Shown here: in pieces, positions 1-46,954 of the stretch
Layout of the letters: the number at the start of each line of letters is the position of its first letter
How positions within the stretch are numbered: the stretch's first letter is position 1
Origin: a virus
Length of the DNA stretch: 46,954 nucleotides
IMG/VR virus record: IMGVR_UViG_3300030106_003494
Span: 1-46,954 of that record
Reading direction: 5' to 3' (one strand)
Made by a program: the position numbers and the translations under genes
The notes under the pieces: model-generated
The model's input: the letters and a program-made list of their open reading frames with translations, nothing else
The model's database searches: none
Told to the model about the DNA's origin: nothing

Positions 1-105
1 GGTCAACCTAGATATGTAGATGTATCTAAGGGTACTCTTACTGCAAAAACTAAAAGAGCTGAAGCTGTGAACAAAGCTACTTTAAGAAAGAAAAACAAAG
101 GGTAA
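1..105 (+). CDS. 3' end of an unknown gene, cut by the left edge
   Basis: Frame 1 is open from the first base to a TAA at 103-105, giving the last 34 residues of a protein. The tail is strongly basic (it ends RKKNKG), as in many nucleic-acid-binding or internal virion proteins, but no family is recognised. It is the only plus-strand gene in the first 16 kb and is followed at once by a hairpin with a T run, which supports it as a real gene end. Confidence 0.6.
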   Translation, partial: GQPRYVDVSKGTLTAKTKRAEAVNKATLRKKNKG

Positions 106-131
106 TATCATACCAACACATTTTTAGAAGC

Positions 132-165
132 CCCTTACAGGCGAATCTGAAGGGAGTATTTTTTT
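132..165 (+). terminator. Rho-independent terminator after the edge gene
   Basis: The stem CCCTT(a)CAG / CTGAAGGG encloses a 6-base loop with one bulged A, and a T run starts at 159. It lies 27 bases after the plus-strand stop codon and just before the end of the convergent gene at 170, so it probably closes the plus-strand unit. Confidence 0.65.
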
Positions 166-169
166 AAAT

Positions 170-325
170 TTAGGCTTTTTTTGGATTTTTTTTGCCATGA
201 GCCTTGTAATCCATAGCAAGACCTATAGCTATTGCCTGTTTTCTATTTGTAACTTTCTTATCTCCACCAGATTTTAAGTCGCCTGCTTTATATTCAGACA
301 TAACCTTTTCCATTTTATGTGGCAT
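170..325 (-). CDS. Small basic DUF6496-like protein (51 aa)
   Basis: It starts at ATG 325 and stops at TAA 172-170. The pattern MPHKMEKVMSEYKAG, then KKVTNRKQAIAIGLA, matches from memory a short conserved protein of marine phages and bacteria (DUF6496: a PKKMEKVM...G core followed by a KQAIAIALSEA-type helix). Its function is unknown. It is the last gene of the minus-strand arm, 21 bases after the 48-aa gene upstream, and is probably cotranscribed with it. Confidence 0.7.
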   Translation of the reverse strand: MPHKMEKVMSEYKAGDLKSGGDKKVTNRKQAIAIGLAMDYKAHGKKNPKKA

Positions 326-346
326 TTTTACCCTAAATTCTTTTAA

Positions 347-493
347 TTATTTTAATTTATCTATTTTCTTCATTACTTTTTTAAATAAACTAAACTCAAC
401 TCCTTTATGTTCTAAAAAAATTCTTTTAGATAGAGTCATCTTCTCACAATAAAAAATGATAGGTTCATATTGTAATCCTAGATCTCCACTCAT
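347..493 (-). CDS. Hypothetical protein (48 aa)
   Basis: ATG at 493 is preceded by a good Shine-Dalgarno sequence (GGAGG, 7 bases upstream), rare in this arm. The product is a short mixed-charge protein with one Cys and a Lys-rich end (KKVMKKIDKLK). No family is recognised. The next gene upstream ends 14 bases away. Confidence 0.6.
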   Translation of the reverse strand: MSGDLGLQYEPIIFYCEKMTLSKRIFLEHKGVEFSLFKKVMKKIDKLK

Positions 494-507
494 ACTTACA
501 CCTCCGA

Positions 508-705
508 TTAATCAAATAGAGTTAAATCCTTTCTGTAGTCATTTAAACCACGATCAAAACATTTAAGAATAAAACTCGTGTTAGAAACTGATTTTGATAT
601 TAAATTTTCTTTTTTTAAATCTTTTAGAATATTTTCTATTTCTTGCATATCTTTTTTCATACAAGATTCAGATGAATTAATTTCGGGAGTAATGACAACT
701 TCCAT
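508..705 (-). CDS. Hypothetical helical protein (65 aa)
   Basis: The middle is rich in Lys, Glu and Ile (KKDMQEIENILKDLKKEN) and should be helical, perhaps a short coiled coil. It contains Cys15 and a second Cys near residue 49. No ribosome-binding site is visible. It lies 25 bases after the stop of the ribbon-helix-helix gene. No family is recognised. Confidence 0.55.
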   Translation of the reverse strand: MEVVITPEINSSESCMKKDMQEIENILKDLKKENLISKSVSNTSFILKCFDRGLNDYRKDLTLFD

Positions 706-730
706 AAAAATATTCTATCTATTAGTCATT

Positions 731-985
731 CTACCCCTGTTCTTTTTCAAAATATAAAAACTTCTTTACATCTTTTTCATTTGCCTCAAGCATTAATTTA
801 ATCATTTCTAATTTCTTTTCAGCGTCTAATGCCCTCTTGCTCCAATAAACAAGATGTCTATTTGTATTATCTAGTTCAGTCTCTAATGCTGTTTGAAATA
901 GAGCTGAAGGACTAATATCTTTCCCTGATTCTTTCCACCTTGAATGAAGGTTGTCGGGAACTGATACACTAACTACTTGTGCCAT
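731..985 (-). CDS. Ribbon-helix-helix-like DNA-binding protein (84 aa)
   Basis: The N-terminus (AQVVSVSVPDNLHSRWKESG, then ISPSALFQTALETEL) has the ribbon-helix-helix layout: a beta strand with alternating small polar residues, a short helix, a turn and a second helix. Residues 45-84 are a charged helix that may form a coiled coil. Such proteins are usually dimeric repressors or plasmid/phage partition regulators; repression of early transcription is inferred. It could bind the palindromic sites in the arm, but nothing in the sequence proves that. Confidence 0.65.
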   Translation of the reverse strand: MAQVVSVSVPDNLHSRWKESGKDISPSALFQTALETELDNTNRHLVYWSKRALDAEKKLEMIKLMLEANEKDVKKFLYFEKEQG

Positions 986-1030
986 TTAATTAGAAAAGTT
1001 CTATAAGCCAACATAGCACATTATTTAAGT

Positions 1031-1285
1031 TCATCCCATAGAATCTTCAGCACGAAAACCCTCACCGTATAAACTCCTAGCTGCTTCAATAGATTTCTTA
1101 TTTGTATGAGAAGCAATTACAGGTACAGGTTCACTAACAGTTAGATCGGTTGCTAATCTTATTGCATTAGCAAACTCTTCAGCTATATCTAAATCATTGA
1201 ATTGTGGGGCATATGCACCTATGTCATTGTTATATACAAAAACAGCATAACCTGACACAGGTAAGGTGGGTTTGTTAGTAGTCAT
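1031..1285 (-). CDS. Hypothetical acidic protein (84 aa)
   Basis: A clean frame with a start at 1285 (MTTNKPTLPV). It has beta-like segments (GYAVFVYNNDIGAY) followed by a helix (IAEEFANAIRLATDL). The layout recalls small phage proteins of the type that display a value and modify it, but no family can be named. Its spacing from neighbours (45 bases) is unusually open for this arm. Confidence 0.6.
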   Translation of the reverse strand: MTTNKPTLPVSGYAVFVYNNDIGAYAPQFNDLDIAEEFANAIRLATDLTVSEPVPVIASHTNKKSIEAARSLYGEGFRAEDSMG

Positions 1286-1331
1286 AAAATTTTGTAATTA
1301 CTAACGTAGGATAGCTATTTTATTTTTAAAT

Positions 1332-1490
1332 TCAACCTATATAAAAAGGACCCGACTTATAAAATCTCTCAGGAGACTCTGCTACTATGCTATCTGCCTC
1401 CTCATAGCTAGTAACTTTTATTACTTGACTTCTACCTTTTGTGTTGTTTGATAGGACTGCCCAAGCTAAATCTTTCTTTTGTTCTTGCAT
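1332..1490 (-). CDS. Hypothetical protein (52 aa)
   Basis: ATG 1490 to TGA 1334-1332. The product (MQEQKKDLAWAVLSNNT..., SQVIKVTSYEEADSIVAESP) looks like a compact alpha/beta domain. The IKVTSYEEAD stretch is similar in style to the 84-aa neighbour downstream. No ribosome-binding site is seen. Hypothetical. Confidence 0.55.
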   Translation of the reverse strand: MQEQKKDLAWAVLSNNTKGRSQVIKVTSYEEADSIVAESPERFYKSGPFYIG

Positions 1491-1557
1491 AATATTCTTT
1501 ATCGGCGTACTTCATTATGCAGTAGATTCACTTATATTGCACACATCGTTGTACATT

Positions 1558-1605
1558 AAAAAACCACTGCTATGACTAGCTTTTAAAACTAGCCTCTAGT
1601 AGTGG
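1558..1605 (-). terminator. Minus-strand terminator hairpin
   Basis: Read on the minus strand, CCACTaCTA pairs with TAGcAGTGG (nine pairs, one a wobble) around an inner near-palindrome, and a run of six T follows immediately. It lies 40 bases after the stop of the 53-aa gene at 1645. One arm (CCACTGCTATGACTAG on plus) also resembles the hairpin clusters at 11834-11926 and 14317-14397. Confidence 0.6.
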
Positions 1606-1644
1606 TAAGGGTTTTAAGAATTTGAAATCTTAATAATTGATTTG

Positions 1645-1806
1645 CTATTGATCTATGTAGAAATCATCATCTAAATTTCTAGCAATTACTGATCCTAATG
1701 CAGCACCAAATCGTTTGTTGCCTTCAGAAATAGAACTCTTTACTTCTTGCTCAAGCATATCGTTGTAAAGATCGCCATCGTCAATGATGTTTGTTGTGAA
1801 TTTCAT
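1645..1806 (-). CDS. Hypothetical acidic protein (53 aa)
   Basis: ATG 1806 to TAG 1647-1645. The acidic N-terminal half (NIIDDGDLYNDMLEQEVKSS) is followed by a short helix (ISEGNKRFGAALGSVIARNL). No family is recognised. It is the last gene before the hairpin with a T run, so it probably ends a transcription unit. Confidence 0.55.
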   Translation of the reverse strand: MKFTTNIIDDGDLYNDMLEQEVKSSISEGNKRFGAALGSVIARNLDDDFYIDQ

Positions 1807-1830
1807 GTTAAAAAGTGGTTTAAAACACTT

Positions 1831-2106
1831 TTATGATACATCAAAAGAAGCAGCTTCGAAAGCCGGAGATAGATCACTCTTTACATTTTTTGGTAAAAAA
1901 TTAGCTTTTATACCTTGAAATAGTTCTATTGTCTGATCTAGGCTTAGTTCCTGTTCACCATGAATGTTATCAATGAACAAAGGATCTTCTCTTAATCCAT
2001 CTAAAGTTTTTAACATTCCATCAATTTTCTTGCATATTGATGCATGATGTTTAACTAAGTCAGTTTCTTGTTTAATTTTCATAATCATAAATGTGTAAAG
2101 GTTCAT
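1831..2106 (-). CDS. Hypothetical helical protein (91 aa or less)
   Basis: The longest frame starts at ATG 2106; an internal ATG at 2082 (MKIKQETDLVKHH) is as likely, since neither has a ribosome-binding site. The content is mainly helical, with a segment IDGMLKTLDGL and an acidic middle. It lies 13 bases after the stop of the small membrane protein gene. No function is recognised. Confidence 0.55.
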   Translation of the reverse strand: MNLYTFMIMKIKQETDLVKHHASICKKIDGMLKTLDGLREDPLFIDNIHGEQELSLDQTIELFQGIKANFLPKNVKSDLSPAFEAASFDVS

Positions 2107-2118
2107 GCATATGTTTAG

Positions 2119-2337
2119 CTACTCTATATTATCTTCTTCTTTGGCTTTGAAAACCAGTAGTTCTTCACCATATTTAACTCCTTCCATTTCTGGATGAGGT
2201 GCAGGTACTTTATATTTCTTTATTGGTTTATTTAATTCTTTATAAAGTTGATAGGTTGATTGCCACATGAAAGCGAATGTAGCTGAGGCTACAGCAATAA
2301 AGAAGGTCAAATATAGAAAAATGGATAGTGAACTCAT
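2119..2337 (-). CDS. Small single-span membrane protein (72 aa)
   Basis: Residues 5-25 (SIFLYLTFFIAVASATFAFM) form one hydrophobic span. A basic linker (NKPIKKYK) and an acidic tail with HPEMEGVKYGEELLVF follow. From memory, a 'HPEM.dVk.GeeLLVf' tail occurs in small membrane proteins of marine picocyanobacteria and their phages, which supports a cyanobacterial host. Start and stop abut the next gene (2338) with no gap. Function unknown; it probably sits in the cytoplasmic or thylakoid membrane. Confidence 0.65.
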   Translation of the reverse strand: MSSLSIFLYLTFFIAVASATFAFMWQSTYQLYKELNKPIKKYKVPAPHPEMEGVKYGEELLVFKAKEEDNIE

Positions 2338-2586
2338 TTAAACACCTAATGCAAAATCTAAAGCTTTCTTTGCGGTACTCATGATCTTTACAACCTTATT
2401 GTTTTTAGTAGCTGGTAAAGATAGGTTAAAACCTAATAGATCACCGTCAGGTTTATCAGGAAAGCCTACTGGTGTAATAAAAAAGATACCTGCATGGGCT
2501 ACGCATTTCCACCCTATGTCAACAAATCCTAGCTCTCTTAATGCACATTCTAATTTTAGAGAATCACAAGCTTGAATTAATTTCAT
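2338..2586 (-). CDS. Hypothetical protein (82 aa)
   Basis: Starts at ATG 2586 (MKLIQACDSLKLECALRELGF) and ends directly against the membrane-protein start. It is an alpha/beta-looking small protein with three Cys (7, 14, 28). No family is recognised. A plus-strand frame opposite it has no support. Confidence 0.55.
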   Translation of the reverse strand: MKLIQACDSLKLECALRELGFVDIGWKCVAHAGIFFITPVGFPDKPDGDLLGFNLSLPATKNNKVVKIMSTAKKALDFALGV

Positions 2587-2673
2587 AAGGCAAACCGAAT
2601 ATAAAAATTATATGTTCCCTATACAAGGGGGGTTACCCAAAAACGAAAGTAAAAACGCTAAAACGAAAGTAAA

Positions 2674-2751
2674 TTATTGATGAGGATTAAAAAATACTAA
2701 ACAATAAATACAAATAGCAAGTACAATAATTAGTCCGAGAAAATAAATCAT
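2674..2751 (-). CDS. 25-residue membrane micropeptide
   Basis: ATG at 2751 shares its A with the TAA stop of the zinc-ribbon gene (TAATG), the same coupling used by many gene pairs here. The product MIYFLGLIIVLAICIYCLVF plus a polar end (NPHQ) is almost one hydrophobic span. Too short for homology, but the exact coupling and the membrane pattern argue for a real gene. It may be a regulator of a membrane complex or a lysis accessory; that is conjecture. Confidence 0.5.
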   Translation of the reverse strand: MIYFLGLIIVLAICIYCLVFFNPHQ

Positions 2752-2951
2752 TAACTTCGTAAGAAAGTTCTTTCAGTCATGTTATCAACAGATTCTTCTG
2801 GCTGCTGAATTGTGTACCATTTATGACCACAGCCTAAACATTCTCTACGTCTTAATATCCTGTGGTCTTCATGGACTCTTGTTAATATTATCTTTTGGAA
2901 TGTATACATATCACATTCCGGACAAGAAACAAAAGATATTCTTTTTTTCAT
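2751..2951 (-). CDS. NrdR-type zinc-ribbon protein without ATP-cone (66 aa)
   Basis: Cys10, Cys13, Cys38 and Cys41 form two CxxC knuckles, and the segment HRILRRRECLGCGHKW matches the basic zinc-ribbon signature of the ribonucleotide-reductase repressor NrdR (RRRRECL.C..RF). Full NrdR is about 150 aa with an ATP-cone that follows; here the protein stops soon after the ribbon. It may bind DNA or host nrd promoters as a decoy, or be a generic zinc ribbon. It is coupled by TAATG to both neighbours. Confidence 0.7.
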   Translation of the reverse strand: MKKRISFVSCPECDMYTFQKIILTRVHEDHRILRRRECLGCGHKWYTIQQPEESVDNMTERTFLRS

Positions 2952-3169
2952 TAATTTTCCTCGGTTATTCTGTTTTGTGGAATTAGTTGAGAACCTGACC
3001 CATCCCAGAAAACAGTATAATAATAATGTTTTGCTCCCACTTTATTAGTCTTCGTTTCTATACTTTTTACTACACCTTTTTTAAGTCGATAGAAAGCACA
3101 GTTGTTACCTGTAGGACGCATTCTTTCTTTAACTCTTTGATTAACTTTGTACTTAGGATTTGAAATCAT
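2951..3169 (-). CDS. Small basic protein with SH3-like fold (72 aa)
   Basis: ATG at 3169 (MISNPKYKVNQRVKERMR) is preferred over a TTG 39 bases upstream because it begins the conserved-looking part. The pattern 'YKVNQRV...G.V......YYYTVFWDGSG...I' resembles small SH3/KOW-like beta barrels common in cyanophages. It may bind nucleic acid. Stop and next start overlap as TAATG with the zinc-ribbon gene. Confidence 0.6.
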   Translation of the reverse strand: MISNPKYKVNQRVKERMRPTGNNCAFYRLKKGVVKSIETKTNKVGAKHYYYTVFWDGSGSQLIPQNRITEEN

Positions 3170-3218
3170 TGTTTTAAGAATAAAAAATAGTTGGGGACTT
3201 ACGAGCAAATGCTTAATG

Positions 3219-3353
3219 TCAGCCCAATTGGGAATTCATTACTAACCCTGGCACTGCTGACATTCCTCGATGGGAACTGTTGTTAGAATAATAGCTACAT
3301 TCCACAATACCATTTAGGCCGAACAGTATTAACGCTATTAAACTTAGCAGCAT
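3219..3353 (-). CDS. Small hydrophobic or secreted peptide (44 aa)
   Basis: ATG 3353 to TGA 3221-3219. The N-terminus MLLSLIALILFGLNGIVECS looks like a membrane span or signal peptide ending at a Cys (weak lipobox), followed by a polar tail with SYYSNNSSHRG. No ribosome-binding site is evident. It fills what would otherwise be a 220-base gap. It could be a spanin-like or exclusion peptide; the coding status itself is uncertain. Confidence 0.45.
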   Translation of the reverse strand: MLLSLIALILFGLNGIVECSYYSNNSSHRGMSAVPGLVMNSQLG

Positions 3354-3389
3354 TTTAAAGCCATGTACGAGACTCCTCTGCCCCAAGAG

Positions 3390-3584
3390 TTACCACTTAT
3401 CTTCGTGGGTATGTATCTTACCTTCTACATGGTTATGATCTATCTCATCGATGTGAGCATGGTCTATGTTGATGTGTACATTACTCTCCAGTATTGATGC
3501 AATTCTTTCTAGTGCATCTGCTATACGGGAAATGTCTTTAGAACCTGTTGATATAGTTCTAAATTCTTGTGAGGTTAATGGCAT
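3390..3584 (-). CDS. His-rich small protein (64 aa)
   Basis: ATG at 3584 (MPLTSQEFRTISTGSKDISR) starts one base after the stop of the helix-turn-helix gene; an ATG at 3608 would overlap that gene. A helical middle (IADALERIASILES) is followed by a His/Asp/Glu-rich tail with HINIDHAHIDEIDHNH and THED, which could bind metal. No family is recognised. Confidence 0.55.
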   Translation of the reverse strand: MPLTSQEFRTISTGSKDISRIADALERIASILESNVHINIDHAHIDEIDHNHVEGKIHTHEDKW

Positions 3585-3585
3585 T

Positions 3586-4104
3586 TTAAAATGGGAGTTC
3601 GGTTTCATTTTGATCTATATTTGTTTCTCTGTCATAATCCATTGAATCTAGATTATTTATTTTAAAATTTCTTTTAAATCCAGAGATTTTTTCTGTAGGA
3701 ATTTTACCTTTTCTTGGACCTAATCTTTCCTCTAAGAAGTCTTGAAAATGAGCAGCCATCTCTTCTTCCATTCGATCATCAGGAGCTAAATCCAACATCT
3801 TCACCATAAGTTTTGATGCACCTACTTGAGCATTAACATTGTTTTGTTGTTGTGCATCAAGCCTATCCTGTTCAATACAGGACATGACTTTAGAATAAAT
3901 ATAAGAACGATCAGCTGGATCTACAGATTCAACTACTAATCTCTTTGCATCTCTCACATATTCTCTTGCAGTTTGTGGAGAAACTTTATATTTATCAGCT
4001 AATTTTTTTACGACTGATCGGCCAGGAATCCCTGATGCCAATAAATCCGCAGCTTTTTCTATGCGTAATTCTTTTTCTTCAAAGGTAGATCTTTTCTTTG
4101 TCAT
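3586..4104 (-). CDS. Helix-turn-helix protein (172 aa)
   Basis: Residues 13-55 (IEKAADLLASGIPGRSV..., KYKVSPQTAREYVRDAKR) form a classic helix-turn-helix, followed by a long helical region to about residue 125 and an acidic disordered tail. The architecture resembles small terminase subunits (DNA-binding plus oligomerising helices) and also small phage regulators. Its distance from the large terminase, and a better positional candidate at 22544, favour a regulator. Its start overlaps the upstream stop by 4 bases (ATGA). Confidence 0.65.
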   Translation of the reverse strand: MTKKRSTFEEKELRIEKAADLLASGIPGRSVVKKLADKYKVSPQTAREYVRDAKRLVVESVDPADRSYIYSKVMSCIEQDRLDAQQQNNVNAQVGASKLMVKMLDLAPDDRMEEEMAAHFQDFLEERLGPRKGKIPTEKISGFKRNFKINNLDSMDYDRETNIDQNETELPF

Positions 4105-4397
4105 GCGACTGTCTCCTCATCTTTAGTAAGGGCAAGATCTTTAAATGAATCTTCAGCTTGATCCTCTTCTAAATATCTGTGAAGTTCTTGTCTAGCACTT
4201 GCAGTAGAGATTTGTCTACATCTTTGAATAGTAATCCTATCTCCATGTCTTGGTAGTGAATTAGTTATTAAAGATAGATGTGCGCCATAACAAGCACCTT
4301 CTGCGGTGTCATAGACACCTTTAATAATAGGTTCATTATCAGGGTCATATACAACGTAACTGAAATGACCAAAGATGTTAGTCGTTTTGTTTTTCAT
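4101..4397 (-). CDS. Hypothetical protein (98 aa)
   Basis: Starts at ATG 4397 inside the 3' end of the upstream gene and ends in a 4-base overlap with the helix-turn-helix gene. N-terminal beta-like segments (HFSYVVYDPDNEPIIKGVYD) precede a basic helix (SARQELHRYLEED) and an acidic tail. The opening resembles small proteins that take a host cue, but no family is recognised. Confidence 0.6.
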   Translation of the reverse strand: MKNKTTNIFGHFSYVVYDPDNEPIIKGVYDTAEGACYGAHLSLITNSLPRHGDRITIQRCRQISTASARQELHRYLEEDQAEDSFKDLALTKDEETVA

Positions 4398-4593
4398 CGA
4401 GAAAGTTTGGTGTGAAAGTCCAATGTGTAAAGCCTAGATTGATTGCAAAGATCTCTACGTTATCCCAATTGATAACTTGCCATCCTGTTTTCTTTTCATA
4501 GACCATAAGTTTACCGAAGTCATCGCCATGAGCTTTGGTTGGTAATTGTTCGAGATCGATTTTAAATACGTTCTCTGCGGTTGCCACTGACAT
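4378..4593 (-). CDS. Hypothetical protein (71 aa)
   Basis: Starts at ATG 4593, two bases after the preceding stop at 4596. It has aromatic-rich beta segments (KTGWQVINWDNVEIF and GFTHWTFTPNF). It overlaps the next gene by 20 bases, typical of tightly packed phage early genes. No family is recognised. Confidence 0.6.
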   Translation of the reverse strand: MSVATAENVFKIDLEQLPTKAHGDDFGKLMVYEKKTGWQVINWDNVEIFAINLGFTHWTFTPNFLDEKQND

Positions 4594-4595
4594 GA

Positions 4596-5123
4596 TTAAT
4601 CCTCTAATAATTTTTTAGCTGCAAATTCAATATGTTCATCAATATATTTATTGATATTTACATACCAACTGTTTAAATCTAATCTCTTATTTAATGCGGC
4701 ATTAAACTCATCTTGATTTTTATAATCATCAGGAAATAATGCACACTTAGAAAGTAATTTTTTAGATTCTTGGATCAGCTTCCTTGCGTTCCAAAGATCA
4801 GTTTGATAGGTTTGTAAATCCCATTCTGCACTTTGCGAGCTGAGATTATAATTCGGTTGAGGATTGTCAGGCATTGGTTCAGTGGTTGTGTCTGTAGTCA
4901 AAAAGTCAATATTGTAGCTGTTTAATAATTGATCACATTCTTCTTTAGTAAAGTTGAATATTTCTGTTAGATGTATTACTACATCTTCCATAGTCCATTT
5001 AATTAAATCGCTAAATACATGAGTAATGATTTTGTTAGCATCCTCTTCCGAGATCCTTTCAGTTAGAAGTCTCCTTAGAAGAGCCTCGTCCGCTTTGTCT
5101 ATCGGACTTTGGATGTAACTCAT
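4596..5123 (-). CDS. Hypothetical acidic helical protein (175 aa)
   Basis: Predicted mostly helical: residues 10-75 (DEALLRRLLTERISEEDANK...) and 105-175, separated by a Pro/Thr/Gln-rich linker (TTDTTTEPMPDNPQPNYN). No catalytic motif is visible. Its start lies inside the 3' end of the gene at 5059-5211 (65-base overlap). Function unknown. Confidence 0.65.
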   Translation of the reverse strand: MSYIQSPIDKADEALLRRLLTERISEEDANKIITHVFSDLIKWTMEDVVIHLTEIFNFTKEECDQLLNSYNIDFLTTDTTTEPMPDNPQPNYNLSSQSAEWDLQTYQTDLWNARKLIQESKKLLSKCALFPDDYKNQDEFNAALNKRLDLNSWYVNINKYIDEHIEFAAKKLLED

Positions 5124-5211
5124 CTATTTCTTCTTGAGTGTATTCATACTCATTAAAGAGCCATGAGTCAGATTTGCAAGCCCATTGTTGTGGAGTGTTA
5201 CATGAAGTCAT
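5059..5211 (-). CDS. Hypothetical protein overlapping its neighbour (50 aa)
   Basis: ATG at 5211 (MTSCNTPQQWACKSDSWLFN) starts three bases after the previous stop. The part EYEYTQEEIDELHPKSDRQ looks protein-like, and the last 65 bases overlap the next gene in another frame. No ribosome-binding site; context CATAACA before ATG matches other starts in this arm. Confidence 0.5.
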   Translation of the reverse strand: MTSCNTPQQWACKSDSWLFNEYEYTQEEIDELHPKSDRQSGRGSSKETSN

Positions 5212-5213
5212 TG

Positions 5214-5426
5214 TTATGGTAAATTTTGTGAGCCTAAGAATTGAATCTCCCAATCTTTCATTGTCTGAAAATCTATTGCATGATCATCATTAAATACAAT
5301 TTTTATTTGATGATTAGAGATGTCTATTACGACATCCCTAATAATAAATTCACGACCTTTAGGATTTCTAGCGATACAACCTTTTAAATAGTTGATATCG
5401 AAAGATTGATTAAAAGATAATTTCAT
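5214..5426 (-). CDS. Hypothetical beta-rich protein (70 aa)
   Basis: Starts at ATG 5426 (MKLSFNQSFDINYLKGCIAR). Alternating hydrophobic strands (EFIIRDVVIDISNHQIKIVF) suggest a small beta domain. It lies 2 bases after the preceding stop. No family is recognised. Confidence 0.6.
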   Translation of the reverse strand: MKLSFNQSFDINYLKGCIARNPKGREFIIRDVVIDISNHQIKIVFNDDHAIDFQTMKDWEIQFLGSQNLP

Positions 5427-5428
5427 TT

Positions 5429-6004
5429 TTAAGAATTAAATCTAATAGTTTCATTAGTCTTTTTAGCAGAAACTTTAGCAATGCAATCAATTATTTCTTC
5501 TTTCTTTTTATTCTCAATTAATTCTGCTTCTCTTTTATGTTCCTTTATTCTTTTGTTTAACTCTTTACTATATCTATATTCACGAGTGACAGTAGTAATT
5601 AAACTTACTTTTAATTTAGGATAACCTCCTTCTCCATAACGTGAATGTTTTAGTATAGGAGTTTCAATACCATCTTCTTTTTGTGCTAATAGATCAGTCA
5701 TAAAAGATTCTTTTAAAACTTTTGTTAGATCTTTAGTTTTTGCTGACTCTTCTTTAAATTTATAAAGTTCTTCAAGTCTGTCATCAATACTACCTAGTGG
5801 ATCTTTTTCAGTTTCCTTTTTACTTTGTAGAACATTTACCTCTTGCTCCTTTTGTTTCTGTCTAATTTTTGAGGTAGCTGCTTTAGTAGAATTAACTTCA
5901 AAACGCTCAGGCTTATCAAAGTTTGTTCTAGCTTTTTCTTTTGCTACTTCATTAGCAGCATTTTCAATTGTTTTTTCGAAGTTTTCTTTGTTAGAGTTTG
6001 TCAT
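5429..6004 (-). CDS. Lys/Glu-rich helical protein (191 aa)
   Basis: Charged throughout and probably disordered or coiled coil to residue 110 (KTIENAANEVAKEKAR...). A more ordered segment follows (HSRYGEGGYPKLKVSLITTV), then a second charged helix. The pattern recalls phage DNA-binding or scaffolding accessory proteins, but nothing specific is recognised. The gap upstream (6005-6065) separates it from the DUF2786 gene. Confidence 0.6.
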   Translation of the reverse strand: MTNSNKENFEKTIENAANEVAKEKARTNFDKPERFEVNSTKAATSKIRQKQKEQEVNVLQSKKETEKDPLGSIDDRLEELYKFKEESAKTKDLTKVLKESFMTDLLAQKEDGIETPILKHSRYGEGGYPKLKVSLITTVTREYRYSKELNKRIKEHKREAELIENKKKEEIIDCIAKVSAKKTNETIRFNS

Positions 6005-6065
6005 TAGATTGTGAAAGTTTAGTGGTCAAAAGGGTCTTACATCTTATGAAAGCCCAGGTATAGTC

Positions 6066-6833
6066 TTACTTACCGGTTAAAGCAAGTGTTGGTTTAGTTG
6101 AATTAGTCTGTTTGTTTAAACCTACTCCTTCAGCTTTGGATTTACCAGCTTCATAGGCTGTACCTCCTCTGGCCTTGTACCTTGATGATCTTGTCCTTGG
6201 GTACAACTCCTTGTACTTATCATATACAGCTTTACGTTCCATTGCATTCCTATTGCATACTAAAGCCCGTGACATATTTGCATCAGGTTTACCTACTCTT
6301 TCTTGATTTTTTTTCATCTCTTTTAATCGTTCTGTTATCTTTACAGAAAATCCTTTACGAAAGTTTAATTTGTACTGGCGAGTGCTTTGTCTAGCATTAA
6401 CTTTAGCTTCTTCAGAGAGTCTTTCCATAGTCTCAAGAAGGTACTCTAAATAAAGTTCTATCTGAATACGATTAGCCTTTGTAGCAACTACAGACATCTG
6501 TTTGTAACCTGTGTTGTATTCGATATCTATGCCATTTCTTTTCATTGTTTTTATTTTAGGAGTGATAATGGCCTCACCATTGTAAAAGTTCACCACAGCA
6601 TTGAGTAATAAATTTACAGCAATATCTGATTTTTTAAATGATCTTCCCCAATAAAACTGAATCACCTCATCCTTTTCTGGATCGTAGTCAGCAGAGACTT
6701 CAGAAGAAGATATGCCATATTGTCTACATAGTTTTTCAACCATGTTAGCTGCGCTTGTAGCCTCTCCTACGTTGTTACTTTGTTGAAGACGTAGACATTT
6801 AGCGATTTTATCTTTTATTTGATTTAGATCCAT
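6066..6833 (-). CDS. DUF2786-type phage protein (255 aa)
   Basis: The N-terminus (LNQIKDKIAKCLRLQQSNN, GEATSAANMVEKLCRQYG) fits the DUF2786 pattern 'KI.kLL.LA.s.n..EA..A...a..L....gi'. A middle domain to residue about 160 is followed by a Lys/Arg-rich end with repeated 'YKELYPRTRSSRYKARGG' style residues and a final G-rich motif typical of the same phage family. The function of the family is unsettled; it is common in phages and plasmids. It overlaps the upstream gene by 10 bases. Confidence 0.75.
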   Translation of the reverse strand: MDLNQIKDKIAKCLRLQQSNNVGEATSAANMVEKLCRQYGISSSEVSADYDPEKDEVIQFYWGRSFKKSDIAVNLLLNAVVNFYNGEAIITPKIKTMKRNGIDIEYNTGYKQMSVVATKANRIQIELYLEYLLETMERLSEEAKVNARQSTRQYKLNFRKGFSVKITERLKEMKKNQERVGKPDANMSRALVCNRNAMERKAVYDKYKELYPRTRSSRYKARGGTAYEAGKSKAEGVGLNKQTNSTKPTLALTGK

Positions 6834-7087
6834 GATAAACCTCTCTTTGCAACTAAGAATGCTACAACAGTTTGAGCCAAGAAAGCTTCTTCTTTATCAT
6901 CCGACTCCATCTTCTTCATTTGGTCACTTAAAAAATATGGATCTTTCATACCTTCTTGTATAAATGGAGCAATATGTCTTGCAACACATAACATTAATTC
7001 AGCAGCATCCTCATGATCGCCTCTTTCATGGCAATCTTTAGCTTCGCCAATCATTGTGTCTAATAATCTTAGTGGTAGTTTGTGCAT
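6824..7087 (-). CDS. Hypothetical helical protein (87 aa)
   Basis: Starts at ATG 7087 (MHKLPLRLLDTMIGEAKDCH). The whole chain reads as amphipathic helices, e.g. HEDAAELMLCVARHIAPFI. It overlaps the DUF2786 gene by 10 bases and so is translated with it. No family is recognised. Confidence 0.6.
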   Translation of the reverse strand: MHKLPLRLLDTMIGEAKDCHERGDHEDAAELMLCVARHIAPFIQEGMKDPYFLSDQMKKMESDDKEEAFLAQTVVAFLVAKRGLSWI

Positions 7088-7099
7088 TTGTTTAAATAA

Positions 7100-7303
7100 T
7101 TAAAGGGTTTTTTGCATCCAAGGCATGACTCTTGGTTCTTCAAAAGGATGCCTTCCAGGATTTTCTAATTTAATAGCAATTTTTTCTATAATTGCCAATC
7201 TTGAGTCAACTAATGATGTTGCAATAGGATTATTTTTTATATCAGATTGCAGAGCCTTTGTAATTTTCTCCAGCTCGCTAGATGTTAAATCAATACTGAT
7301 CAT
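7100..7303 (-). CDS. Hypothetical helical protein (67 aa)
   Basis: Starts at ATG 7303 (MISIDLTSSELEKITKALQS). Two helices are followed by a Pro-rich tail (NPGRHPFEEPRVMPWMQKT). No family is recognised. A plus-strand frame opposite it has no start signal and is discounted. Confidence 0.55.
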   Translation of the reverse strand: MISIDLTSSELEKITKALQSDIKNNPIATSLVDSRLAIIEKIAIKLENPGRHPFEEPRVMPWMQKTL

Positions 7304-7379
7304 AATAAACTGATAATGTAAATAAGATTGAGAATCAACATTACTATTAGGACTGTCTTTTTGTAAGTAGTCAAGTCAT

Positions 7380-8453
7380 CTATACCTCCTCCTTAATATT
7401 AATTTGTTTATGACCTTTAATAAATACTGGTTGAAACCATTTAAGTTTCTTTTGAACTCTTTTAGGTCCTTGTGAGATAGTGTGCCAATGTCCTCTCCTC
7501 CAATGTGATCTCTTAGGACTCCCTGCGGTTCTGTCAGAGGGGTCTTTATCTTCTTGATTAGATTGTATTGTTCTAGTAGTAAAGTCTGCTCCAAGCCATT
7601 TTACATTAGGCACATTATTAATCTTTTCAGCAGAGAAACCTTTACTATTTGTTGTTCTATATTTACTTTTAGGTTTTTGTGTCGTAACTATCTCAGGTTC
7701 TTGAGTCATTAAACATAATAGATTAATTACAAACCTATACATTTTTGGTAATGTTTCATTTTGGAAAGCCGAGATACCAGATTCAAACATCTCAATAACT
7801 TCTTTTTTTACATCATCCTTTTTTATGCTAAATGCTAAAGCTTTAAATAAAACTCTATAACCTAATTCATTATCTATAAAGAATTCTTTTGTAGCACATA
7901 ATTGACAACAATCATTTTCTGCAATTGGAATAAAGAAATCATATTGAACTTGCCCTGCTAATTTACCACTATGAACCTGAACAGATATTCCAATATCTTT
8001 TTTACAGATATCTATCCTTTTAACATTTGCACACACATCTTCCCCTAAATCAAAGTCATTAGAAAAGACTACAGTAATTACGGGTAGAACATCTAAACTC
8101 ATTACTCTTTTAATAAATTTAGAATCGTTAGGAGCATCGGTATTAAACAATGAATGAGCTAATGCATCTGTAATGTAATAATTATCAGTCAAAACTTTAC
8201 TAAAACCATGACCTAACGTTGGTGGATTTTTAAAATACTTTTTGTATTGACCACTCCGAATATTGTCGTTATAAGCACTTAAAGTTGCAGCTTGATATAA
8301 CATAAATTTTTGATGACTTGGATAACCATATGGTGCAATTTCACCATCGTATAATCTTATTGCATCTTCTTTAGATATCTTTTCTTCAAAATAAGTATTC
8401 ATTTCCTGAACCATTTTGAGAAAACTCTGTTTATTAGTTAATTTTTTTGTCAT
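7380..8453 (-). CDS. AcrVA2-like protein (357 aa)
   Basis: Seen: residues about 320-357 contain HWRRGHWHTISQGP followed by WFQPVFIKG. Residues about 240-255 read INLLCLMTQEPEIV. Known (from memory): the Cas12a inhibitor AcrVA2 ends with a RRGHWHGYWQG...W.P.FVN segment, and has a similar 'LLWLCVAEPDI' segment before it, in the same order, in a 322-aa protein. The family is widespread in phages and plasmids of hosts without Cas12a. The resemblance in two ordered segments and in length makes membership likely; Cas12a inhibition is not implied. A CCQLC cluster lies near residue 180. The gene starts 3 bases after the preceding stop. Confidence 0.7.
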   Translation of the reverse strand: MTKKLTNKQSFLKMVQEMNTYFEEKISKEDAIRLYDGEIAPYGYPSHQKFMLYQAATLSAYNDNIRSGQYKKYFKNPPTLGHGFSKVLTDNYYITDALAHSLFNTDAPNDSKFIKRVMSLDVLPVITVVFSNDFDLGEDVCANVKRIDICKKDIGISVQVHSGKLAGQVQYDFFIPIAENDCCQLCATKEFFIDNELGYRVLFKALAFSIKKDDVKKEVIEMFESGISAFQNETLPKMYRFVINLLCLMTQEPEIVTTQKPKSKYRTTNSKGFSAEKINNVPNVKWLGADFTTRTIQSNQEDKDPSDRTAGSPKRSHWRRGHWHTISQGPKRVQKKLKWFQPVFIKGHKQINIKEEV

Positions 8454-8455
8454 AA

Positions 8456-8605
8456 TTAATCCTCTATTTTTTTAAGTATTGAATGGACTATCTCTAGTCT
8501 CTCCAAATCAACTTTGTCTAAAGATTTGTATTGTTCATCACAAAGGTTTTCCTCCATGAGAATTTTTCCGATTTCTACTTTGATGTTAGCTAGTTTTGAA
8601 TACAT
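8456..8605 (-). CDS. Hypothetical helical protein (49 aa)
   Basis: ATG 8605 to TAA 8458-8456, ending 3 bases before the AcrVA2-like start, so the two are probably translated together. The product (MYSKLANIKVEIGKILMEEN..., VDLERLEIVHSILKKIED) is two helices. Immediately upstream of the ATG is the first copy of the 41-bp leader repeat. Function unknown; its coupling suggests a partner of the AcrVA2-like protein. Confidence 0.6.
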   Translation of the reverse strand: MYSKLANIKVEIGKILMEENLCDEQYKSLDKVDLERLEIVHSILKKIED

Positions 8606-8607
8606 GG

Positions 8608-8648
8608 TTAATAAATTAATAGTGGTGGCGGGGAAGGCAAGGTGATTA
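8608..8648 (-). repeat. 41-bp leader repeat, copy A
   Basis: Matches 9070-9110 in 39 of 41 positions. On the minus strand it reads TAATCACC, then TGCCTTCCCCGCCACCACT, then TATTAATTTATTAA, ending 2 bases before ATG 8605. The GC-rich core in AT-rich DNA and the fixed place before starts suggest a promoter or translation-control leader. Confidence 0.8.
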
Positions 8649-8665
8649 TTTTTAATTTCATAAAT

Positions 8666-9061
8666 TTAATTTCTGTTTCTATATCTCCCATATCGCTTAC
8701 CATCCTTATATACTTTTAAACATTCATGAACATACTGTCTAGCTACTCCGAACTTTTTAGCTATAGCTGTGACAGTCATACCTTTTCTGTTGTATTCATA
8801 ATAAGTTAAACCTTTTTGTTTTGCACTTATATTTCTTTCACATAATTTTGTACCAATCTCTTGAATTATTAATTGATAAAATTCGATAGGAGAACATTCA
8901 TCTCCAAAATTCATATAGTTAATAGCATCTGCTCCTTTTTGACAAAGATCTTTTGTTTCTTCTGAGACTTCATCCCATGTATAACCCATAGAAATTTTAG
9001 GTTCATTAGATTTATTAGATCTTTTTAATTCTTTTAATTTGTCAGTCCAAGTTTCAGTCAT
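8666..9061 (-). CDS. Helix-turn-helix DNA-binding protein (131 aa)
   Basis: Residues 87-122 (EYNRKGMTVTAIAKKFGVAR, then QYVHECLKVYKDGKR) form a helix-turn-helix like those of sigma/Hin-type proteins, followed by a basic tail (GRYRNRN). The N-terminal 85 residues are helical and mildly acidic. It is likely a phage transcription regulator and a candidate reader of the palindromic sites in this arm. Its start is preceded by the second copy of the 41-bp repeat and TAAAACA. Confidence 0.7.
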   Translation of the reverse strand: MTETWTDKLKELKRSNKSNEPKISMGYTWDEVSEETKDLCQKGADAINYMNFGDECSPIEFYQLIIQEIGTKLCERNISAKQKGLTYYEYNRKGMTVTAIAKKFGVARQYVHECLKVYKDGKRYGRYRNRN

Positions 9062-9069
9062 TGTTTTAG

Positions 9070-9110
9070 TTAATTAATTAATAGTGGTGGCGGGGAAGGC
9101 AGGGTGATTA
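9070..9110 (-). repeat. 41-bp leader repeat, copy B
   Basis: Near-identical to 8608-8648 (two differences). It lies 9 bases before ATG 9061 and reaches 3 bases into the stop codon of the gene at 9108. A weaker third copy at about 9392-9425 (AATAGTGGTGG, then AGG, then TGAT) precedes ATG 9383. Confidence 0.8.
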
Positions 9111-9383
9111 CTCATTATCCTCTTCGGGTAAAGGTAATTTTTCAAAACCTTTTATATCAGATTGCCAAGGATTCTCTTGTGAGATCTCTTTCAATCTAGA
9201 TATAGCGTGTTGTTGATAGTCACCTGAGTATTGATGTGAAGCTAGATGATTAACTAATTGTGCAATAGTAATTTGATCTTGCGGTGCAAGTTCATTTATT
9301 CTGAAGTTCCATCCTTGTATTTGTGGTATTGTTTTACCATCTGTCCCCATAGTTGGGACGTGTAAAAATGAATTAATTTCCAT
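9108..9383 (-). CDS. Hypothetical protein (91 aa)
   Basis: ATG at 9383 (MEINSFLHVPTMGTDGKTIP) is preferred over an upstream start at 9596 because the intervening frame overlaps the previous gene and lacks protein character. A helical part with QITIAQLVNHLASHQYSGDY follows. The start is preceded by CCAAAACA and, 42 bases up, by a perfect palindrome (9425-9438). No family is recognised. Confidence 0.65.
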   Translation of the reverse strand: MEINSFLHVPTMGTDGKTIPQIQGWNFRINELAPQDQITIAQLVNHLASHQYSGDYQQHAISRLKEISQENPWQSDIKGFEKLPLPEEDNE

Positions 9384-9424
9384 TGTTTTGGTTAATAAAT
9401 TGAATAGTGGTGGATAAGGTTGAT

Positions 9425-9438
9425 GTATCTTTTGATAC
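9425..9438. promoter_or_regulatory. Palindromic operator-like site GTATCTTTTGATAC
   Basis: Perfect 5-bp arms (GTATC/GATAC) around TTTT. It belongs to the same motif family as sites at 10671, 13834, 16112, 16153 and 16203. A second small palindrome (GGTATAAACATACC) lies at about 9450-9463. The site is upstream of the gene starting at 9383. Confidence 0.5.
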
Positions 9439-9468
9439 CCAGGTTTGAGGGTATAAACATACCAAGAC

Positions 9469-9708
9469 CTATGGTTCAAGCACTTTAGAAGCCTTTCTGA
9501 GAGGAGCAAATTTGCCCCTAACCTCTTGAAGTATGTAATCTGATACTGTTTCAAGGTCAGCACCATCTTGACCGAACTCTTCAAGGTCAGCATCAAAAGT
9601 GCCTTGTTTAATTAGTTCGATAGCTTGAAGGCAGTCATCTCTCCACTCTTGCCCACCTGATCTCATTTGAGATAGGCAAGCGATGTCCTGTAATACGTCT
9701 TGTTTCAT
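9469..9708 (-). CDS. Hypothetical acidic protein (79 aa)
   Basis: Starts at ATG 9708 with a 4-base overlap (ATGA) with the upstream gene. Helical and acidic (DDCLQAIELIKQGTFDADLE, DYILQEVRGKFAPLRK). No family is recognised. It is the last gene before an 85-base gap that holds operator-like palindromes, so it probably ends a block. Confidence 0.65.
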   Translation of the reverse strand: MKQDVLQDIACLSQMRSGGQEWRDDCLQAIELIKQGTFDADLEEFGQDGADLETVSDYILQEVRGKFAPLRKASKVLEP

Positions 9709-9899
9709 GGTTGTGCAGTTAGGATTAAAACTTTGGCTTGGATAAGACTTAATTTTTCAGTCTTGTCTGCATTGATATCAATAGGAAGTTTATTTTTTAA
9801 ACTATTGATAATGTCATCAAGTAAATAGAGTTCTTCTAAATCGAAATCTGTAAACTCTTCTAAGCTAAGATTTTTGTGATTATCGTTTGTAATGTTCAT
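9705..9899 (-). CDS. Hypothetical acidic protein (64 aa)
   Basis: ATG at 9899 overlaps the preceding stop as TAATG, which decides this start over a longer frame from 9947. The product (NITNDNHKNLSLEEFTDFDL) is rich in Leu, Asp and Glu in its first half and should be a helical hairpin. No family is recognised. Confidence 0.6.
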   Translation of the reverse strand: MNITNDNHKNLSLEEFTDFDLEELYLLDDIINSLKNKLPIDINADKTEKLSLIQAKVLILTAQP

Positions 9900-10375
9900 T
9901 AGTTGTACTTGTCTCCTACTTTGTTTTCTACATAGGTAGTTGTCCAAGAGCCAACCATATCATCAAAGAAACCTAACTTCTGTTGTATTTCTCTAGCTTC
10001 AGGCCATGTCTTTGGTTGTTTCTTTGCTAACTCATCCCATAAATTATATTTTTTAATTAATTCTTGCTTTTCTTTGTAAGATTCTTCAAGTGTTTTGTGA
10101 CCTAATTGGACGTAAATATCAATCCATTCAACATCATTTTTTCTTAGAAAATCTTTTTGAGTATCTAAAATCCAATGGTGAATAAATAAGTAATGATCAA
10201 CATCAGCCCAAGCAACTCGCTCATCACCTCCTATACCCTCTTGGTCTACAGCAGCGTAACAAGTCCTTCCGACCCTTAGCTCACAGTTGTATGAGATCCA
10301 TCCCTTCCTAGATTGTCTATGAGATAGCTTAGAGACTGTAATAGTCTTTGGTTTCTTTGTAATTGTTTTAGGCAT
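9899..10375 (-). CDS. Hypothetical protein (158 aa)
   Basis: Residues 1-17 (MPKTITKKPKTITVSKL) are basic; the rest has aromatic-rich segments (DHYLFIHHWILDTQKDFL) and a conserved-looking end (KLGFFDDMVGSWTTTYVENK). The start overlaps the previous stop by 8 bases. Its first 11 residues are encoded by a 32-bp stretch that is duplicated 192 bases upstream in a tiny open frame. No family is recognised. Confidence 0.65.
   Translation of the reverse strand: MPKTITKKPKTITVSKLSHRQSRKGWISYNCELRVGRTCYAAVDQEGIGGDERVAWADVDHYLFIHHWILDTQKDFLRKNDVEWIDIYVQLGHKTLEESYKEKQELIKKYNLWDELAKKQPKTWPEAREIQQKLGFFDDMVGSWTTTYVENKVGDKYN
10340..10371 (-). repeat. 32-bp direct repeat, copy inside the 158-aa gene
   Basis: Identical to 10532-10563 at 30 of 32 positions. 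It encodes residues 2-11 of the 158-aa protein (PKTITKKPKT). The second copy opens a 17-codon frame, so the pair probably arose by duplication of the gene's 5' end. Confidence 0.75.
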
Positions 10376-10517
10376 TGATTAGCTCCTGAGATAATTTTTT
10401 TTGAATTGAATTAAATAGTTGTCTCTCTGAAAAAGACTTGTTTCTTACATCGCAATAGAACCATCCATCACGCATAAATAGTCTGAGAAATACTAATTCA
10501 TCTTTTGATAGATCCAT
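10368..10517 (-). CDS. Hypothetical protein (49 aa)
   Basis: ATG at 10517 has the strongest ribosome-binding site of the arm (AAGGAGG, 6 bases upstream). The product MDLSKDELVFLRLFMRDGWF is followed by a helix (FSERQLFNSIQKKLSQEL). It ends in an 8-base overlap with the 158-aa gene. The AGGAGG lies inside the tiny leader frame upstream and the start overlaps its stop as TAATG. No family is recognised. Confidence 0.65.
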   Translation of the reverse strand: MDLSKDELVFLRLFMRDGWFYCDVRNKSFSERQLFNSIQKKLSQELINA

Positions 10518-10570
10518 TAGTTATCCTCCTTAATAGTCTTTGGCTTTTTTGTAATTGTTTTAGTAGTCAT
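10517..10570 (-). CDS. 17-residue leader-like open frame
   Basis: ATG 10570 to TAA 10519-10517; product MTTKTITKKPKTIKEDN. Ten residues (KTITKKPKTI) match the start of the 158-aa protein because of the 32-bp direct repeat. Its last codons contain the ribosome-binding site of the next gene, and stop and start overlap as TAATG. It may be a leader peptide or a relic of a partial duplication. Confidence 0.45.
   Translation of the reverse strand: MTTKTITKKPKTIKEDN
10532..10563 (-). repeat. 32-bp direct repeat, upstream copy
   Basis: Second copy of the repeat at 10340-10371, with two mismatches. Here it is followed by a different 3' end that supplies a strong ribosome-binding site. Confidence 0.75.
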
Positions 10571-10670
10571 GATAATTATGTTAAAGAAAGGTGGTTAACC
10601 TTGAGATTAGTGTAGTAAATACAGCTAGTAATAGCAATGCATCTAGTGTGGTTTTTGTATTATGAAGGAT

Positions 10671-10684
10671 GTAAAATTTGATAC
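10671..10684. promoter_or_regulatory. Operator-like site GTAAAATTTGATAC
   Basis: Twelve of 14 bases match the perfect palindrome GTATCATTTGATAC at 16203. Like the site at 9425 it is followed by CCAGG. It sits in the 127-base gap upstream of the 10570 leader frame. The rest of this gap (10571-10697) shows no supported gene. Confidence 0.5.
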
Positions 10685-10697
10685 CCAGGTAGGTACA

Positions 10698-10868
10698 TCA
10701 CTTCTCTCTATCAGCAGCTTGTAATTTGTCACTGATAGATCTAAAGATGGCTTGATCCTTTTCATACATCTCTTCTACGTTAAGGCTGTAGTAAAGATCA
10801 AATCTATGTTGAGCGAGCCAGTTCATCTCGGCCGCATCTAATGGTTCAAATTTTTTGTCTTGTTTCAT
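10698..10868 (-). CDS. Hypothetical helical protein (56 aa)
   Basis: ATG at 10868 (MKQDKKFEPLDAAEMNWLAQ) makes an ATGA overlap with the upstream stop, deciding it over a longer start at 10907. Two helices with several aromatic residues. No family is recognised. Confidence 0.6.
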   Translation of the reverse strand: MKQDKKFEPLDAAEMNWLAQHRFDLYYSLNVEEMYEKDQAIFRSISDKLQAADREK

Positions 10869-11089
10869 TTTGGTCTTACTCCTCTTGTAGGGTATACATC
10901 TACCCATGTCTTACTATGGGCATCTCTTTCTTCAATGTCATTTATTTCCCAAGCTTCTGTCCATTCACTAAAGGTTTTAAAACCATTGACATTGTTATGA
11001 AGTTTTTCTCTTGCTTCCTCCTCTGAGTTAGCTTCTACTTCCTTTACGAAGATAACTTCTTCTTTACAAGTAATTCTGTAAGTAGTCAT
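10865..11089 (-). CDS. Hypothetical protein (74 aa)
   Basis: ATG at 11089 (MTTYRITCKEEVIFVKEVEA) follows the previous stop by 2 bases. The segment EVEANSEEEAREKLHNN resembles small alpha/beta proteins in which a strand is followed by a helix 'a.s.eeA..k'. The N-terminal strands and the tail WVDVYPTRGV are well spaced for a ferredoxin-like fold. Hypothetical. Confidence 0.65.
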   Translation of the reverse strand: MTTYRITCKEEVIFVKEVEANSEEEAREKLHNNVNGFKTFSEWTEAWEINDIEERDAHSKTWVDVYPTRGVRPK

Positions 11090-11091
11090 GA

Positions 11092-11325
11092 TTAGCTCCA
11101 CATATCTTTAGTAATAGCCCTCTTAGGAGCTTCGTTAATGATCTTCCTAGTAACTTGGAATTGATACTGATCTAAATCATCATGCTCCTTGTTTAAGACC
11201 CATCCACAGTCTTCCATGAGTTCATCATCAGGTAGTTGGTCATAGATGGAGGAGATACCATCATCCCCCATGTATCTAAGGATTTCACATCTATGTAAAA
11301 TCTTTTCTCTTGTTTTTGAATCCAT
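11092..11325 (-). CDS. Hypothetical acidic protein (77 aa)
   Basis: Starts at ATG 11325, directly after the previous stop at 11326. Helical with acidic segments (DQLPDDELMEDCGWVLNKEH). No family is recognised. It is part of a tight four-gene run (11795 to 10698). Confidence 0.6.
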   Translation of the reverse strand: MDSKTREKILHRCEILRYMGDDGISSIYDQLPDDELMEDCGWVLNKEHDDLDQYQFQVTRKIINEAPKRAITKDMWS

Positions 11326-11532
11326 TTAGATGTCCTCCCCTCCGTTAGTTGCTTCCCATAGTTTGATAAAATTATCTAACCATTTAAGTTGATGATCAGT
11401 AAAAGGTATATTTTCTTTCTCCACATAGAGATAGTCTCCTGCTGATGGAAAGCTACCATCTTTATTTGGAGGTAGATTATTTTTTATGCAGAAATCGTTG
11501 TAGATTTCTTTTAAGAATTCATGTTGTGTCAT
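11326..11532 (-). CDS. Hypothetical protein (68 aa)
   Basis: Starts at ATG 11532, overlapping the previous stop as TAATG. The product (MTQHEFLKEIYNDFCIKNNL) has two helices around a loop with PSAGDYLYVEKENI. No family is recognised. Confidence 0.6.
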   Translation of the reverse strand: MTQHEFLKEIYNDFCIKNNLPPNKDGSFPSAGDYLYVEKENIPFTDHQLKWLDNFIKLWEATNGGEDI

Positions 11533-11795
11533 TAGTTCTTTACCTCGATCATTGCGAATGGAACATTGTACTCATGGATCTTATTTTCTATAGCTACTAC
11601 TGCTCTAGTTTTATTTACTTTCTTTATTACTCCGTTTTCCTTCTTGTTTTTAGAAACTATATAGACCTCTTGATCTACATATAAAGAGCTTTTAATTTTT
11701 GATTCGATGATGTCAGAGATTGAAGCCTTGACCCTATGTAATTCTTTTACAGGTAAAGACCATAACTGTTCTGAAATTGTGCTGTAATTTGGCAT
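11532..11795 (-). CDS. Hypothetical SH3/KOW-like protein (87 aa)
   Basis: An N-terminal helix pair (SEQLWSLPVKELHRVKASIS) precedes a small beta domain, YVDQEVYIVSKNKKENGVIK, that has the strand-turn-strand look of a KOW or SH3-like barrel (..G.V..v....a.V). It may bind nucleic acid. It is first in its tight block, downstream of the hairpin cluster at 11834-11926. Confidence 0.6.
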   Translation of the reverse strand: MPNYSTISEQLWSLPVKELHRVKASISDIIESKIKSSLYVDQEVYIVSKNKKENGVIKKVNKTRAVVAIENKIHEYNVPFAMIEVKN

Positions 11796-11833
11796 TGGTT
11801 TAATTGAAATGTGTACATTAAGGTTGAGTTTAA

Positions 11834-11926
11834 GGACATCCCCAGTGGTCGCAATGGATCTAGGCCAAAATTTTACCTTTAAACAGCAAATTCTGGGCTA
11901 GACCTATTGCTATGACTAGGCTGTCC
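11834..11926 (-). other. Structured intergenic element with three hairpins
   Basis: GGACA (11834) can pair with TGTCC (11922-11926). Inside are a long stem from 11859 to 11902 (TCTAG/CTAGA plus nine pairs separated by one mismatch) around a loop with GCTGTTTAAA on minus, and two short flanking hairpins (CCTA...TAGG at 11904-11921 and CC...GG at 11840-11857). The 14317-14397 element has the same order and the same loop sequence. The element begins inside the last codons of the methyltransferase gene. No T run follows, so it is not a simple terminator. Confidence 0.55.
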
Positions 11927-12500
11927 ATTGGTCAGCCATTCCATCGGCTATACCTTGGTAAGTTTTACTTCTAATAGCCCATCTATCCTTTGATGGTGCG
12001 AGGTAATGCATTCTATGTACCTCTTTTCTTGGTAGCTTTGAGATATCTATCATGTTTGTTGGAGTTAGCTTAGGTAATCCTTTAAGCCATAAGCCTGTCT
12101 TCTTAGACTCCCCATGCCCAAACCAGTAAGGTTGAACATATTGACTGGCCTTTCCTAACTTAGACCTCTTTGTCAACGCTCCTACGGGATTCTCAATGCA
12201 TATGCGTGGGCAATCTGCATCCCATATATCCTCTACAAACTTGATAGCAGCTTGCTGCCTACCATCGGCTACCTTTTCAGCCCAGTAACGGCTACCACTT
12301 GCGCTGAGGTGGGTACAAGGTGGATGAGCAATAATGAGATCCCATGATTGACTAGCAATTACTTCAAGACAATCACCTTGAATATGTTTATCACTTGGTA
12401 TGTCTGTAGGTAATAGATCGCATGACCATGCATCCCATCCCTTTTTAGCGAAAGCTTCTCTAACAGTTCCACTAAACTCACACGCTACTAACATTTTCAT
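11916..12500 (-). CDS. C5-cytosine methyltransferase-like protein, short (194 aa)
   Basis: Motif I is MLVACEFSG (residues 3-11), motif IV with the catalytic Cys is HPPCTHLS (Cys62), motif VI is IENPVG (103-107), and a motif-X-like end SKTYQGIADGMADQW is present. These are the Rossmann and catalytic elements of DNA C5-methyltransferases. No target recognition domain (normally a further 100 or more residues) is seen. Similar short proteins are common in phages. It may methylate phage or host DNA non-specifically, or with a partner; catalysis is likely but not certain. It has GAGGAG 8 bases before its ATG and overlaps the 3' structured element. Confidence 0.8.
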   Translation of the reverse strand: MKMLVACEFSGTVREAFAKKGWDAWSCDLLPTDIPSDKHIQGDCLEVIASQSWDLIIAHPPCTHLSASGSRYWAEKVADGRQQAAIKFVEDIWDADCPRICIENPVGALTKRSKLGKASQYVQPYWFGHGESKKTGLWLKGLPKLTPTNMIDISKLPRKEVHRMHYLAPSKDRWAIRSKTYQGIADGMADQWTA

Positions 12501-12724
12501 TTTGATAGCTCCTCAAACTTTTGATTAATAATTTCATTTAATGCTTTTTTAGCATCTATTTTTGATGACCAAGATACTTGATGATCATGTCTAACTAATT
12601 CATTTAAACCATCCCTAATAAAGTAACGGCTTGAAGTTTCGATACCATCATCCAAAGTGACTTTAAATAATTGATAATTTTCAATTAAATTTTCAAAAAT
12701 TTCTGTATTTACTGGGTGGCTCAT
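12497..12724 (-). CDS. Hypothetical protein (75 aa)
   Basis: Ends in an ATGA overlap with the methyltransferase and starts the same way on its upstream side. It contains FKVTLDDGIETSSRYFIRDG, a short beta-hairpin-like stretch, and a helical end (AKKALNEIINQKFEEL). Being co-translated with the methyltransferase, it is a possible partner, but no family is recognised. Confidence 0.6.
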   Translation of the reverse strand: MSHPVNTEIFENLIENYQLFKVTLDDGIETSSRYFIRDGLNELVRHDHQVSWSSKIDAKKALNEIINQKFEELSK

Positions 12725-12951
12725 AATAGATCTCCTTTAATGATTTGATTAGGTTGTTGTAGCTCTTCTAGATCGGCTCTAGCAAGGTCATCAATAGCAT
12801 CAAATGTATTGTTCCACTCATGCCTATTAAAGCGGTCTAAGCTAGTGTTACTGCGAAGGTTATACCATCTTTTAGAAAAGTCTTTTCTAGCTTGGCTTCT
12901 TGTTTCAAATCGTCCTATAAAATTTGGACTCATTTTGTAGTCATAAAACAT
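12721..12951 (-). CDS. Hypothetical basic protein (76 aa)
   Basis: Starts at ATG 12951, just after the stop at 12952. Rich in Arg, Asn, Phe and Trp (GRFETRSQARKDFSKRWYNL). It might bind nucleic acid. The end is coupled to the next gene by ATGA. No family is recognised. Confidence 0.6.
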   Translation of the reverse strand: MFYDYKMSPNFIGRFETRSQARKDFSKRWYNLRSNTSLDRFNRHEWNNTFDAIDDLARADLEELQQPNQIIKGDLL

Positions 12952-13161
12952 TTAAATTCCCTCCTCTGTAAGTATGTCTAATGCTCTTTGAGCTTTAACA
13001 ATTTGGTCTAGTTCCCATTGAGTTTCTTGCCTTAAAACAAAGTCAACTTCAATACTTGAGTTACCTTTTTTAACTTCTGATAAACCTTTTAACGCCCCTT
13101 TTAATAAGCTTTTTCTATCAGATAATAAACTTTGAAGGTAAGTTTCTATTTCTTTATCCAT
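12952..13161 (-). CDS. Hypothetical helical protein (69 aa)
   Basis: Starts at ATG 13161, overlapping the previous stop as TAATG. Helices with Lys/Glu (ETYLQSLLSDRKSLLKGALK) suggest a coiled coil. No family is recognised. Confidence 0.6.
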   Translation of the reverse strand: MDKEIETYLQSLLSDRKSLLKGALKGLSEVKKGNSSIEVDFVLRQETQWELDQIVKAQRALDILTEEGI

Positions 13162-13472
13162 TAATTAACCTCCACATATGGTGTTGTAAATTCGTCAAAG
13201 TACTCACCTTCTTGCTTCCAAAAATCATCTATAAGACTTTTATCATCGAAGGTTAAACCTAAGTAGTTTTCTTCTTCGTTTAAGCCTTCATTTAAATCTA
13301 TAAACCACTCTATAAAAGGTTCAAATAGATCTTCATGAAGATTATGCATTTGGCCTATATCTGTGGCTTTCTCATTGCATAGCCTACGTAATTCTAAATA
13401 GCGGTCATGGGCATCTAAATCGTCCATGTATCTATTAAGGTCAGCTTCTACGGCACAATATTTTAAAGTCAT
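13161..13472 (-). CDS. Hypothetical acidic protein (103 aa)
   Basis: Starts at ATG 13472 (MTLKYCAVEADLNRYMDDLD), 2 bases after the preceding stop. Strongly acidic and aromatic (EPFIEWFIDLNEGLNEEENY), a composition typical of phage proteins that mimic DNA or bind host enzymes. That role is only a possibility. Confidence 0.6.
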   Translation of the reverse strand: MTLKYCAVEADLNRYMDDLDAHDRYLELRRLCNEKATDIGQMHNLHEDLFEPFIEWFIDLNEGLNEEENYLGLTFDDKSLIDDFWKQEGEYFDEFTTPYVEVN

Positions 13473-13474
13473 AA

Positions 13475-13720
13475 TTAATAAACCCTCTGATTAAATTTGC
13501 GGTCAAATTCTCGGTCAAGTTGCTCTTGATGGGCATCCTGTACCGCATTCTCAACGTCTTTAGTTAGTTCACTAAAGAAGTCCTCGCAATCAGTCTCTAC
13601 ACGCTGCCTAATAAGGTCACCTTGCTCGGATGCGTCTAAAGCTTCAAAACCTTTTATAAGAATTTTTTGAAATATTTTTAAGTCTGTTGACTGTAAGTAA
13701 GTAGTAATTTTGTGTTGCAT
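13475..13720 (-). CDS. Hypothetical helical protein (81 aa)
   Basis: Starts at ATG 13720 (MQHKITTYLQSTDLKIFQKI). The second half is a charged helix (DAHQEQLDREFDRKFNQR). It is first in the block 13720-11916 and lies below a 144-base gap with an operator-like site. No family is recognised. Confidence 0.6.
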   Translation of the reverse strand: MQHKITTYLQSTDLKIFQKILIKGFEALDASEQGDLIRQRVETDCEDFFSELTKDVENAVQDAHQEQLDREFDRKFNQRVY

Positions 13721-13833
13721 GAATAATAATGATTTAAATAAAAGTGGTTAGCTTTGTAAAAGTACCCTAGCAGATATAGGTAGTTATTGCAAGGGATTTA
13801 ATACGATTTTTGTAGTTTGAAGTAACAATTCTG

Positions 13834-13847
13834 GTATCAAATGTTAC
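13834..13847. promoter_or_regulatory. Operator-like site GTATCAAATGTTAC
   Basis: On the minus strand it reads GTAACATTTGATAC, differing from the 16203 palindrome at one position. It sits in the gap 13721-13864, which has no gene but also holds an imperfect stem (CCCTAGC at 13764 with GCAAGGG at 13789-13795). Confidence 0.55.
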
Positions 13848-13864
13848 ACGCAGCTGGGACGTAC

Positions 13865-14041
13865 CTATCGTGAAATTAACCCCACCCAAACATCATGTAA
13901 TGGCGTTGGCACACGTTGTTTAACCTTAGAGTATTCAACGTGAAAGCCATAAAACTGGGCATGGGATTCAAGTGTTTTAATTAAGTTTTGAGAGTCTTTT
14001 AAACCGCTTGTAAATTTGATTCTTATCTTGTTTTTACTCAT
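13865..14041 (-). CDS. Hypothetical basic protein (58 aa)
   Basis: ATG at 14041 (MSKNKIRIKFTSGLKDSQNL) is preceded by ACTAAAACA, the context shared with other non-Shine-Dalgarno starts here. Beta strand then helix then strand (GFHVEYSKVKQRVPTP). It lies 4 bases after the previous stop. No family is recognised. Confidence 0.6.
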   Translation of the reverse strand: MSKNKIRIKFTSGLKDSQNLIKTLESHAQFYGFHVEYSKVKQRVPTPLHDVWVGLISR

Positions 14042-14045
14042 TGTT

Positions 14046-14285
14046 TTAGTACCTAGGTGTGGGATCGAATCCGATAATTTCATTTTCTAATATTGTCTCT
14101 ATCTCATCAAAATTTTCATCAAAATAATTCAAATATTGATCCATAACATGTAATTTTGAATCTTTATTTCTTACATGTTTAATTACTTCTAAAATCAATT
14201 CAACTTGATCTATAGGGCATTTAATCTCATCAAATAAGCATTTAATTTGATTTAATTTTAATTCTTTAGTTGTTTGAGTTTTCAT
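14046..14285 (-). CDS. Hypothetical acidic helical protein (79 aa)
   Basis: Starts at ATG 14285 (MKTQTTKELKLNQIKCLFDE). Nearly all helix, with Asp/Glu-rich end (DENFDEIETILENEIIGFDP). Lies directly below the hairpin cluster at 14317-14397. No family is recognised. Confidence 0.6.
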   Translation of the reverse strand: MKTQTTKELKLNQIKCLFDEIKCPIDQVELILEVIKHVRNKDSKLHVMDQYLNYFDENFDEIETILENEIIGFDPTPRY

Positions 14286-14316
14286 AAGTTAGTTTAAAAA
14301 GTTAATTAGCTGAGAT

Positions 14317-14397
14317 CCACTGCTATAACAGGGGTTTACTCCAGAATTTGTAGTTTAAACAGCAAAATCTGGCGCACATCCCTTGATATGACAGGGG
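14317..14397 (-). other. Structured intergenic element, second hairpin cluster
   Basis: Hairpins in order on plus: CCACTGCTATAACAGGGG (14317-14334), a stem from 14341 to 14372 (CCAGA/TCTGG plus TTTG/CAAA) and CCCTTGATATGACAGGGG (14380-14397). The middle hairpin has the loop sequence GCTGTTTAAA on minus, shared with 11834-11926. The gap 14286-14428 holds no gene. Confidence 0.55.
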
Positions 14398-14428
14398 TTT
14401 GAGTTTCCATAATAAATAAAAAATAATT

Positions 14429-14626
14429 TTAATTGTTTACGTGTTGTACTTGATAATTAATAGATTTAATACACCAACTAGAGTTAGCAGTAATTTTTTC
14501 AATTAAGTCATCCGCGTCATCAGCTTCCCATACTCCAAGATGATCGTTTGTAATTTCAATTCTTTCATCTTCATAGGTTTGCTCATAGTCGAAATCAAAT
14601 TCAACTTCGTTTACTTTAAATTTCAT
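14429..14626 (-). CDS. Hypothetical acidic protein (65 aa)
   Basis: ATG at 14626 (MKFKVNEVEFDFDYEQTYED) starts the protein-like part; a longer frame from 14671 adds a non-conserved hydrophobic stretch. A beta hairpin then a helix (ADDADDLIEKITANSSWCIK). No family is recognised. Confidence 0.6.
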   Translation of the reverse strand: MKFKVNEVEFDFDYEQTYEDERIEITNDHLGVWEADDADDLIEKITANSSWCIKSINYQVQHVNN

Positions 14627-14730
14627 AATAAATAAGAAATAGATTGAACATAAGCGGCTATTTAAAGCCACTCTATAAAGGTTTAATATAAATAGATATA
14701 TAAACCCTTAGAGAGTGGATTGAAACCACT

Positions 14731-15447
14731 CTAATGAGCTATTATTACAACACCTTTAGGACGCGAAACCCCATCACATGAAGTGCAATCCGCGCAAGTA
14801 ACCTTACGGCCTGCTTCAGCGGATGCAGGGCATATTAATGCACCTTTAGGAGCTTCATCTGTAGATTTTCTAACTAAGAATGGAGTCCAACCTTGACTAG
14901 TTGATTCAATATAATCTCTCATCCCGTCAGCGGATGCCATACAAATGCCTTTTAGATGTTGGCCGTATGTTTTACGCCATTGATGTGTATAGCCAGTATG
15001 TTTTGAACACCTTGAAATAATATTTTTAAGTATCTCTACAGGTATGCAACAAGGATCGCCGAAACTACCTAACCTTACAGGCAAATTATTAAATAAATGC
15101 CAATCATTTTTAATGTGTGGATAGTTTCCCTTTTTATAACATTCATAAACGGATCTAGGTGCGTGGTAGGTTCTAACGTAGCAAGGAGCGAAGCCATTCT
15201 TTTTAGGATCATTATATAGAGCGTGTGGACAATCCCCACAAACGCTCTCACCATATCCATTCTCATTTGTTTTAAATGCTTCATTTGGCTTTAATTCAGC
15301 GGATAGAATCCAAGTCTGTAACATAAAACCTGTCTTGGGATTTGCTGATTTTTCCTTAAAACCAGTTGCAATAATTACAATAGGTTTCCCATTAATTGGT
15401 GATAAACCTTCCCATAATATGCGGCCGTTTAAATTTTGTTTAGACAT
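14731..15447 (-). CDS. Twelve-cysteine phage protein, replication-linked family candidate (238 aa)
   Basis: ATG at 15447 (MSKQNLNGRILWEG) begins the conserved part; a longer frame adds a hydrophobic N-terminus. Cysteines at 70, 73, 89, 103, 133, 134, 147, 169, 206, 218, 221 and 224 include CGDCPHALYND and the end motif CPASAEAGRKVTCADCTSCDG. From memory, a 'CP.S.E.G....C..C..C.G' end marks a family of phage proteins, some annotated as DUF7227, others as Gp88-like, of unknown function. The clusters could bind Zn or Fe-S. Its position next to the control region makes a replication or transcription role plausible. The catalytic activity is unknown. Confidence 0.65.
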   Translation of the reverse strand: MSKQNLNGRILWEGLSPINGKPIVIIATGFKEKSANPKTGFMLQTWILSAELKPNEAFKTNENGYGESVCGDCPHALYNDPKKNGFAPCYVRTYHAPRSVYECYKKGNYPHIKNDWHLFNNLPVRLGSFGDPCCIPVEILKNIISRCSKHTGYTHQWRKTYGQHLKGICMASADGMRDYIESTSQGWTPFLVRKSTDEAPKGALICPASAEAGRKVTCADCTSCDGVSRPKGVVIIAH

Positions 15448-15494
15448 AATTTTAAATAATAAAAATTGATTAATAAATAGTAAGAAGTCAAACC

Positions 15495-15689
15495 CTAAAA
15501 AGGATTTGACCAATTATTTACTTGATTATCTGTTACTAATCCGTCTTTATTTAACATATCAACGTAAACTGACCAATCATATCTTAAATCAGTATTTGAG
15601 AAAGATTTTTTATAGTCTCTCATACTTTCATAACTATGTAAGATGATTTCTTTATAGTTGCTGTAAGCTTCTTGTTTTGTAAGTTTCAT
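15495..15689 (-). CDS. Hypothetical protein (64 aa)
   Basis: Starts at ATG 15689 (MKLTKQEAYSNYKEIILHSY) as the first gene of the minus arm, next to the control region. Helical, ending VTDNQVNNWSNPF, which resembles small cyanophage proteins. It is probably among the first genes transcribed leftwards. No family is recognised. Confidence 0.65.
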   Translation of the reverse strand: MKLTKQEAYSNYKEIILHSYESMRDYKKSFSNTDLRYDWSVYVDMLNKDGLVTDNQVNNWSNPF

Positions 15690-16111
15690 TTGAAAAGTCC
15701 TAAATAATAAGGGATGTAAAAAGGTTTAAAACCTATATAAATATATTAGCGCGGTTATATAAGTTTTGGGTAACTTAATAAGTATTGAAATATTAATCAA
15801 TATATAAGTAAAAATACTCTTAAAAAGTTTTCAACAAGTTTTGCCATTTGTATTTAATTAATAATTAATTACTAAATATCTGTCGCGGCTTTCTTCTTTA
15901 TCCCAGAAAAATTCGTAAAACTGGGGCATTTTGGGGCATTTTGTCAACCACATCTGGAAGATTTGTATAATTTGTACATAAATATCTTGTGGAGCTAACC
16001 GAAAGTTGTAAAAGTTAAAACTGTTGTAACAATTTATACCAGGAGTTTGACAGGATTTGGATACTAAGTTGGCTCATTTGTCAAATTATCGGGGATTTTG
16101 CGCCACATTTT

Positions 16112-16125
16112 GTAACATTTGTGCC
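16112..16125. promoter_or_regulatory. Operator-like half-matched site GTAACATTTGTGCC
   Basis: Shares GTAACATTTG with the minus-strand reading of the site at 13834, and belongs to the same family, with a weaker right arm. Confidence 0.4.
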
Positions 16126-16152
16126 TATTTTCGTCAAAATATACATGAGTTT

Positions 16153-16166
16153 GTATCATTTGTCAC
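16153..16166. promoter_or_regulatory. Operator-like site GTATCATTTGTCAC
   Basis: Left arm identical to the perfect palindrome at 16203; right arm TGTCAC instead of TGATAC. It is 50 bases from that site, a spacing compatible with cooperative binding. Confidence 0.5.
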
Positions 16167-16202
16167 TGCCTGTGCCTATATTTCTTTTTTTTGTTTCCGC
16201 GT

Positions 16203-16216
16203 GTATCATTTGATAC
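16203..16216. promoter_or_regulatory. Perfect palindromic operator-like site GTATCATTTGATAC
   Basis: Arms GTATCA/TGATAC around TT. It is the best member of a dispersed family and lies 126 bases before the first rightward gene. It is followed by GGCCGGCC, an unusual GC-rich palindrome in this AT-rich region. Confidence 0.6.
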
Positions 16217-16341
16217 GGCCGGCCTGATAGCTCTAAATTTTTTTTCCCAAAAATGAGGTTTTTAAAGGCGCAGTAGGGGGAATCGCTCCTCAAATGTATA
16301 GAACTTAAAATTAATTGATAAAGAGTACCAATTTTTACACG

Positions 16342-17871
16342 ATGCCTATATCTCCACGGGACTATGAACTTTATTCACGTATGACAGGGAGGCCAATGCC
16401 TCGTGATCCTGAAGAAAAGATGAGAATGGCTCCAGAAGTTTATGATTTTTCAAGAAATTTTGGACGGGAACCCAATGTTTTACAAAAAGCAGGTAATTTA
16501 GTGGGTGCAATCGGTAAAGATATAGGTGGAACACTCCTATCGGGTATTGGATATGGCATCGAAAGGTCTAACCAACTAGCAGATACCCAACAACAACAGG
16601 AATTTGAGTTAGAAAAAGAGAGAATCAGAGCTGGCGCAAGGGAATCAAAGGCTGAAGACATGTTAAGGAACTTCGCAGAGAAGGAGAGAATCAAGAAAGA
16701 GAACAGAATGGAGATGAATGAGCAGGTTGTCGAAGGAAAAGTAAGAATTAAGAGAGAAGAACAGGAAGCAAAGATGAAACGTGACCAAAAACTTGCGGAT
16801 TTAAAACAGGCTGCAAGGGAAAGTAGTGGAATGGGTCCAATGGTGGATATTACGGATGCAGTAAACATAGAATCTAATGATTTTGAATCTCCAGGAGAAG
16901 TTTTAAATCAACCAATAGTAAATAATCAGACAGGAACTAATATTCTTGGCAGAGTTACAAAACAAGGGGCAGAACTTACACAGAACCCAACAGTTGCAGA
17001 TAGTTTGACTAATAATCAGACACCTGAAGCTGTAAATTTACCTGACGTAGACGTAAGTACAGATGACCAAGTATTCACAACCGATGTAAGCAATGATCCT
17101 ACAGGAACTAAAGGTTTTCTTAAGAATTCGATATTAAATAATTCAGATTTATTAGATAATCCTGATGAAAAAGATGTCATAGGGGGAGAAGATGATGCAA
17201 ACGTCCCAGGTCAGAAACAAAATTTCGATAATACTTATTTAGAAACTGATTTCTCCAAACGCATGGAGAATAACGAACGTGCAAGGGCGGAATTAAGGGA
17301 TATCCCATCTATGAAAAATCCTGCATTTGCACCAACAGATAAAAGAGATAGAGCTAGATCAGATTTTGATATGAATGATCCTGAAGTTAGACAAGAGTAT
17401 GCAAAACTTAGATCTAATAAAGGATTACTTGGTTTAAAAAATGAAATTCTTGAAGGAATGGCTATAGGAAATATTGCAAAACAATATCAAGATGCTAGAC
17501 GACGTGAGGGTACAGAAGGTGCATTAGATGATATACCTGTTGTTACTACATCTGATAAAGCAGATGATTTTACTTCCAATTACGCACGAACTGATTTTCA
17601 AGTTGGTGGCATGACAGATAAAAAAAGTGGTTTACCAAAATCTGTAGGTATTTCTTATACCCCAATGAATGGTGATACAAAAGTTGGTTTTAACATAATG
17701 CAAGATCCTACTAACCCAACAGAAGTTTCTACCTATGACTTTTCTGCATCTCCAGAAACCATAGAGTCTATGACATCAGGTGATCTTAAGGATTTAACTT
17801 TTGGTAAATTATTTAATAAAGCTAAAAAAGGACAAGGTGGTTTTGGGATGCAAGTAATAGGTGGTATGTAA
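16342..17871 (+). CDS. Coiled-coil virion-internal protein candidate (509 aa)
   Basis: ATG at 16342 (MPISPRDYELYSRMTGRP) is preferred over a TTG 27 bases earlier. Residues 50-75 have a Gly-rich segment (GNLVGAIGKDIGGTLLSGIG). Residues 85-165 form a long charged coiled coil (QQQQEFELEKERIRAGARES and on). The rest is polar and probably disordered up to about 400. This is how podovirus ejection proteins look, and it heads the block that leads to the terminase. No family is recognised. Confidence 0.65.
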   Translation: MPISPRDYELYSRMTGRPMPRDPEEKMRMAPEVYDFSRNFGREPNVLQKAGNLVGAIGKDIGGTLLSGIGYGIERSNQLADTQQQQEFELEKERIRAGARESKAEDMLRNFAEKERIKKENRMEMNEQVVEGKVRIKREEQEAKMKRDQKLADLKQAARESSGMGPMVDITDAVNIESNDFESPGEVLNQPIVNNQTGTNILGRVTKQGAELTQNPTVADSLTNNQTPEAVNLPDVDVSTDDQVFTTDVSNDPTGTKGFLKNSILNNSDLLDNPDEKDVIGGEDDANVPGQKQNFDNTYLETDFSKRMENNERARAELRDIPSMKNPAFAPTDKRDRARSDFDMNDPEVRQEYAKLRSNKGLLGLKNEILEGMAIGNIAKQYQDARRREGTEGALDDIPVVTTSDKADDFTSNYARTDFQVGGMTDKKSGLPKSVGISYTPMNGDTKVGFNIMQDPTNPTEVSTYDFSASPETIESMTSGDLKDLTFGKLFNKAKKGQGGFGMQVIGGM

Positions 17872-17907
17872 AACCTTTGCTAAATTAGAAGTATTAAAGA
17901 ACAAATT

Positions 17908-18297
17908 ATGATTTTTTTAGAACCGATCATCGCTGCAGCTCTAGGGGCAGGACTTACTGCGATAGCCGTCTTTTTAAAGACTAATGGCGTTGCTTTAGCC
18001 GTTTTAAAAAAAGGCAAATTAATTAAAAAAGCTTACGATATCATTGATCCCATACTTGATAAAAATATAGGCAAATGGAGTGGATCACAAGTTGATAAAG
18101 CTTTCGAGTTGGTAGTTGAAACCGTGGGCGACGGTCAACTGTCTCGTAATGAGATTTTGACAATAGCTAAGTATATGGCAAACAAATGGTTACCTGCCTC
18201 GGCCGCCGAAAAAGTTCGCGCCCTCGAAAAATCAGGGGCTTCGGAAGAGGATGAGGCGAAAGTGGTACATATTACCAGTCAAGTAAATAAGGGGTAA
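17908..18297 (+). CDS. Membrane-anchored, holin-like protein (129 aa)
   Basis: Residues 5-35 (EPIIAAALGAGLTAIAVFLK) form one hydrophobic span. The remainder is amphipathic helix (VDKAFELVVETVGDGQLSRN, AKYMANKWLPASAAEKVRAL). This resembles holins of the LL-H type (one span plus a long helical tail). It may also be a virion membrane protein. Its stop is followed after 2 bases by the next start. Confidence 0.5.
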   Translation: MIFLEPIIAAALGAGLTAIAVFLKTNGVALAVLKKGKLIKKAYDIIDPILDKNIGKWSGSQVDKAFELVVETVGDGQLSRNEILTIAKYMANKWLPASAAEKVRALEKSGASEEDEAKVVHITSQVNKG

Positions 18298-18299
18298 AA

Positions 18300-18824
18300 A
18301 TGGTTAAAATTGTAAATCTCAACAAAAAGACAGACTACAGGGATGAGGCTTTTAATAAAGATCCTAATAAGGAAAAAGTCTTCGGAGGTTTTACAGGACC
18401 TAACCCTGCATTTTCAAATAGATTTGATCCTAATGAAAATCAATTTTTTAGAGCTTTCAAAAGTAATCCTGAACAAGAAGGATTTTATACAGGAAAAATG
18501 TTTTTAAATGAAGATGCTGACCAACGTAAAGAATTTATTGATATCTTATCGCAAACTACAAATAACGAATTTAGTGCCGGAAATAAAGAATTTGCAGATA
18601 ACTTTGTTCGTAAATATGCAGCAGCATTTAAGAGAGAGGGAGATGGTTTGACCGCAGAGGAAGTTGGATTATTAGGTCCCGTAGATCCAAATACTGGAAG
18701 GTCAGCACAAGCGGTAGTTCCTGATAATTTAAGGCAATTTGTTGAAGCTCCCGCAGCAAGTGCTAATGCTACAATTGATGCTAATACGGCAGGTAAATTC
18801 CCTAGCACTGAGGTAAAAGTCTAA
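18300..18824 (+). CDS. Hypothetical virion-linked protein (174 aa)
   Basis: Starts at ATG 18300, 2 bases after the preceding stop, and ends in a TAATG overlap with the next gene. Contains FGGFTGPNPAFSNRFDPNEN and an Ala-rich end (EAPAASANATIDANTAGK). No signature is recognised; placement in the block suggests an internal virion protein. Confidence 0.55.
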   Translation: MVKIVNLNKKTDYRDEAFNKDPNKEKVFGGFTGPNPAFSNRFDPNENQFFRAFKSNPEQEGFYTGKMFLNEDADQRKEFIDILSQTTNNEFSAGNKEFADNFVRKYAAAFKREGDGLTAEEVGLLGPVDPNTGRSAQAVVPDNLRQFVEAPAASANATIDANTAGKFPSTEVKV

Positions 18825-19378
18825 TGGTAGTAGATAAAGCAGTAAAGGCAACAAGATTAGCCGGACCACAATTAGATAAAGCTATCGGCATGTTACTTGG
18901 AGCAGCAGGTGATGTTGCTGAAGGAGCTACAGCTTCAGCGATGAGAGGTATAACAAAAGGAGTTTTTGGTAAAAATAGAAATCAAATCCCTGCTATTCTT
19001 CGTGATCAAATAAAAGGTCAAGCAGGTCCAATACCTCAATTAGTAGGTGCGGGAACACAAGTTTATCTTGGAGCAAAAGGGGTACAAGGAGGAATGAATG
19101 CAGTTGGATCAATGCTAGGTACAAATAAACAGCAGTCCAATTATTCTCAGCCAATGAGTTCTGGTCTAGATAGGTTTATAGCACAAGCAGAATTACAGAA
19201 TTTAAAATTTCAAAATGAATTAGCTTTAATGTATGCAAAACAAGAAGCTAGTCAGCCAGGTAGACAATATTTAAATATGGCAGAAGCAGAGAAGACTTTG
19301 AGTGAAGCTGGAGAGATCACTAACGCAGAAGTATTACAAGTAGCACGTAGTATTTATGGTACAGGTTTACGTGCATAG
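18824..19378 (+). CDS. Gly/Ala-rich virion-linked protein (184 aa)
   Basis: A Gly-zipper-like N-terminal half (LLGAAGDVAEGATASAMRG, GAGTQVYLGAKGVQGGMNAV) is followed by a helical tail (NLKFQNELALMYAKQEASQP). Glycine zippers insert in membranes, as expected for proteins ejected into the host envelope. No family is recognised. Confidence 0.6.
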   Translation: MVVDKAVKATRLAGPQLDKAIGMLLGAAGDVAEGATASAMRGITKGVFGKNRNQIPAILRDQIKGQAGPIPQLVGAGTQVYLGAKGVQGGMNAVGSMLGTNKQQSNYSQPMSSGLDRFIAQAELQNLKFQNELALMYAKQEASQPGRQYLNMAEAEKTLSEAGEITNAEVLQVARSIYGTGLRA

Positions 19379-19410
19379 TAATTCTATAATTATGAAAAAC
19401 ATGTAGATTA

Positions 19411-19965
19411 ATGAGTTTTCTTGGTGGTGGTGATCAATTTGGCTTTTTAAAAAGAGACAAAAATAGATTTGCAGGTTCACTAAGTGGTTTTTCAGGCAAT
19501 AATACTTTGTCTGGGGTCACAAGTTCACGTTTTTTAGAAGGAACTGAGGGATTAGGAAATAAAATATTTAGACAACCAAGTGGACCTAATCAAATATCTT
19601 TCGCAGATTCTATAAAATTAGGTAATTTAATGAATAACAAAGATAATCGAAGTTTCCGTGATAAGTTTACGTCGGGACTAGATGAAGGAAAATCTTACGC
19701 AGATTCCTTTAAAAAAGATCAGGGTAAAGATCGTCTGGCTGGAACAATTTTTGGAGGAGGTAATGCTGCATCTGCACAGCTTACACCTAATTTATCTATT
19801 TATGATGAAAGGACTTTATATCCAACAGGTATTATTCAAGGTCAACCAGGTCAAAAAGGTTTATTTAGTTTAGGTGGTGCAATAGGTGGAGGTATTAAAG
19901 GATTTCTAGGAGGAGGAGGACCTGCAGGTGCTATTGGTGGAGCTCTTGCCGGTGGATTTATGTAA
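19411..19965 (+). CDS. Gly-rich virion-linked protein (184 aa)
   Basis: Starts at ATG 19411 (MSFLGGGDQFGFLKRDKNRF) and ends in a Gly-zipper (FLGGGGPAGAIGGALAGGFM). The middle is polar and low complexity (SGFSGNNTLSG). The final zipper suggests membrane interaction. No family is recognised. Confidence 0.6.
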   Translation: MSFLGGGDQFGFLKRDKNRFAGSLSGFSGNNTLSGVTSSRFLEGTEGLGNKIFRQPSGPNQISFADSIKLGNLMNNKDNRSFRDKFTSGLDEGKSYADSFKKDQGKDRLAGTIFGGGNAASAQLTPNLSIYDERTLYPTGIIQGQPGQKGLFSLGGAIGGGIKGFLGGGGPAGAIGGALAGGFM

Positions 19966-20009
19966 GTAGAGTTAATTTAAAATATTAACAACAAGTAATT
20001 AAGAACGAG

Positions 20010-20789
20010 ATGGCACCAGTAGCACTAGCACCATTAGTTATGGCAGGGATGAAATATTTACCTGTAATTGGAGCCGTCGCTGGGGCTGCACCAGGTTTAC
20101 GAAGAGGTAATTTAGGAGAGGCTGCGTTAGGAGCTGGTTTAGGAGCTGCCACAGGTGGTTTGGGAACTACCGGATTAGTAGGGAAAGGTGCTGCAGCGGC
20201 AGGTCGATTTGCAGGGGGACAGGGTATAAAACAATTAGCTAAAACTGGTTTAGTAGGAGAATCACTTAGAAATAGAGCAGTGGCTAATGTGTTAGGTCAA
20301 AATATAGCTGCAGGTGCTGGAGTGTTAGGAACAGCTGCATTAGCAGGTCAGGCAGGTAACTTTGGTGCAGGATCAGGAGGCAGAGCAGGAAGAGGAACAG
20401 CCGGTCTAGTAGGATATGGATCAGTATCTGGTGAACCTATGATGGGTTCTCCAATACCTCCAGTTTCAGGTTATGGTGTAGTTCCTCCAATGGGTGATGC
20501 ACTTGATGTTTTAAGTCCAACAGGTTTAGATGCCGGTAGAAGATTAAGAACTATAAAAGATGCTGAGGCGTTAAGAGATGCTCAAAATATTATTCTTCCA
20601 ACAGTAAGAAAGTACGCAGAGCAAGCTAAGAGAGATGAGTTTGCAAGAAGCATTGCAGCAAGGGGTATTGCACAGAACATTGCTACAAATGCAGCTCTCA
20701 CTCAAAACATGCAACAAGCTGCTCTTGGAATGGGAGCTACAGCTGCACAACAAGCAGGTGCAGCACTAACTGCTAGATTTAATTATTAA
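20010..20789 (+). CDS. Ala/Gly-rich virion-linked protein (259 aa)
   Basis: Residues 1-120 have repeated small-residue helices (LGAGLGAATGGLGTTGLVGK and others), followed by a Pro-rich linker (SPIPPVSGYGVVPP) and an amphipathic Ala/Gln helix (NIATNAALTQNMQQAALGMG). This composition is typical of podovirus ejection proteins. It ends 2 bases before the next start. Confidence 0.6.
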   Translation: MAPVALAPLVMAGMKYLPVIGAVAGAAPGLRRGNLGEAALGAGLGAATGGLGTTGLVGKGAAAAGRFAGGQGIKQLAKTGLVGESLRNRAVANVLGQNIAAGAGVLGTAALAGQAGNFGAGSGGRAGRGTAGLVGYGSVSGEPMMGSPIPPVSGYGVVPPMGDALDVLSPTGLDAGRRLRTIKDAEALRDAQNIILPTVRKYAEQAKRDEFARSIAARGIAQNIATNAALTQNMQQAALGMGATAAQQAGAALTARFNY

Positions 20790-20791
20790 TT

Positions 20792-21658
20792 ATGAATGAA
20801 GAACTTAAATATTTAGATCTTTTAAAAGGTTCTAATCTTAGTAGGGATAAATCACGTTTAAGAAAAGAGATTAAAGGAACTTCGGCCACAGATGTTCAAG
20901 CATATGCGGAGGAACAAGATATTCCATATTCCCAAGCCTATAAAGAATTATCAACTTATGGATTAGGAACTCTTATTGATAAAAAAGGTTTAGGTAGAAA
21001 ATTAGAAATAGAGGATGGACGTGTCGTATTAAAAGATAGACCAACAGGTCTTCTTGGAGGTTTATATCAAGCATTAGATGTTCCTTTACAATTCTTTGGG
21101 ACAGATTTAGATCAAAGAGGAGGTGGTCTTGGTGGAATGAGAACGGGTCTTGGATATAAACCAGAAGATTATAATCGAAAAATTTCTAAAAGAGGTAGGG
21201 AAAAATTAGAGAAAGAGATGTTAGAGAAAAAATTAGGAGAGCTTGAATATGATCCATTAGGTAATCTCGTAAGTGGTTCTGGATCTGAAACTTCAAGCTC
21301 AAGTGGTAGTGTTTTAGATAGACTAGAAGAATTTAATAAAAGACGAAATCAAATTGAAAGAGGAGAAAGAAGAAGAGATACCCTTGAAGCCACAGCTTTA
21401 AATATAGCTACCACACCTATCTACACAAACTTACTAGCAGACGCAGCAGCAAAAAGATTAGAGCTAGATAAGGCAATGTTAGCAGCAAGGGAAATGATGC
21501 CATCTAATATTCAAAACATAATGAAATCAAAGCAAGAGCAAATGAATCTTGCTGCTGATTCTGAATACCGAAGAGCATTAGGAACAGCAGCACAGCAAAC
21601 AGCTGCTAACCAATTTGGTGCTGCAGGTATTCAACGTTCCTTTGGTAATGTTTCTTAG
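20792..21658 (+). CDS. Virion-linked protein with Ser/Gly linker (288 aa)
   Basis: Basic N-terminal half (KGSNLSRDKSRLRKEIKG...), a Ser/Gly-rich linker (SGSGSETSSSSGSVLDR), then long helices rich in Ala (NLLADAAAKRLELDKAMLAA). No conserved motif is recognised. Confidence 0.6.
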   Translation: MNEELKYLDLLKGSNLSRDKSRLRKEIKGTSATDVQAYAEEQDIPYSQAYKELSTYGLGTLIDKKGLGRKLEIEDGRVVLKDRPTGLLGGLYQALDVPLQFFGTDLDQRGGGLGGMRTGLGYKPEDYNRKISKRGREKLEKEMLEKKLGELEYDPLGNLVSGSGSETSSSSGSVLDRLEEFNKRRNQIERGERRRDTLEATALNIATTPIYTNLLADAAAKRLELDKAMLAAREMMPSNIQNIMKSKQEQMNLAADSEYRRALGTAAQQTAANQFGAAGIQRSFGNVS

Positions 21659-21698
21659 TTTAGTACAGTTAAAATTTAAATACACAGTTTGTTGAAAT

Positions 21699-22547
21699 AT
21701 GGGTCGTAAGTCTCCACCACCCCCACAGATAATATATCCACCAGCTCCACCACCTCCAGCTCCTACTACACAGGTGCCAACACAGTCGTTGTCGAGTCAG
21801 AATGCGCTTAATGAAGTAAGTGCTAAACAGCAGCGTCTAAACATGGAATTAGGTGCTCAGTTAGATAGAACTAACAAACAATTCTTTACTACAGAGAATA
21901 TTAGACAGACACAGGCAACTGGCGCTGAGAACAGACTCCAACTTAAAACAGCTGGAGAAGAGGATCGTGCTACTGCAAGAGTAACAGGTCAGGAACGTCG
22001 TGCAGAGGTTGCTGAAACAGGTCTTCAATACAGGAGAGGTCTTGAGACAGCCGGTGCTCAGGATAGGCTCACTACAGCTGAAACTGGAAGGCAACAACGT
22101 CTAGGTATTGAGACTACAGGTACTCAAGAACGTTTATCAACTGCTGAACGTGGAAGACAACAACGCCTTGGTATAGAAACCACAGGTGCTCAAGAACGTC
22201 TATCGACTGCTGAAAGAGGTAGACAACAAAGACTTGGAATAGAGACTACAGGAGCACAGGAACGTTTAAGTACAGCTGAACGTGGGAGACAACAAAGACT
22301 CGGAATAGAAACTACTGGTACACAAGAACGTTTAAGTGAAGCAGAGAGAGGAAGACAACAAAGGTTAGGTATCGAGACTACAGGTAGAGAACAAAGACAA
22401 ACAACTAGAGTTACAGGAGAAGAGCAAAGAGCTGGAATAAGAGAGACAGGTAGAGAAACCAGAGCAGTAGACTTGCAAAGAGAGCTGTTCCGTCGCTATA
22501 AAGAGAATAGAGATTTCGAACAGGCACAGAGCCAATACCGAGTATGA
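21699..22547 (+). CDS. Virion-linked protein with 11/22-residue coiled-coil repeats (282 aa)
   Basis: An N-terminal Pro run (SPPPPQIIYPPAPPPPAP) is followed, from about residue 74, by hendecad-like repeats of the form TG.Q.R...(E/A). Residues 119-228 are five near-identical 22-residue units (two hendecads each). Regular 11-residue periodicity suits a right-handed coiled-coil rod. The C-terminus is a charged helix (RELFRRYKENRDFEQAQSQY). It overlaps the next gene by ATGA. Probable structural or ejection role. Confidence 0.65.
   Translation: MGRKSPPPPQIIYPPAPPPPAPTTQVPTQSLSSQNALNEVSAKQQRLNMELGAQLDRTNKQFFTTENIRQTQATGAENRLQLKTAGEEDRATARVTGQERRAEVAETGLQYRRGLETAGAQDRLTTAETGRQQRLGIETTGTQERLSTAERGRQQRLGIETTGAQERLSTAERGRQQRLGIETTGAQERLSTAERGRQQRLGIETTGTQERLSEAERGRQQRLGIETTGREQRQTTRVTGEEQRAGIRETGRETRAVDLQRELFRRYKENRDFEQAQSQYRV
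22053..22382 (+). repeat. Five 66-bp in-frame tandem repeats
   Basis: Each unit encodes a 22-residue block (for example GTQERLSTAERGRQQRLGIE plus TT). Codons differ between copies far more than amino acids do (e.g. Arg as CGT, AGA, CGC, AGG), so selection keeps the protein pattern while DNA identity is lost. Confidence 0.75.
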
Positions 22548-23029
22548 AGAATTGGATTCAGACTTTAACTTCCAAAGATCGCGAATCCTTTCTTCAATTC
22601 TGTAAAAAAACAGGTTCTCCAATACAAATATATTTATTTTCCCGTTTTCTTGGTTTTCAAGGGACAATAGTTGAATGTAATGAATGGTCAGAAAAAGAAT
22701 TTAAAAAGAGAAATTTTCATTTAGTTTTAGAAACAGAAATAGATAATATGCAAATTGATATAGCAAATTTACGTGAAGCTATTCAAATGGGAATGGTTAA
22801 ACAAGATATGGGTGCTGCAAGGATAGCAATGTTACAAAAAGAATTACGAGGTGCAATTAAACAACTAGATGATAAAAAAGTTTTAACTGATAAACAAGGA
22901 TTGATTCTTGCAGGTGCTGACAGAGCTTTGAGGGAGATGTTAAGTATCTTTAGAGATGATCCTATAGAAGGACCTCTTCAGGAAGCATCTATGGGTGTAT
23001 GGACAAAAATATTGCAAGAAGAATCTTAG
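22544..23029 (+). CDS. Probable small terminase subunit (161 aa)
   Basis: Lies just upstream of the large terminase. It has a short mixed N-terminal domain (KKTGSPIQIYLFSRFLGF) followed by long helices (ETEIDNMQIDIANLREAIQM, QKELRGAIKQLDDKKV) suitable for an oligomeric ring. No canonical helix-turn-helix is obvious, so the call rests on position, size and helicity. Confidence 0.55.
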   Translation: MKNWIQTLTSKDRESFLQFCKKTGSPIQIYLFSRFLGFQGTIVECNEWSEKEFKKRNFHLVLETEIDNMQIDIANLREAIQMGMVKQDMGAARIAMLQKELRGAIKQLDDKKVLTDKQGLILAGADRALREMLSIFRDDPIEGPLQEASMGVWTKILQEES

Positions 23030-23053
23030 CGATAAATACGCTATGCTACGTTC

Positions 23054-24577
23054 ATGGCAGGTACAAGTATTTACAGTGTTTACAGACGCACAGCTCGTGC
23101 CGCTGCTAAACAACAAGTTGTAAAGAAAACTTCAAATATTGATATAGAAAAAGCGCGAAAAAATTTTGCGTATTTTTGTGATGTTGTAGGGGGGAAACCT
23201 CCAGCAAAACATCATATGGAATGGCATAAATATTTATGCACTGGAGATGATAGTGTTTGTTTACGTGGAATAGCTGGACCTAATATTGATATTCTTGCTC
23301 CCAGAGGATCTGCTAAATCTACTGTTTTAGGTTTATATACAGCTTGGGCTATAGGTGTACATGCTCTTCATAAATTACCTTTAAAGATTTTATATATTTC
23401 ATACACAGTTGATGTTGCTAGACCAAAGAGTGCAGCGATAAAAAGAATTATAGAAGAAAGTAAAAACTACAAAGAAATTTTTCCTACAGTAAAAATAGCT
23501 AAAGGAATTAATTCTAACGAATATTGGAGTATTGATTGGAAATTTGCAGGAATAAAATCTACCGGAGAAGAGGAGTTTAGTGTTTGTTGTGCAGGATTAA
23601 AAGGTGCTGTTACATCTAAAAGATCACATTTATGTATCATTGATGATGCTATAAAGAGTTCGGATGATATTAAAAATAAAGATATTCGTCAAGCTATGGA
23701 AGATAACTGGAATGCCGTTATTGTTCCTACTATGTTTGAAGGTGCCAGAGCTATTTGTTTAGGTACAAGATTTCGCCATGATGATATACACGCCAGAGCC
23801 TTTCTACCTGCTAATGGATGGACACAAATAATACAATCGGCAATTACTGTTGACGATCAAGGAGAAGAGATATCTTACTGGCCGGAGATGTGGTCACTTA
23901 AGTATCTAGAAGAGAGAAGAAGAGTTGCTCCAGTAGCATTTAGTTTTCAATATCAAAATCAAATTGTACAAACAAGTGAACTTTCTTTATCTCCAGATTT
24001 AATTGTTAAAGGGACTATCTCTACAGAGTTTGATGCATTAGGTGTTGGGGTTGATTTATCTGCTGGAGTTAGAGAACAAAATGATTATACAGTTTTTGTT
24101 ATGGGTGGACGAGTTAGAGATAAAATTCATATTATTGATTGTAAAAGAGTAAGAGTTATGGGTAATTTAGAAAAATTAGAATTATTAATGGAAATGATGG
24201 AAGAATGGGGAGTGGTTTATAAAGATGGTAAAAGTTACTTTCCTACCGGAACTGCAACTCATGTTTGGTCTGAAGCAGTTGCTTATCAAGCTTCTCTAGA
24301 GGCAGATTTTAAAAGAATATGTTTAGGGGATCATGGATTACATAATTTAATTTGGCATCCAGTAAAAGGATTTAGAGGAGATAAAGTTGCAAGATTTAGA
24401 GGAATAATGGGTTTATTTGAACAAAGAAAAATTATTTTTAATAAATTTAGAAAGTTTGGACCTCTTACTGATGAGATAGTAAATTTTGGGGTTAGCTCAC
24501 ATGATGATTGCGTAGATGCATTAGTTTGGCTATGTAATGGGTTAATGACTCGCGGAAAACTTGAGTTAGAGTATTGA
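23054..24577 (+). CDS. terL: Terminase large subunit (507 aa)
   Basis: The packaging ATPase and nuclease that cuts and pumps DNA into the prohead. Walker A: LAPRGSAKST (residues 81-90, Lys88). Walker B: LCIIDDA (193-199). A coupling segment follows (CLGTRFRHDD). The C-terminal RNase H-like nuclease shows GVDLSAG with an early Asp and a late HDDCVDALVW pair of Asp residues, the usual metal ligands. Length is normal for the family. Start at ATG 23054. It is flanked by the probable small subunit and an AbrB-like gene. Confidence 0.93.
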   Translation: MAGTSIYSVYRRTARAAAKQQVVKKTSNIDIEKARKNFAYFCDVVGGKPPAKHHMEWHKYLCTGDDSVCLRGIAGPNIDILAPRGSAKSTVLGLYTAWAIGVHALHKLPLKILYISYTVDVARPKSAAIKRIIEESKNYKEIFPTVKIAKGINSNEYWSIDWKFAGIKSTGEEEFSVCCAGLKGAVTSKRSHLCIIDDAIKSSDDIKNKDIRQAMEDNWNAVIVPTMFEGARAICLGTRFRHDDIHARAFLPANGWTQIIQSAITVDDQGEEISYWPEMWSLKYLEERRRVAPVAFSFQYQNQIVQTSELSLSPDLIVKGTISTEFDALGVGVDLSAGVREQNDYTVFVMGGRVRDKIHIIDCKRVRVMGNLEKLELLMEMMEEWGVVYKDGKSYFPTGTATHVWSEAVAYQASLEADFKRICLGDHGLHNLIWHPVKGFRGDKVARFRGIMGLFEQRKIIFNKFRKFGPLTDEIVNFGVSSHDDCVDALVWLCNGLMTRGKLELEY

Positions 24578-24604
24578 CGACTTAAACTATTACTAACAAG
24601 ATTA

Positions 24605-24787
24605 ATGTCACCTACTTATTACAATCTGGAATTAGAGCAAGACCAATATGGATCTGCTGTTATTCCCCTCCCTGATGAACTATGTCATGACATGGCACTA
24701 CAACCAAACGAAAGGTTTGAGGTAGAATGTGAGGGAGATGAAATTAAATTAAAAAGATTACATGCAGGATATGACATTGATCAATAG
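24605..24787 (+). CDS. AbrB/MazE-like small DNA-binding protein (60 aa)
   Basis: The segment SAVIPLPDELCHDMALQPNE followed by FEVECEGDEIKLKRL fits the swapped-hairpin AbrB/SpoVT/MazE fold: 'g..viPlP.el...l.l..g...ev..e.g.i.lkr'. Such proteins are transition regulators or antitoxins; no toxin is next to it. Placed between terminase and portal, it may regulate late genes. The start is ATG 24605. Confidence 0.7.
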   Translation: MSPTYYNLELEQDQYGSAVIPLPDELCHDMALQPNERFEVECEGDEIKLKRLHAGYDIDQ

Positions 24788-24804
24788 TCCAAACTTCTAA
24801 TCTA

Positions 24805-27054
24805 ATGAGTGAAAGTAATAGCAAAACTGCCTTAGAAGATATGATCAAATCGGTCATAAATAGAGATGGCCGTGGTTCAGCAGATACTATGCTGTTAAGT
24901 TCTCATTTATCTCAAATGAAAATGTTTGGGATTAGGCAGGGAGTTGAGTTTTATCCTCAGCAAGATAATTTAGGGACTCAAAGATTTGATTTTATTCAAC
25001 AGGTAATAAAATTTAATCAGCTTGATGCAAGACTTGATGCAATATGGGATAGATTTTTAGCATATGGAAAAGGATTATTTTATATAAGACCTACAGAAAA
25101 ATCTTATAGAATTTATTGGTTTAATAAAGACGCATATAGGACTTATTACACACCTGAAGGAGATTTACAGGAAGTTATTATTATTTATCCTTATAAAGTA
25201 AAATCTTCTAAAGGTTTTGCCGGAGTTGGTTTAAATACAGATAAAAGATATATGAGATTGAAAATTACCGCTAAAGAAATAGAAGAAATACATACTGAAC
25301 AAGAAATAACTTTTGAACAAGATAATATAAATTTTGCTGCTTTTGATAAAAAAATTGTAGAAAATTCTATGGAATTTATTCCATGTGTTGAAGTATTTAA
25401 TAATCCGGATGCATTTGGAACTGACGGTTCAGGTGAGTTTGACTTTTTGGCAAATCAAATATTAGCTCACGATGAAATGGTAAAAAATATTAGAGCTAAT
25501 TTATCATTCTTTGGTAATCCAACTTTACTTTCTTCTAGACCCAAACAAGATATTGTTGAGAGCGATAGTGAGACAGCTCAACGTCCTAGTATATCTAGTC
25601 AGTCCGGTTTTCAATCTGATGTTAACTTATTTAGTTCCACATATAAACAAGATCCTATAACAAGACAACAACCTGGATATACTGGCAAACCAGGAAGTGG
25701 AATGAGAGTTCCTAGAGTTATTGCTAATTTAGAACCTTCAGATCGTGTTGGATTTATTACACCTAATGCTGTAAGTTCTGATCAGGCTCGATTCTCTGAA
25801 CAACTAAGAAGTGAAATCAGATTAGCTTTAGGTGGTATAGATGATTTAAGTATTACTAATGTAACGGCTACAGAAATTAAATCTGCTTATGGTCGGGTAA
25901 GTGCAACAGCTAAAAAGAAATGTTTACAAATTTATCAATATGGAATATGTAAATGTTTCGAATTAATTATTTTTCAAGAAGAACAAATTTTTAGAAAATC
26001 CTTGGCTTTTGCTTCAGGAATAAAATATCCTGTTTTACCAGAAAATATCGAAGATCCAAAAGCACTTGAAAAATACGATAAACAGAAAGCAAAGTATGAG
26101 CAAAAATTACAAGCTGCTGTTGACGAAGCAGTAGAGAAAAAAGAAATACCTGACGGGGTTTTAGGCTTAATACCCGATGGGGATAGAACTGTTTTATGGA
26201 GATGGATGGGACCTGTTTATGAGGACACTGCTCAAGACAAACTTAATCAATCTATCTTTACTCGAAATCTTCAAGAATTAGGCGTTGATAGCATAGAAGC
26301 ACTGAAGTATTTATTCCCATCTAAAACGGACGATGAGATTGCTGCAATGCTCTCTGGTTTTCCCTTCCGGATGGTTGGAGAAGTACAGAGGGCATATTCG
26401 CAGTTTATTGATTTAATAAATCAAGAGATGCGAACACCACATCCGCAGCAACCGAATTTACCGATGGCTGCAGACCCAAGATTGGATTTAACTCCTTTCT
26501 TATATCGAACATTAGAAAGTTTACAAAAAGAGGTAACCTATGCAGGCCGATACCGCAGCGCCGACCCAATCGGCACCCCAAGTATCCCAGACCCAGCCGA
26601 CCAGCTACGTGGCTCAGACAGCGGCGCAGGCACCGGCCGTTTCAACGAATTCCCAATGGGTGGCTCCATCCCAACCAGTGGCGGCACCAGCACCACAAGT
26701 GCAAGCGCAGATGGGGATCAACAACGGATACAACCCTACTCAGTACAGCCCCCAGCCACAACAGGCGGCTCCACAAGCGGAGAACCCATACAAGGACGCA
26801 TTCAACAGGGTGGTAGGACTCCTGAGTTCACCAGTTCAATTCCCGTTCCAGGGTCAACAGTCGATTCAGAATCAACCAATCGACCAAACCAATTACGCTT
26901 CCCAAACACCAGCCCAATACAGCAACGCGGTAGCGCCGACTTATACGCCTTCGACCAACAACAACCAGGCATACTCCAACAGTTATTCCCCAACTTCTCA
27001 GGAGATAACCAACGAGCAGCTAATGGCAAACGGGGTAAGCGAGGCAAGTCTTGA
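24805..27054 (+). CDS. Portal protein (749 aa)
   Basis: The dodecameric head vertex ring through which DNA passes. Size and position right after the terminase fit podovirus portals. Residues 50-110 (RFDFIQQVIKFNQLDARLDA, YGKGLFYIRPTEKSYRIYWF) and a middle helical stem (AYGRVSATAKKKCLQIYQYG) fit the fold. Residues from about 579 are a low-complexity Pro/Ser/Thr/Gly tail because the reading frame is shared with the scaffold gene. Ends KRGKRGKS. Start at ATG 24805. Confidence 0.85.
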   Translation: MSESNSKTALEDMIKSVINRDGRGSADTMLLSSHLSQMKMFGIRQGVEFYPQQDNLGTQRFDFIQQVIKFNQLDARLDAIWDRFLAYGKGLFYIRPTEKSYRIYWFNKDAYRTYYTPEGDLQEVIIIYPYKVKSSKGFAGVGLNTDKRYMRLKITAKEIEEIHTEQEITFEQDNINFAAFDKKIVENSMEFIPCVEVFNNPDAFGTDGSGEFDFLANQILAHDEMVKNIRANLSFFGNPTLLSSRPKQDIVESDSETAQRPSISSQSGFQSDVNLFSSTYKQDPITRQQPGYTGKPGSGMRVPRVIANLEPSDRVGFITPNAVSSDQARFSEQLRSEIRLALGGIDDLSITNVTATEIKSAYGRVSATAKKKCLQIYQYGICKCFELIIFQEEQIFRKSLAFASGIKYPVLPENIEDPKALEKYDKQKAKYEQKLQAAVDEAVEKKEIPDGVLGLIPDGDRTVLWRWMGPVYEDTAQDKLNQSIFTRNLQELGVDSIEALKYLFPSKTDDEIAAMLSGFPFRMVGEVQRAYSQFIDLINQEMRTPHPQQPNLPMAADPRLDLTPFLYRTLESLQKEVTYAGRYRSADPIGTPSIPDPADQLRGSDSGAGTGRFNEFPMGGSIPTSGGTSTTSASADGDQQRIQPYSVQPPATTGGSTSGEPIQGRIQQGGRTPEFTSSIPVPGSTVDSESTNRPNQLRFPNTSPIQQRGSADLYAFDQQQPGILQQLFPNFSGDNQRAANGKRGKRGKS

Positions 27055-27532
27055 AGTAATTAATCATTTTGGTGCTGATGCTCCAGCAGTTTTAAATAAC
27101 TATGCAGTACAGCTAGAAGATTCATTAATTCAATCAAACGCTAACTTACAGGAAGCTGTTAATCTTCTTCAGGAGATGTCTACTGAGCATAAAGCTTATG
27201 AACAGATTCTTACTGATCCAGATGTATTAGCAGATTACACATGTGAGTTCTTCGGTCCTAATGGTCCTTATCCAGTAGAAGAAGAGCAAGCAGGTTATGC
27301 TAATCAAGGTGTACAGCAAAGACCTTTAGCAGGTCAGCCTCAAGCTCAGGCTCCTTCACGTCCTGAAATGCCTGTTCCTCCACAGCCACAAGCTCCTAGA
27401 AATGCAGGAGACTTTTGGAATGACTTCGGAACTGCGGCAGACCGTGATCCACAGAACGCATGGAAATATCTAAATGCAGCACAACAGAATCCTGAGATCT
27501 TCCGTCAGAAGCTCTTAGTAATGGATTCCTAA
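26540..27532 (+). CDS. Probable scaffold protein, overlapping portal (330 aa)
   Basis: The ATG at 26540 has AGAGG 8 bases upstream and lies inside the portal gene in another frame. Residues 1-165 are Gln/Pro/Ala-rich and disordered (e.g. PQVSQTQPTSYVAQTAAQ). From residue 170 on a clear protein region begins: LEVINHFGADAPAVLNNYAV, an acidic helix and a Pro/Gln linker, ending FRQKLLVMDS. A disordered head, acidic helices and location just before the capsid genes are usual for scaffolds. A protease/scaffold fusion is not seen. Confidence 0.7.
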   Translation: MQADTAAPTQSAPQVSQTQPTSYVAQTAAQAPAVSTNSQWVAPSQPVAAPAPQVQAQMGINNGYNPTQYSPQPQQAAPQAENPYKDAFNRVVGLLSSPVQFPFQGQQSIQNQPIDQTNYASQTPAQYSNAVAPTYTPSTNNNQAYSNSYSPTSQEITNEQLMANGVSEASLEVINHFGADAPAVLNNYAVQLEDSLIQSNANLQEAVNLLQEMSTEHKAYEQILTDPDVLADYTCEFFGPNGPYPVEEEQAGYANQGVQQRPLAGQPQAQAPSRPEMPVPPQPQAPRNAGDFWNDFGTAADRDPQNAWKYLNAAQQNPEIFRQKLLVMDS

Positions 27533-27542
27533 GAAAAACAAC

Positions 27543-27572
27543 AGGGGGTGATAATTCACCCCTTACTTTTTT
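27543..27572 (+). terminator. Rho-independent terminator after the scaffold gene
   Basis: AGGGGGTG/CACCCCTT stem (8 pairs, one wobble), 6-base loop ATAATT, then ACTTTTTT. It is 10 bases after the scaffold stop and 3 bases before the next ATG, so part of transcription probably continues. Confidence 0.75.
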
Positions 27573-27575
27573 AAA

Positions 27576-28004
27576 ATGAAGAAGAAAAAACCAAGCACAT
27601 CACAAAAAGCTGATCAATTTTTAAATACAATTGGCACAGCAGGAGGAGTAATAGGATCACCAAGCCTTATAGGTTTTGGAGGATCTGATCTTCGTGAGCA
27701 GGTATTTGCTGGTAACAGGGATGAATATGCAAACCGACGAATGAAACAGGGAGATACAAGAGTTTCAGGATCTGCAGCTATGCCCTCTGATTTAGATGCA
27801 TCTTATTTAAAATTAAATCTCCCAGGATCACCATTACCTGCTAATGCTTTGTTGATGCCTAGAAACGTAATGAATGCACAGATAACACAACAACAGATAG
27901 CTGCTAATGAACAATTAATATATGGTCAAAATATGCCTTTAGCCGGAACTATGCAGTTACCCATAGGTCAGCCTCCTTTAGAATCAAGAAAAGGTAAAAA
28001 GTAA
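27576..28004 (+). CDS. Hypothetical head-linked protein (142 aa)
   Basis: Starts at ATG 27576 (MKKKKPSTSQKADQFLNTIG) directly after the terminator T run. Low complexity with Gly/Ala early and a Gln/Ile-rich helix late (NAQITQQQIAANEQLIYGQN). The stop abuts the next gene. No family is recognised. Confidence 0.6.
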   Translation: MKKKKPSTSQKADQFLNTIGTAGGVIGSPSLIGFGGSDLREQVFAGNRDEYANRRMKQGDTRVSGSAAMPSDLDASYLKLNLPGSPLPANALLMPRNVMNAQITQQQIAANEQLIYGQNMPLAGTMQLPIGQPPLESRKGKK

Positions 28005-28211
28005 ATGGATTCCAATAAAGCTAAAAAAGCAACAAAAAAAGCAAAAGATTTTCAAAAATTTGCAGCTGAGTTTGATGCAATGAGAGCAGCTGAAGAAGCT
28101 TCTCAAGCTACGATGCAACCAGCTGATGGATTGATTAATCCTTATGGACGTATTGGCACTGTCCCTCCAACTGAATATACAGTAACAAATCAATTAAACG
28201 GATACGCATAA
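28005..28211 (+). CDS. Hypothetical Lys/Ala-rich protein (68 aa)
   Basis: Starts at ATG 28005, directly against the previous stop. Basic helix (NKAKKATKKAKDFQKFAAEF) then polar tail ending YTVTNQLNGYA. Unknown; perhaps a head accessory. Confidence 0.55.
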   Translation: MDSNKAKKATKKAKDFQKFAAEFDAMRAAEEASQATMQPADGLINPYGRIGTVPPTEYTVTNQLNGYA

Positions 28212-28351
28212 TTAAGATAAATTTTTAGAGAAAGCTTATATAAGTACAATATTAAGTTAATTTATAATTCTAATAATGGAATTTATTTTCCAGTTTCAAA
28301 AATGAGCACAATTTAGTGTTCGCAATCAGCAAACCTAGCTGAAATTCTAAA
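28212..28351 (+). promoter_or_regulatory. Intergenic leader of the capsid gene
   Basis: 140 bases without a gene. It is AT-rich with a TATAAT at 28263-28268 in suitable position for a -10, but no convincing -35 pairs with it. Extra transcription of the capsid gene from here is inferred. Confidence 0.35.
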
Positions 28352-29497
28352 ATGTTTATAGATAACGATTTTCCGAAGCTGCTGGGTGCCGAGTTATATA
28401 GACCACATCCTGCGTATATCGTAGAAATGGCAACAGAGCCAGTGGTTGTACATGACTTCACCAAGCAGCCAGGTCAGACCGTTCAGTTAGATCGCTACAG
28501 ATTCTTTGGCAATCCTGGAACTAAGACTTCAAGAGAGAGGACTCAGGACCAGACAATTGGCACAGCAAATAGCAGATCTATCGTAAAGGACAAAGTACTT
28601 GTATCTCTTAGGGAATATACAGGTCCTGCTGACCCTAACAACTCAAATCTACCTAGCACATTCAAAATTGCTAGAGAAACCCTAATGACAGCTCAGCGTC
28701 TGCTTCTTGACACTGGAAACTTAAATATGTTCCATCAGTCAATTGGTTCGCTTACACTGTTGGACGACTATAGAAGATGGAGAGATAGAGTATTCCTTGA
28801 TGAGCTATTCAAATCTGAAGCTCGTGGTCAGTCTTCTGACACACAAGGTGGTTACTACTATCCAAACACAAAAACTAAGTCAAACTCTACTACTCTTAAT
28901 GCATATACTGCTACAGAGTACGCATCAGAGCGTTTCAAGTTCAACGTTAAGACAGACCTACTAGAAGTAGTTAAGAGCTTAAGAAAGAGACACGTACCAG
29001 TATTCGGCGATGGTTACTATCGTTGTATAGCTGATCCTTCATTCATGAAAGATCTACGTGCAGATCAAGGATTCAGAGAAGTTGCAAGATACCCAGGAAT
29101 GGGTCAAGGCAACCCATTAATGCAAGCAGGTTCTCCTAACCAAGCAATCTACCAAGGTGGACAGTATGGTCAGGCACAGTTTGTTGCAGGTGAGCCAGTT
29201 ATGCCATCTGGATTCGTATTTGAAGGTGTAAGATTCTTTGAATCTACAAACTTCCCATCAAAAACAATTACGGTCGATATTGGTGATGGTAACGGAGCTT
29301 CCTCAAAAACAACTCCTGCAGGACTATTCTTTGGTCCTCAGTCAATTGGTGTTGGTATTGGTGGTCCAAATGCTCAAGTTCTAATCAATAACAATGATGA
29401 TTTTTCCAGATTTATCATTCTGATTTGGCAGCTATATGCTGGCTTTGCGAACTTGAATAAGGACTTCATTACAACAGCCTTCACAATTACTGAATAA
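28352..29497 (+). CDS. Probable major capsid protein (381 aa)
   Basis: Size, position after scaffold and small head genes, and an own upstream leader fit the coat protein. The chain starts MFIDNDFPKLLGAELY, has an N-terminal helix-loop region rich in Arg/Thr (GNPGTKTSRERTQDQTIG), a helix DDYRRWRDRVFLDELF, and beta-rich core (GDGYYRCIADPSFMKDLRAD) in HK97-like order. The codon pattern here (more GAC, CTT, AAG) differs slightly from neighbours, as in highly expressed genes. Confidence 0.8.
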   Translation: MFIDNDFPKLLGAELYRPHPAYIVEMATEPVVVHDFTKQPGQTVQLDRYRFFGNPGTKTSRERTQDQTIGTANSRSIVKDKVLVSLREYTGPADPNNSNLPSTFKIARETLMTAQRLLLDTGNLNMFHQSIGSLTLLDDYRRWRDRVFLDELFKSEARGQSSDTQGGYYYPNTKTKSNSTTLNAYTATEYASERFKFNVKTDLLEVVKSLRKRHVPVFGDGYYRCIADPSFMKDLRADQGFREVARYPGMGQGNPLMQAGSPNQAIYQGGQYGQAQFVAGEPVMPSGFVFEGVRFFESTNFPSKTITVDIGDGNGASSKTTPAGLFFGPQSIGVGIGGPNAQVLINNNDDFSRFIILIWQLYAGFANLNKDFITTAFTITE

Positions 29498-29512
29498 GGG
29501 AGGATTTAAATA

Positions 29513-30331
29513 ATGGCAACTTATAAAAGTGACGCAGGAGCAATCCTACAACCTGGAAATCAAACAAGAAGATTATCTTCATTCAATAATGAAGGTGTAT
29601 TTGGTTGGCCTGGAATTGAAGCTTTTGAGCAAGTTGGTTTCGTAAAAGTAACTAACCTTTCAGCTGATAAAGCTAGTTTTAAAAGTTTCAACATCACTGT
29701 ACCTTCTCCAGATAGAAGAGTAAGTGACAGAGTAAGGGATGACCGCACAAGTTTAGTGGTCAAGGCTAGTTCAGAAAGACCTGCATATATCTATGGAGCA
29801 TCCATAGCTATTGGACAGGATACACCTACTGGTGGTCTTCCTAGCTTCCCAGCATCTCCAATAACAGCAGATCTCGGTGGTACAACTACTGAGCTTTTAT
29901 TACTTGGTCCTGATAATGGTGGTAACCCAATTGGTGTACCAGCAACACAGGCATTAGGTAATGCTGCAGCAACAAGTACATTGACTGCTGCTAATTCACT
30001 GTTTACTCAAGGATCAGAAAATGTAACACTTGCGAAGATTCCTTTCTGGACATCTGTTACTACAGCTGGTATTGATGATCAGGACGCTGCAAACGCTATG
30101 TTGTACAAAGTCACAGCAGACACAACTTTCAAAGTTTATAATGTCAATGCTGTTACAGGTACTACAGTTAGTGGTGATGGTGTATTTATCTCTCAAGATG
30201 ATTCAGACGCAGGTAGAGCAGCATACATCGTATGTCGTGTAAACTACTTACGTCCAGCAAAAGCTGTAACTTGGGATGATATTTCTTCCTTCGTGGACTT
30301 TGCTTCACAGGTAGGCGGAACAGATTCATAA
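29513..30331 (+). CDS. Virion protein, head decoration candidate (272 aa)
   Basis: ATG 29513 has a strong ribosome-binding site (GGGAGGA, 8 bases upstream), suggesting high expression. Beta-rich with Ser/Thr/Gly-rich loops (TAANSLFTQGSENVTLAKIP). It ends before a strong terminator. Directly after the coat gene, a decoration or head protein is likely, but no family is recognised. Confidence 0.6.
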   Translation: MATYKSDAGAILQPGNQTRRLSSFNNEGVFGWPGIEAFEQVGFVKVTNLSADKASFKSFNITVPSPDRRVSDRVRDDRTSLVVKASSERPAYIYGASIAIGQDTPTGGLPSFPASPITADLGGTTTELLLLGPDNGGNPIGVPATQALGNAAATSTLTAANSLFTQGSENVTLAKIPFWTSVTTAGIDDQDAANAMLYKVTADTTFKVYNVNAVTGTTVSGDGVFISQDDSDAGRAAYIVCRVNYLRPAKAVTWDDISSFVDFASQVGGTDS

Positions 30332-30356
30332 TTTATATTTTAAATTATATAAAGAG

Positions 30357-30381
30357 GCGAGTCATAGTGGCTCGCTTTTTT
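30357..30381 (+). terminator. Rho-independent terminator after capsid and decoration genes
   Basis: GCGAGTCA/TGGCTCGC stem (8 pairs, one wobble) with a 3-base loop TAG, followed by TTTTTT. It lies 26 bases after the 272-aa gene and separates the coat unit from the connector and tail genes. Confidence 0.85.
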
Positions 30382-30434
30382 ATTGGCAACAAAAGTTTAA
30401 TGAGTTAAGCTATTCAAAGAGATCTAATTAATTT

Positions 30435-30875
30435 ATGTTATATCAATACAAATTGACAGGTGGCCTTGTAGAAAAGATAAGTCAACATGATGAAGGTGTT
30501 TTTATGTGCGTTGATGCTAACGATGAAGTTCATTATATTGATGAGAATATGTTAGTTCCACATCTTGATGCAACTACAGAAAAAATTAAAAATGAAGAAA
30601 AATTTACGCAAGAATTAAAGGCTGATGGAGTAAAACCTGCAAAACCTACTGCAAAAGAAACTTTTCCTATTGATAGAAGAATAAATATAAATAATGCCAG
30701 TGCTAGACAAATCGCAGATGCCTTACCTGGTGTTGGTTTAAAAACCGCTAGAGATATAAAAGATTTTCAAACTACTTTATCAGGAGAAAGATATACAAGA
30801 TTAGACCAACTTCAATCAATAAAAAGAGTTGATTGGGATGAAATATTTAAGGCAGACTTAGTAAGAGTAGACTAA
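30435..30875 (+). CDS. Helix-hairpin-helix protein in the head-tail region (146 aa)
   Basis: Residues 78-112 (RRININNASARQIADALPGV, then GLKTARDIKDFQ) form a ComEA-type helix-hairpin-helix, which binds DNA non-specifically through 'LPGvG..tA..I'. A second hairpin may follow (TRLDQLQSIKRVDW). The N-terminal 50 residues (YKLTGGLVEKISQHDEGVF) are a small beta domain. A connector or packaged-DNA-end binding role is inferred from its place. Confidence 0.7.
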   Translation: MLYQYKLTGGLVEKISQHDEGVFMCVDANDEVHYIDENMLVPHLDATTEKIKNEEKFTQELKADGVKPAKPTAKETFPIDRRININNASARQIADALPGVGLKTARDIKDFQTTLSGERYTRLDQLQSIKRVDWDEIFKADLVRVD

Positions 30876-30902
30876 TAGTAAGCCTATTGTTAGTTTGTTT
30901 GA

Positions 30903-31382
30903 ATGAAGCTAGATACGTTTATACAGTCCAAAGTACGTTGGCACTTGGGTTACAATTTAACTTCTATACCTGCTGGTGATCAAGCAAGGCTTGAAGAAGC
31001 AGTTAATAATGTACAAGATTCTTTTTGGGTAAGTAAGATTGTAGAACAAGTTGGTAGATGTGATGAAGCAGAGAAACGAACTGATATGACAGGTAGTATC
31101 AATAATGATTTTTTACCACGTAATAGAATAGAAAGTATTGCTGGTGACGTTGATAGAACAGTTGCTACATCTGATTTTAGAGAGACACTTAAGACTTGGA
31201 CTGAAATTTATATTTATGAGACTGATAGATTGGCAATGCATTTATATGTACCAAACTATCGAAATCCTGAACAAGCTAGATATAGATTTAATAGAGAGGG
31301 TGCTGAATTCATTCAGGCACTACCTGGGCCTGCAGATGTTGCTGTAGGCACACGTCTATTCTTAGAAACAAATCATAGATAG
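30903..31382 (+). CDS. Probable head-tail connector protein (159 aa)
   Basis: Starts at ATG 30903 (MKLDTFIQSKVRWHLGYNLT). Helical with a pattern (IQSKVRWHLGYN.....AGDQARLEEAVNNV) like adaptor proteins that dock under the portal. Ends TRLFLETNHR. The call rests on position and helical content. Confidence 0.55.
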   Translation: MKLDTFIQSKVRWHLGYNLTSIPAGDQARLEEAVNNVQDSFWVSKIVEQVGRCDEAEKRTDMTGSINNDFLPRNRIESIAGDVDRTVATSDFRETLKTWTEIYIYETDRLAMHLYVPNYRNPEQARYRFNREGAEFIQALPGPADVAVGTRLFLETNHR

Positions 31383-31427
31383 ACACATTTCCCCCTGTTA
31401 TTCTAATAAAAAGAAAAGTAATTATTA

Positions 31428-31769
31428 ATGGCTGTAACTTATCAACAAGACACAATATTTTTAATTGATACTCAGCTAACTAGTGTCGGAACTGGTACGT
31501 CATTAGCTGTTACTCAAAACAATTTCTTTGCAACAAAAAGCTATACATTAATAGCTGTAGTTGCAAGTATTGGAACAAATGTGGTTGTAAGACTAGAAGG
31601 TAGTATTGATGGAACAAACTATGCTCCGATAATTTCTGATAAAACTATAACTAGCAATGGATCACACGCATACAACGTAAATGGAATGCCAGTAAAATTT
31701 ATTAGGGCTAATTTTGTAAGTAAGAATGGTGGATCACCTACAGTAGATTTTCATTTAGCAGCCTTGTAG
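31428..31769 (+). CDS. Beta-rich virion protein (113 aa)
   Basis: Strand-rich throughout (YTLIAVVASIGTNVVVRLEG and SIDGTNYAPIISDKTI). The 'sIDGtNy.pi' pattern is common in phage beta-sandwich head or fibre domains. Stop (TAG) abuts the next ATG. Confidence 0.6.
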   Translation: MAVTYQQDTIFLIDTQLTSVGTGTSLAVTQNNFFATKSYTLIAVVASIGTNVVVRLEGSIDGTNYAPIISDKTITSNGSHAYNVNGMPVKFIRANFVSKNGGSPTVDFHLAAL

Positions 31770-32048
31770 ATGATAGAAGTTCCTTCATATAAGATAAAAC
31801 CAAGAACTAATCTTGGGTATACGTTAGGAATAAATCGAGATAAAGATATTATTAGAGATCCTCGGCAAAGAAATGTATTTGCTCAAAGTCAAGGGGGTAC
31901 TAGAATGGCAGGAGACATCGATATATTCGGTGCTATGGCAGGAGATGTTCCAACTAAAACTATTAGAGGTTCTGATCTTGGTCTTTATCGTACAAGCAGA
32001 GCTTTAAAGTCTGCACCATTTACTTCCGAACAGGAGACTATTTACTAA
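31770..32048 (+). CDS. Hypothetical virion-linked protein (92 aa)
   Basis: Starts at ATG 31770 with no gap to the preceding stop and ends in a TAATG overlap. Polar, with Arg/Asp-rich segments (NRDKDIIRDPRQRNVFAQSQ). No family is recognised. Confidence 0.55.
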   Translation: MIEVPSYKIKPRTNLGYTLGINRDKDIIRDPRQRNVFAQSQGGTRMAGDIDIFGAMAGDVPTKTIRGSDLGLYRTSRALKSAPFTSEQETIY

Positions 32049-32230
32049 TGGCTGAAAAGAAAGGCAAAATGCCACCTCAATTATTAGAGTATTTTAAGAA
32101 AAAAAATGCTAAAAAAGGTGAAAAAGATGAAAAAGCTGACGAGAAAGAAAAGGGTAAAATGGACAAAGAACAACGTAAAGAAGCCGTAACTAAGGCAAGA
32201 AAGCGCATGGAAAAAAAAGATAAAAAATAA
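32048..32230 (+). CDS. Lys-rich small protein (60 aa)
   Basis: Extreme charge: about one third Lys, with many Glu (EKGKMDKEQRKEAVTKARKR). Probably disordered or a single helix; likely binds DNA or a negatively charged protein surface. The gene is coupled to its neighbour by TAATG. Confidence 0.55.
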   Translation: MAEKKGKMPPQLLEYFKKKNAKKGEKDEKADEKEKGKMDKEQRKEAVTKARKRMEKKDKK

Positions 32231-32276
32231 TAAAAAACCTTGCTTTATAATTAACCTAACTCCCTCGTAAGAAAAA

Positions 32277-33083
32277 GTGTCAAGCAGTAGTTCAAACAAA
32301 CAACCATTGATGGTAGATCGTCCGGCGACGACTTCTACATTATGTACAGTTGCGTCGGGTCAATCTTTTTTAACAAGTTTGATTCCTACAGCAGTTGGTA
32401 ATGCCACTAAAGTATTTGATGTTGATTCAGCCTTAACAGATACTGCTATTAGTGGGGCATATATCGATGAAATATGGTTTACATATACTAAAAGAGTTGT
32501 CCAAAAAATGGATGCTGTTGCAACTCAGACATCTACTTTCTCAGCTACTGGAACGACTTGTACGATTACAATGCCCGTAGGAGTTTTACATAATTTAGAA
32601 ATAGGTCAGAAATTATTTATAGATTTTTCTGGTTATAATACAGGGTCTGTCCCAAAGGATGACACTTTTACTGTTGCAGATACACTCAACTTTACTTCTA
32701 CAACCTTTGATATAGCTATTCCAAATATACCTAGTGGAACTATTACTGGTACTTCTACTCTTTCACTTCCTATAGATTTTTGTTTTTATCTTGTTAATAC
32801 GGGAACTGTTACAAATATAAATCAGTTTTTTCCTTTATTTGTACAAAGCATTCCTCAAGTTTCAGAAAATCAAATTCTAAGCACTACTTTAAAAGAAACA
32901 CTTCCTTTAATAAATCACCCAACAGTTCAGGCCGGATCTAATTTTGGAAGTGCAAATAATGAGATTGCTCCAAAACAAAGAGGACTAATGTTAAAAAGAG
33001 GGCAGGCTTTGTTTGTTGCAGCGAGCGGACCTACTGCCTTGACAAATGGTTTTTATTGTAATGTTCAAGGTGGATTCTATTAA
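32277..33083 (+). CDS. Tail-region protein with one FCCH-like beta domain (268 aa)
   Basis: GTG start at 32277 with AAGAAA upstream. Residues about 84-150 (FSATGTTCTITMPVGVLHNL, then EIGQKLFIDFSG) match the pattern repeated three times in the next gene. Beta-rich elsewhere. It is likely a tail or connector protein that uses the same domain type. Start remains uncertain. Confidence 0.55.
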   Translation: MSSSSSNKQPLMVDRPATTSTLCTVASGQSFLTSLIPTAVGNATKVFDVDSALTDTAISGAYIDEIWFTYTKRVVQKMDAVATQTSTFSATGTTCTITMPVGVLHNLEIGQKLFIDFSGYNTGSVPKDDTFTVADTLNFTSTTFDIAIPNIPSGTITGTSTLSLPIDFCFYLVNTGTVTNINQFFPLFVQSIPQVSENQILSTTLKETLPLINHPTVQAGSNFGSANNEIAPKQRGLMLKRGQALFVAASGPTALTNGFYCNVQGGFY

Positions 33084-33088
33084 ATAAA

Positions 33089-35356
33089 ATGGCTTTTGAT
33101 GTTAACGGGTTTGATAAGACATCAAAATTTAATTTTAAAAATGAGTTTAAATCCTTTGATAACAAACCTAAAGTACCAAGTATAAATAAAGGATCTGATG
33201 GACGCGAATTAGAGAGTGAGATTAATTTTTATAATAAAGATTCTTTATGGACTAGATGGAGAAGAGGTTATGAATTATATACAATTATTCAAAATTTATT
33301 AGGATCAAAATTTAAAGAAAGAGATACAAGAGGAGATTATCGTTTATTCTTTACTTTTCAACAATTCCCTGGAGTTTTTATACCTGCCCGTATATTTACG
33401 TTCCCGTCATCAAATCAAGAATTAGGTGAACATATTGTTGGAATGAGAGATACAGATGGATTTAGTTTTTATGAATTTGGTTTACCAATATTAGAAGTCA
33501 GATACTTAGCAGATGCAGTAAATGCATCATACAGTCAAAGTGGAACATCAATAACTGTGACTAAATCTGATCATGGGTTATTTCCTGGAGACAATGTATT
33601 TCTTGATTTTTCAACCGGAAGCGCAGTTGATGCAACTTTGACAATTGATAGTAAAACTCAAAATACATTTACTGTAACTGCTAGTGGTTCTTTAAATACT
33701 GCAGGGAATGTTACTTATCATAATTCAACAGCGTTTAACGATACAAGATGGAGATTTGTACGGGTTAAATTACAAAGTTTACCTACTGAGGTAGGTTTTT
33801 TAAAAGATGAAAGAATGACTGACAGAATTATAGAAAGAGATCCTGGTGTAGCCTCTACATATTCAAGATCAGGATCTACAGTTACGGTAACTTGTAGTTC
33901 CAATCATGGTCTTTCTACTGACAATAAAGTTTTTCTTGATGTATCTACTGGTAATGTTCCTTCAGGAAGATACACTATTACAGTTTTAAATGCAACTCAG
34001 TTCACTGTTAGAACTCTTACTACAGGAACAACTTCCGGTAATTTAATTTTATTTCGATTAATTAAAGGTTTTAGGTATGACGACTATGTAGGGTATACCG
34101 TAACTGGTTCTGATACATCAACTAATGAAATAATTTTTGAAAAAAAAGATAGTTATGGAGCAAAAACTGTAGATACAATTGCTAAAACAACTGTACCAGC
34201 ACATAGAGGATTTGCTGTTGGGAGATTTTTATCAACAGAATTAAGATGGAATTGTTCTTGTCAAGATTTTTCACGTCGTGATAGTTATGATTTATTTAGT
34301 AATTTAAATAATAGAAGATTTCCAGTAACTTCTATAAGAGATGTAAAACCTGGAAATGTTATAGAAAATGATGGAACATTAAGTGACAGAAGAGATGACC
34401 CTGGTGTATTTAGAGATCTAGGTTATGTGACAATAAATAATTTTTATGAATTACCTGAATATGAAGATAAAAGACAAGATTCCTTTCAAAATCTTCAATA
34501 TCATCAACTTAGATGGTGTAAACATATCTACGCAGCTATGTGGTCTTTAGTTCATGATGAAGGTAATGAACCTTTAAAATTAGCAGCAAAATATGAAATT
34601 ACCGATATAAATATTACTGTTGATTTTGAGAATCATGGTTTAGAAAAAAATCAAAAAATTCAATTAAATTTTACAAGTGGAAATGCAATCTCCGGTGAAT
34701 ATACAATTAGTGATGTTCCTAATCTTAATCAATTTGTTGTGGTATATCCATTTGAGTTAAATACTAGTGGATATGTTACTGTAGAAAATTTAAAGAAGCA
34801 TGAATATGTAAACTCATGGCTTTTAGAACCTAGTGATAAGCCTATAGGTAGAGGATTAAAGTATTGGGAAAAGATATGGCCTAAAGAGCAACAAAGACTT
34901 AGAGAATCAGCAGAAGTTTTTGCTTTATATAATCGAACAACAAAATGGGAAGGGAATAAAAATATTATTGGTAATTTTAATTTACCTCAAAATGTTGCTA
35001 ATTTTGATCCATCAGTAATTGCTATGAATCTTACTGACAGTATTAAACGAGATGAAAAAGGTAATTTAAATAGATCAGGAAATCCATTAAATATTACTAA
35101 TAGATTAATTTCGATGGTAAATAAATTATTTAATAAATCTCCAACTACACTTGATGATGTTAAGTTTGGTATTGTAAATAAACCATTAGGAGAATTTGTT
35201 AATTCTTTTGAGACAGGATTTTTACAAGCAGGTGAATATTTAAATGGAGAAAAACTTGAATTAGCTATAAATACCAGTAATTTAGATGCAGGAACATTTA
35301 GTCCAGAGACTGCACAAGATACAGTTGTAGATGGTGGGCTATACATAAATAGTTAA
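33089..35356 (+). CDS. Large tail protein with three FCCH-like repeats and a SWIM-like zinc motif (755 aa)
   Basis: Repeats at about residues 146-209, 255-320 and 503-565 share 'iTVt...HGL..gd.VfLdfstG......ytI.......FtV', an E1-FCCH-like beta domain common in phage tail proteins. Cys389-x-Cys391 (LRWNCSCQDFSRR) and Cys477-x-His479 (LRWCKHIYAA) form the CxC...CxH ligand set of a SWIM zinc finger with an unusually long insert. Length and position suit a podovirus tail hub or nozzle protein. The protein is new to me as a whole. Confidence 0.7.
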   Translation: MAFDVNGFDKTSKFNFKNEFKSFDNKPKVPSINKGSDGRELESEINFYNKDSLWTRWRRGYELYTIIQNLLGSKFKERDTRGDYRLFFTFQQFPGVFIPARIFTFPSSNQELGEHIVGMRDTDGFSFYEFGLPILEVRYLADAVNASYSQSGTSITVTKSDHGLFPGDNVFLDFSTGSAVDATLTIDSKTQNTFTVTASGSLNTAGNVTYHNSTAFNDTRWRFVRVKLQSLPTEVGFLKDERMTDRIIERDPGVASTYSRSGSTVTVTCSSNHGLSTDNKVFLDVSTGNVPSGRYTITVLNATQFTVRTLTTGTTSGNLILFRLIKGFRYDDYVGYTVTGSDTSTNEIIFEKKDSYGAKTVDTIAKTTVPAHRGFAVGRFLSTELRWNCSCQDFSRRDSYDLFSNLNNRRFPVTSIRDVKPGNVIENDGTLSDRRDDPGVFRDLGYVTINNFYELPEYEDKRQDSFQNLQYHQLRWCKHIYAAMWSLVHDEGNEPLKLAAKYEITDINITVDFENHGLEKNQKIQLNFTSGNAISGEYTISDVPNLNQFVVVYPFELNTSGYVTVENLKKHEYVNSWLLEPSDKPIGRGLKYWEKIWPKEQQRLRESAEVFALYNRTTKWEGNKNIIGNFNLPQNVANFDPSVIAMNLTDSIKRDEKGNLNRSGNPLNITNRLISMVNKLFNKSPTTLDDVKFGIVNKPLGEFVNSFETGFLQAGEYLNGEKLELAINTSNLDAGTFSPETAQDTVVDGGLYINS

Positions 35357-35358
35357 TT

Positions 35359-35784
35359 ATGGCAGTACAAATTCAAACTCGAAGATCTAGTACTTTAAAT
35401 GACAGACCATTTCCTATTAGATTAGGGGAAGGAGAATTAGCTTTAAATAATAATTCAGGATCTCCAGGTTTATTTTTTGCTGATAATACTGCCTCTCCAA
35501 ATACTGGATTAATAAAAGTGGGTCCTGTTCATGTAGGAACTACTTTACCAAATACATCACCTGCAGGATTTAGTAGTTTTAGTAAAGGTGAAACTTGGTT
35601 AAATACTTCTAGTACACAAATTTTTGAAGTTTATGATGGAGCTGCTTGGCAGACTGTGAAAGCTGTTGTATCAATTGGTTCAGGACAACCAGCTAATGCT
35701 GTCAATGGACAATTGCATTACGACACTAATGATAATCAATTAATTATGTATGTTCAATCAAGTAATTCTTGGATCAATGTTTAA
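35359..35784 (+). CDS. Fibre or fibre-adaptor protein (141 aa)
   Basis: Starts MAVQIQTRRSSTLNDRPFPI and has GEGELALNNNSGSPGLFFAD, the 'GElAlN...g.lff.d' motif at N-termini of tail fibre and tropism-determinant-like proteins. The C-terminal half repeats GETWLNTSSTQIFEVYDGAA, W/Y-rich short repeats. It abuts the convergent minus-strand gene with no gap. Confidence 0.65.
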   Translation: MAVQIQTRRSSTLNDRPFPIRLGEGELALNNNSGSPGLFFADNTASPNTGLIKVGPVHVGTTLPNTSPAGFSSFSKGETWLNTSSTQIFEVYDGAAWQTVKAVVSIGSGQPANAVNGQLHYDTNDNQLIMYVQSSNSWINV

Positions 35785-36027
35785 TTACTTATTAAGTAAA
35801 TGATCAAGAATTCTATCTAATTTTGTGTGAACGGCTTGCATTTCTCTTAAAAAATCTTCTTTCAAAACGTAATCATGTATCACTTCATTTCTAAGTCTAT
35901 CAACATTAGTCTCTATATTTTCAAATCTTTTATCTAATTTTTTATTAAAATTTCCCAAAGCTCTACTGATGCCAGCAAAAGCTCCAATACTACCTGAGAT
36001 AATAGCAGCAATTAGTTGTGGTTCCAC
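35785..36027 (-). CDS. Minus-strand holin-like coiled-coil protein (80 aa)
   Basis: GTG start at 36027 with a strong ribosome-binding site (GGAGG, 8 bases upstream). Residues 4-24 (QLIAAIISGSIGAFAGISRA) form a hydrophobic span; the rest is a charged coiled coil (FNKKLDKRFENIETNVDRLR) with DYVLKEDFLREMQAVHTKLD. This one-span plus coiled-coil plan resembles small holin or lysis-associated proteins of cyanophages (from memory). It is the only minus-strand gene inside the late region. Confidence 0.6.
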   Translation of the reverse strand: MEPQLIAAIISGSIGAFAGISRALGNFNKKLDKRFENIETNVDRLRNEVIHDYVLKEDFLREMQAVHTKLDRILDHLLNK

Positions 36028-36097
36028 TGTGTAATTCCTCCCTATCTCTATTCTATAGGAGTTTACAAATTAAAATATTAAATAGTAGGAGTTTTTT
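36028..36097. promoter_or_regulatory. Divergent intergenic region with repeated TAGGAGTTT
   Basis: 70 bases between the minus-strand holin-like gene and the next plus-strand gene. TAGGAGTTT occurs at 36056 and 36086; the second serves as the ribosome-binding site of the gene at 36098. An AATTAAAATATTAAAT stretch may contain a promoter. No firm -10/-35 pair. Confidence 0.35.
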
Positions 36098-36628
36098 ATG
36101 GCAACAGGATACGAACCAAATATAGAAGGCGCTATTACAGTCTTAGTAGATCTAATGACTGGTAACAATTTTACGATGACTCGTTCACCGTATGAACCTA
36201 ACTTTAGAGGTCTTACGGATGCAATCATAGATTTAAAAGAAGGATTTCCAACGTTTGCTCCTTTACAGATAGGATTTGATGCAACAACATTTGAAGCTGT
36301 ATCAGATGGAGATGCCTTATTTATAAGGACTTCTGATGGCAAAGTAGGTAAAGCCAGTGCTGCTGATGGAACTTTAGAAAACGCAAATGTTGTAGGTTTT
36401 GCTAATTCTGGAGTTACTACAGGTGCAACTGTTAAAGTTGTTGTTGTAGGTATTAAAACGATGAGTGGATTAAATGCCGGAGATTTACATTTCTTATCTC
36501 CATCTACTGCAGGAGATATTACAACTACAGCACCTACTGGATCAGGTCAAGCAGTAGTCAGAGTAGGAGAAAGTGTTACTAGTACACAGTTTGCAATCCA
36601 ACCAGAACCTCCAGTTTTATTAACATAA
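36098..36628 (+). CDS. Virion protein, first of a paralogous pair (176 aa)
   Basis: Start ATG 36098 with GGAG before it. From residue about 63 it aligns with its neighbour: FDATTFEAVSDGDALFIRTS, GK.GKA.A.D.....A.V.GFA, then TSGL-like and VGES.TS.QF.I..EP. Each looks like a small beta-barrel, a structural or fibre-adaptor domain. TAATG overlap to the next gene. Confidence 0.65.
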   Translation: MATGYEPNIEGAITVLVDLMTGNNFTMTRSPYEPNFRGLTDAIIDLKEGFPTFAPLQIGFDATTFEAVSDGDALFIRTSDGKVGKASAADGTLENANVVGFANSGVTTGATVKVVVVGIKTMSGLNAGDLHFLSPSTAGDITTTAPTGSGQAVVRVGESVTSTQFAIQPEPPVLLT

Positions 36629-37092
36629 TGAGTAGTGTAACTGACAATCAACCATATTCTCCTAATTACGAGGGGTTAGTAGGTGCCTTGCAAGACTATA
36701 GATTAACAATGCCAAATCCTATAGCTTTTAAAGTTGTGGGATATAATGCTGAAGTTTTTGAAAATGTTGTACAAGGTGATGCTTTATTCTGTAGGGATAG
36801 TGATGGAAAATTAGGAAAGGCAATTGCAAACGACACCAGAGAAAAAGCACATGTTGCTGGATTTGCTGAGACAACTGTTAGTGCTGGTTCAAATGTAAGA
36901 GCTATTGTTAGAGGTGTTATTGCTACTTCTGGCCTTAGTCCAGGACGTAATTATTTTTTATCTCATCTAAGTGCAGGTGCCATAACTGAAACACCAAGCA
37001 CCACTTCAGGGCATTTTGTAGTTCCTGTAGGTGAATCAGGTACATCTGCACAGTTTGTTATAAGAATAGAACCCGAAACGCTAAGGAGTTGA
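36628..37092 (+). CDS. Virion protein, second of a paralogous pair (154 aa)
   Basis: Aligned with the preceding protein over nearly its whole length: YNAEVFENVVQGDALFCRDS, DGKLGKAIANDTREKAHVAG, TSGLSPGRNYFLSHLSAGAI and VGESGTSAQFVIRIEPE. A tandem duplication that has diverged is the simplest explanation. A role in fibre or head surface is inferred. Confidence 0.65.
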   Translation: MSSVTDNQPYSPNYEGLVGALQDYRLTMPNPIAFKVVGYNAEVFENVVQGDALFCRDSDGKLGKAIANDTREKAHVAGFAETTVSAGSNVRAIVRGVIATSGLSPGRNYFLSHLSAGAITETPSTTSGHFVVPVGESGTSAQFVIRIEPETLRS

Positions 37093-37168
37093 TAACTTTA
37101 GGGGCGGTAAAATAATTATACGTATGAAGTTCATTATTTCTAAAAACTGAACTAAATAAAGATGTAAA

Positions 37169-38917
37169 ATGGCAACAAGAAAATCGCTTGTAATTGTTTC
37201 TGGTTTATTTCAGGAGTTAAATTCTTCCTCTGATAAATTAGATTTTGCAGGTAATAGTACATCAGATTTAAGTGAGGGCACAAATCAATATTTTACTACT
37301 GCAAGAGCGAGAGGATCTGTCTCTGTAACCGATAGTGGAGGAGATGGAAGTCTTGCATATAACAGTTCTACTGGCGTTATAACATATACAGGACCATCTG
37401 CTTCTGAGGCTAGAGCACATCTTAGTGTTGCCAGTGGTTCTGGATTAACTTATAACTCTGGTACGGGAGAGTTTGGTACATCTGCAATACCTAATGGACA
37501 GTTAGCAAATTCGGCTGTAACAATAGGAAGTACAAGTGTTTCTTTAGGAGCTACTCAAGGAACTTTTACAGGTTTAACTTCTTTAGCTTCCGCCACTTTA
37601 ATTTCAGGTGTAGCTGACGCTGCAAACTCTATCGCTATAGCGAGTGGTAATATTACATTTGAAGGATCAACAGCTGACGCAAATGAATTAATATTAACAG
37701 CTGCAGATGCTACAGGCTCCGATAAAACACTTACTTTACCTAATGAGACAGGTACTTTACTTTCCACAGCTTCTTCTATTGCAAATAGTAATTTAGCTAA
37801 TTCATCTGTAACTATAGGTTCTACCTCCATAAGTTTGGGTGGTACAGTTACTACCTTTACTGGCTTATCTTCTTTAACCTCAACAACTTTAGTTGGTACT
37901 ACAATAATTTCTGGTTCTGCTGATGCAGCAAATTCTATAACTTTAGGAAGTGGAAATATAGTTTTTGAAGGAAGCGGAGCTGATGCACATGAAACAACTT
38001 TAACGGTAACAAATCCATCCGCTGACAGAACAATTACATTTCCAAATTCTTCAGGAACTGTGGTTCTTTTAAATTCTTTAAGTGTAGCCAGTGGTTCAGG
38101 ATTAACTTATAACTCAGGAACAGGAGAGTTTGGCACGAATGCAATACCCAATTCACAATTAGCAAACAGCTCAGTAACTGTAGGTAGTACTGGCATAGCT
38201 TTAGGGGGTAGTGCTACAACTATTGTAGGATTATCTTCTATAACATCTACTGCAGTTGTTACTGATGACAGTGGATTTAGAGTTAGAGACAATTCAGATA
38301 ATACAAAACAATTAGCTTTTGAATGTTCAGGAATATCTGGAAGTACAACTAGAACATTAACTATTCCTGATGCTAATGGAACTATAGCAACTCAGGCTTA
38401 TGTACAAGCTCAAATTACTGCTGAAGATTTAGATGTTCAGACAGATTCCGGAAATTTTGATGTTGACTTAGATTCAGAACCATTAATACTTACAGGTGGC
38501 ACAGGAATAGATACAAGTGGGTCAGGAACCACCGCTACTTTTGCTATTGACTCAACTGTAACAACTCTTACTGGGTCACAAACTCTAACTAATAAAACTT
38601 TAACTAGCCCTGTATTAAATACTGGATTAAGCGGAAGTGCCTTCTTAGATGAAGATAATATGGCTAGTAACTCGGCAACAAAAGTTGCGTCCCAACAGTC
38701 AATCAAGGCTTATGTTGATTCCCAAGTTACTGCTCAAGATTTAGATATTACCACAGATTCTGGTTCAATTGCTATTGACTTAGATTCAGAACAATTACAA
38801 ATATCAGGTGGAACAGGAATTAATACAAGTGCTACAGGAAACCAAGTATCAGTTGCTGTAGATTCAACTATAGCTACTGAAAGTTTTGCTACTGCAATTG
38901 CAGTGGCTTTAGGATAG
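37169..38917 (+). CDS. Tail fibre protein with repeats (582 aa)
   Basis: Low-complexity Ser/Thr/Gly-rich with repeats: a GSGLTYNSGTGEFGT segment occurs at about residues 92 and 311; SVTIGSTSISLGGT-like and ADAANSI segments repeat. A C-terminal half carries repeats such as DVQTDSGNFDVDLDSEPLIL and DITTDSGSIAIDLDSEQLQI. Such repeated beta domains form trimeric fibre shafts that contact the host. The receptor tip is not identifiable. Confidence 0.75.
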   Translation: MATRKSLVIVSGLFQELNSSSDKLDFAGNSTSDLSEGTNQYFTTARARGSVSVTDSGGDGSLAYNSSTGVITYTGPSASEARAHLSVASGSGLTYNSGTGEFGTSAIPNGQLANSAVTIGSTSVSLGATQGTFTGLTSLASATLISGVADAANSIAIASGNITFEGSTADANELILTAADATGSDKTLTLPNETGTLLSTASSIANSNLANSSVTIGSTSISLGGTVTTFTGLSSLTSTTLVGTTIISGSADAANSITLGSGNIVFEGSGADAHETTLTVTNPSADRTITFPNSSGTVVLLNSLSVASGSGLTYNSGTGEFGTNAIPNSQLANSSVTVGSTGIALGGSATTIVGLSSITSTAVVTDDSGFRVRDNSDNTKQLAFECSGISGSTTRTLTIPDANGTIATQAYVQAQITAEDLDVQTDSGNFDVDLDSEPLILTGGTGIDTSGSGTTATFAIDSTVTTLTGSQTLTNKTLTSPVLNTGLSGSAFLDEDNMASNSATKVASQQSIKAYVDSQVTAQDLDITTDSGSIAIDLDSEQLQISGGTGINTSATGNQVSVAVDSTIATESFATAIAVALG

Positions 38918-38921
38918 TATT

Positions 38922-39323
38922 ATGAGCACCCAAGTCCAATTTAGAAGAGGAACTACTGCCGAACATCAGTCTTTTAGAGGGGCTGATGGTGAGGTTACTG
39001 TCGATACTTCTTTAAAAACTGTCGTTATACATGATGCAATAACTAACGGCGGTTTTCCTGTAATGAGAGCAGATGGTTCAAATTCTGTGTTACCAACTGG
39101 TAGCCCATCTAATTGTGCAATAAAGTTTGCCAATGATGTAGGAACCGGATTAATTAGCCCTTCAACAGGTAGTTTAGCTCTCGCTACTGCAGGAGTTGCA
39201 CGTCTTACAATAGATTCTAATGGAGCAGTTACAATTCCTGGTAATGTTACCATCGGAGGTACATTATCTGCACCTACTACTAACTTCTCTGATCAAATCG
39301 CTCTTATACTCGCTTTAGGCTAA
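38922..39323 (+). CDS. Fibre-type protein (133 aa)
   Basis: Starts 5 bases after the fibre stop. N-terminus QVQFRRGTTAEHQSFRGADG matches the 'q.RrGT...h..F.G..gEv.vdt...t...hdg' motif of fibre or tropism proteins. Ends ...NFSDQIALILALG, the same IALALG-like end as the 582-aa fibre (FATAIAVALG). Confidence 0.7.
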   Translation: MSTQVQFRRGTTAEHQSFRGADGEVTVDTSLKTVVIHDAITNGGFPVMRADGSNSVLPTGSPSNCAIKFANDVGTGLISPSTGSLALATAGVARLTIDSNGAVTIPGNVTIGGTLSAPTTNFSDQIALILALG

Positions 39324-39324
39324 T

Positions 39325-39666
39325 ATGGCAAACACCTTTAAAATTGACACAAAATCCAGTGTTGTTACTGATGCTCATACCAGCACAAATGCAAATGTCT
39401 TAACAGCTGGCGGTTCTGCTACATTAGTCCTTTTAAGTATTTTAGTTTCTAATAAGACAGGAGCTAGTGCTGATGCAGATGTATTTTTAGTTACTTCATC
39501 TGGTGATGATGTATTTTTACTTCGTAATGCACCAATTCCTGCAGGTTCTTCATTAGAGATCATAAGCGGATCAAAAATAATTATGGAATCAAATGATGTT
39601 TTGAGAGTCAGAACTGACACTTCAAACTCATGTGATGTAGCTATTAGCTATTTAGAACAGACATAA
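39325..39666 (+). CDS. Beta-rich virion protein (113 aa)
   Basis: Starts 1 base after the preceding stop. Strand-rich: SATLVLLSILVSNKTGASAD, DVFLLRNAPIPAGSSLEIIS, then GSKIIMESNDVLRVRTD. This fits a phage 'fibre base' beta-sandwich. Function unknown. Confidence 0.65.
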   Translation: MANTFKIDTKSSVVTDAHTSTNANVLTAGGSATLVLLSILVSNKTGASADADVFLVTSSGDDVFLLRNAPIPAGSSLEIISGSKIIMESNDVLRVRTDTSNSCDVAISYLEQT

Positions 39667-39667
39667 A

Positions 39668-39991
39668 ATGGGATTAACACAAAATAACGATCTTAAATAT
39701 TTATTATTAGATTTTAATAAGTTAAAAGATGAAGTTGCATTATTAAGTGAAAAAATAAATGAAGAAAAGGTTTTAGAATTAAATGATGAAAATTGGGAAA
39801 ATATTAGAAAAAAACGAAATTTTTTACTAAAATCTACAGACTGGACAGTTTCTCCTGGGTCATCTGTAGATCAGGCTCAATGGTCTGCATATAGACAGAA
39901 TTTAAGAGACATACCTCAAAAATATAAGAATGAATCTCCTAATAAGGTAGTGTGGCCTACAAAACCATCAACTAATGGTCCTAATACATAG
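39668..39991 (+). CDS. Tail-assembly chaperone-like protein (107 aa)
   Basis: The C-terminal half reads NWENIRKKRNFLLKSTDWTV, then YRQNLRDIPQ, then VVWPTKP. This is the hallmark of the phage tail-assembly chaperone family (R..LL...DWt....W..YRq.LRdip.......WP..P). In T4-like and lambdoid phages the motif helps fibres fold or attach. The N-terminal half is a coiled coil (LKDEVALLSEKINEEKVLEL). Confidence 0.8.
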   Translation: MGLTQNNDLKYLLLDFNKLKDEVALLSEKINEEKVLELNDENWENIRKKRNFLLKSTDWTVSPGSSVDQAQWSAYRQNLRDIPQKYKNESPNKVVWPTKPSTNGPNT

Positions 39992-40053
39992 TGATCAAAA
40001 ATTAGTAAAAGTAAAATAAATACAGTATTTAGTAAGCATTTAGCTAATTAGTT

Positions 40054-42378
40054 ATGCCATATATTGGAAATAATATCAGGTCTGCTGATGACTACAGATT
40101 AATTGATGACATAAGCAGTGGATTTAATGGCAGCGCTACAACATTTGCCTTACAAGTAGGAGGATCATCTCCTGTACCTTTCCCAAAAACTCCTCAGCAG
40201 TGTTTAATTTCTGTTAATGGTGTAATCCAAGAACCTGATCCTACAGGAAATTCAGGTTTTACATTGACAGGAACAAATATAGTATTTAGTTCAGCACCAA
40301 CAAATGGACATTCGTTCTTTGGAATAATATATGCAACAGCTGACTATTTAAATGCTGGAGGTACATTTCCTGACGGAGCAGTTGGTAATCCATCCATAAC
40401 CTTCACAAACGACGATGACACTGGCCTTTATAAAAAAGGATCAGGCGCAATAGGATTTGTTTCTAATGGTGTAGAGATAACAAGTGTTGATGGAGATGGA
40501 TTTACAATAGCCGACTCTATTATTCATGGTGGAGATACTAATACAAAGATTAGATTTCCTGCTGCTGACACATTTTCAGTAAACACTGCTGGTGCTGAGA
40601 GGTTCAGAATAGACTCATCTGGAAAAGTTGGAATCGGAGTTACAAATCCTGATAGAGAACTTGATATATCAAATTCATCTGGTAATTGTACTATTAGTTT
40701 ACGGAGTTCAGATAGCCATACAACACAACTTTTATTTGGTGATGTCTCAGCAGAATTAAGAGGTAGAGTTGGGTATTCATCTAGTGATAACCTAGATTTT
40801 TATACTGCTGCAAATGAACGTATGCGTATAGATTCGTCTGGACGGCTACTTATTAATACATCAGCACAATCTACAGGTACTAATTCAGCAAATGCAATTT
40901 TAACTGTTAATAGTCAGGTAGGTAATGCTACATCAGCAGCAATATTAGCTTTAAGAAGAGGTCAGGCATCTGCCAGTATTTCTCAAAATAATACACTCGG
41001 AAGGATTGTTTTCTGTGATTCACAAGCTGGTGAATATGCTTTTATTGAAGGTGAAGCTGATTTAGGTAGTAACGGGGTAGGAGATACTGCTGGACGTATT
41101 GCTTTTAGCACTTCAGCAGATGGATCATCTGCACCAACAGAACGCATGCGTATAGATTCTAACGGAGCCGTTCATATTAAATCTGCTGGTACGTCTTATC
41201 TTGGCTTTACAGGTTCAGGTGATGCTGGGATAATAGTTGGAAACGGAAGTGTCTCTGATGCTGGATTACAGATAAGAACAAGTAGTTCTGGTACTTGTAG
41301 AGTGAATTTTGGTGATGGAGACGGTTCTTCTTCTGAAAGGTCAAGAGGATTTATTCATTACACACATTCTGACGACAGTATGCAGATTGGTGCAAATTCT
41401 TCAGAACGTATGCGTATAGATTCGTCTGGTCGAGTTGGGATAGGTACAACAAGTCCACAAGAGATATTGCACGTTAAAGCAGCTAGTGAAGCTATAAATA
41501 CTAGAGATGGTGTTATTTTTGGCTCGACAGATCTTCTAGCAGCAGACAAAGGATTACCGTTAGTTTGGACTGCAAATATTGGTACTGATGCTGATTATGG
41601 AATAGCAAGTATTTGTGGAAGAAAAGAAAATGCTACAAGTGATAATGGTGCTGGATATTTACAGTTTGGAACTGGTAATGGTCCTGGTGCAATAAGCGAA
41701 CGCATGCGTATAGATTCATTAGGGAATGTAGGTATAGGTACAACAACTCCAACAGGTTCTAATGCTGGTTATAATGGTGCTTTATTACATTTACACCAGA
41801 CAAATAGTAGTTTAGCAGGGTCACAAGTTCATTTAACAACTGGAGTTAGTGGACAAGGAATTGCAGATGGTTCAATTATTGCTCAATGGTCGGACAATAA
41901 TCTTTATATTAATAACCAAGAAAATGCAGCAATAAGATTTTTCACAAACAATGGAGATAGAGCAAGGATTGACGCAGATGGTTTAAAGTTAGACGGAAAC
42001 ACCGCAGCAGCAAATGCGTTAAATGACTACGAAGAAGGAACATTCAGTGCAACTGCTTCTGCTGCTGGTTATTCAGGTGGTAGTGCAATAGCAATGGCAG
42101 ATGAAAGTTACACAAAAATAGGAAATATGGTTTATTTTAATATGAGATTACAAGTTGCTTCTAGTTTAAGTGATGGTGATTTAACAATTACAGGATTACC
42201 ATTTACTGCTTCTCAAGATTCAGTAGTTAATTTTTCTTGGCAAGATGCTGCAAGTTTCAACGGTGGGCAGGGTAAAATATCTGGAACACAATGTGTAAGG
42301 TTTAATGGAACATTTCCAACACACCACACGGGAACTGCAAATATCATATTTGAAGGAACATACAGAACTAATTCTTAG
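40054..42378 (+). CDS. Tail fibre with repeated ERMRIDSSG motifs (774 aa)
   Basis: N-terminus MPYIGNNIRSADDYRLIDDI is a standard attachment domain in marine phage fibres. The shaft has repeats of the form (E)RMRIDSSGRVGIGTTSP at about residues 188, 255, 365, 450 and 549; the DNA encoding ERMRIDS is nearly identical at each. The C-terminal 100 residues (YSGGSAIAMADESYTKIGNM and on) look like a beta-rich receptor-binding head. No S74 chaperone at its end. Confidence 0.8.
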   Translation: MPYIGNNIRSADDYRLIDDISSGFNGSATTFALQVGGSSPVPFPKTPQQCLISVNGVIQEPDPTGNSGFTLTGTNIVFSSAPTNGHSFFGIIYATADYLNAGGTFPDGAVGNPSITFTNDDDTGLYKKGSGAIGFVSNGVEITSVDGDGFTIADSIIHGGDTNTKIRFPAADTFSVNTAGAERFRIDSSGKVGIGVTNPDRELDISNSSGNCTISLRSSDSHTTQLLFGDVSAELRGRVGYSSSDNLDFYTAANERMRIDSSGRLLINTSAQSTGTNSANAILTVNSQVGNATSAAILALRRGQASASISQNNTLGRIVFCDSQAGEYAFIEGEADLGSNGVGDTAGRIAFSTSADGSSAPTERMRIDSNGAVHIKSAGTSYLGFTGSGDAGIIVGNGSVSDAGLQIRTSSSGTCRVNFGDGDGSSSERSRGFIHYTHSDDSMQIGANSSERMRIDSSGRVGIGTTSPQEILHVKAASEAINTRDGVIFGSTDLLAADKGLPLVWTANIGTDADYGIASICGRKENATSDNGAGYLQFGTGNGPGAISERMRIDSLGNVGIGTTTPTGSNAGYNGALLHLHQTNSSLAGSQVHLTTGVSGQGIADGSIIAQWSDNNLYINNQENAAIRFFTNNGDRARIDADGLKLDGNTAAANALNDYEEGTFSATASAAGYSGGSAIAMADESYTKIGNMVYFNMRLQVASSLSDGDLTITGLPFTASQDSVVNFSWQDAASFNGGQGKISGTQCVRFNGTFPTHHTGTANIIFEGTYRTNS

Positions 42379-42434
42379 ACCGAGCTACGTCTTAAAACTA
42401 AGCCTAAACCTGTTTTAATCGGAGATTAATCCTA

Positions 42435-42719
42435 ATGGCACTAACTGAATCAATTGAATACGACAAAATAGAAATCATAGGCCAGTACAAGCATGTGCAG
42501 GTAAGAAAAGCAACAGTAATTAAAAAAGACGATGTTGAACTAACGAGATCTTTTGAGAGATATGTATTAAACGCTGGTATATTAGATGATTCAGATAATT
42601 TTATTGATACGGATTTATCAGAACAACCACCAGAAGTATCTACAATTTGTAATGCTGTATGGACTACAGAAGTAAAAAATGCTTGGAAAGCTAAACTTAT
42701 AGCAGCTAAAGGAGAGTAA
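42435..42719 (+). CDS. Fibre-associated small protein (94 aa)
   Basis: Contains IEYDKIEIIGQYKHVQVRKA, then ATVIKKDDVELTRSFERYVL, a pattern I recall in small proteins beside cyanophage fibres. The C-terminal helix (VWTTEVKNAWKAKLIAAKGE) may pack on the fibre. TAATG overlap to the S74 fibre gene. The function is unknown, perhaps fibre folding. Confidence 0.65.
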   Translation: MALTESIEYDKIEIIGQYKHVQVRKATVIKKDDVELTRSFERYVLNAGILDDSDNFIDTDLSEQPPEVSTICNAVWTTEVKNAWKAKLIAAKGE

Positions 42720-44671
42720 TGGCACTAACACAGATCAGCACACAAGGTATTAAAGACGGTACTATCACTGGAACGGATCTTGCCACTAACGTAGACCTGG
42801 TTGATAACCAAAAGTTAAGACTTGGAAATTCTCAAGATTTACAAATATACGTTGCTTCATCAAATAATCAAAATTATATAGATGCTATTGCAAATGGCAT
42901 TACTAATATAAGGGCTGATATTCTTGTTTTAGCAAGATTAAATAGCGATAAATTTGCAAAATTTACTGCGGGTGGATCATCAGAACTATATTTTGCTGGA
43001 AATAAAAAGTTTGAGACAAAATCAGATGGAGTCTTGGTAACAGGAGAGATACAGGCAACTACTTTAGATATTAACGGTTCTTCTCACTTAGATGGAACTG
43101 CTGTTGTAACAGGCAACTTAGATATGCCAGATAATGCAAAAGTATTACTGGGAACTGGTGATGACCTACAAATTTATCACGATGGTACGCACAGTAATAT
43201 TGACAATGCAACTAATGAATTAAGGATTGAAAGTCTAAATCAAATAAGATTCAACACAGATGATTTTAGAGTTTATAAGGGAAATCTTACTGAATTTCTT
43301 ATTAGAGCAGTAGGCGATGGTTCAGTAGAACTTTATCATAACGGCAGTAAAAAGTTTGAGACAACAAGCGGAGGAGCAGAGATCCCAGATGGTTCTGTTC
43401 TTACAGTACAAACAACAAGCACCTCAAATGGATTTTTATCATTTCTTGATATAGGTAATGTCGGTTATCAATGGAAATTTCCAGATAATAATACTGTGCA
43501 ATTTGGAACAAATCATAGTAGCGATAAACGACTACAACTAAATAATGAAGATCCTAGTTCTTATTTTCATTTTTCACTTGCAGATAATGGCAAGATGCTT
43601 TTTGGAAATAACGATGATCTGCAAATTTTTCACTCAGCAAGCCATTCTGTTATTCATGAAACTGGAACAGGCGAATTACATTTGCAATCTGATGTTGGTG
43701 GGGTAAGACTTCAAAGAGGTAACGGAGATACTGGATTGTTTTATAATGTGGGAGGAGCAGTAGAGCTATATTTCGATGGCAGTAAAAAGTTTGAGACTAC
43801 AAGTGCGGGAGCTACGGTTACTGGCTCGCTTGGTATAGGTACAACAAGTCCAGATCAAACACTTCATGTTCATAGAGGGAGTGCTGGAAGTGTAAGTTCT
43901 GCTCCTTCCTCTGTTTTAACTTTAGAAAATGATGCTACAGCAGTTTTACAATTTTTAACCCCAGCTTCTTCAGCAGCACAATTACGTTTTGGTGATCCAT
44001 CAGATAACGGTGCTGGATTTATTCAATACGATCATTCAATCAATGCTCTTCAATTTGGAACGAATGGACCAGAAAAAATGCGTATCAATAGTGATGGCAA
44101 TGTTTTTATCCAGGGAGGGACTACTGTAGTAAATCCAGGCTTTGGTAATAATTCTGATCCTGGTAACTTTTTTGCTCACACTGGTTATGCAATGCACTCA
44201 AGAGATAATGGTACTGCATTGTTTATTGCAAGAAATGATAGTACAGGTTCATTAGTTTCATTTAACTATAATGGTGGTGGTCAGATAGCAGATATTACAA
44301 CAAATGGTTCAAGTGTTTCTTATGGTACTGGTTCTGATTACAGGCTTAAGGAAAATATAACTACTTTAACAAATGCAATAAAAAGATTAAAAAATTTAAA
44401 ACCTTCAAGATTCAACTTTTTAACAACTCCATCAATAACACAAGATGGATTTATTGCCCATGAAGTACAGGAAGTTGTACCAGAAGCAGTTACAGGAGTA
44501 AAAGATGAAGTGCGTACAGAAGATGGTGATATGGGGGAAAAAACAGGAGATCCAGTTATGCAAAGTTTAGATGTTGCAAAACTTGTCCCCTTGCTTACTG
44601 CTGGACTGCAAGAAGCTATAAGTAAAATAGAGCTATTAGAAACCGAAGTTGCAGCATTGAAGGCTGGTTAA
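42719..44671 (+). CDS. Tail fibre with S74 endosialidase-type chaperone domain (650 aa)
   Basis: Residues 1-530 are repeats, e.g. LYFAGNKKFET, LYHNGSKKFET, LYFDGSKKFET, each in a beta-rich unit. At about residue 537 GSDYRLKENITTL begins the intramolecular chaperone; the Ser before D is the expected self-cleavage residue, and FIAHEVQEVVPEAV and a final coiled coil (KIELLETEVAALKA) complete it. The chaperone folds the trimer, then cuts itself off. This is a host-recognition protein. Confidence 0.88.
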   Translation: MALTQISTQGIKDGTITGTDLATNVDLVDNQKLRLGNSQDLQIYVASSNNQNYIDAIANGITNIRADILVLARLNSDKFAKFTAGGSSELYFAGNKKFETKSDGVLVTGEIQATTLDINGSSHLDGTAVVTGNLDMPDNAKVLLGTGDDLQIYHDGTHSNIDNATNELRIESLNQIRFNTDDFRVYKGNLTEFLIRAVGDGSVELYHNGSKKFETTSGGAEIPDGSVLTVQTTSTSNGFLSFLDIGNVGYQWKFPDNNTVQFGTNHSSDKRLQLNNEDPSSYFHFSLADNGKMLFGNNDDLQIFHSASHSVIHETGTGELHLQSDVGGVRLQRGNGDTGLFYNVGGAVELYFDGSKKFETTSAGATVTGSLGIGTTSPDQTLHVHRGSAGSVSSAPSSVLTLENDATAVLQFLTPASSAAQLRFGDPSDNGAGFIQYDHSINALQFGTNGPEKMRINSDGNVFIQGGTTVVNPGFGNNSDPGNFFAHTGYAMHSRDNGTALFIARNDSTGSLVSFNYNGGGQIADITTNGSSVSYGTGSDYRLKENITTLTNAIKRLKNLKPSRFNFLTTPSITQDGFIAHEVQEVVPEAVTGVKDEVRTEDGDMGEKTGDPVMQSLDVAKLVPLLTAGLQEAISKIELLETEVAALKAG

Positions 44672-44698
44672 TATAATACCTGTAACTATTTATTTTTT

Positions 44699-44887
44699 AT
44701 GGCAGTCGATCCACAGCAAAAGCTGGAAGCTCTCAACTCTGAACTACAACAGGTAGTAAATAACTTTAATCAGGCAAATCAAGTTGTAGAAAACTGTAAG
44801 CAAAAGATATTTGAACTTAAGGGTGGCATAGCTGCTGTAGAAGATATTTTAAAGCCAGACGAGACAGCAGAGGAACAGTCTGAATAA
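44699..44887 (+). CDS. Small coiled-coil protein (62 aa)
   Basis: Heptad-like coiled coil (QKLEALNSELQQVVNNFNQA, NQVVENCKQKIFELKGGI) and an acidic tail. Similar short coiled-coil proteins follow cyanophage fibre genes. It may be a fibre-tip or chaperone accessory. The start is ATG 44699. Confidence 0.6.
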   Translation: MAVDPQQKLEALNSELQQVVNNFNQANQVVENCKQKIFELKGGIAAVEDILKPDETAEEQSE

Positions 44888-44889
44888 CA

Positions 44890-44937
44890 TTGATTTTTTG
44901 TTAAAAACAATTAGTATATAATTTTAATTTTTTAAAA
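44890..44937 (+). promoter_or_regulatory. Candidate promoter of the porin-like gene
   Basis: TATAAT at 44917-44922 with TAGTA before it, about 15 bases before ATG 44938. A poor TTGTTA or TTGATT upstream is at non-ideal spacing. The position opens the host-like module and suggests its own transcription, which is inferred. Confidence 0.4.
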
Positions 44938-45291
44938 ATGCTCAAAAAAGTATTAACAATAGCTGCTGCTTCAGCTTTATCAACACCTGCGTTTGCTGGT
45001 TTCTATGTAAACGTAGAAAACAATGGCTCTTATACAGGCAAAGATTACACTGGATCTGGTACTGACTTACATCTTGGTTATGAGAATGGTAATGCCTTTG
45101 GTAGCTACTACATTCAAGGTGGAGCGTATCTTAACAACCCAGATGGTGCAGATTCAGAAACAAACTTCTCTGGTAAAGTTGGTGGTTCTGTAGTTGCATC
45201 AAAAAATATTGATGTATATGGAGAGTTCTCTATCGTTACAGATACAACTAATTCTTACGGAACGAAGCTTGGTTTGAAGTATAAGTTTTAG
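44938..45291 (+). CDS. Secreted outer-membrane beta-barrel (porin-like) protein (117 aa)
   Basis: Signal peptide MLKKVLTIAAASALSTPAFA with AFA/G cleavage. The mature part begins GFYVNVENNGSYTGKDYTGS and has alternating strands (FGSYYIQGGAYLNNPDGAD, SKNIDVYGEFSIVTDTTNSY), ending in Phe (LGLKYKF), the usual outer-membrane barrel signature. From memory, near-identical small barrels occur in marine picocyanobacteria and several cyanophages. It should insert in the host outer membrane and could alter the surface, for example in exclusion or nutrient uptake. Confidence 0.78.
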   Translation: MLKKVLTIAAASALSTPAFAGFYVNVENNGSYTGKDYTGSGTDLHLGYENGNAFGSYYIQGGAYLNNPDGADSETNFSGKVGGSVVASKNIDVYGEFSIVTDTTNSYGTKLGLKYKF

Positions 45292-45353
45292 TCATCATAG
45301 ATAACGTGATATAAAGGGGAGCTAATGCACAAATAGAGCAGAAAGTTATAATA

Positions 45354-45608
45354 GTGACAGGTACTAATGCTTTAGCAAAGGCTTCTCTCATGTTAAATAA
45401 AATTTCTTCTATATTATCCATCGTATCTTTTGTAATCAGCATTTCAACTTTAGGTGGAGCGTATGCTGGATATCGTTACATAACCAGCCCACAGTTTGAA
45501 AAGATGATGATGGAAAAAGTTATGAGTAAGGTATCAGGAATGATGCCAAAAGTATTAGATAGTGCGTTACCTAGCACAACAGGACAATCTATTCCATTTA
45601 ACAAATGA
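45354..45608 (+). CDS. Small membrane protein (84 aa)
   Basis: GTG start at 45354; an alternative ATG at 45390 (MLNKISSILSIVSFVISI) is possible. One span (residues about 19-42, ILSIVSFVISISTLGGAYAG) and a Lys/Met-rich helix (FEKMMMEKVMSKVSGMMPKV). Proteins of this plan occur in cyanophages. The end overlaps the next start by ATGA. Unknown function. Confidence 0.65.
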   Translation: MTGTNALAKASLMLNKISSILSIVSFVISISTLGGAYAGYRYITSPQFEKMMMEKVMSKVSGMMPKVLDSALPSTTGQSIPFNK

Positions 45609-45772
45609 ACTGCTGGCACTGTAATACAGAATTAGTCTGGGGAGGAGATCAAAGTATTAGTGAAGATTGTTTACCTCATCTGCAAGAAGAGTATTCAATG
45701 ATGACTAATTTATCTTGTCCTAAATGTCATTCTGATGTAGAGGTTTTAATGCCTAAATATGCCTACGATTGA
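45605..45772 (+). CDS. Zinc-ribbon protein (55 aa)
   Basis: ATG at 45605 (ATGA overlap). Cys3-x-x-Cys6 (MNCWHCNTELVWGGDQS) and Cys38-x-x-Cys41 (NLSCPKCHSDVEVLMP) form a zinc ribbon. The start pattern MNCW.CNTEL.WGGDH is one I recall from cyanophage conserved proteins. It overlaps the next gene by 14 bases. Function unknown; it may bind nucleic acid or a host polymerase. Confidence 0.75.
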   Translation: MNCWHCNTELVWGGDQSISEDCLPHLQEEYSMMTNLSCPKCHSDVEVLMPKYAYD

Positions 45773-46082
45773 TATACCTGAGATACATATTCCAGAAGTA
45801 TCAATACCACAAGTTTACGTCCCACAAGTATCTTTACCTGGGTATGAACCTCTAAATGTAGAAACTATAGGTTGCAGATACTCTCATCGAGATACAAAAA
45901 ATACGGGCAATAGAAATTTATTAGTAGAAGATCCCAATGGGGTGACAAGTAGTTGTCCATATCCGTCTTTTATACCGATGAATTACCAAGCAGATCAACT
46001 AATTATTGTTGAAGAAGCTGCTGTTGTAAATGACGAACCAGCAAAGAAGCGAAGATGGAACTATATGCACCACGATTTATGA
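45759..46082 (+). CDS. Pro-rich cyanophage-type protein (107 aa)
   Basis: N-terminal repeats IPEIHIPEVSIPQVYVPQVS are followed by a conserved-looking part, RYSHRDTKNTGNRNLLVEDP, and PSFIPMNYQADQLIIVEE, a pattern seen in cyanophage and Synechococcus proteins (from memory). It overlaps both neighbours, by 14 and 53 bases. The role is unknown. Confidence 0.7.
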   Translation: MPTIDIPEIHIPEVSIPQVYVPQVSLPGYEPLNVETIGCRYSHRDTKNTGNRNLLVEDPNGVTSSCPYPSFIPMNYQADQLIIVEEAAVVNDEPAKKRRWNYMHHDL

Positions 46083-46245
46083 AGACGTTCCCTTCAAAGA
46101 TCAGTACATTCCAGAAGTTTCTACTATTGTATCTACTGCTGTTATTGGCTTGGTTGCTGCCAGTACTCCACTATTACTTAATGCGGTCAAACCCATTGTG
46201 AAGCAAATCGTTAAAAAACTGACAAAGAAAAAAGATAAGGTATAA
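46030..46245 (+). CDS. Small membrane protein with basic tail (71 aa)
   Basis: A 53-base overlap with the previous gene. A span (EVSTIVSTAVIGLVAASTPL) precedes a Lys-rich tail (KPIVKQIVKKLTKKKDKV). Paired with the Pro-rich protein, it recalls cyanophage modules of two small envelope-linked proteins. The function is unknown. The stop precedes a strong terminator. Confidence 0.65.
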   Translation: MTNQQRSEDGTICTTIYEDVPFKDQYIPEVSTIVSTAVIGLVAASTPLLLNAVKPIVKQIVKKLTKKKDKV

Positions 46246-46271
46246 TAATAATGGTTCTGGTTAGGGACTTG

Positions 46272-46322
46272 AGCCTATTGCACAATAATGAGTCTAAGGT
46301 GCAACTTAGGCTTATTTTTTTG
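46272..46322 (+). terminator. Strong terminator of the late region
   Basis: AGCCTATTGCAC pairs with GTGCAA(c,t)TAGGCT (12 pairs with a two-base bulge) and a T run follows (TTATTTTTTT). It lies 27 bases after the last plus-strand gene and overlaps the stop codon of the convergent gene at 46312, so it separates the two. Confidence 0.85.
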
Positions 46323-46954
46323 TTTTTAATTCGTGCGTATGTGGTATAACTTGATTTGGTGGTACTGTTACTTTTATCCCTTCACAAATCTCTGCGTATT
46401 TTCCAGTGAAGGTTACTCCTAACTTTGCCTGTTCCCCACATACTTTTAGTCTAAATAATGCAAGTTCTAGTTTCTGTTTTTGAAAGAGTAATTCTTGATT
46501 TTTTATATTTACTTCTGTTGCTCTTAAACATAAGTTAGGTGCTTTACCTAACGGAATACTGATCTGTGCTGAGATCCCATAGTTCAAGTTATAATTATCT
46601 TTTTCAAATCTTGGTGTCTCCTGTACATACTTAACTTCACCAGTATCTTCATCATAAATATTCTGTCTGGTAACAGTTTCTATGGGTCGATTGAATGACC
46701 AAGCATCTGTCACATAAGGAGTAATTGTAAGACTGGGAGAAGAACATACAATCCCCTGTGACATCCTGAATTGTGGGGTGCTTTGCGGGGTTATCATGGT
46801 AGCATTATTATTAACTACCCCTTGTGCATTACTGGATGGGGATGCGACTGTGGTATTTGCTAAAACTTTAGTTGGACATAACAATAATAAAATTACTGTC
46901 CAAAGGTAGCTTCTACGGTTACGGTGGTTGTTGTATTTATGGTGCGATTTATAG
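46312..46954 (-). CDS. Secreted cyanophage-type protein, 5' end beyond the right edge
   Basis: The frame is open from the stop (46314-46312) to the right edge. A Lys/Arg/His-rich stretch and RSYLWTVILLLLCPTKVLA, an ideal signal peptide with A-x-A-like cleavage (VLA/N), appear before the TTG at 46884, so the true start is outside. The mature protein has YNLNYGISAQISIPLGKAPN, then paired helices with two or three Cys (LCLRATEV, RLKVCGEQAKLG, YAEICEGI). From memory, 'YG....i.iPLg....C' proteins are found in marine Synechococcus/Prochlorococcus phages and hosts. Probably periplasmic. Confidence 0.72.
   Translation of the reverse strand, partial: YKSHHKYNNHRNRRSYLWTVILLLLCPTKVLANTTVASPSSNAQGVVNNNATMITPQSTPQFRMSQGIVCSSPSLTITPYVTDAWSFNRPIETVTRQNIYDEDTGEVKYVQETPRFEKDNYNLNYGISAQISIPLGKAPNLCLRATEVNIKNQELLFQKQKLELALFRLKVCGEQAKLGVTFTGKYAEICEGIKVTVPPNQVIPHTHELKTKK

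Follow-up and report, generated by a model that had tools for sequence, protein, structure and literature searches.

The closest described relatives of the protein studied here are AcrVA2, an anti-CRISPR of Moraxella (PDB: 7ci1 and 7ci2), and FinQ, an IncI1 plasmid fertility inhibitor that targets the tra genes of F. AcrVA2 is reported to recognise the nascent peptide LSKT at the N-terminus of Cas12a, leading to translation-coupled loss of the Cas12a mRNA, and the degradation machinery that it triggers is described there as unresolved (PMC13131331). FinQ is described as ending transcription of the tra operon at multiple sites in a Rho-independent manner; for its sequence-level account, reviews go back to work from 1989 (PMC8744291). 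Both characterised proteins thus remove specific transcripts. A third relative, ORF43 of Shewanella phage vB_SbaS_Y11, was named AcrVA2-like in a paper that proposed peptide-pocket residues from docking and that described a related Shewanella as having a type I-E system instead of Cas12a.

As references we used AcrVA2 from locus L051:4593-5558, identical to 7ci1 across 322 aligned residues, and FinQ as the 361-aa open frame L010:2234-3316 of an IncI1 plasmid. Aligned with each other, the two share 25% identity across 302 columns (E 2e-19; profile E 1.1e-38), which makes AcrVA2 and FinQ homologs through the greater part of their length. A tblastn search with a Salmonella jumbo-phage member of the family matched 653 plasmid records, many of them annotated as FinQ and 556 typed as conjugative. 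The FinQ likeness in jumbo phages had already been noted by some annotators, and no paper dealing with FinQ and anti-CRISPR together was found in the literature searched, which did not include the AcrVA2 preprint. The RefSeq call for FinQ in pEK204 uses a non-ATG start and falls short of the open frame by about 100 residues at the N-terminus.

The window analysed here is a 46,954-nt stretch of viral DNA (IMG/VR record IMGVR_UViG_3300030106_003494). The gene of interest and its parts are as follows:

7380..8453, minus strand: AcrVA2/FinQ-family gene, an open frame of 357 aa (ATG at 8453, stop at 7380-7382)
7758..8453, minus strand: diverged N-terminal part, residues 1-232, the proposed client-recognition half, conserved within the marine clade
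7383..7757, minus strand: C-terminal module, residues 233-357, conserved and sharing homology with AcrVA2 residues 201-322 and the FinQ C-terminus
7686..7721, minus strand: LLCLMTQEPEIV segment, residues 245-256, at the end of a long helix, aligned with AcrVA2 LLWLCVAEPDIT
7428..7511, minus strand: core motif R315-P342 (RSHWRRGHWHT....GP.R......W..P), containing the invariant positions and forming a small beta hairpin in the AlphaFold2 model

The encoded protein genuinely belongs to the AcrVA2/FinQ family, as a diverged member carried by a marine cyanophage. In a phmmer search of 177,635 distinct PDB sequences, its sole match up to E = 1 was 7ci1 (E = 8.6e-5, residues 218-347). PHROG 6160, the AcrVA2 family, which takes in FinQ and jumbo-phage members, also matches, with residues 231-349 falling on profile positions 203-320 of 322 (E 6.4e-11); AcrVA2 (1.4e-62), FinQ (8.3e-48) and Moraxella, Shewanella, Erwinia, Salmonella and E. 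coli phage relatives match the same profile. When the proteins were split and compared with hhalign, window residues 233-357 and AcrVA2 residues 201-322 gave a probability of 99.2 (E 6.4e-20), and the module matched the FinQ C-terminus with a probability of 96.3. An earlier note, made from the sequence alone, had called the protein AcrVA2-like and had proposed a profile check; the PDB match, PHROG 6160 and the profile comparison bear this out, with a significant match confined to the C-terminal ~125 residues. Pfam and NCBIfam yielded no family above cut-off for the window protein, AcrVA2 or FinQ, and PADLOC gave none. A viral scan with the single window sequence returned no relatives, whereas searching 2.9 million viral contigs with an alignment brought up 76 loci.

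The two segments pointed out in the earlier note lie in the AcrVA2 order. LLCLMTQEPEIV (residues 245-256) closes helix 217-251 of the AlphaFold2 model and is followed by SHWRRGHWH...W.QPVF (residues 316-345), just as AcrVA2 carries LLWLCVAEPDIT and then PHIRRGHWH...WQPAVFV. The two proteins thereby have LL.L...EP(D/E)I and H.RRGHWH...G...W.....V in common within the C-terminal ~120 residues. FinQ is similar in this region, its core KRPHIRRGHWHTYW being nearly the window's KRSHWRRGHWHTIS; it differs in being plasmid-borne and outside the marine clade, and only 41 of its columns align with the marine profile. The window protein has the family's C-terminal H.RR.HWH...G...W..P module, with its many His, Arg and Trp residues, and strands 317-345 are predicted to form a small beta hairpin unit. 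Equivalents of H317, R319, H322, G329 and W339 are invariant in nine of nine phage proteins retrieved without the motif. Since the motif served as the query in the bacterial and viral retrievals, the invariance seen there, unlike that in the nine-protein set, is partly by construction; G329 and W339, which lie outside the search pattern, agree in these family members too.

ORF43 of Y11 resembles the window protein in being phage-borne and in having the C-terminal module, but is far closer to AcrVA2 (39-41% identity). Locating its pocket residues in the window protein proved uninformative: the ten positions are docking-derived, lack conservation even among family members and map mostly to a region that the window protein does not conserve.

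Outside the C-terminal module, sequence similarity to AcrVA2 falls away. The N-terminal part gave no significant profile match to AcrVA2 residues 1-200 in hhalign (probability 5.4%, E 0.007), and an 11-member marine-clade profile aligned with the AcrVA2-clade profile in the C-terminal part alone (probability 98.5, E 1.9e-15). The two halves thus differ in how they are conserved, the C-terminal one family-wide and the N-terminal one within clades only; inside the marine clade, P41, G43, T95, D96, T105 and P124 are retained. The window protein and AcrVA2 are similar in size, and AlphaFold2 models of the two (pLDDT 78.6 and 87.3, respectively) place the main helices and strands in the same order, which suggests full-length kinship at the level of predicted structure. 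However, the AcrVA2 crystal was absent among the best PDB matches listed by Foldseek for the window model, while the AcrVA2 model, run as a control, retrieved it at E 1.4e-53; the overall shape of the window protein may therefore differ from that of AcrVA2. In a library of viral models, the window model matched 12 entries at E <= 0.001, Erwinia jumbo-phage proteins among them, with modest TM-scores of 0.23-0.46. We take it as certain that the window protein and AcrVA2 have the C-terminal module in common, and as probable that the rest of the protein is shared as well, though strongly diverged. The kinship claimed in the earlier note accordingly stands by sequence for the C-terminal ~125 residues and not for the N-terminal ~230, which have diverged beyond detection; the structural comparison that it proposed recovers the order of elements in the AcrVA2 model and not the crystal.

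In a tree of 143 C-terminal modules, 21 marine-type proteins including the window protein form one clade (support 0.997), within which the window protein groups with L011, L012 and L013 (support 0.999). L011 is the nearest relative, at 55% identity across the whole length, followed by L012 and L013 at about 45-47%. The dN/dS values are 0.25-0.36 for the window gene against its nearest relatives (0.36 against L011) and 0.03-0.33 for close pairs; the protein is therefore under purifying selection and its function has been kept. The earlier placement in a marine phage is backed by kinship, since the structural protein and terminase of the window phage are 52% and 67% identical, respectively, to those of Synechococcus phage S-EIV1. 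L011, L012 and L014 sit in phages with the same S-EIV1-like structural protein, and other members of the clade come from marine phages of other kinds, in some cases with DUF5824 as an N-terminal extension. The gene is not present in the type phage S-EIV1, and 17 of the 18 S-EIV1-like contigs examined, several being fragments, lack it; it is accessory and patchily present. An AcrVA2-like module behind an N-terminal extension was seen in L018:4125-5831 and L026:6652-8040, and also in L015, L016, L020, L025, L028 and L029; the extension matches DUF5824 (PF19141) above the curated cut-off in L018 and weakly in L026. Positions 2131-2215 of the window hold a short nucleotide match (85-94%) to the T4-like Prochlorococcus phages P-SSM3, P-SSM4 and P-RSM3, whose genomes are otherwise unrelated to that of the window phage; this too speaks for a marine phage.

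From this phage kinship, the host is likely a marine Synechococcus or Prochlorococcus. For both of these marine cyanobacteria a lack of CRISPR-Cas has been reported (PMC10820777), a setting that differs from that of AcrVA2. A scan of bacterial genomes gave 80 loci with family members from 76 genomes. Among these, the Cas12a model TIGR04330 matched in one, Moraxella lacunata, well above cut-off; with this match as a positive control, none was found in the other 75. Because Cas12a occurs in so few family-bearing genomes and the likely marine hosts are reported without CRISPR, Cas12a inhibition is a special case within the family. An ancestral role broader than Cas12a, as the earlier note had supposed, is well supported by the same two observations, and since the likely hosts of the cyanophage are reported to lack CRISPR, the family probably evolved to silence selected genes, not to fight it. 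Absent from the mechanistic picture in that note was FinQ, which offers the best mechanistic clue. Some bacterial genomes carry several members (L094, L111 and L118 in Azohydromonas australica; L101 and L120 in Blastocatellia), as expected if members are retargeted to different clients.

By analogy with AcrVA2 and FinQ, we read the window protein as a putative target-specific silencer of gene expression, with a probability of about 0.5. Because the C-terminal module is constant across the family and N-terminal conservation is clade-specific, the N-terminal part would serve in recognition and the C-terminal part as effector. Like AcrVA2, the protein would use its variable N-terminal part to recognise one specific client during that client's synthesis, and the His/Arg/Trp module (HWRRGHWH...G...W..P) would bring about loss of the client's mRNA, either by itself or via a host nuclease or the ribosome. 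The client in the cyanophage would not be Cas12a; another gene of the host or of a rival element, most plausibly one that hinders infection, may take its place. The silencer reading is weakened by the description of FinQ as acting through transcription termination, not mRNA decay, by the failure of the window model to find the AcrVA2 crystal, by the unconserved Y11 pocket, by the indirect assignment of the host and by the absence of the gene from S-EIV1.

Somewhat doubtful, in our judgement, is a narrower account in which the protein binds or cleaves nucleic acids and has only the C-terminal module in common with AcrVA2 and FinQ, with no nascent-peptide recognition; it would act on phage or host RNA or DNA, for example by controlling the expression of phage genes or by promoting RNA decay in general. 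It is the module alone that is demonstrably common, and its His, Arg and Trp content fits such an activity, while the marine relatives that are fused to DUF5824 or lie near recombination-type genes (judged by eye) need not imply client-specific silencing. Set against this are the predicted order of structural elements, which follows AcrVA2 throughout, and the action of both characterised members on specific transcripts.

Less probable still is superinfection exclusion in the manner of FinQ, which overlaps with target-specific silencing and differs in that the silenced gene would belong to a rival phage or plasmid, not to the host. FinQ itself shuts down transfer genes on a competing plasmid, the family is frequent on conjugative plasmids (the 556 of 653 records above), and the marine gene is accessory, being found in one of 18 S-EIV1-like contigs; nothing in our data points to a rival-element target, however, and many of the contigs searched are fragments. 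An anti-CRISPR directed at Cas12a or another Cas protein of the phage's host is very improbable, for all the homology of the module to AcrVA2 and the AcrVA2-like name of the Y11 relative, given hosts reported free of CRISPR, Cas12a in a single family-bearing genome of 76 and an unconserved N-terminal part, which makes up most of the AcrVA2 body.

Returning to target-specific silencing, the homology of AcrVA2 and FinQ, the scarcity of Cas12a among family-bearing genomes and the C-terminal-only sharing with the marine proteins lead to the hypothesis of a common effector with exchangeable recognition, which bears on the degradation step of AcrVA2, described as unresolved (PMC13131331). In its widest form, which we put forward tentatively, AcrVA2, FinQ and the marine-phage proteins would be one widespread family of nascent-peptide-guided mRNA silencers, with a conserved C-terminal effector and fast-changing N-terminal recognition, which mobile elements redirect towards genes of defence, competing plasmids or functions of the host; the cyanophage would carry one such silencer into a CRISPR-free host. 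Genes of this kind should not be annotated as anti-CRISPRs, and the label should not be transferred to the window gene.

Upstream of the gene, the window holds two small genes and two copies of a 42-nt repeat:

8456..8605, minus strand: 49-aa ORF directly upstream, its stop 2 nt before the ATG of the 357-aa gene
8607..8648, minus strand: first copy of the 42-nt repeat, directly ahead of the 49-aa ORF
8666..9061, minus strand: 131-aa gene with a weak helix-turn-helix at residues ~87-120 (sub-threshold hits in Pfam and PHROGs)
9069..9110, minus strand: second copy of the 42-nt repeat, directly ahead of the 131-aa gene and 95% identical to the first

The 49-aa ORF ends in a purine-rich GAGGA that could act as the ribosome-binding site of the 357-aa gene, and judging from this arrangement co-translation of the two is plausible. 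The repeat-bearing leader previously described for the ORF is present as the first copy. The suggestion that its product is a partner or regulator did not hold up: no homolog of the ORF was found in 250 fetched loci, the ORF and its leader repeat occur in no other fetched locus, and the proposed survey of neighbours showed that the small genes preceding homologs vary from clade to clade, which speaks against a conserved partner; the repeat likewise lacks support as a component of the system. The 42-nt repeat is GC-rich in an AT-rich genome, and each copy fills the gap ahead of a gene's start codon. Its core is absent from the viral contig collection, and the repeat does not coincide with any promoter-like match; the idea of a structured RNA leader was rejected, as the repeat folds no better than shuffles and has no Rfam match. 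The 131-aa gene, two genes upstream of the 357-aa gene and in the same direction, was considered as an Aca-type regulator; it matches no Pfam or NCBIfam family above cut-off and does not lie beside homologs. Further along the window, a 194-aa ORF (11916-12500, minus strand) with no Pfam match resembles, by eye, a phage DNA methylase-like protein (ACEFSG...AHPPCTHLS...).
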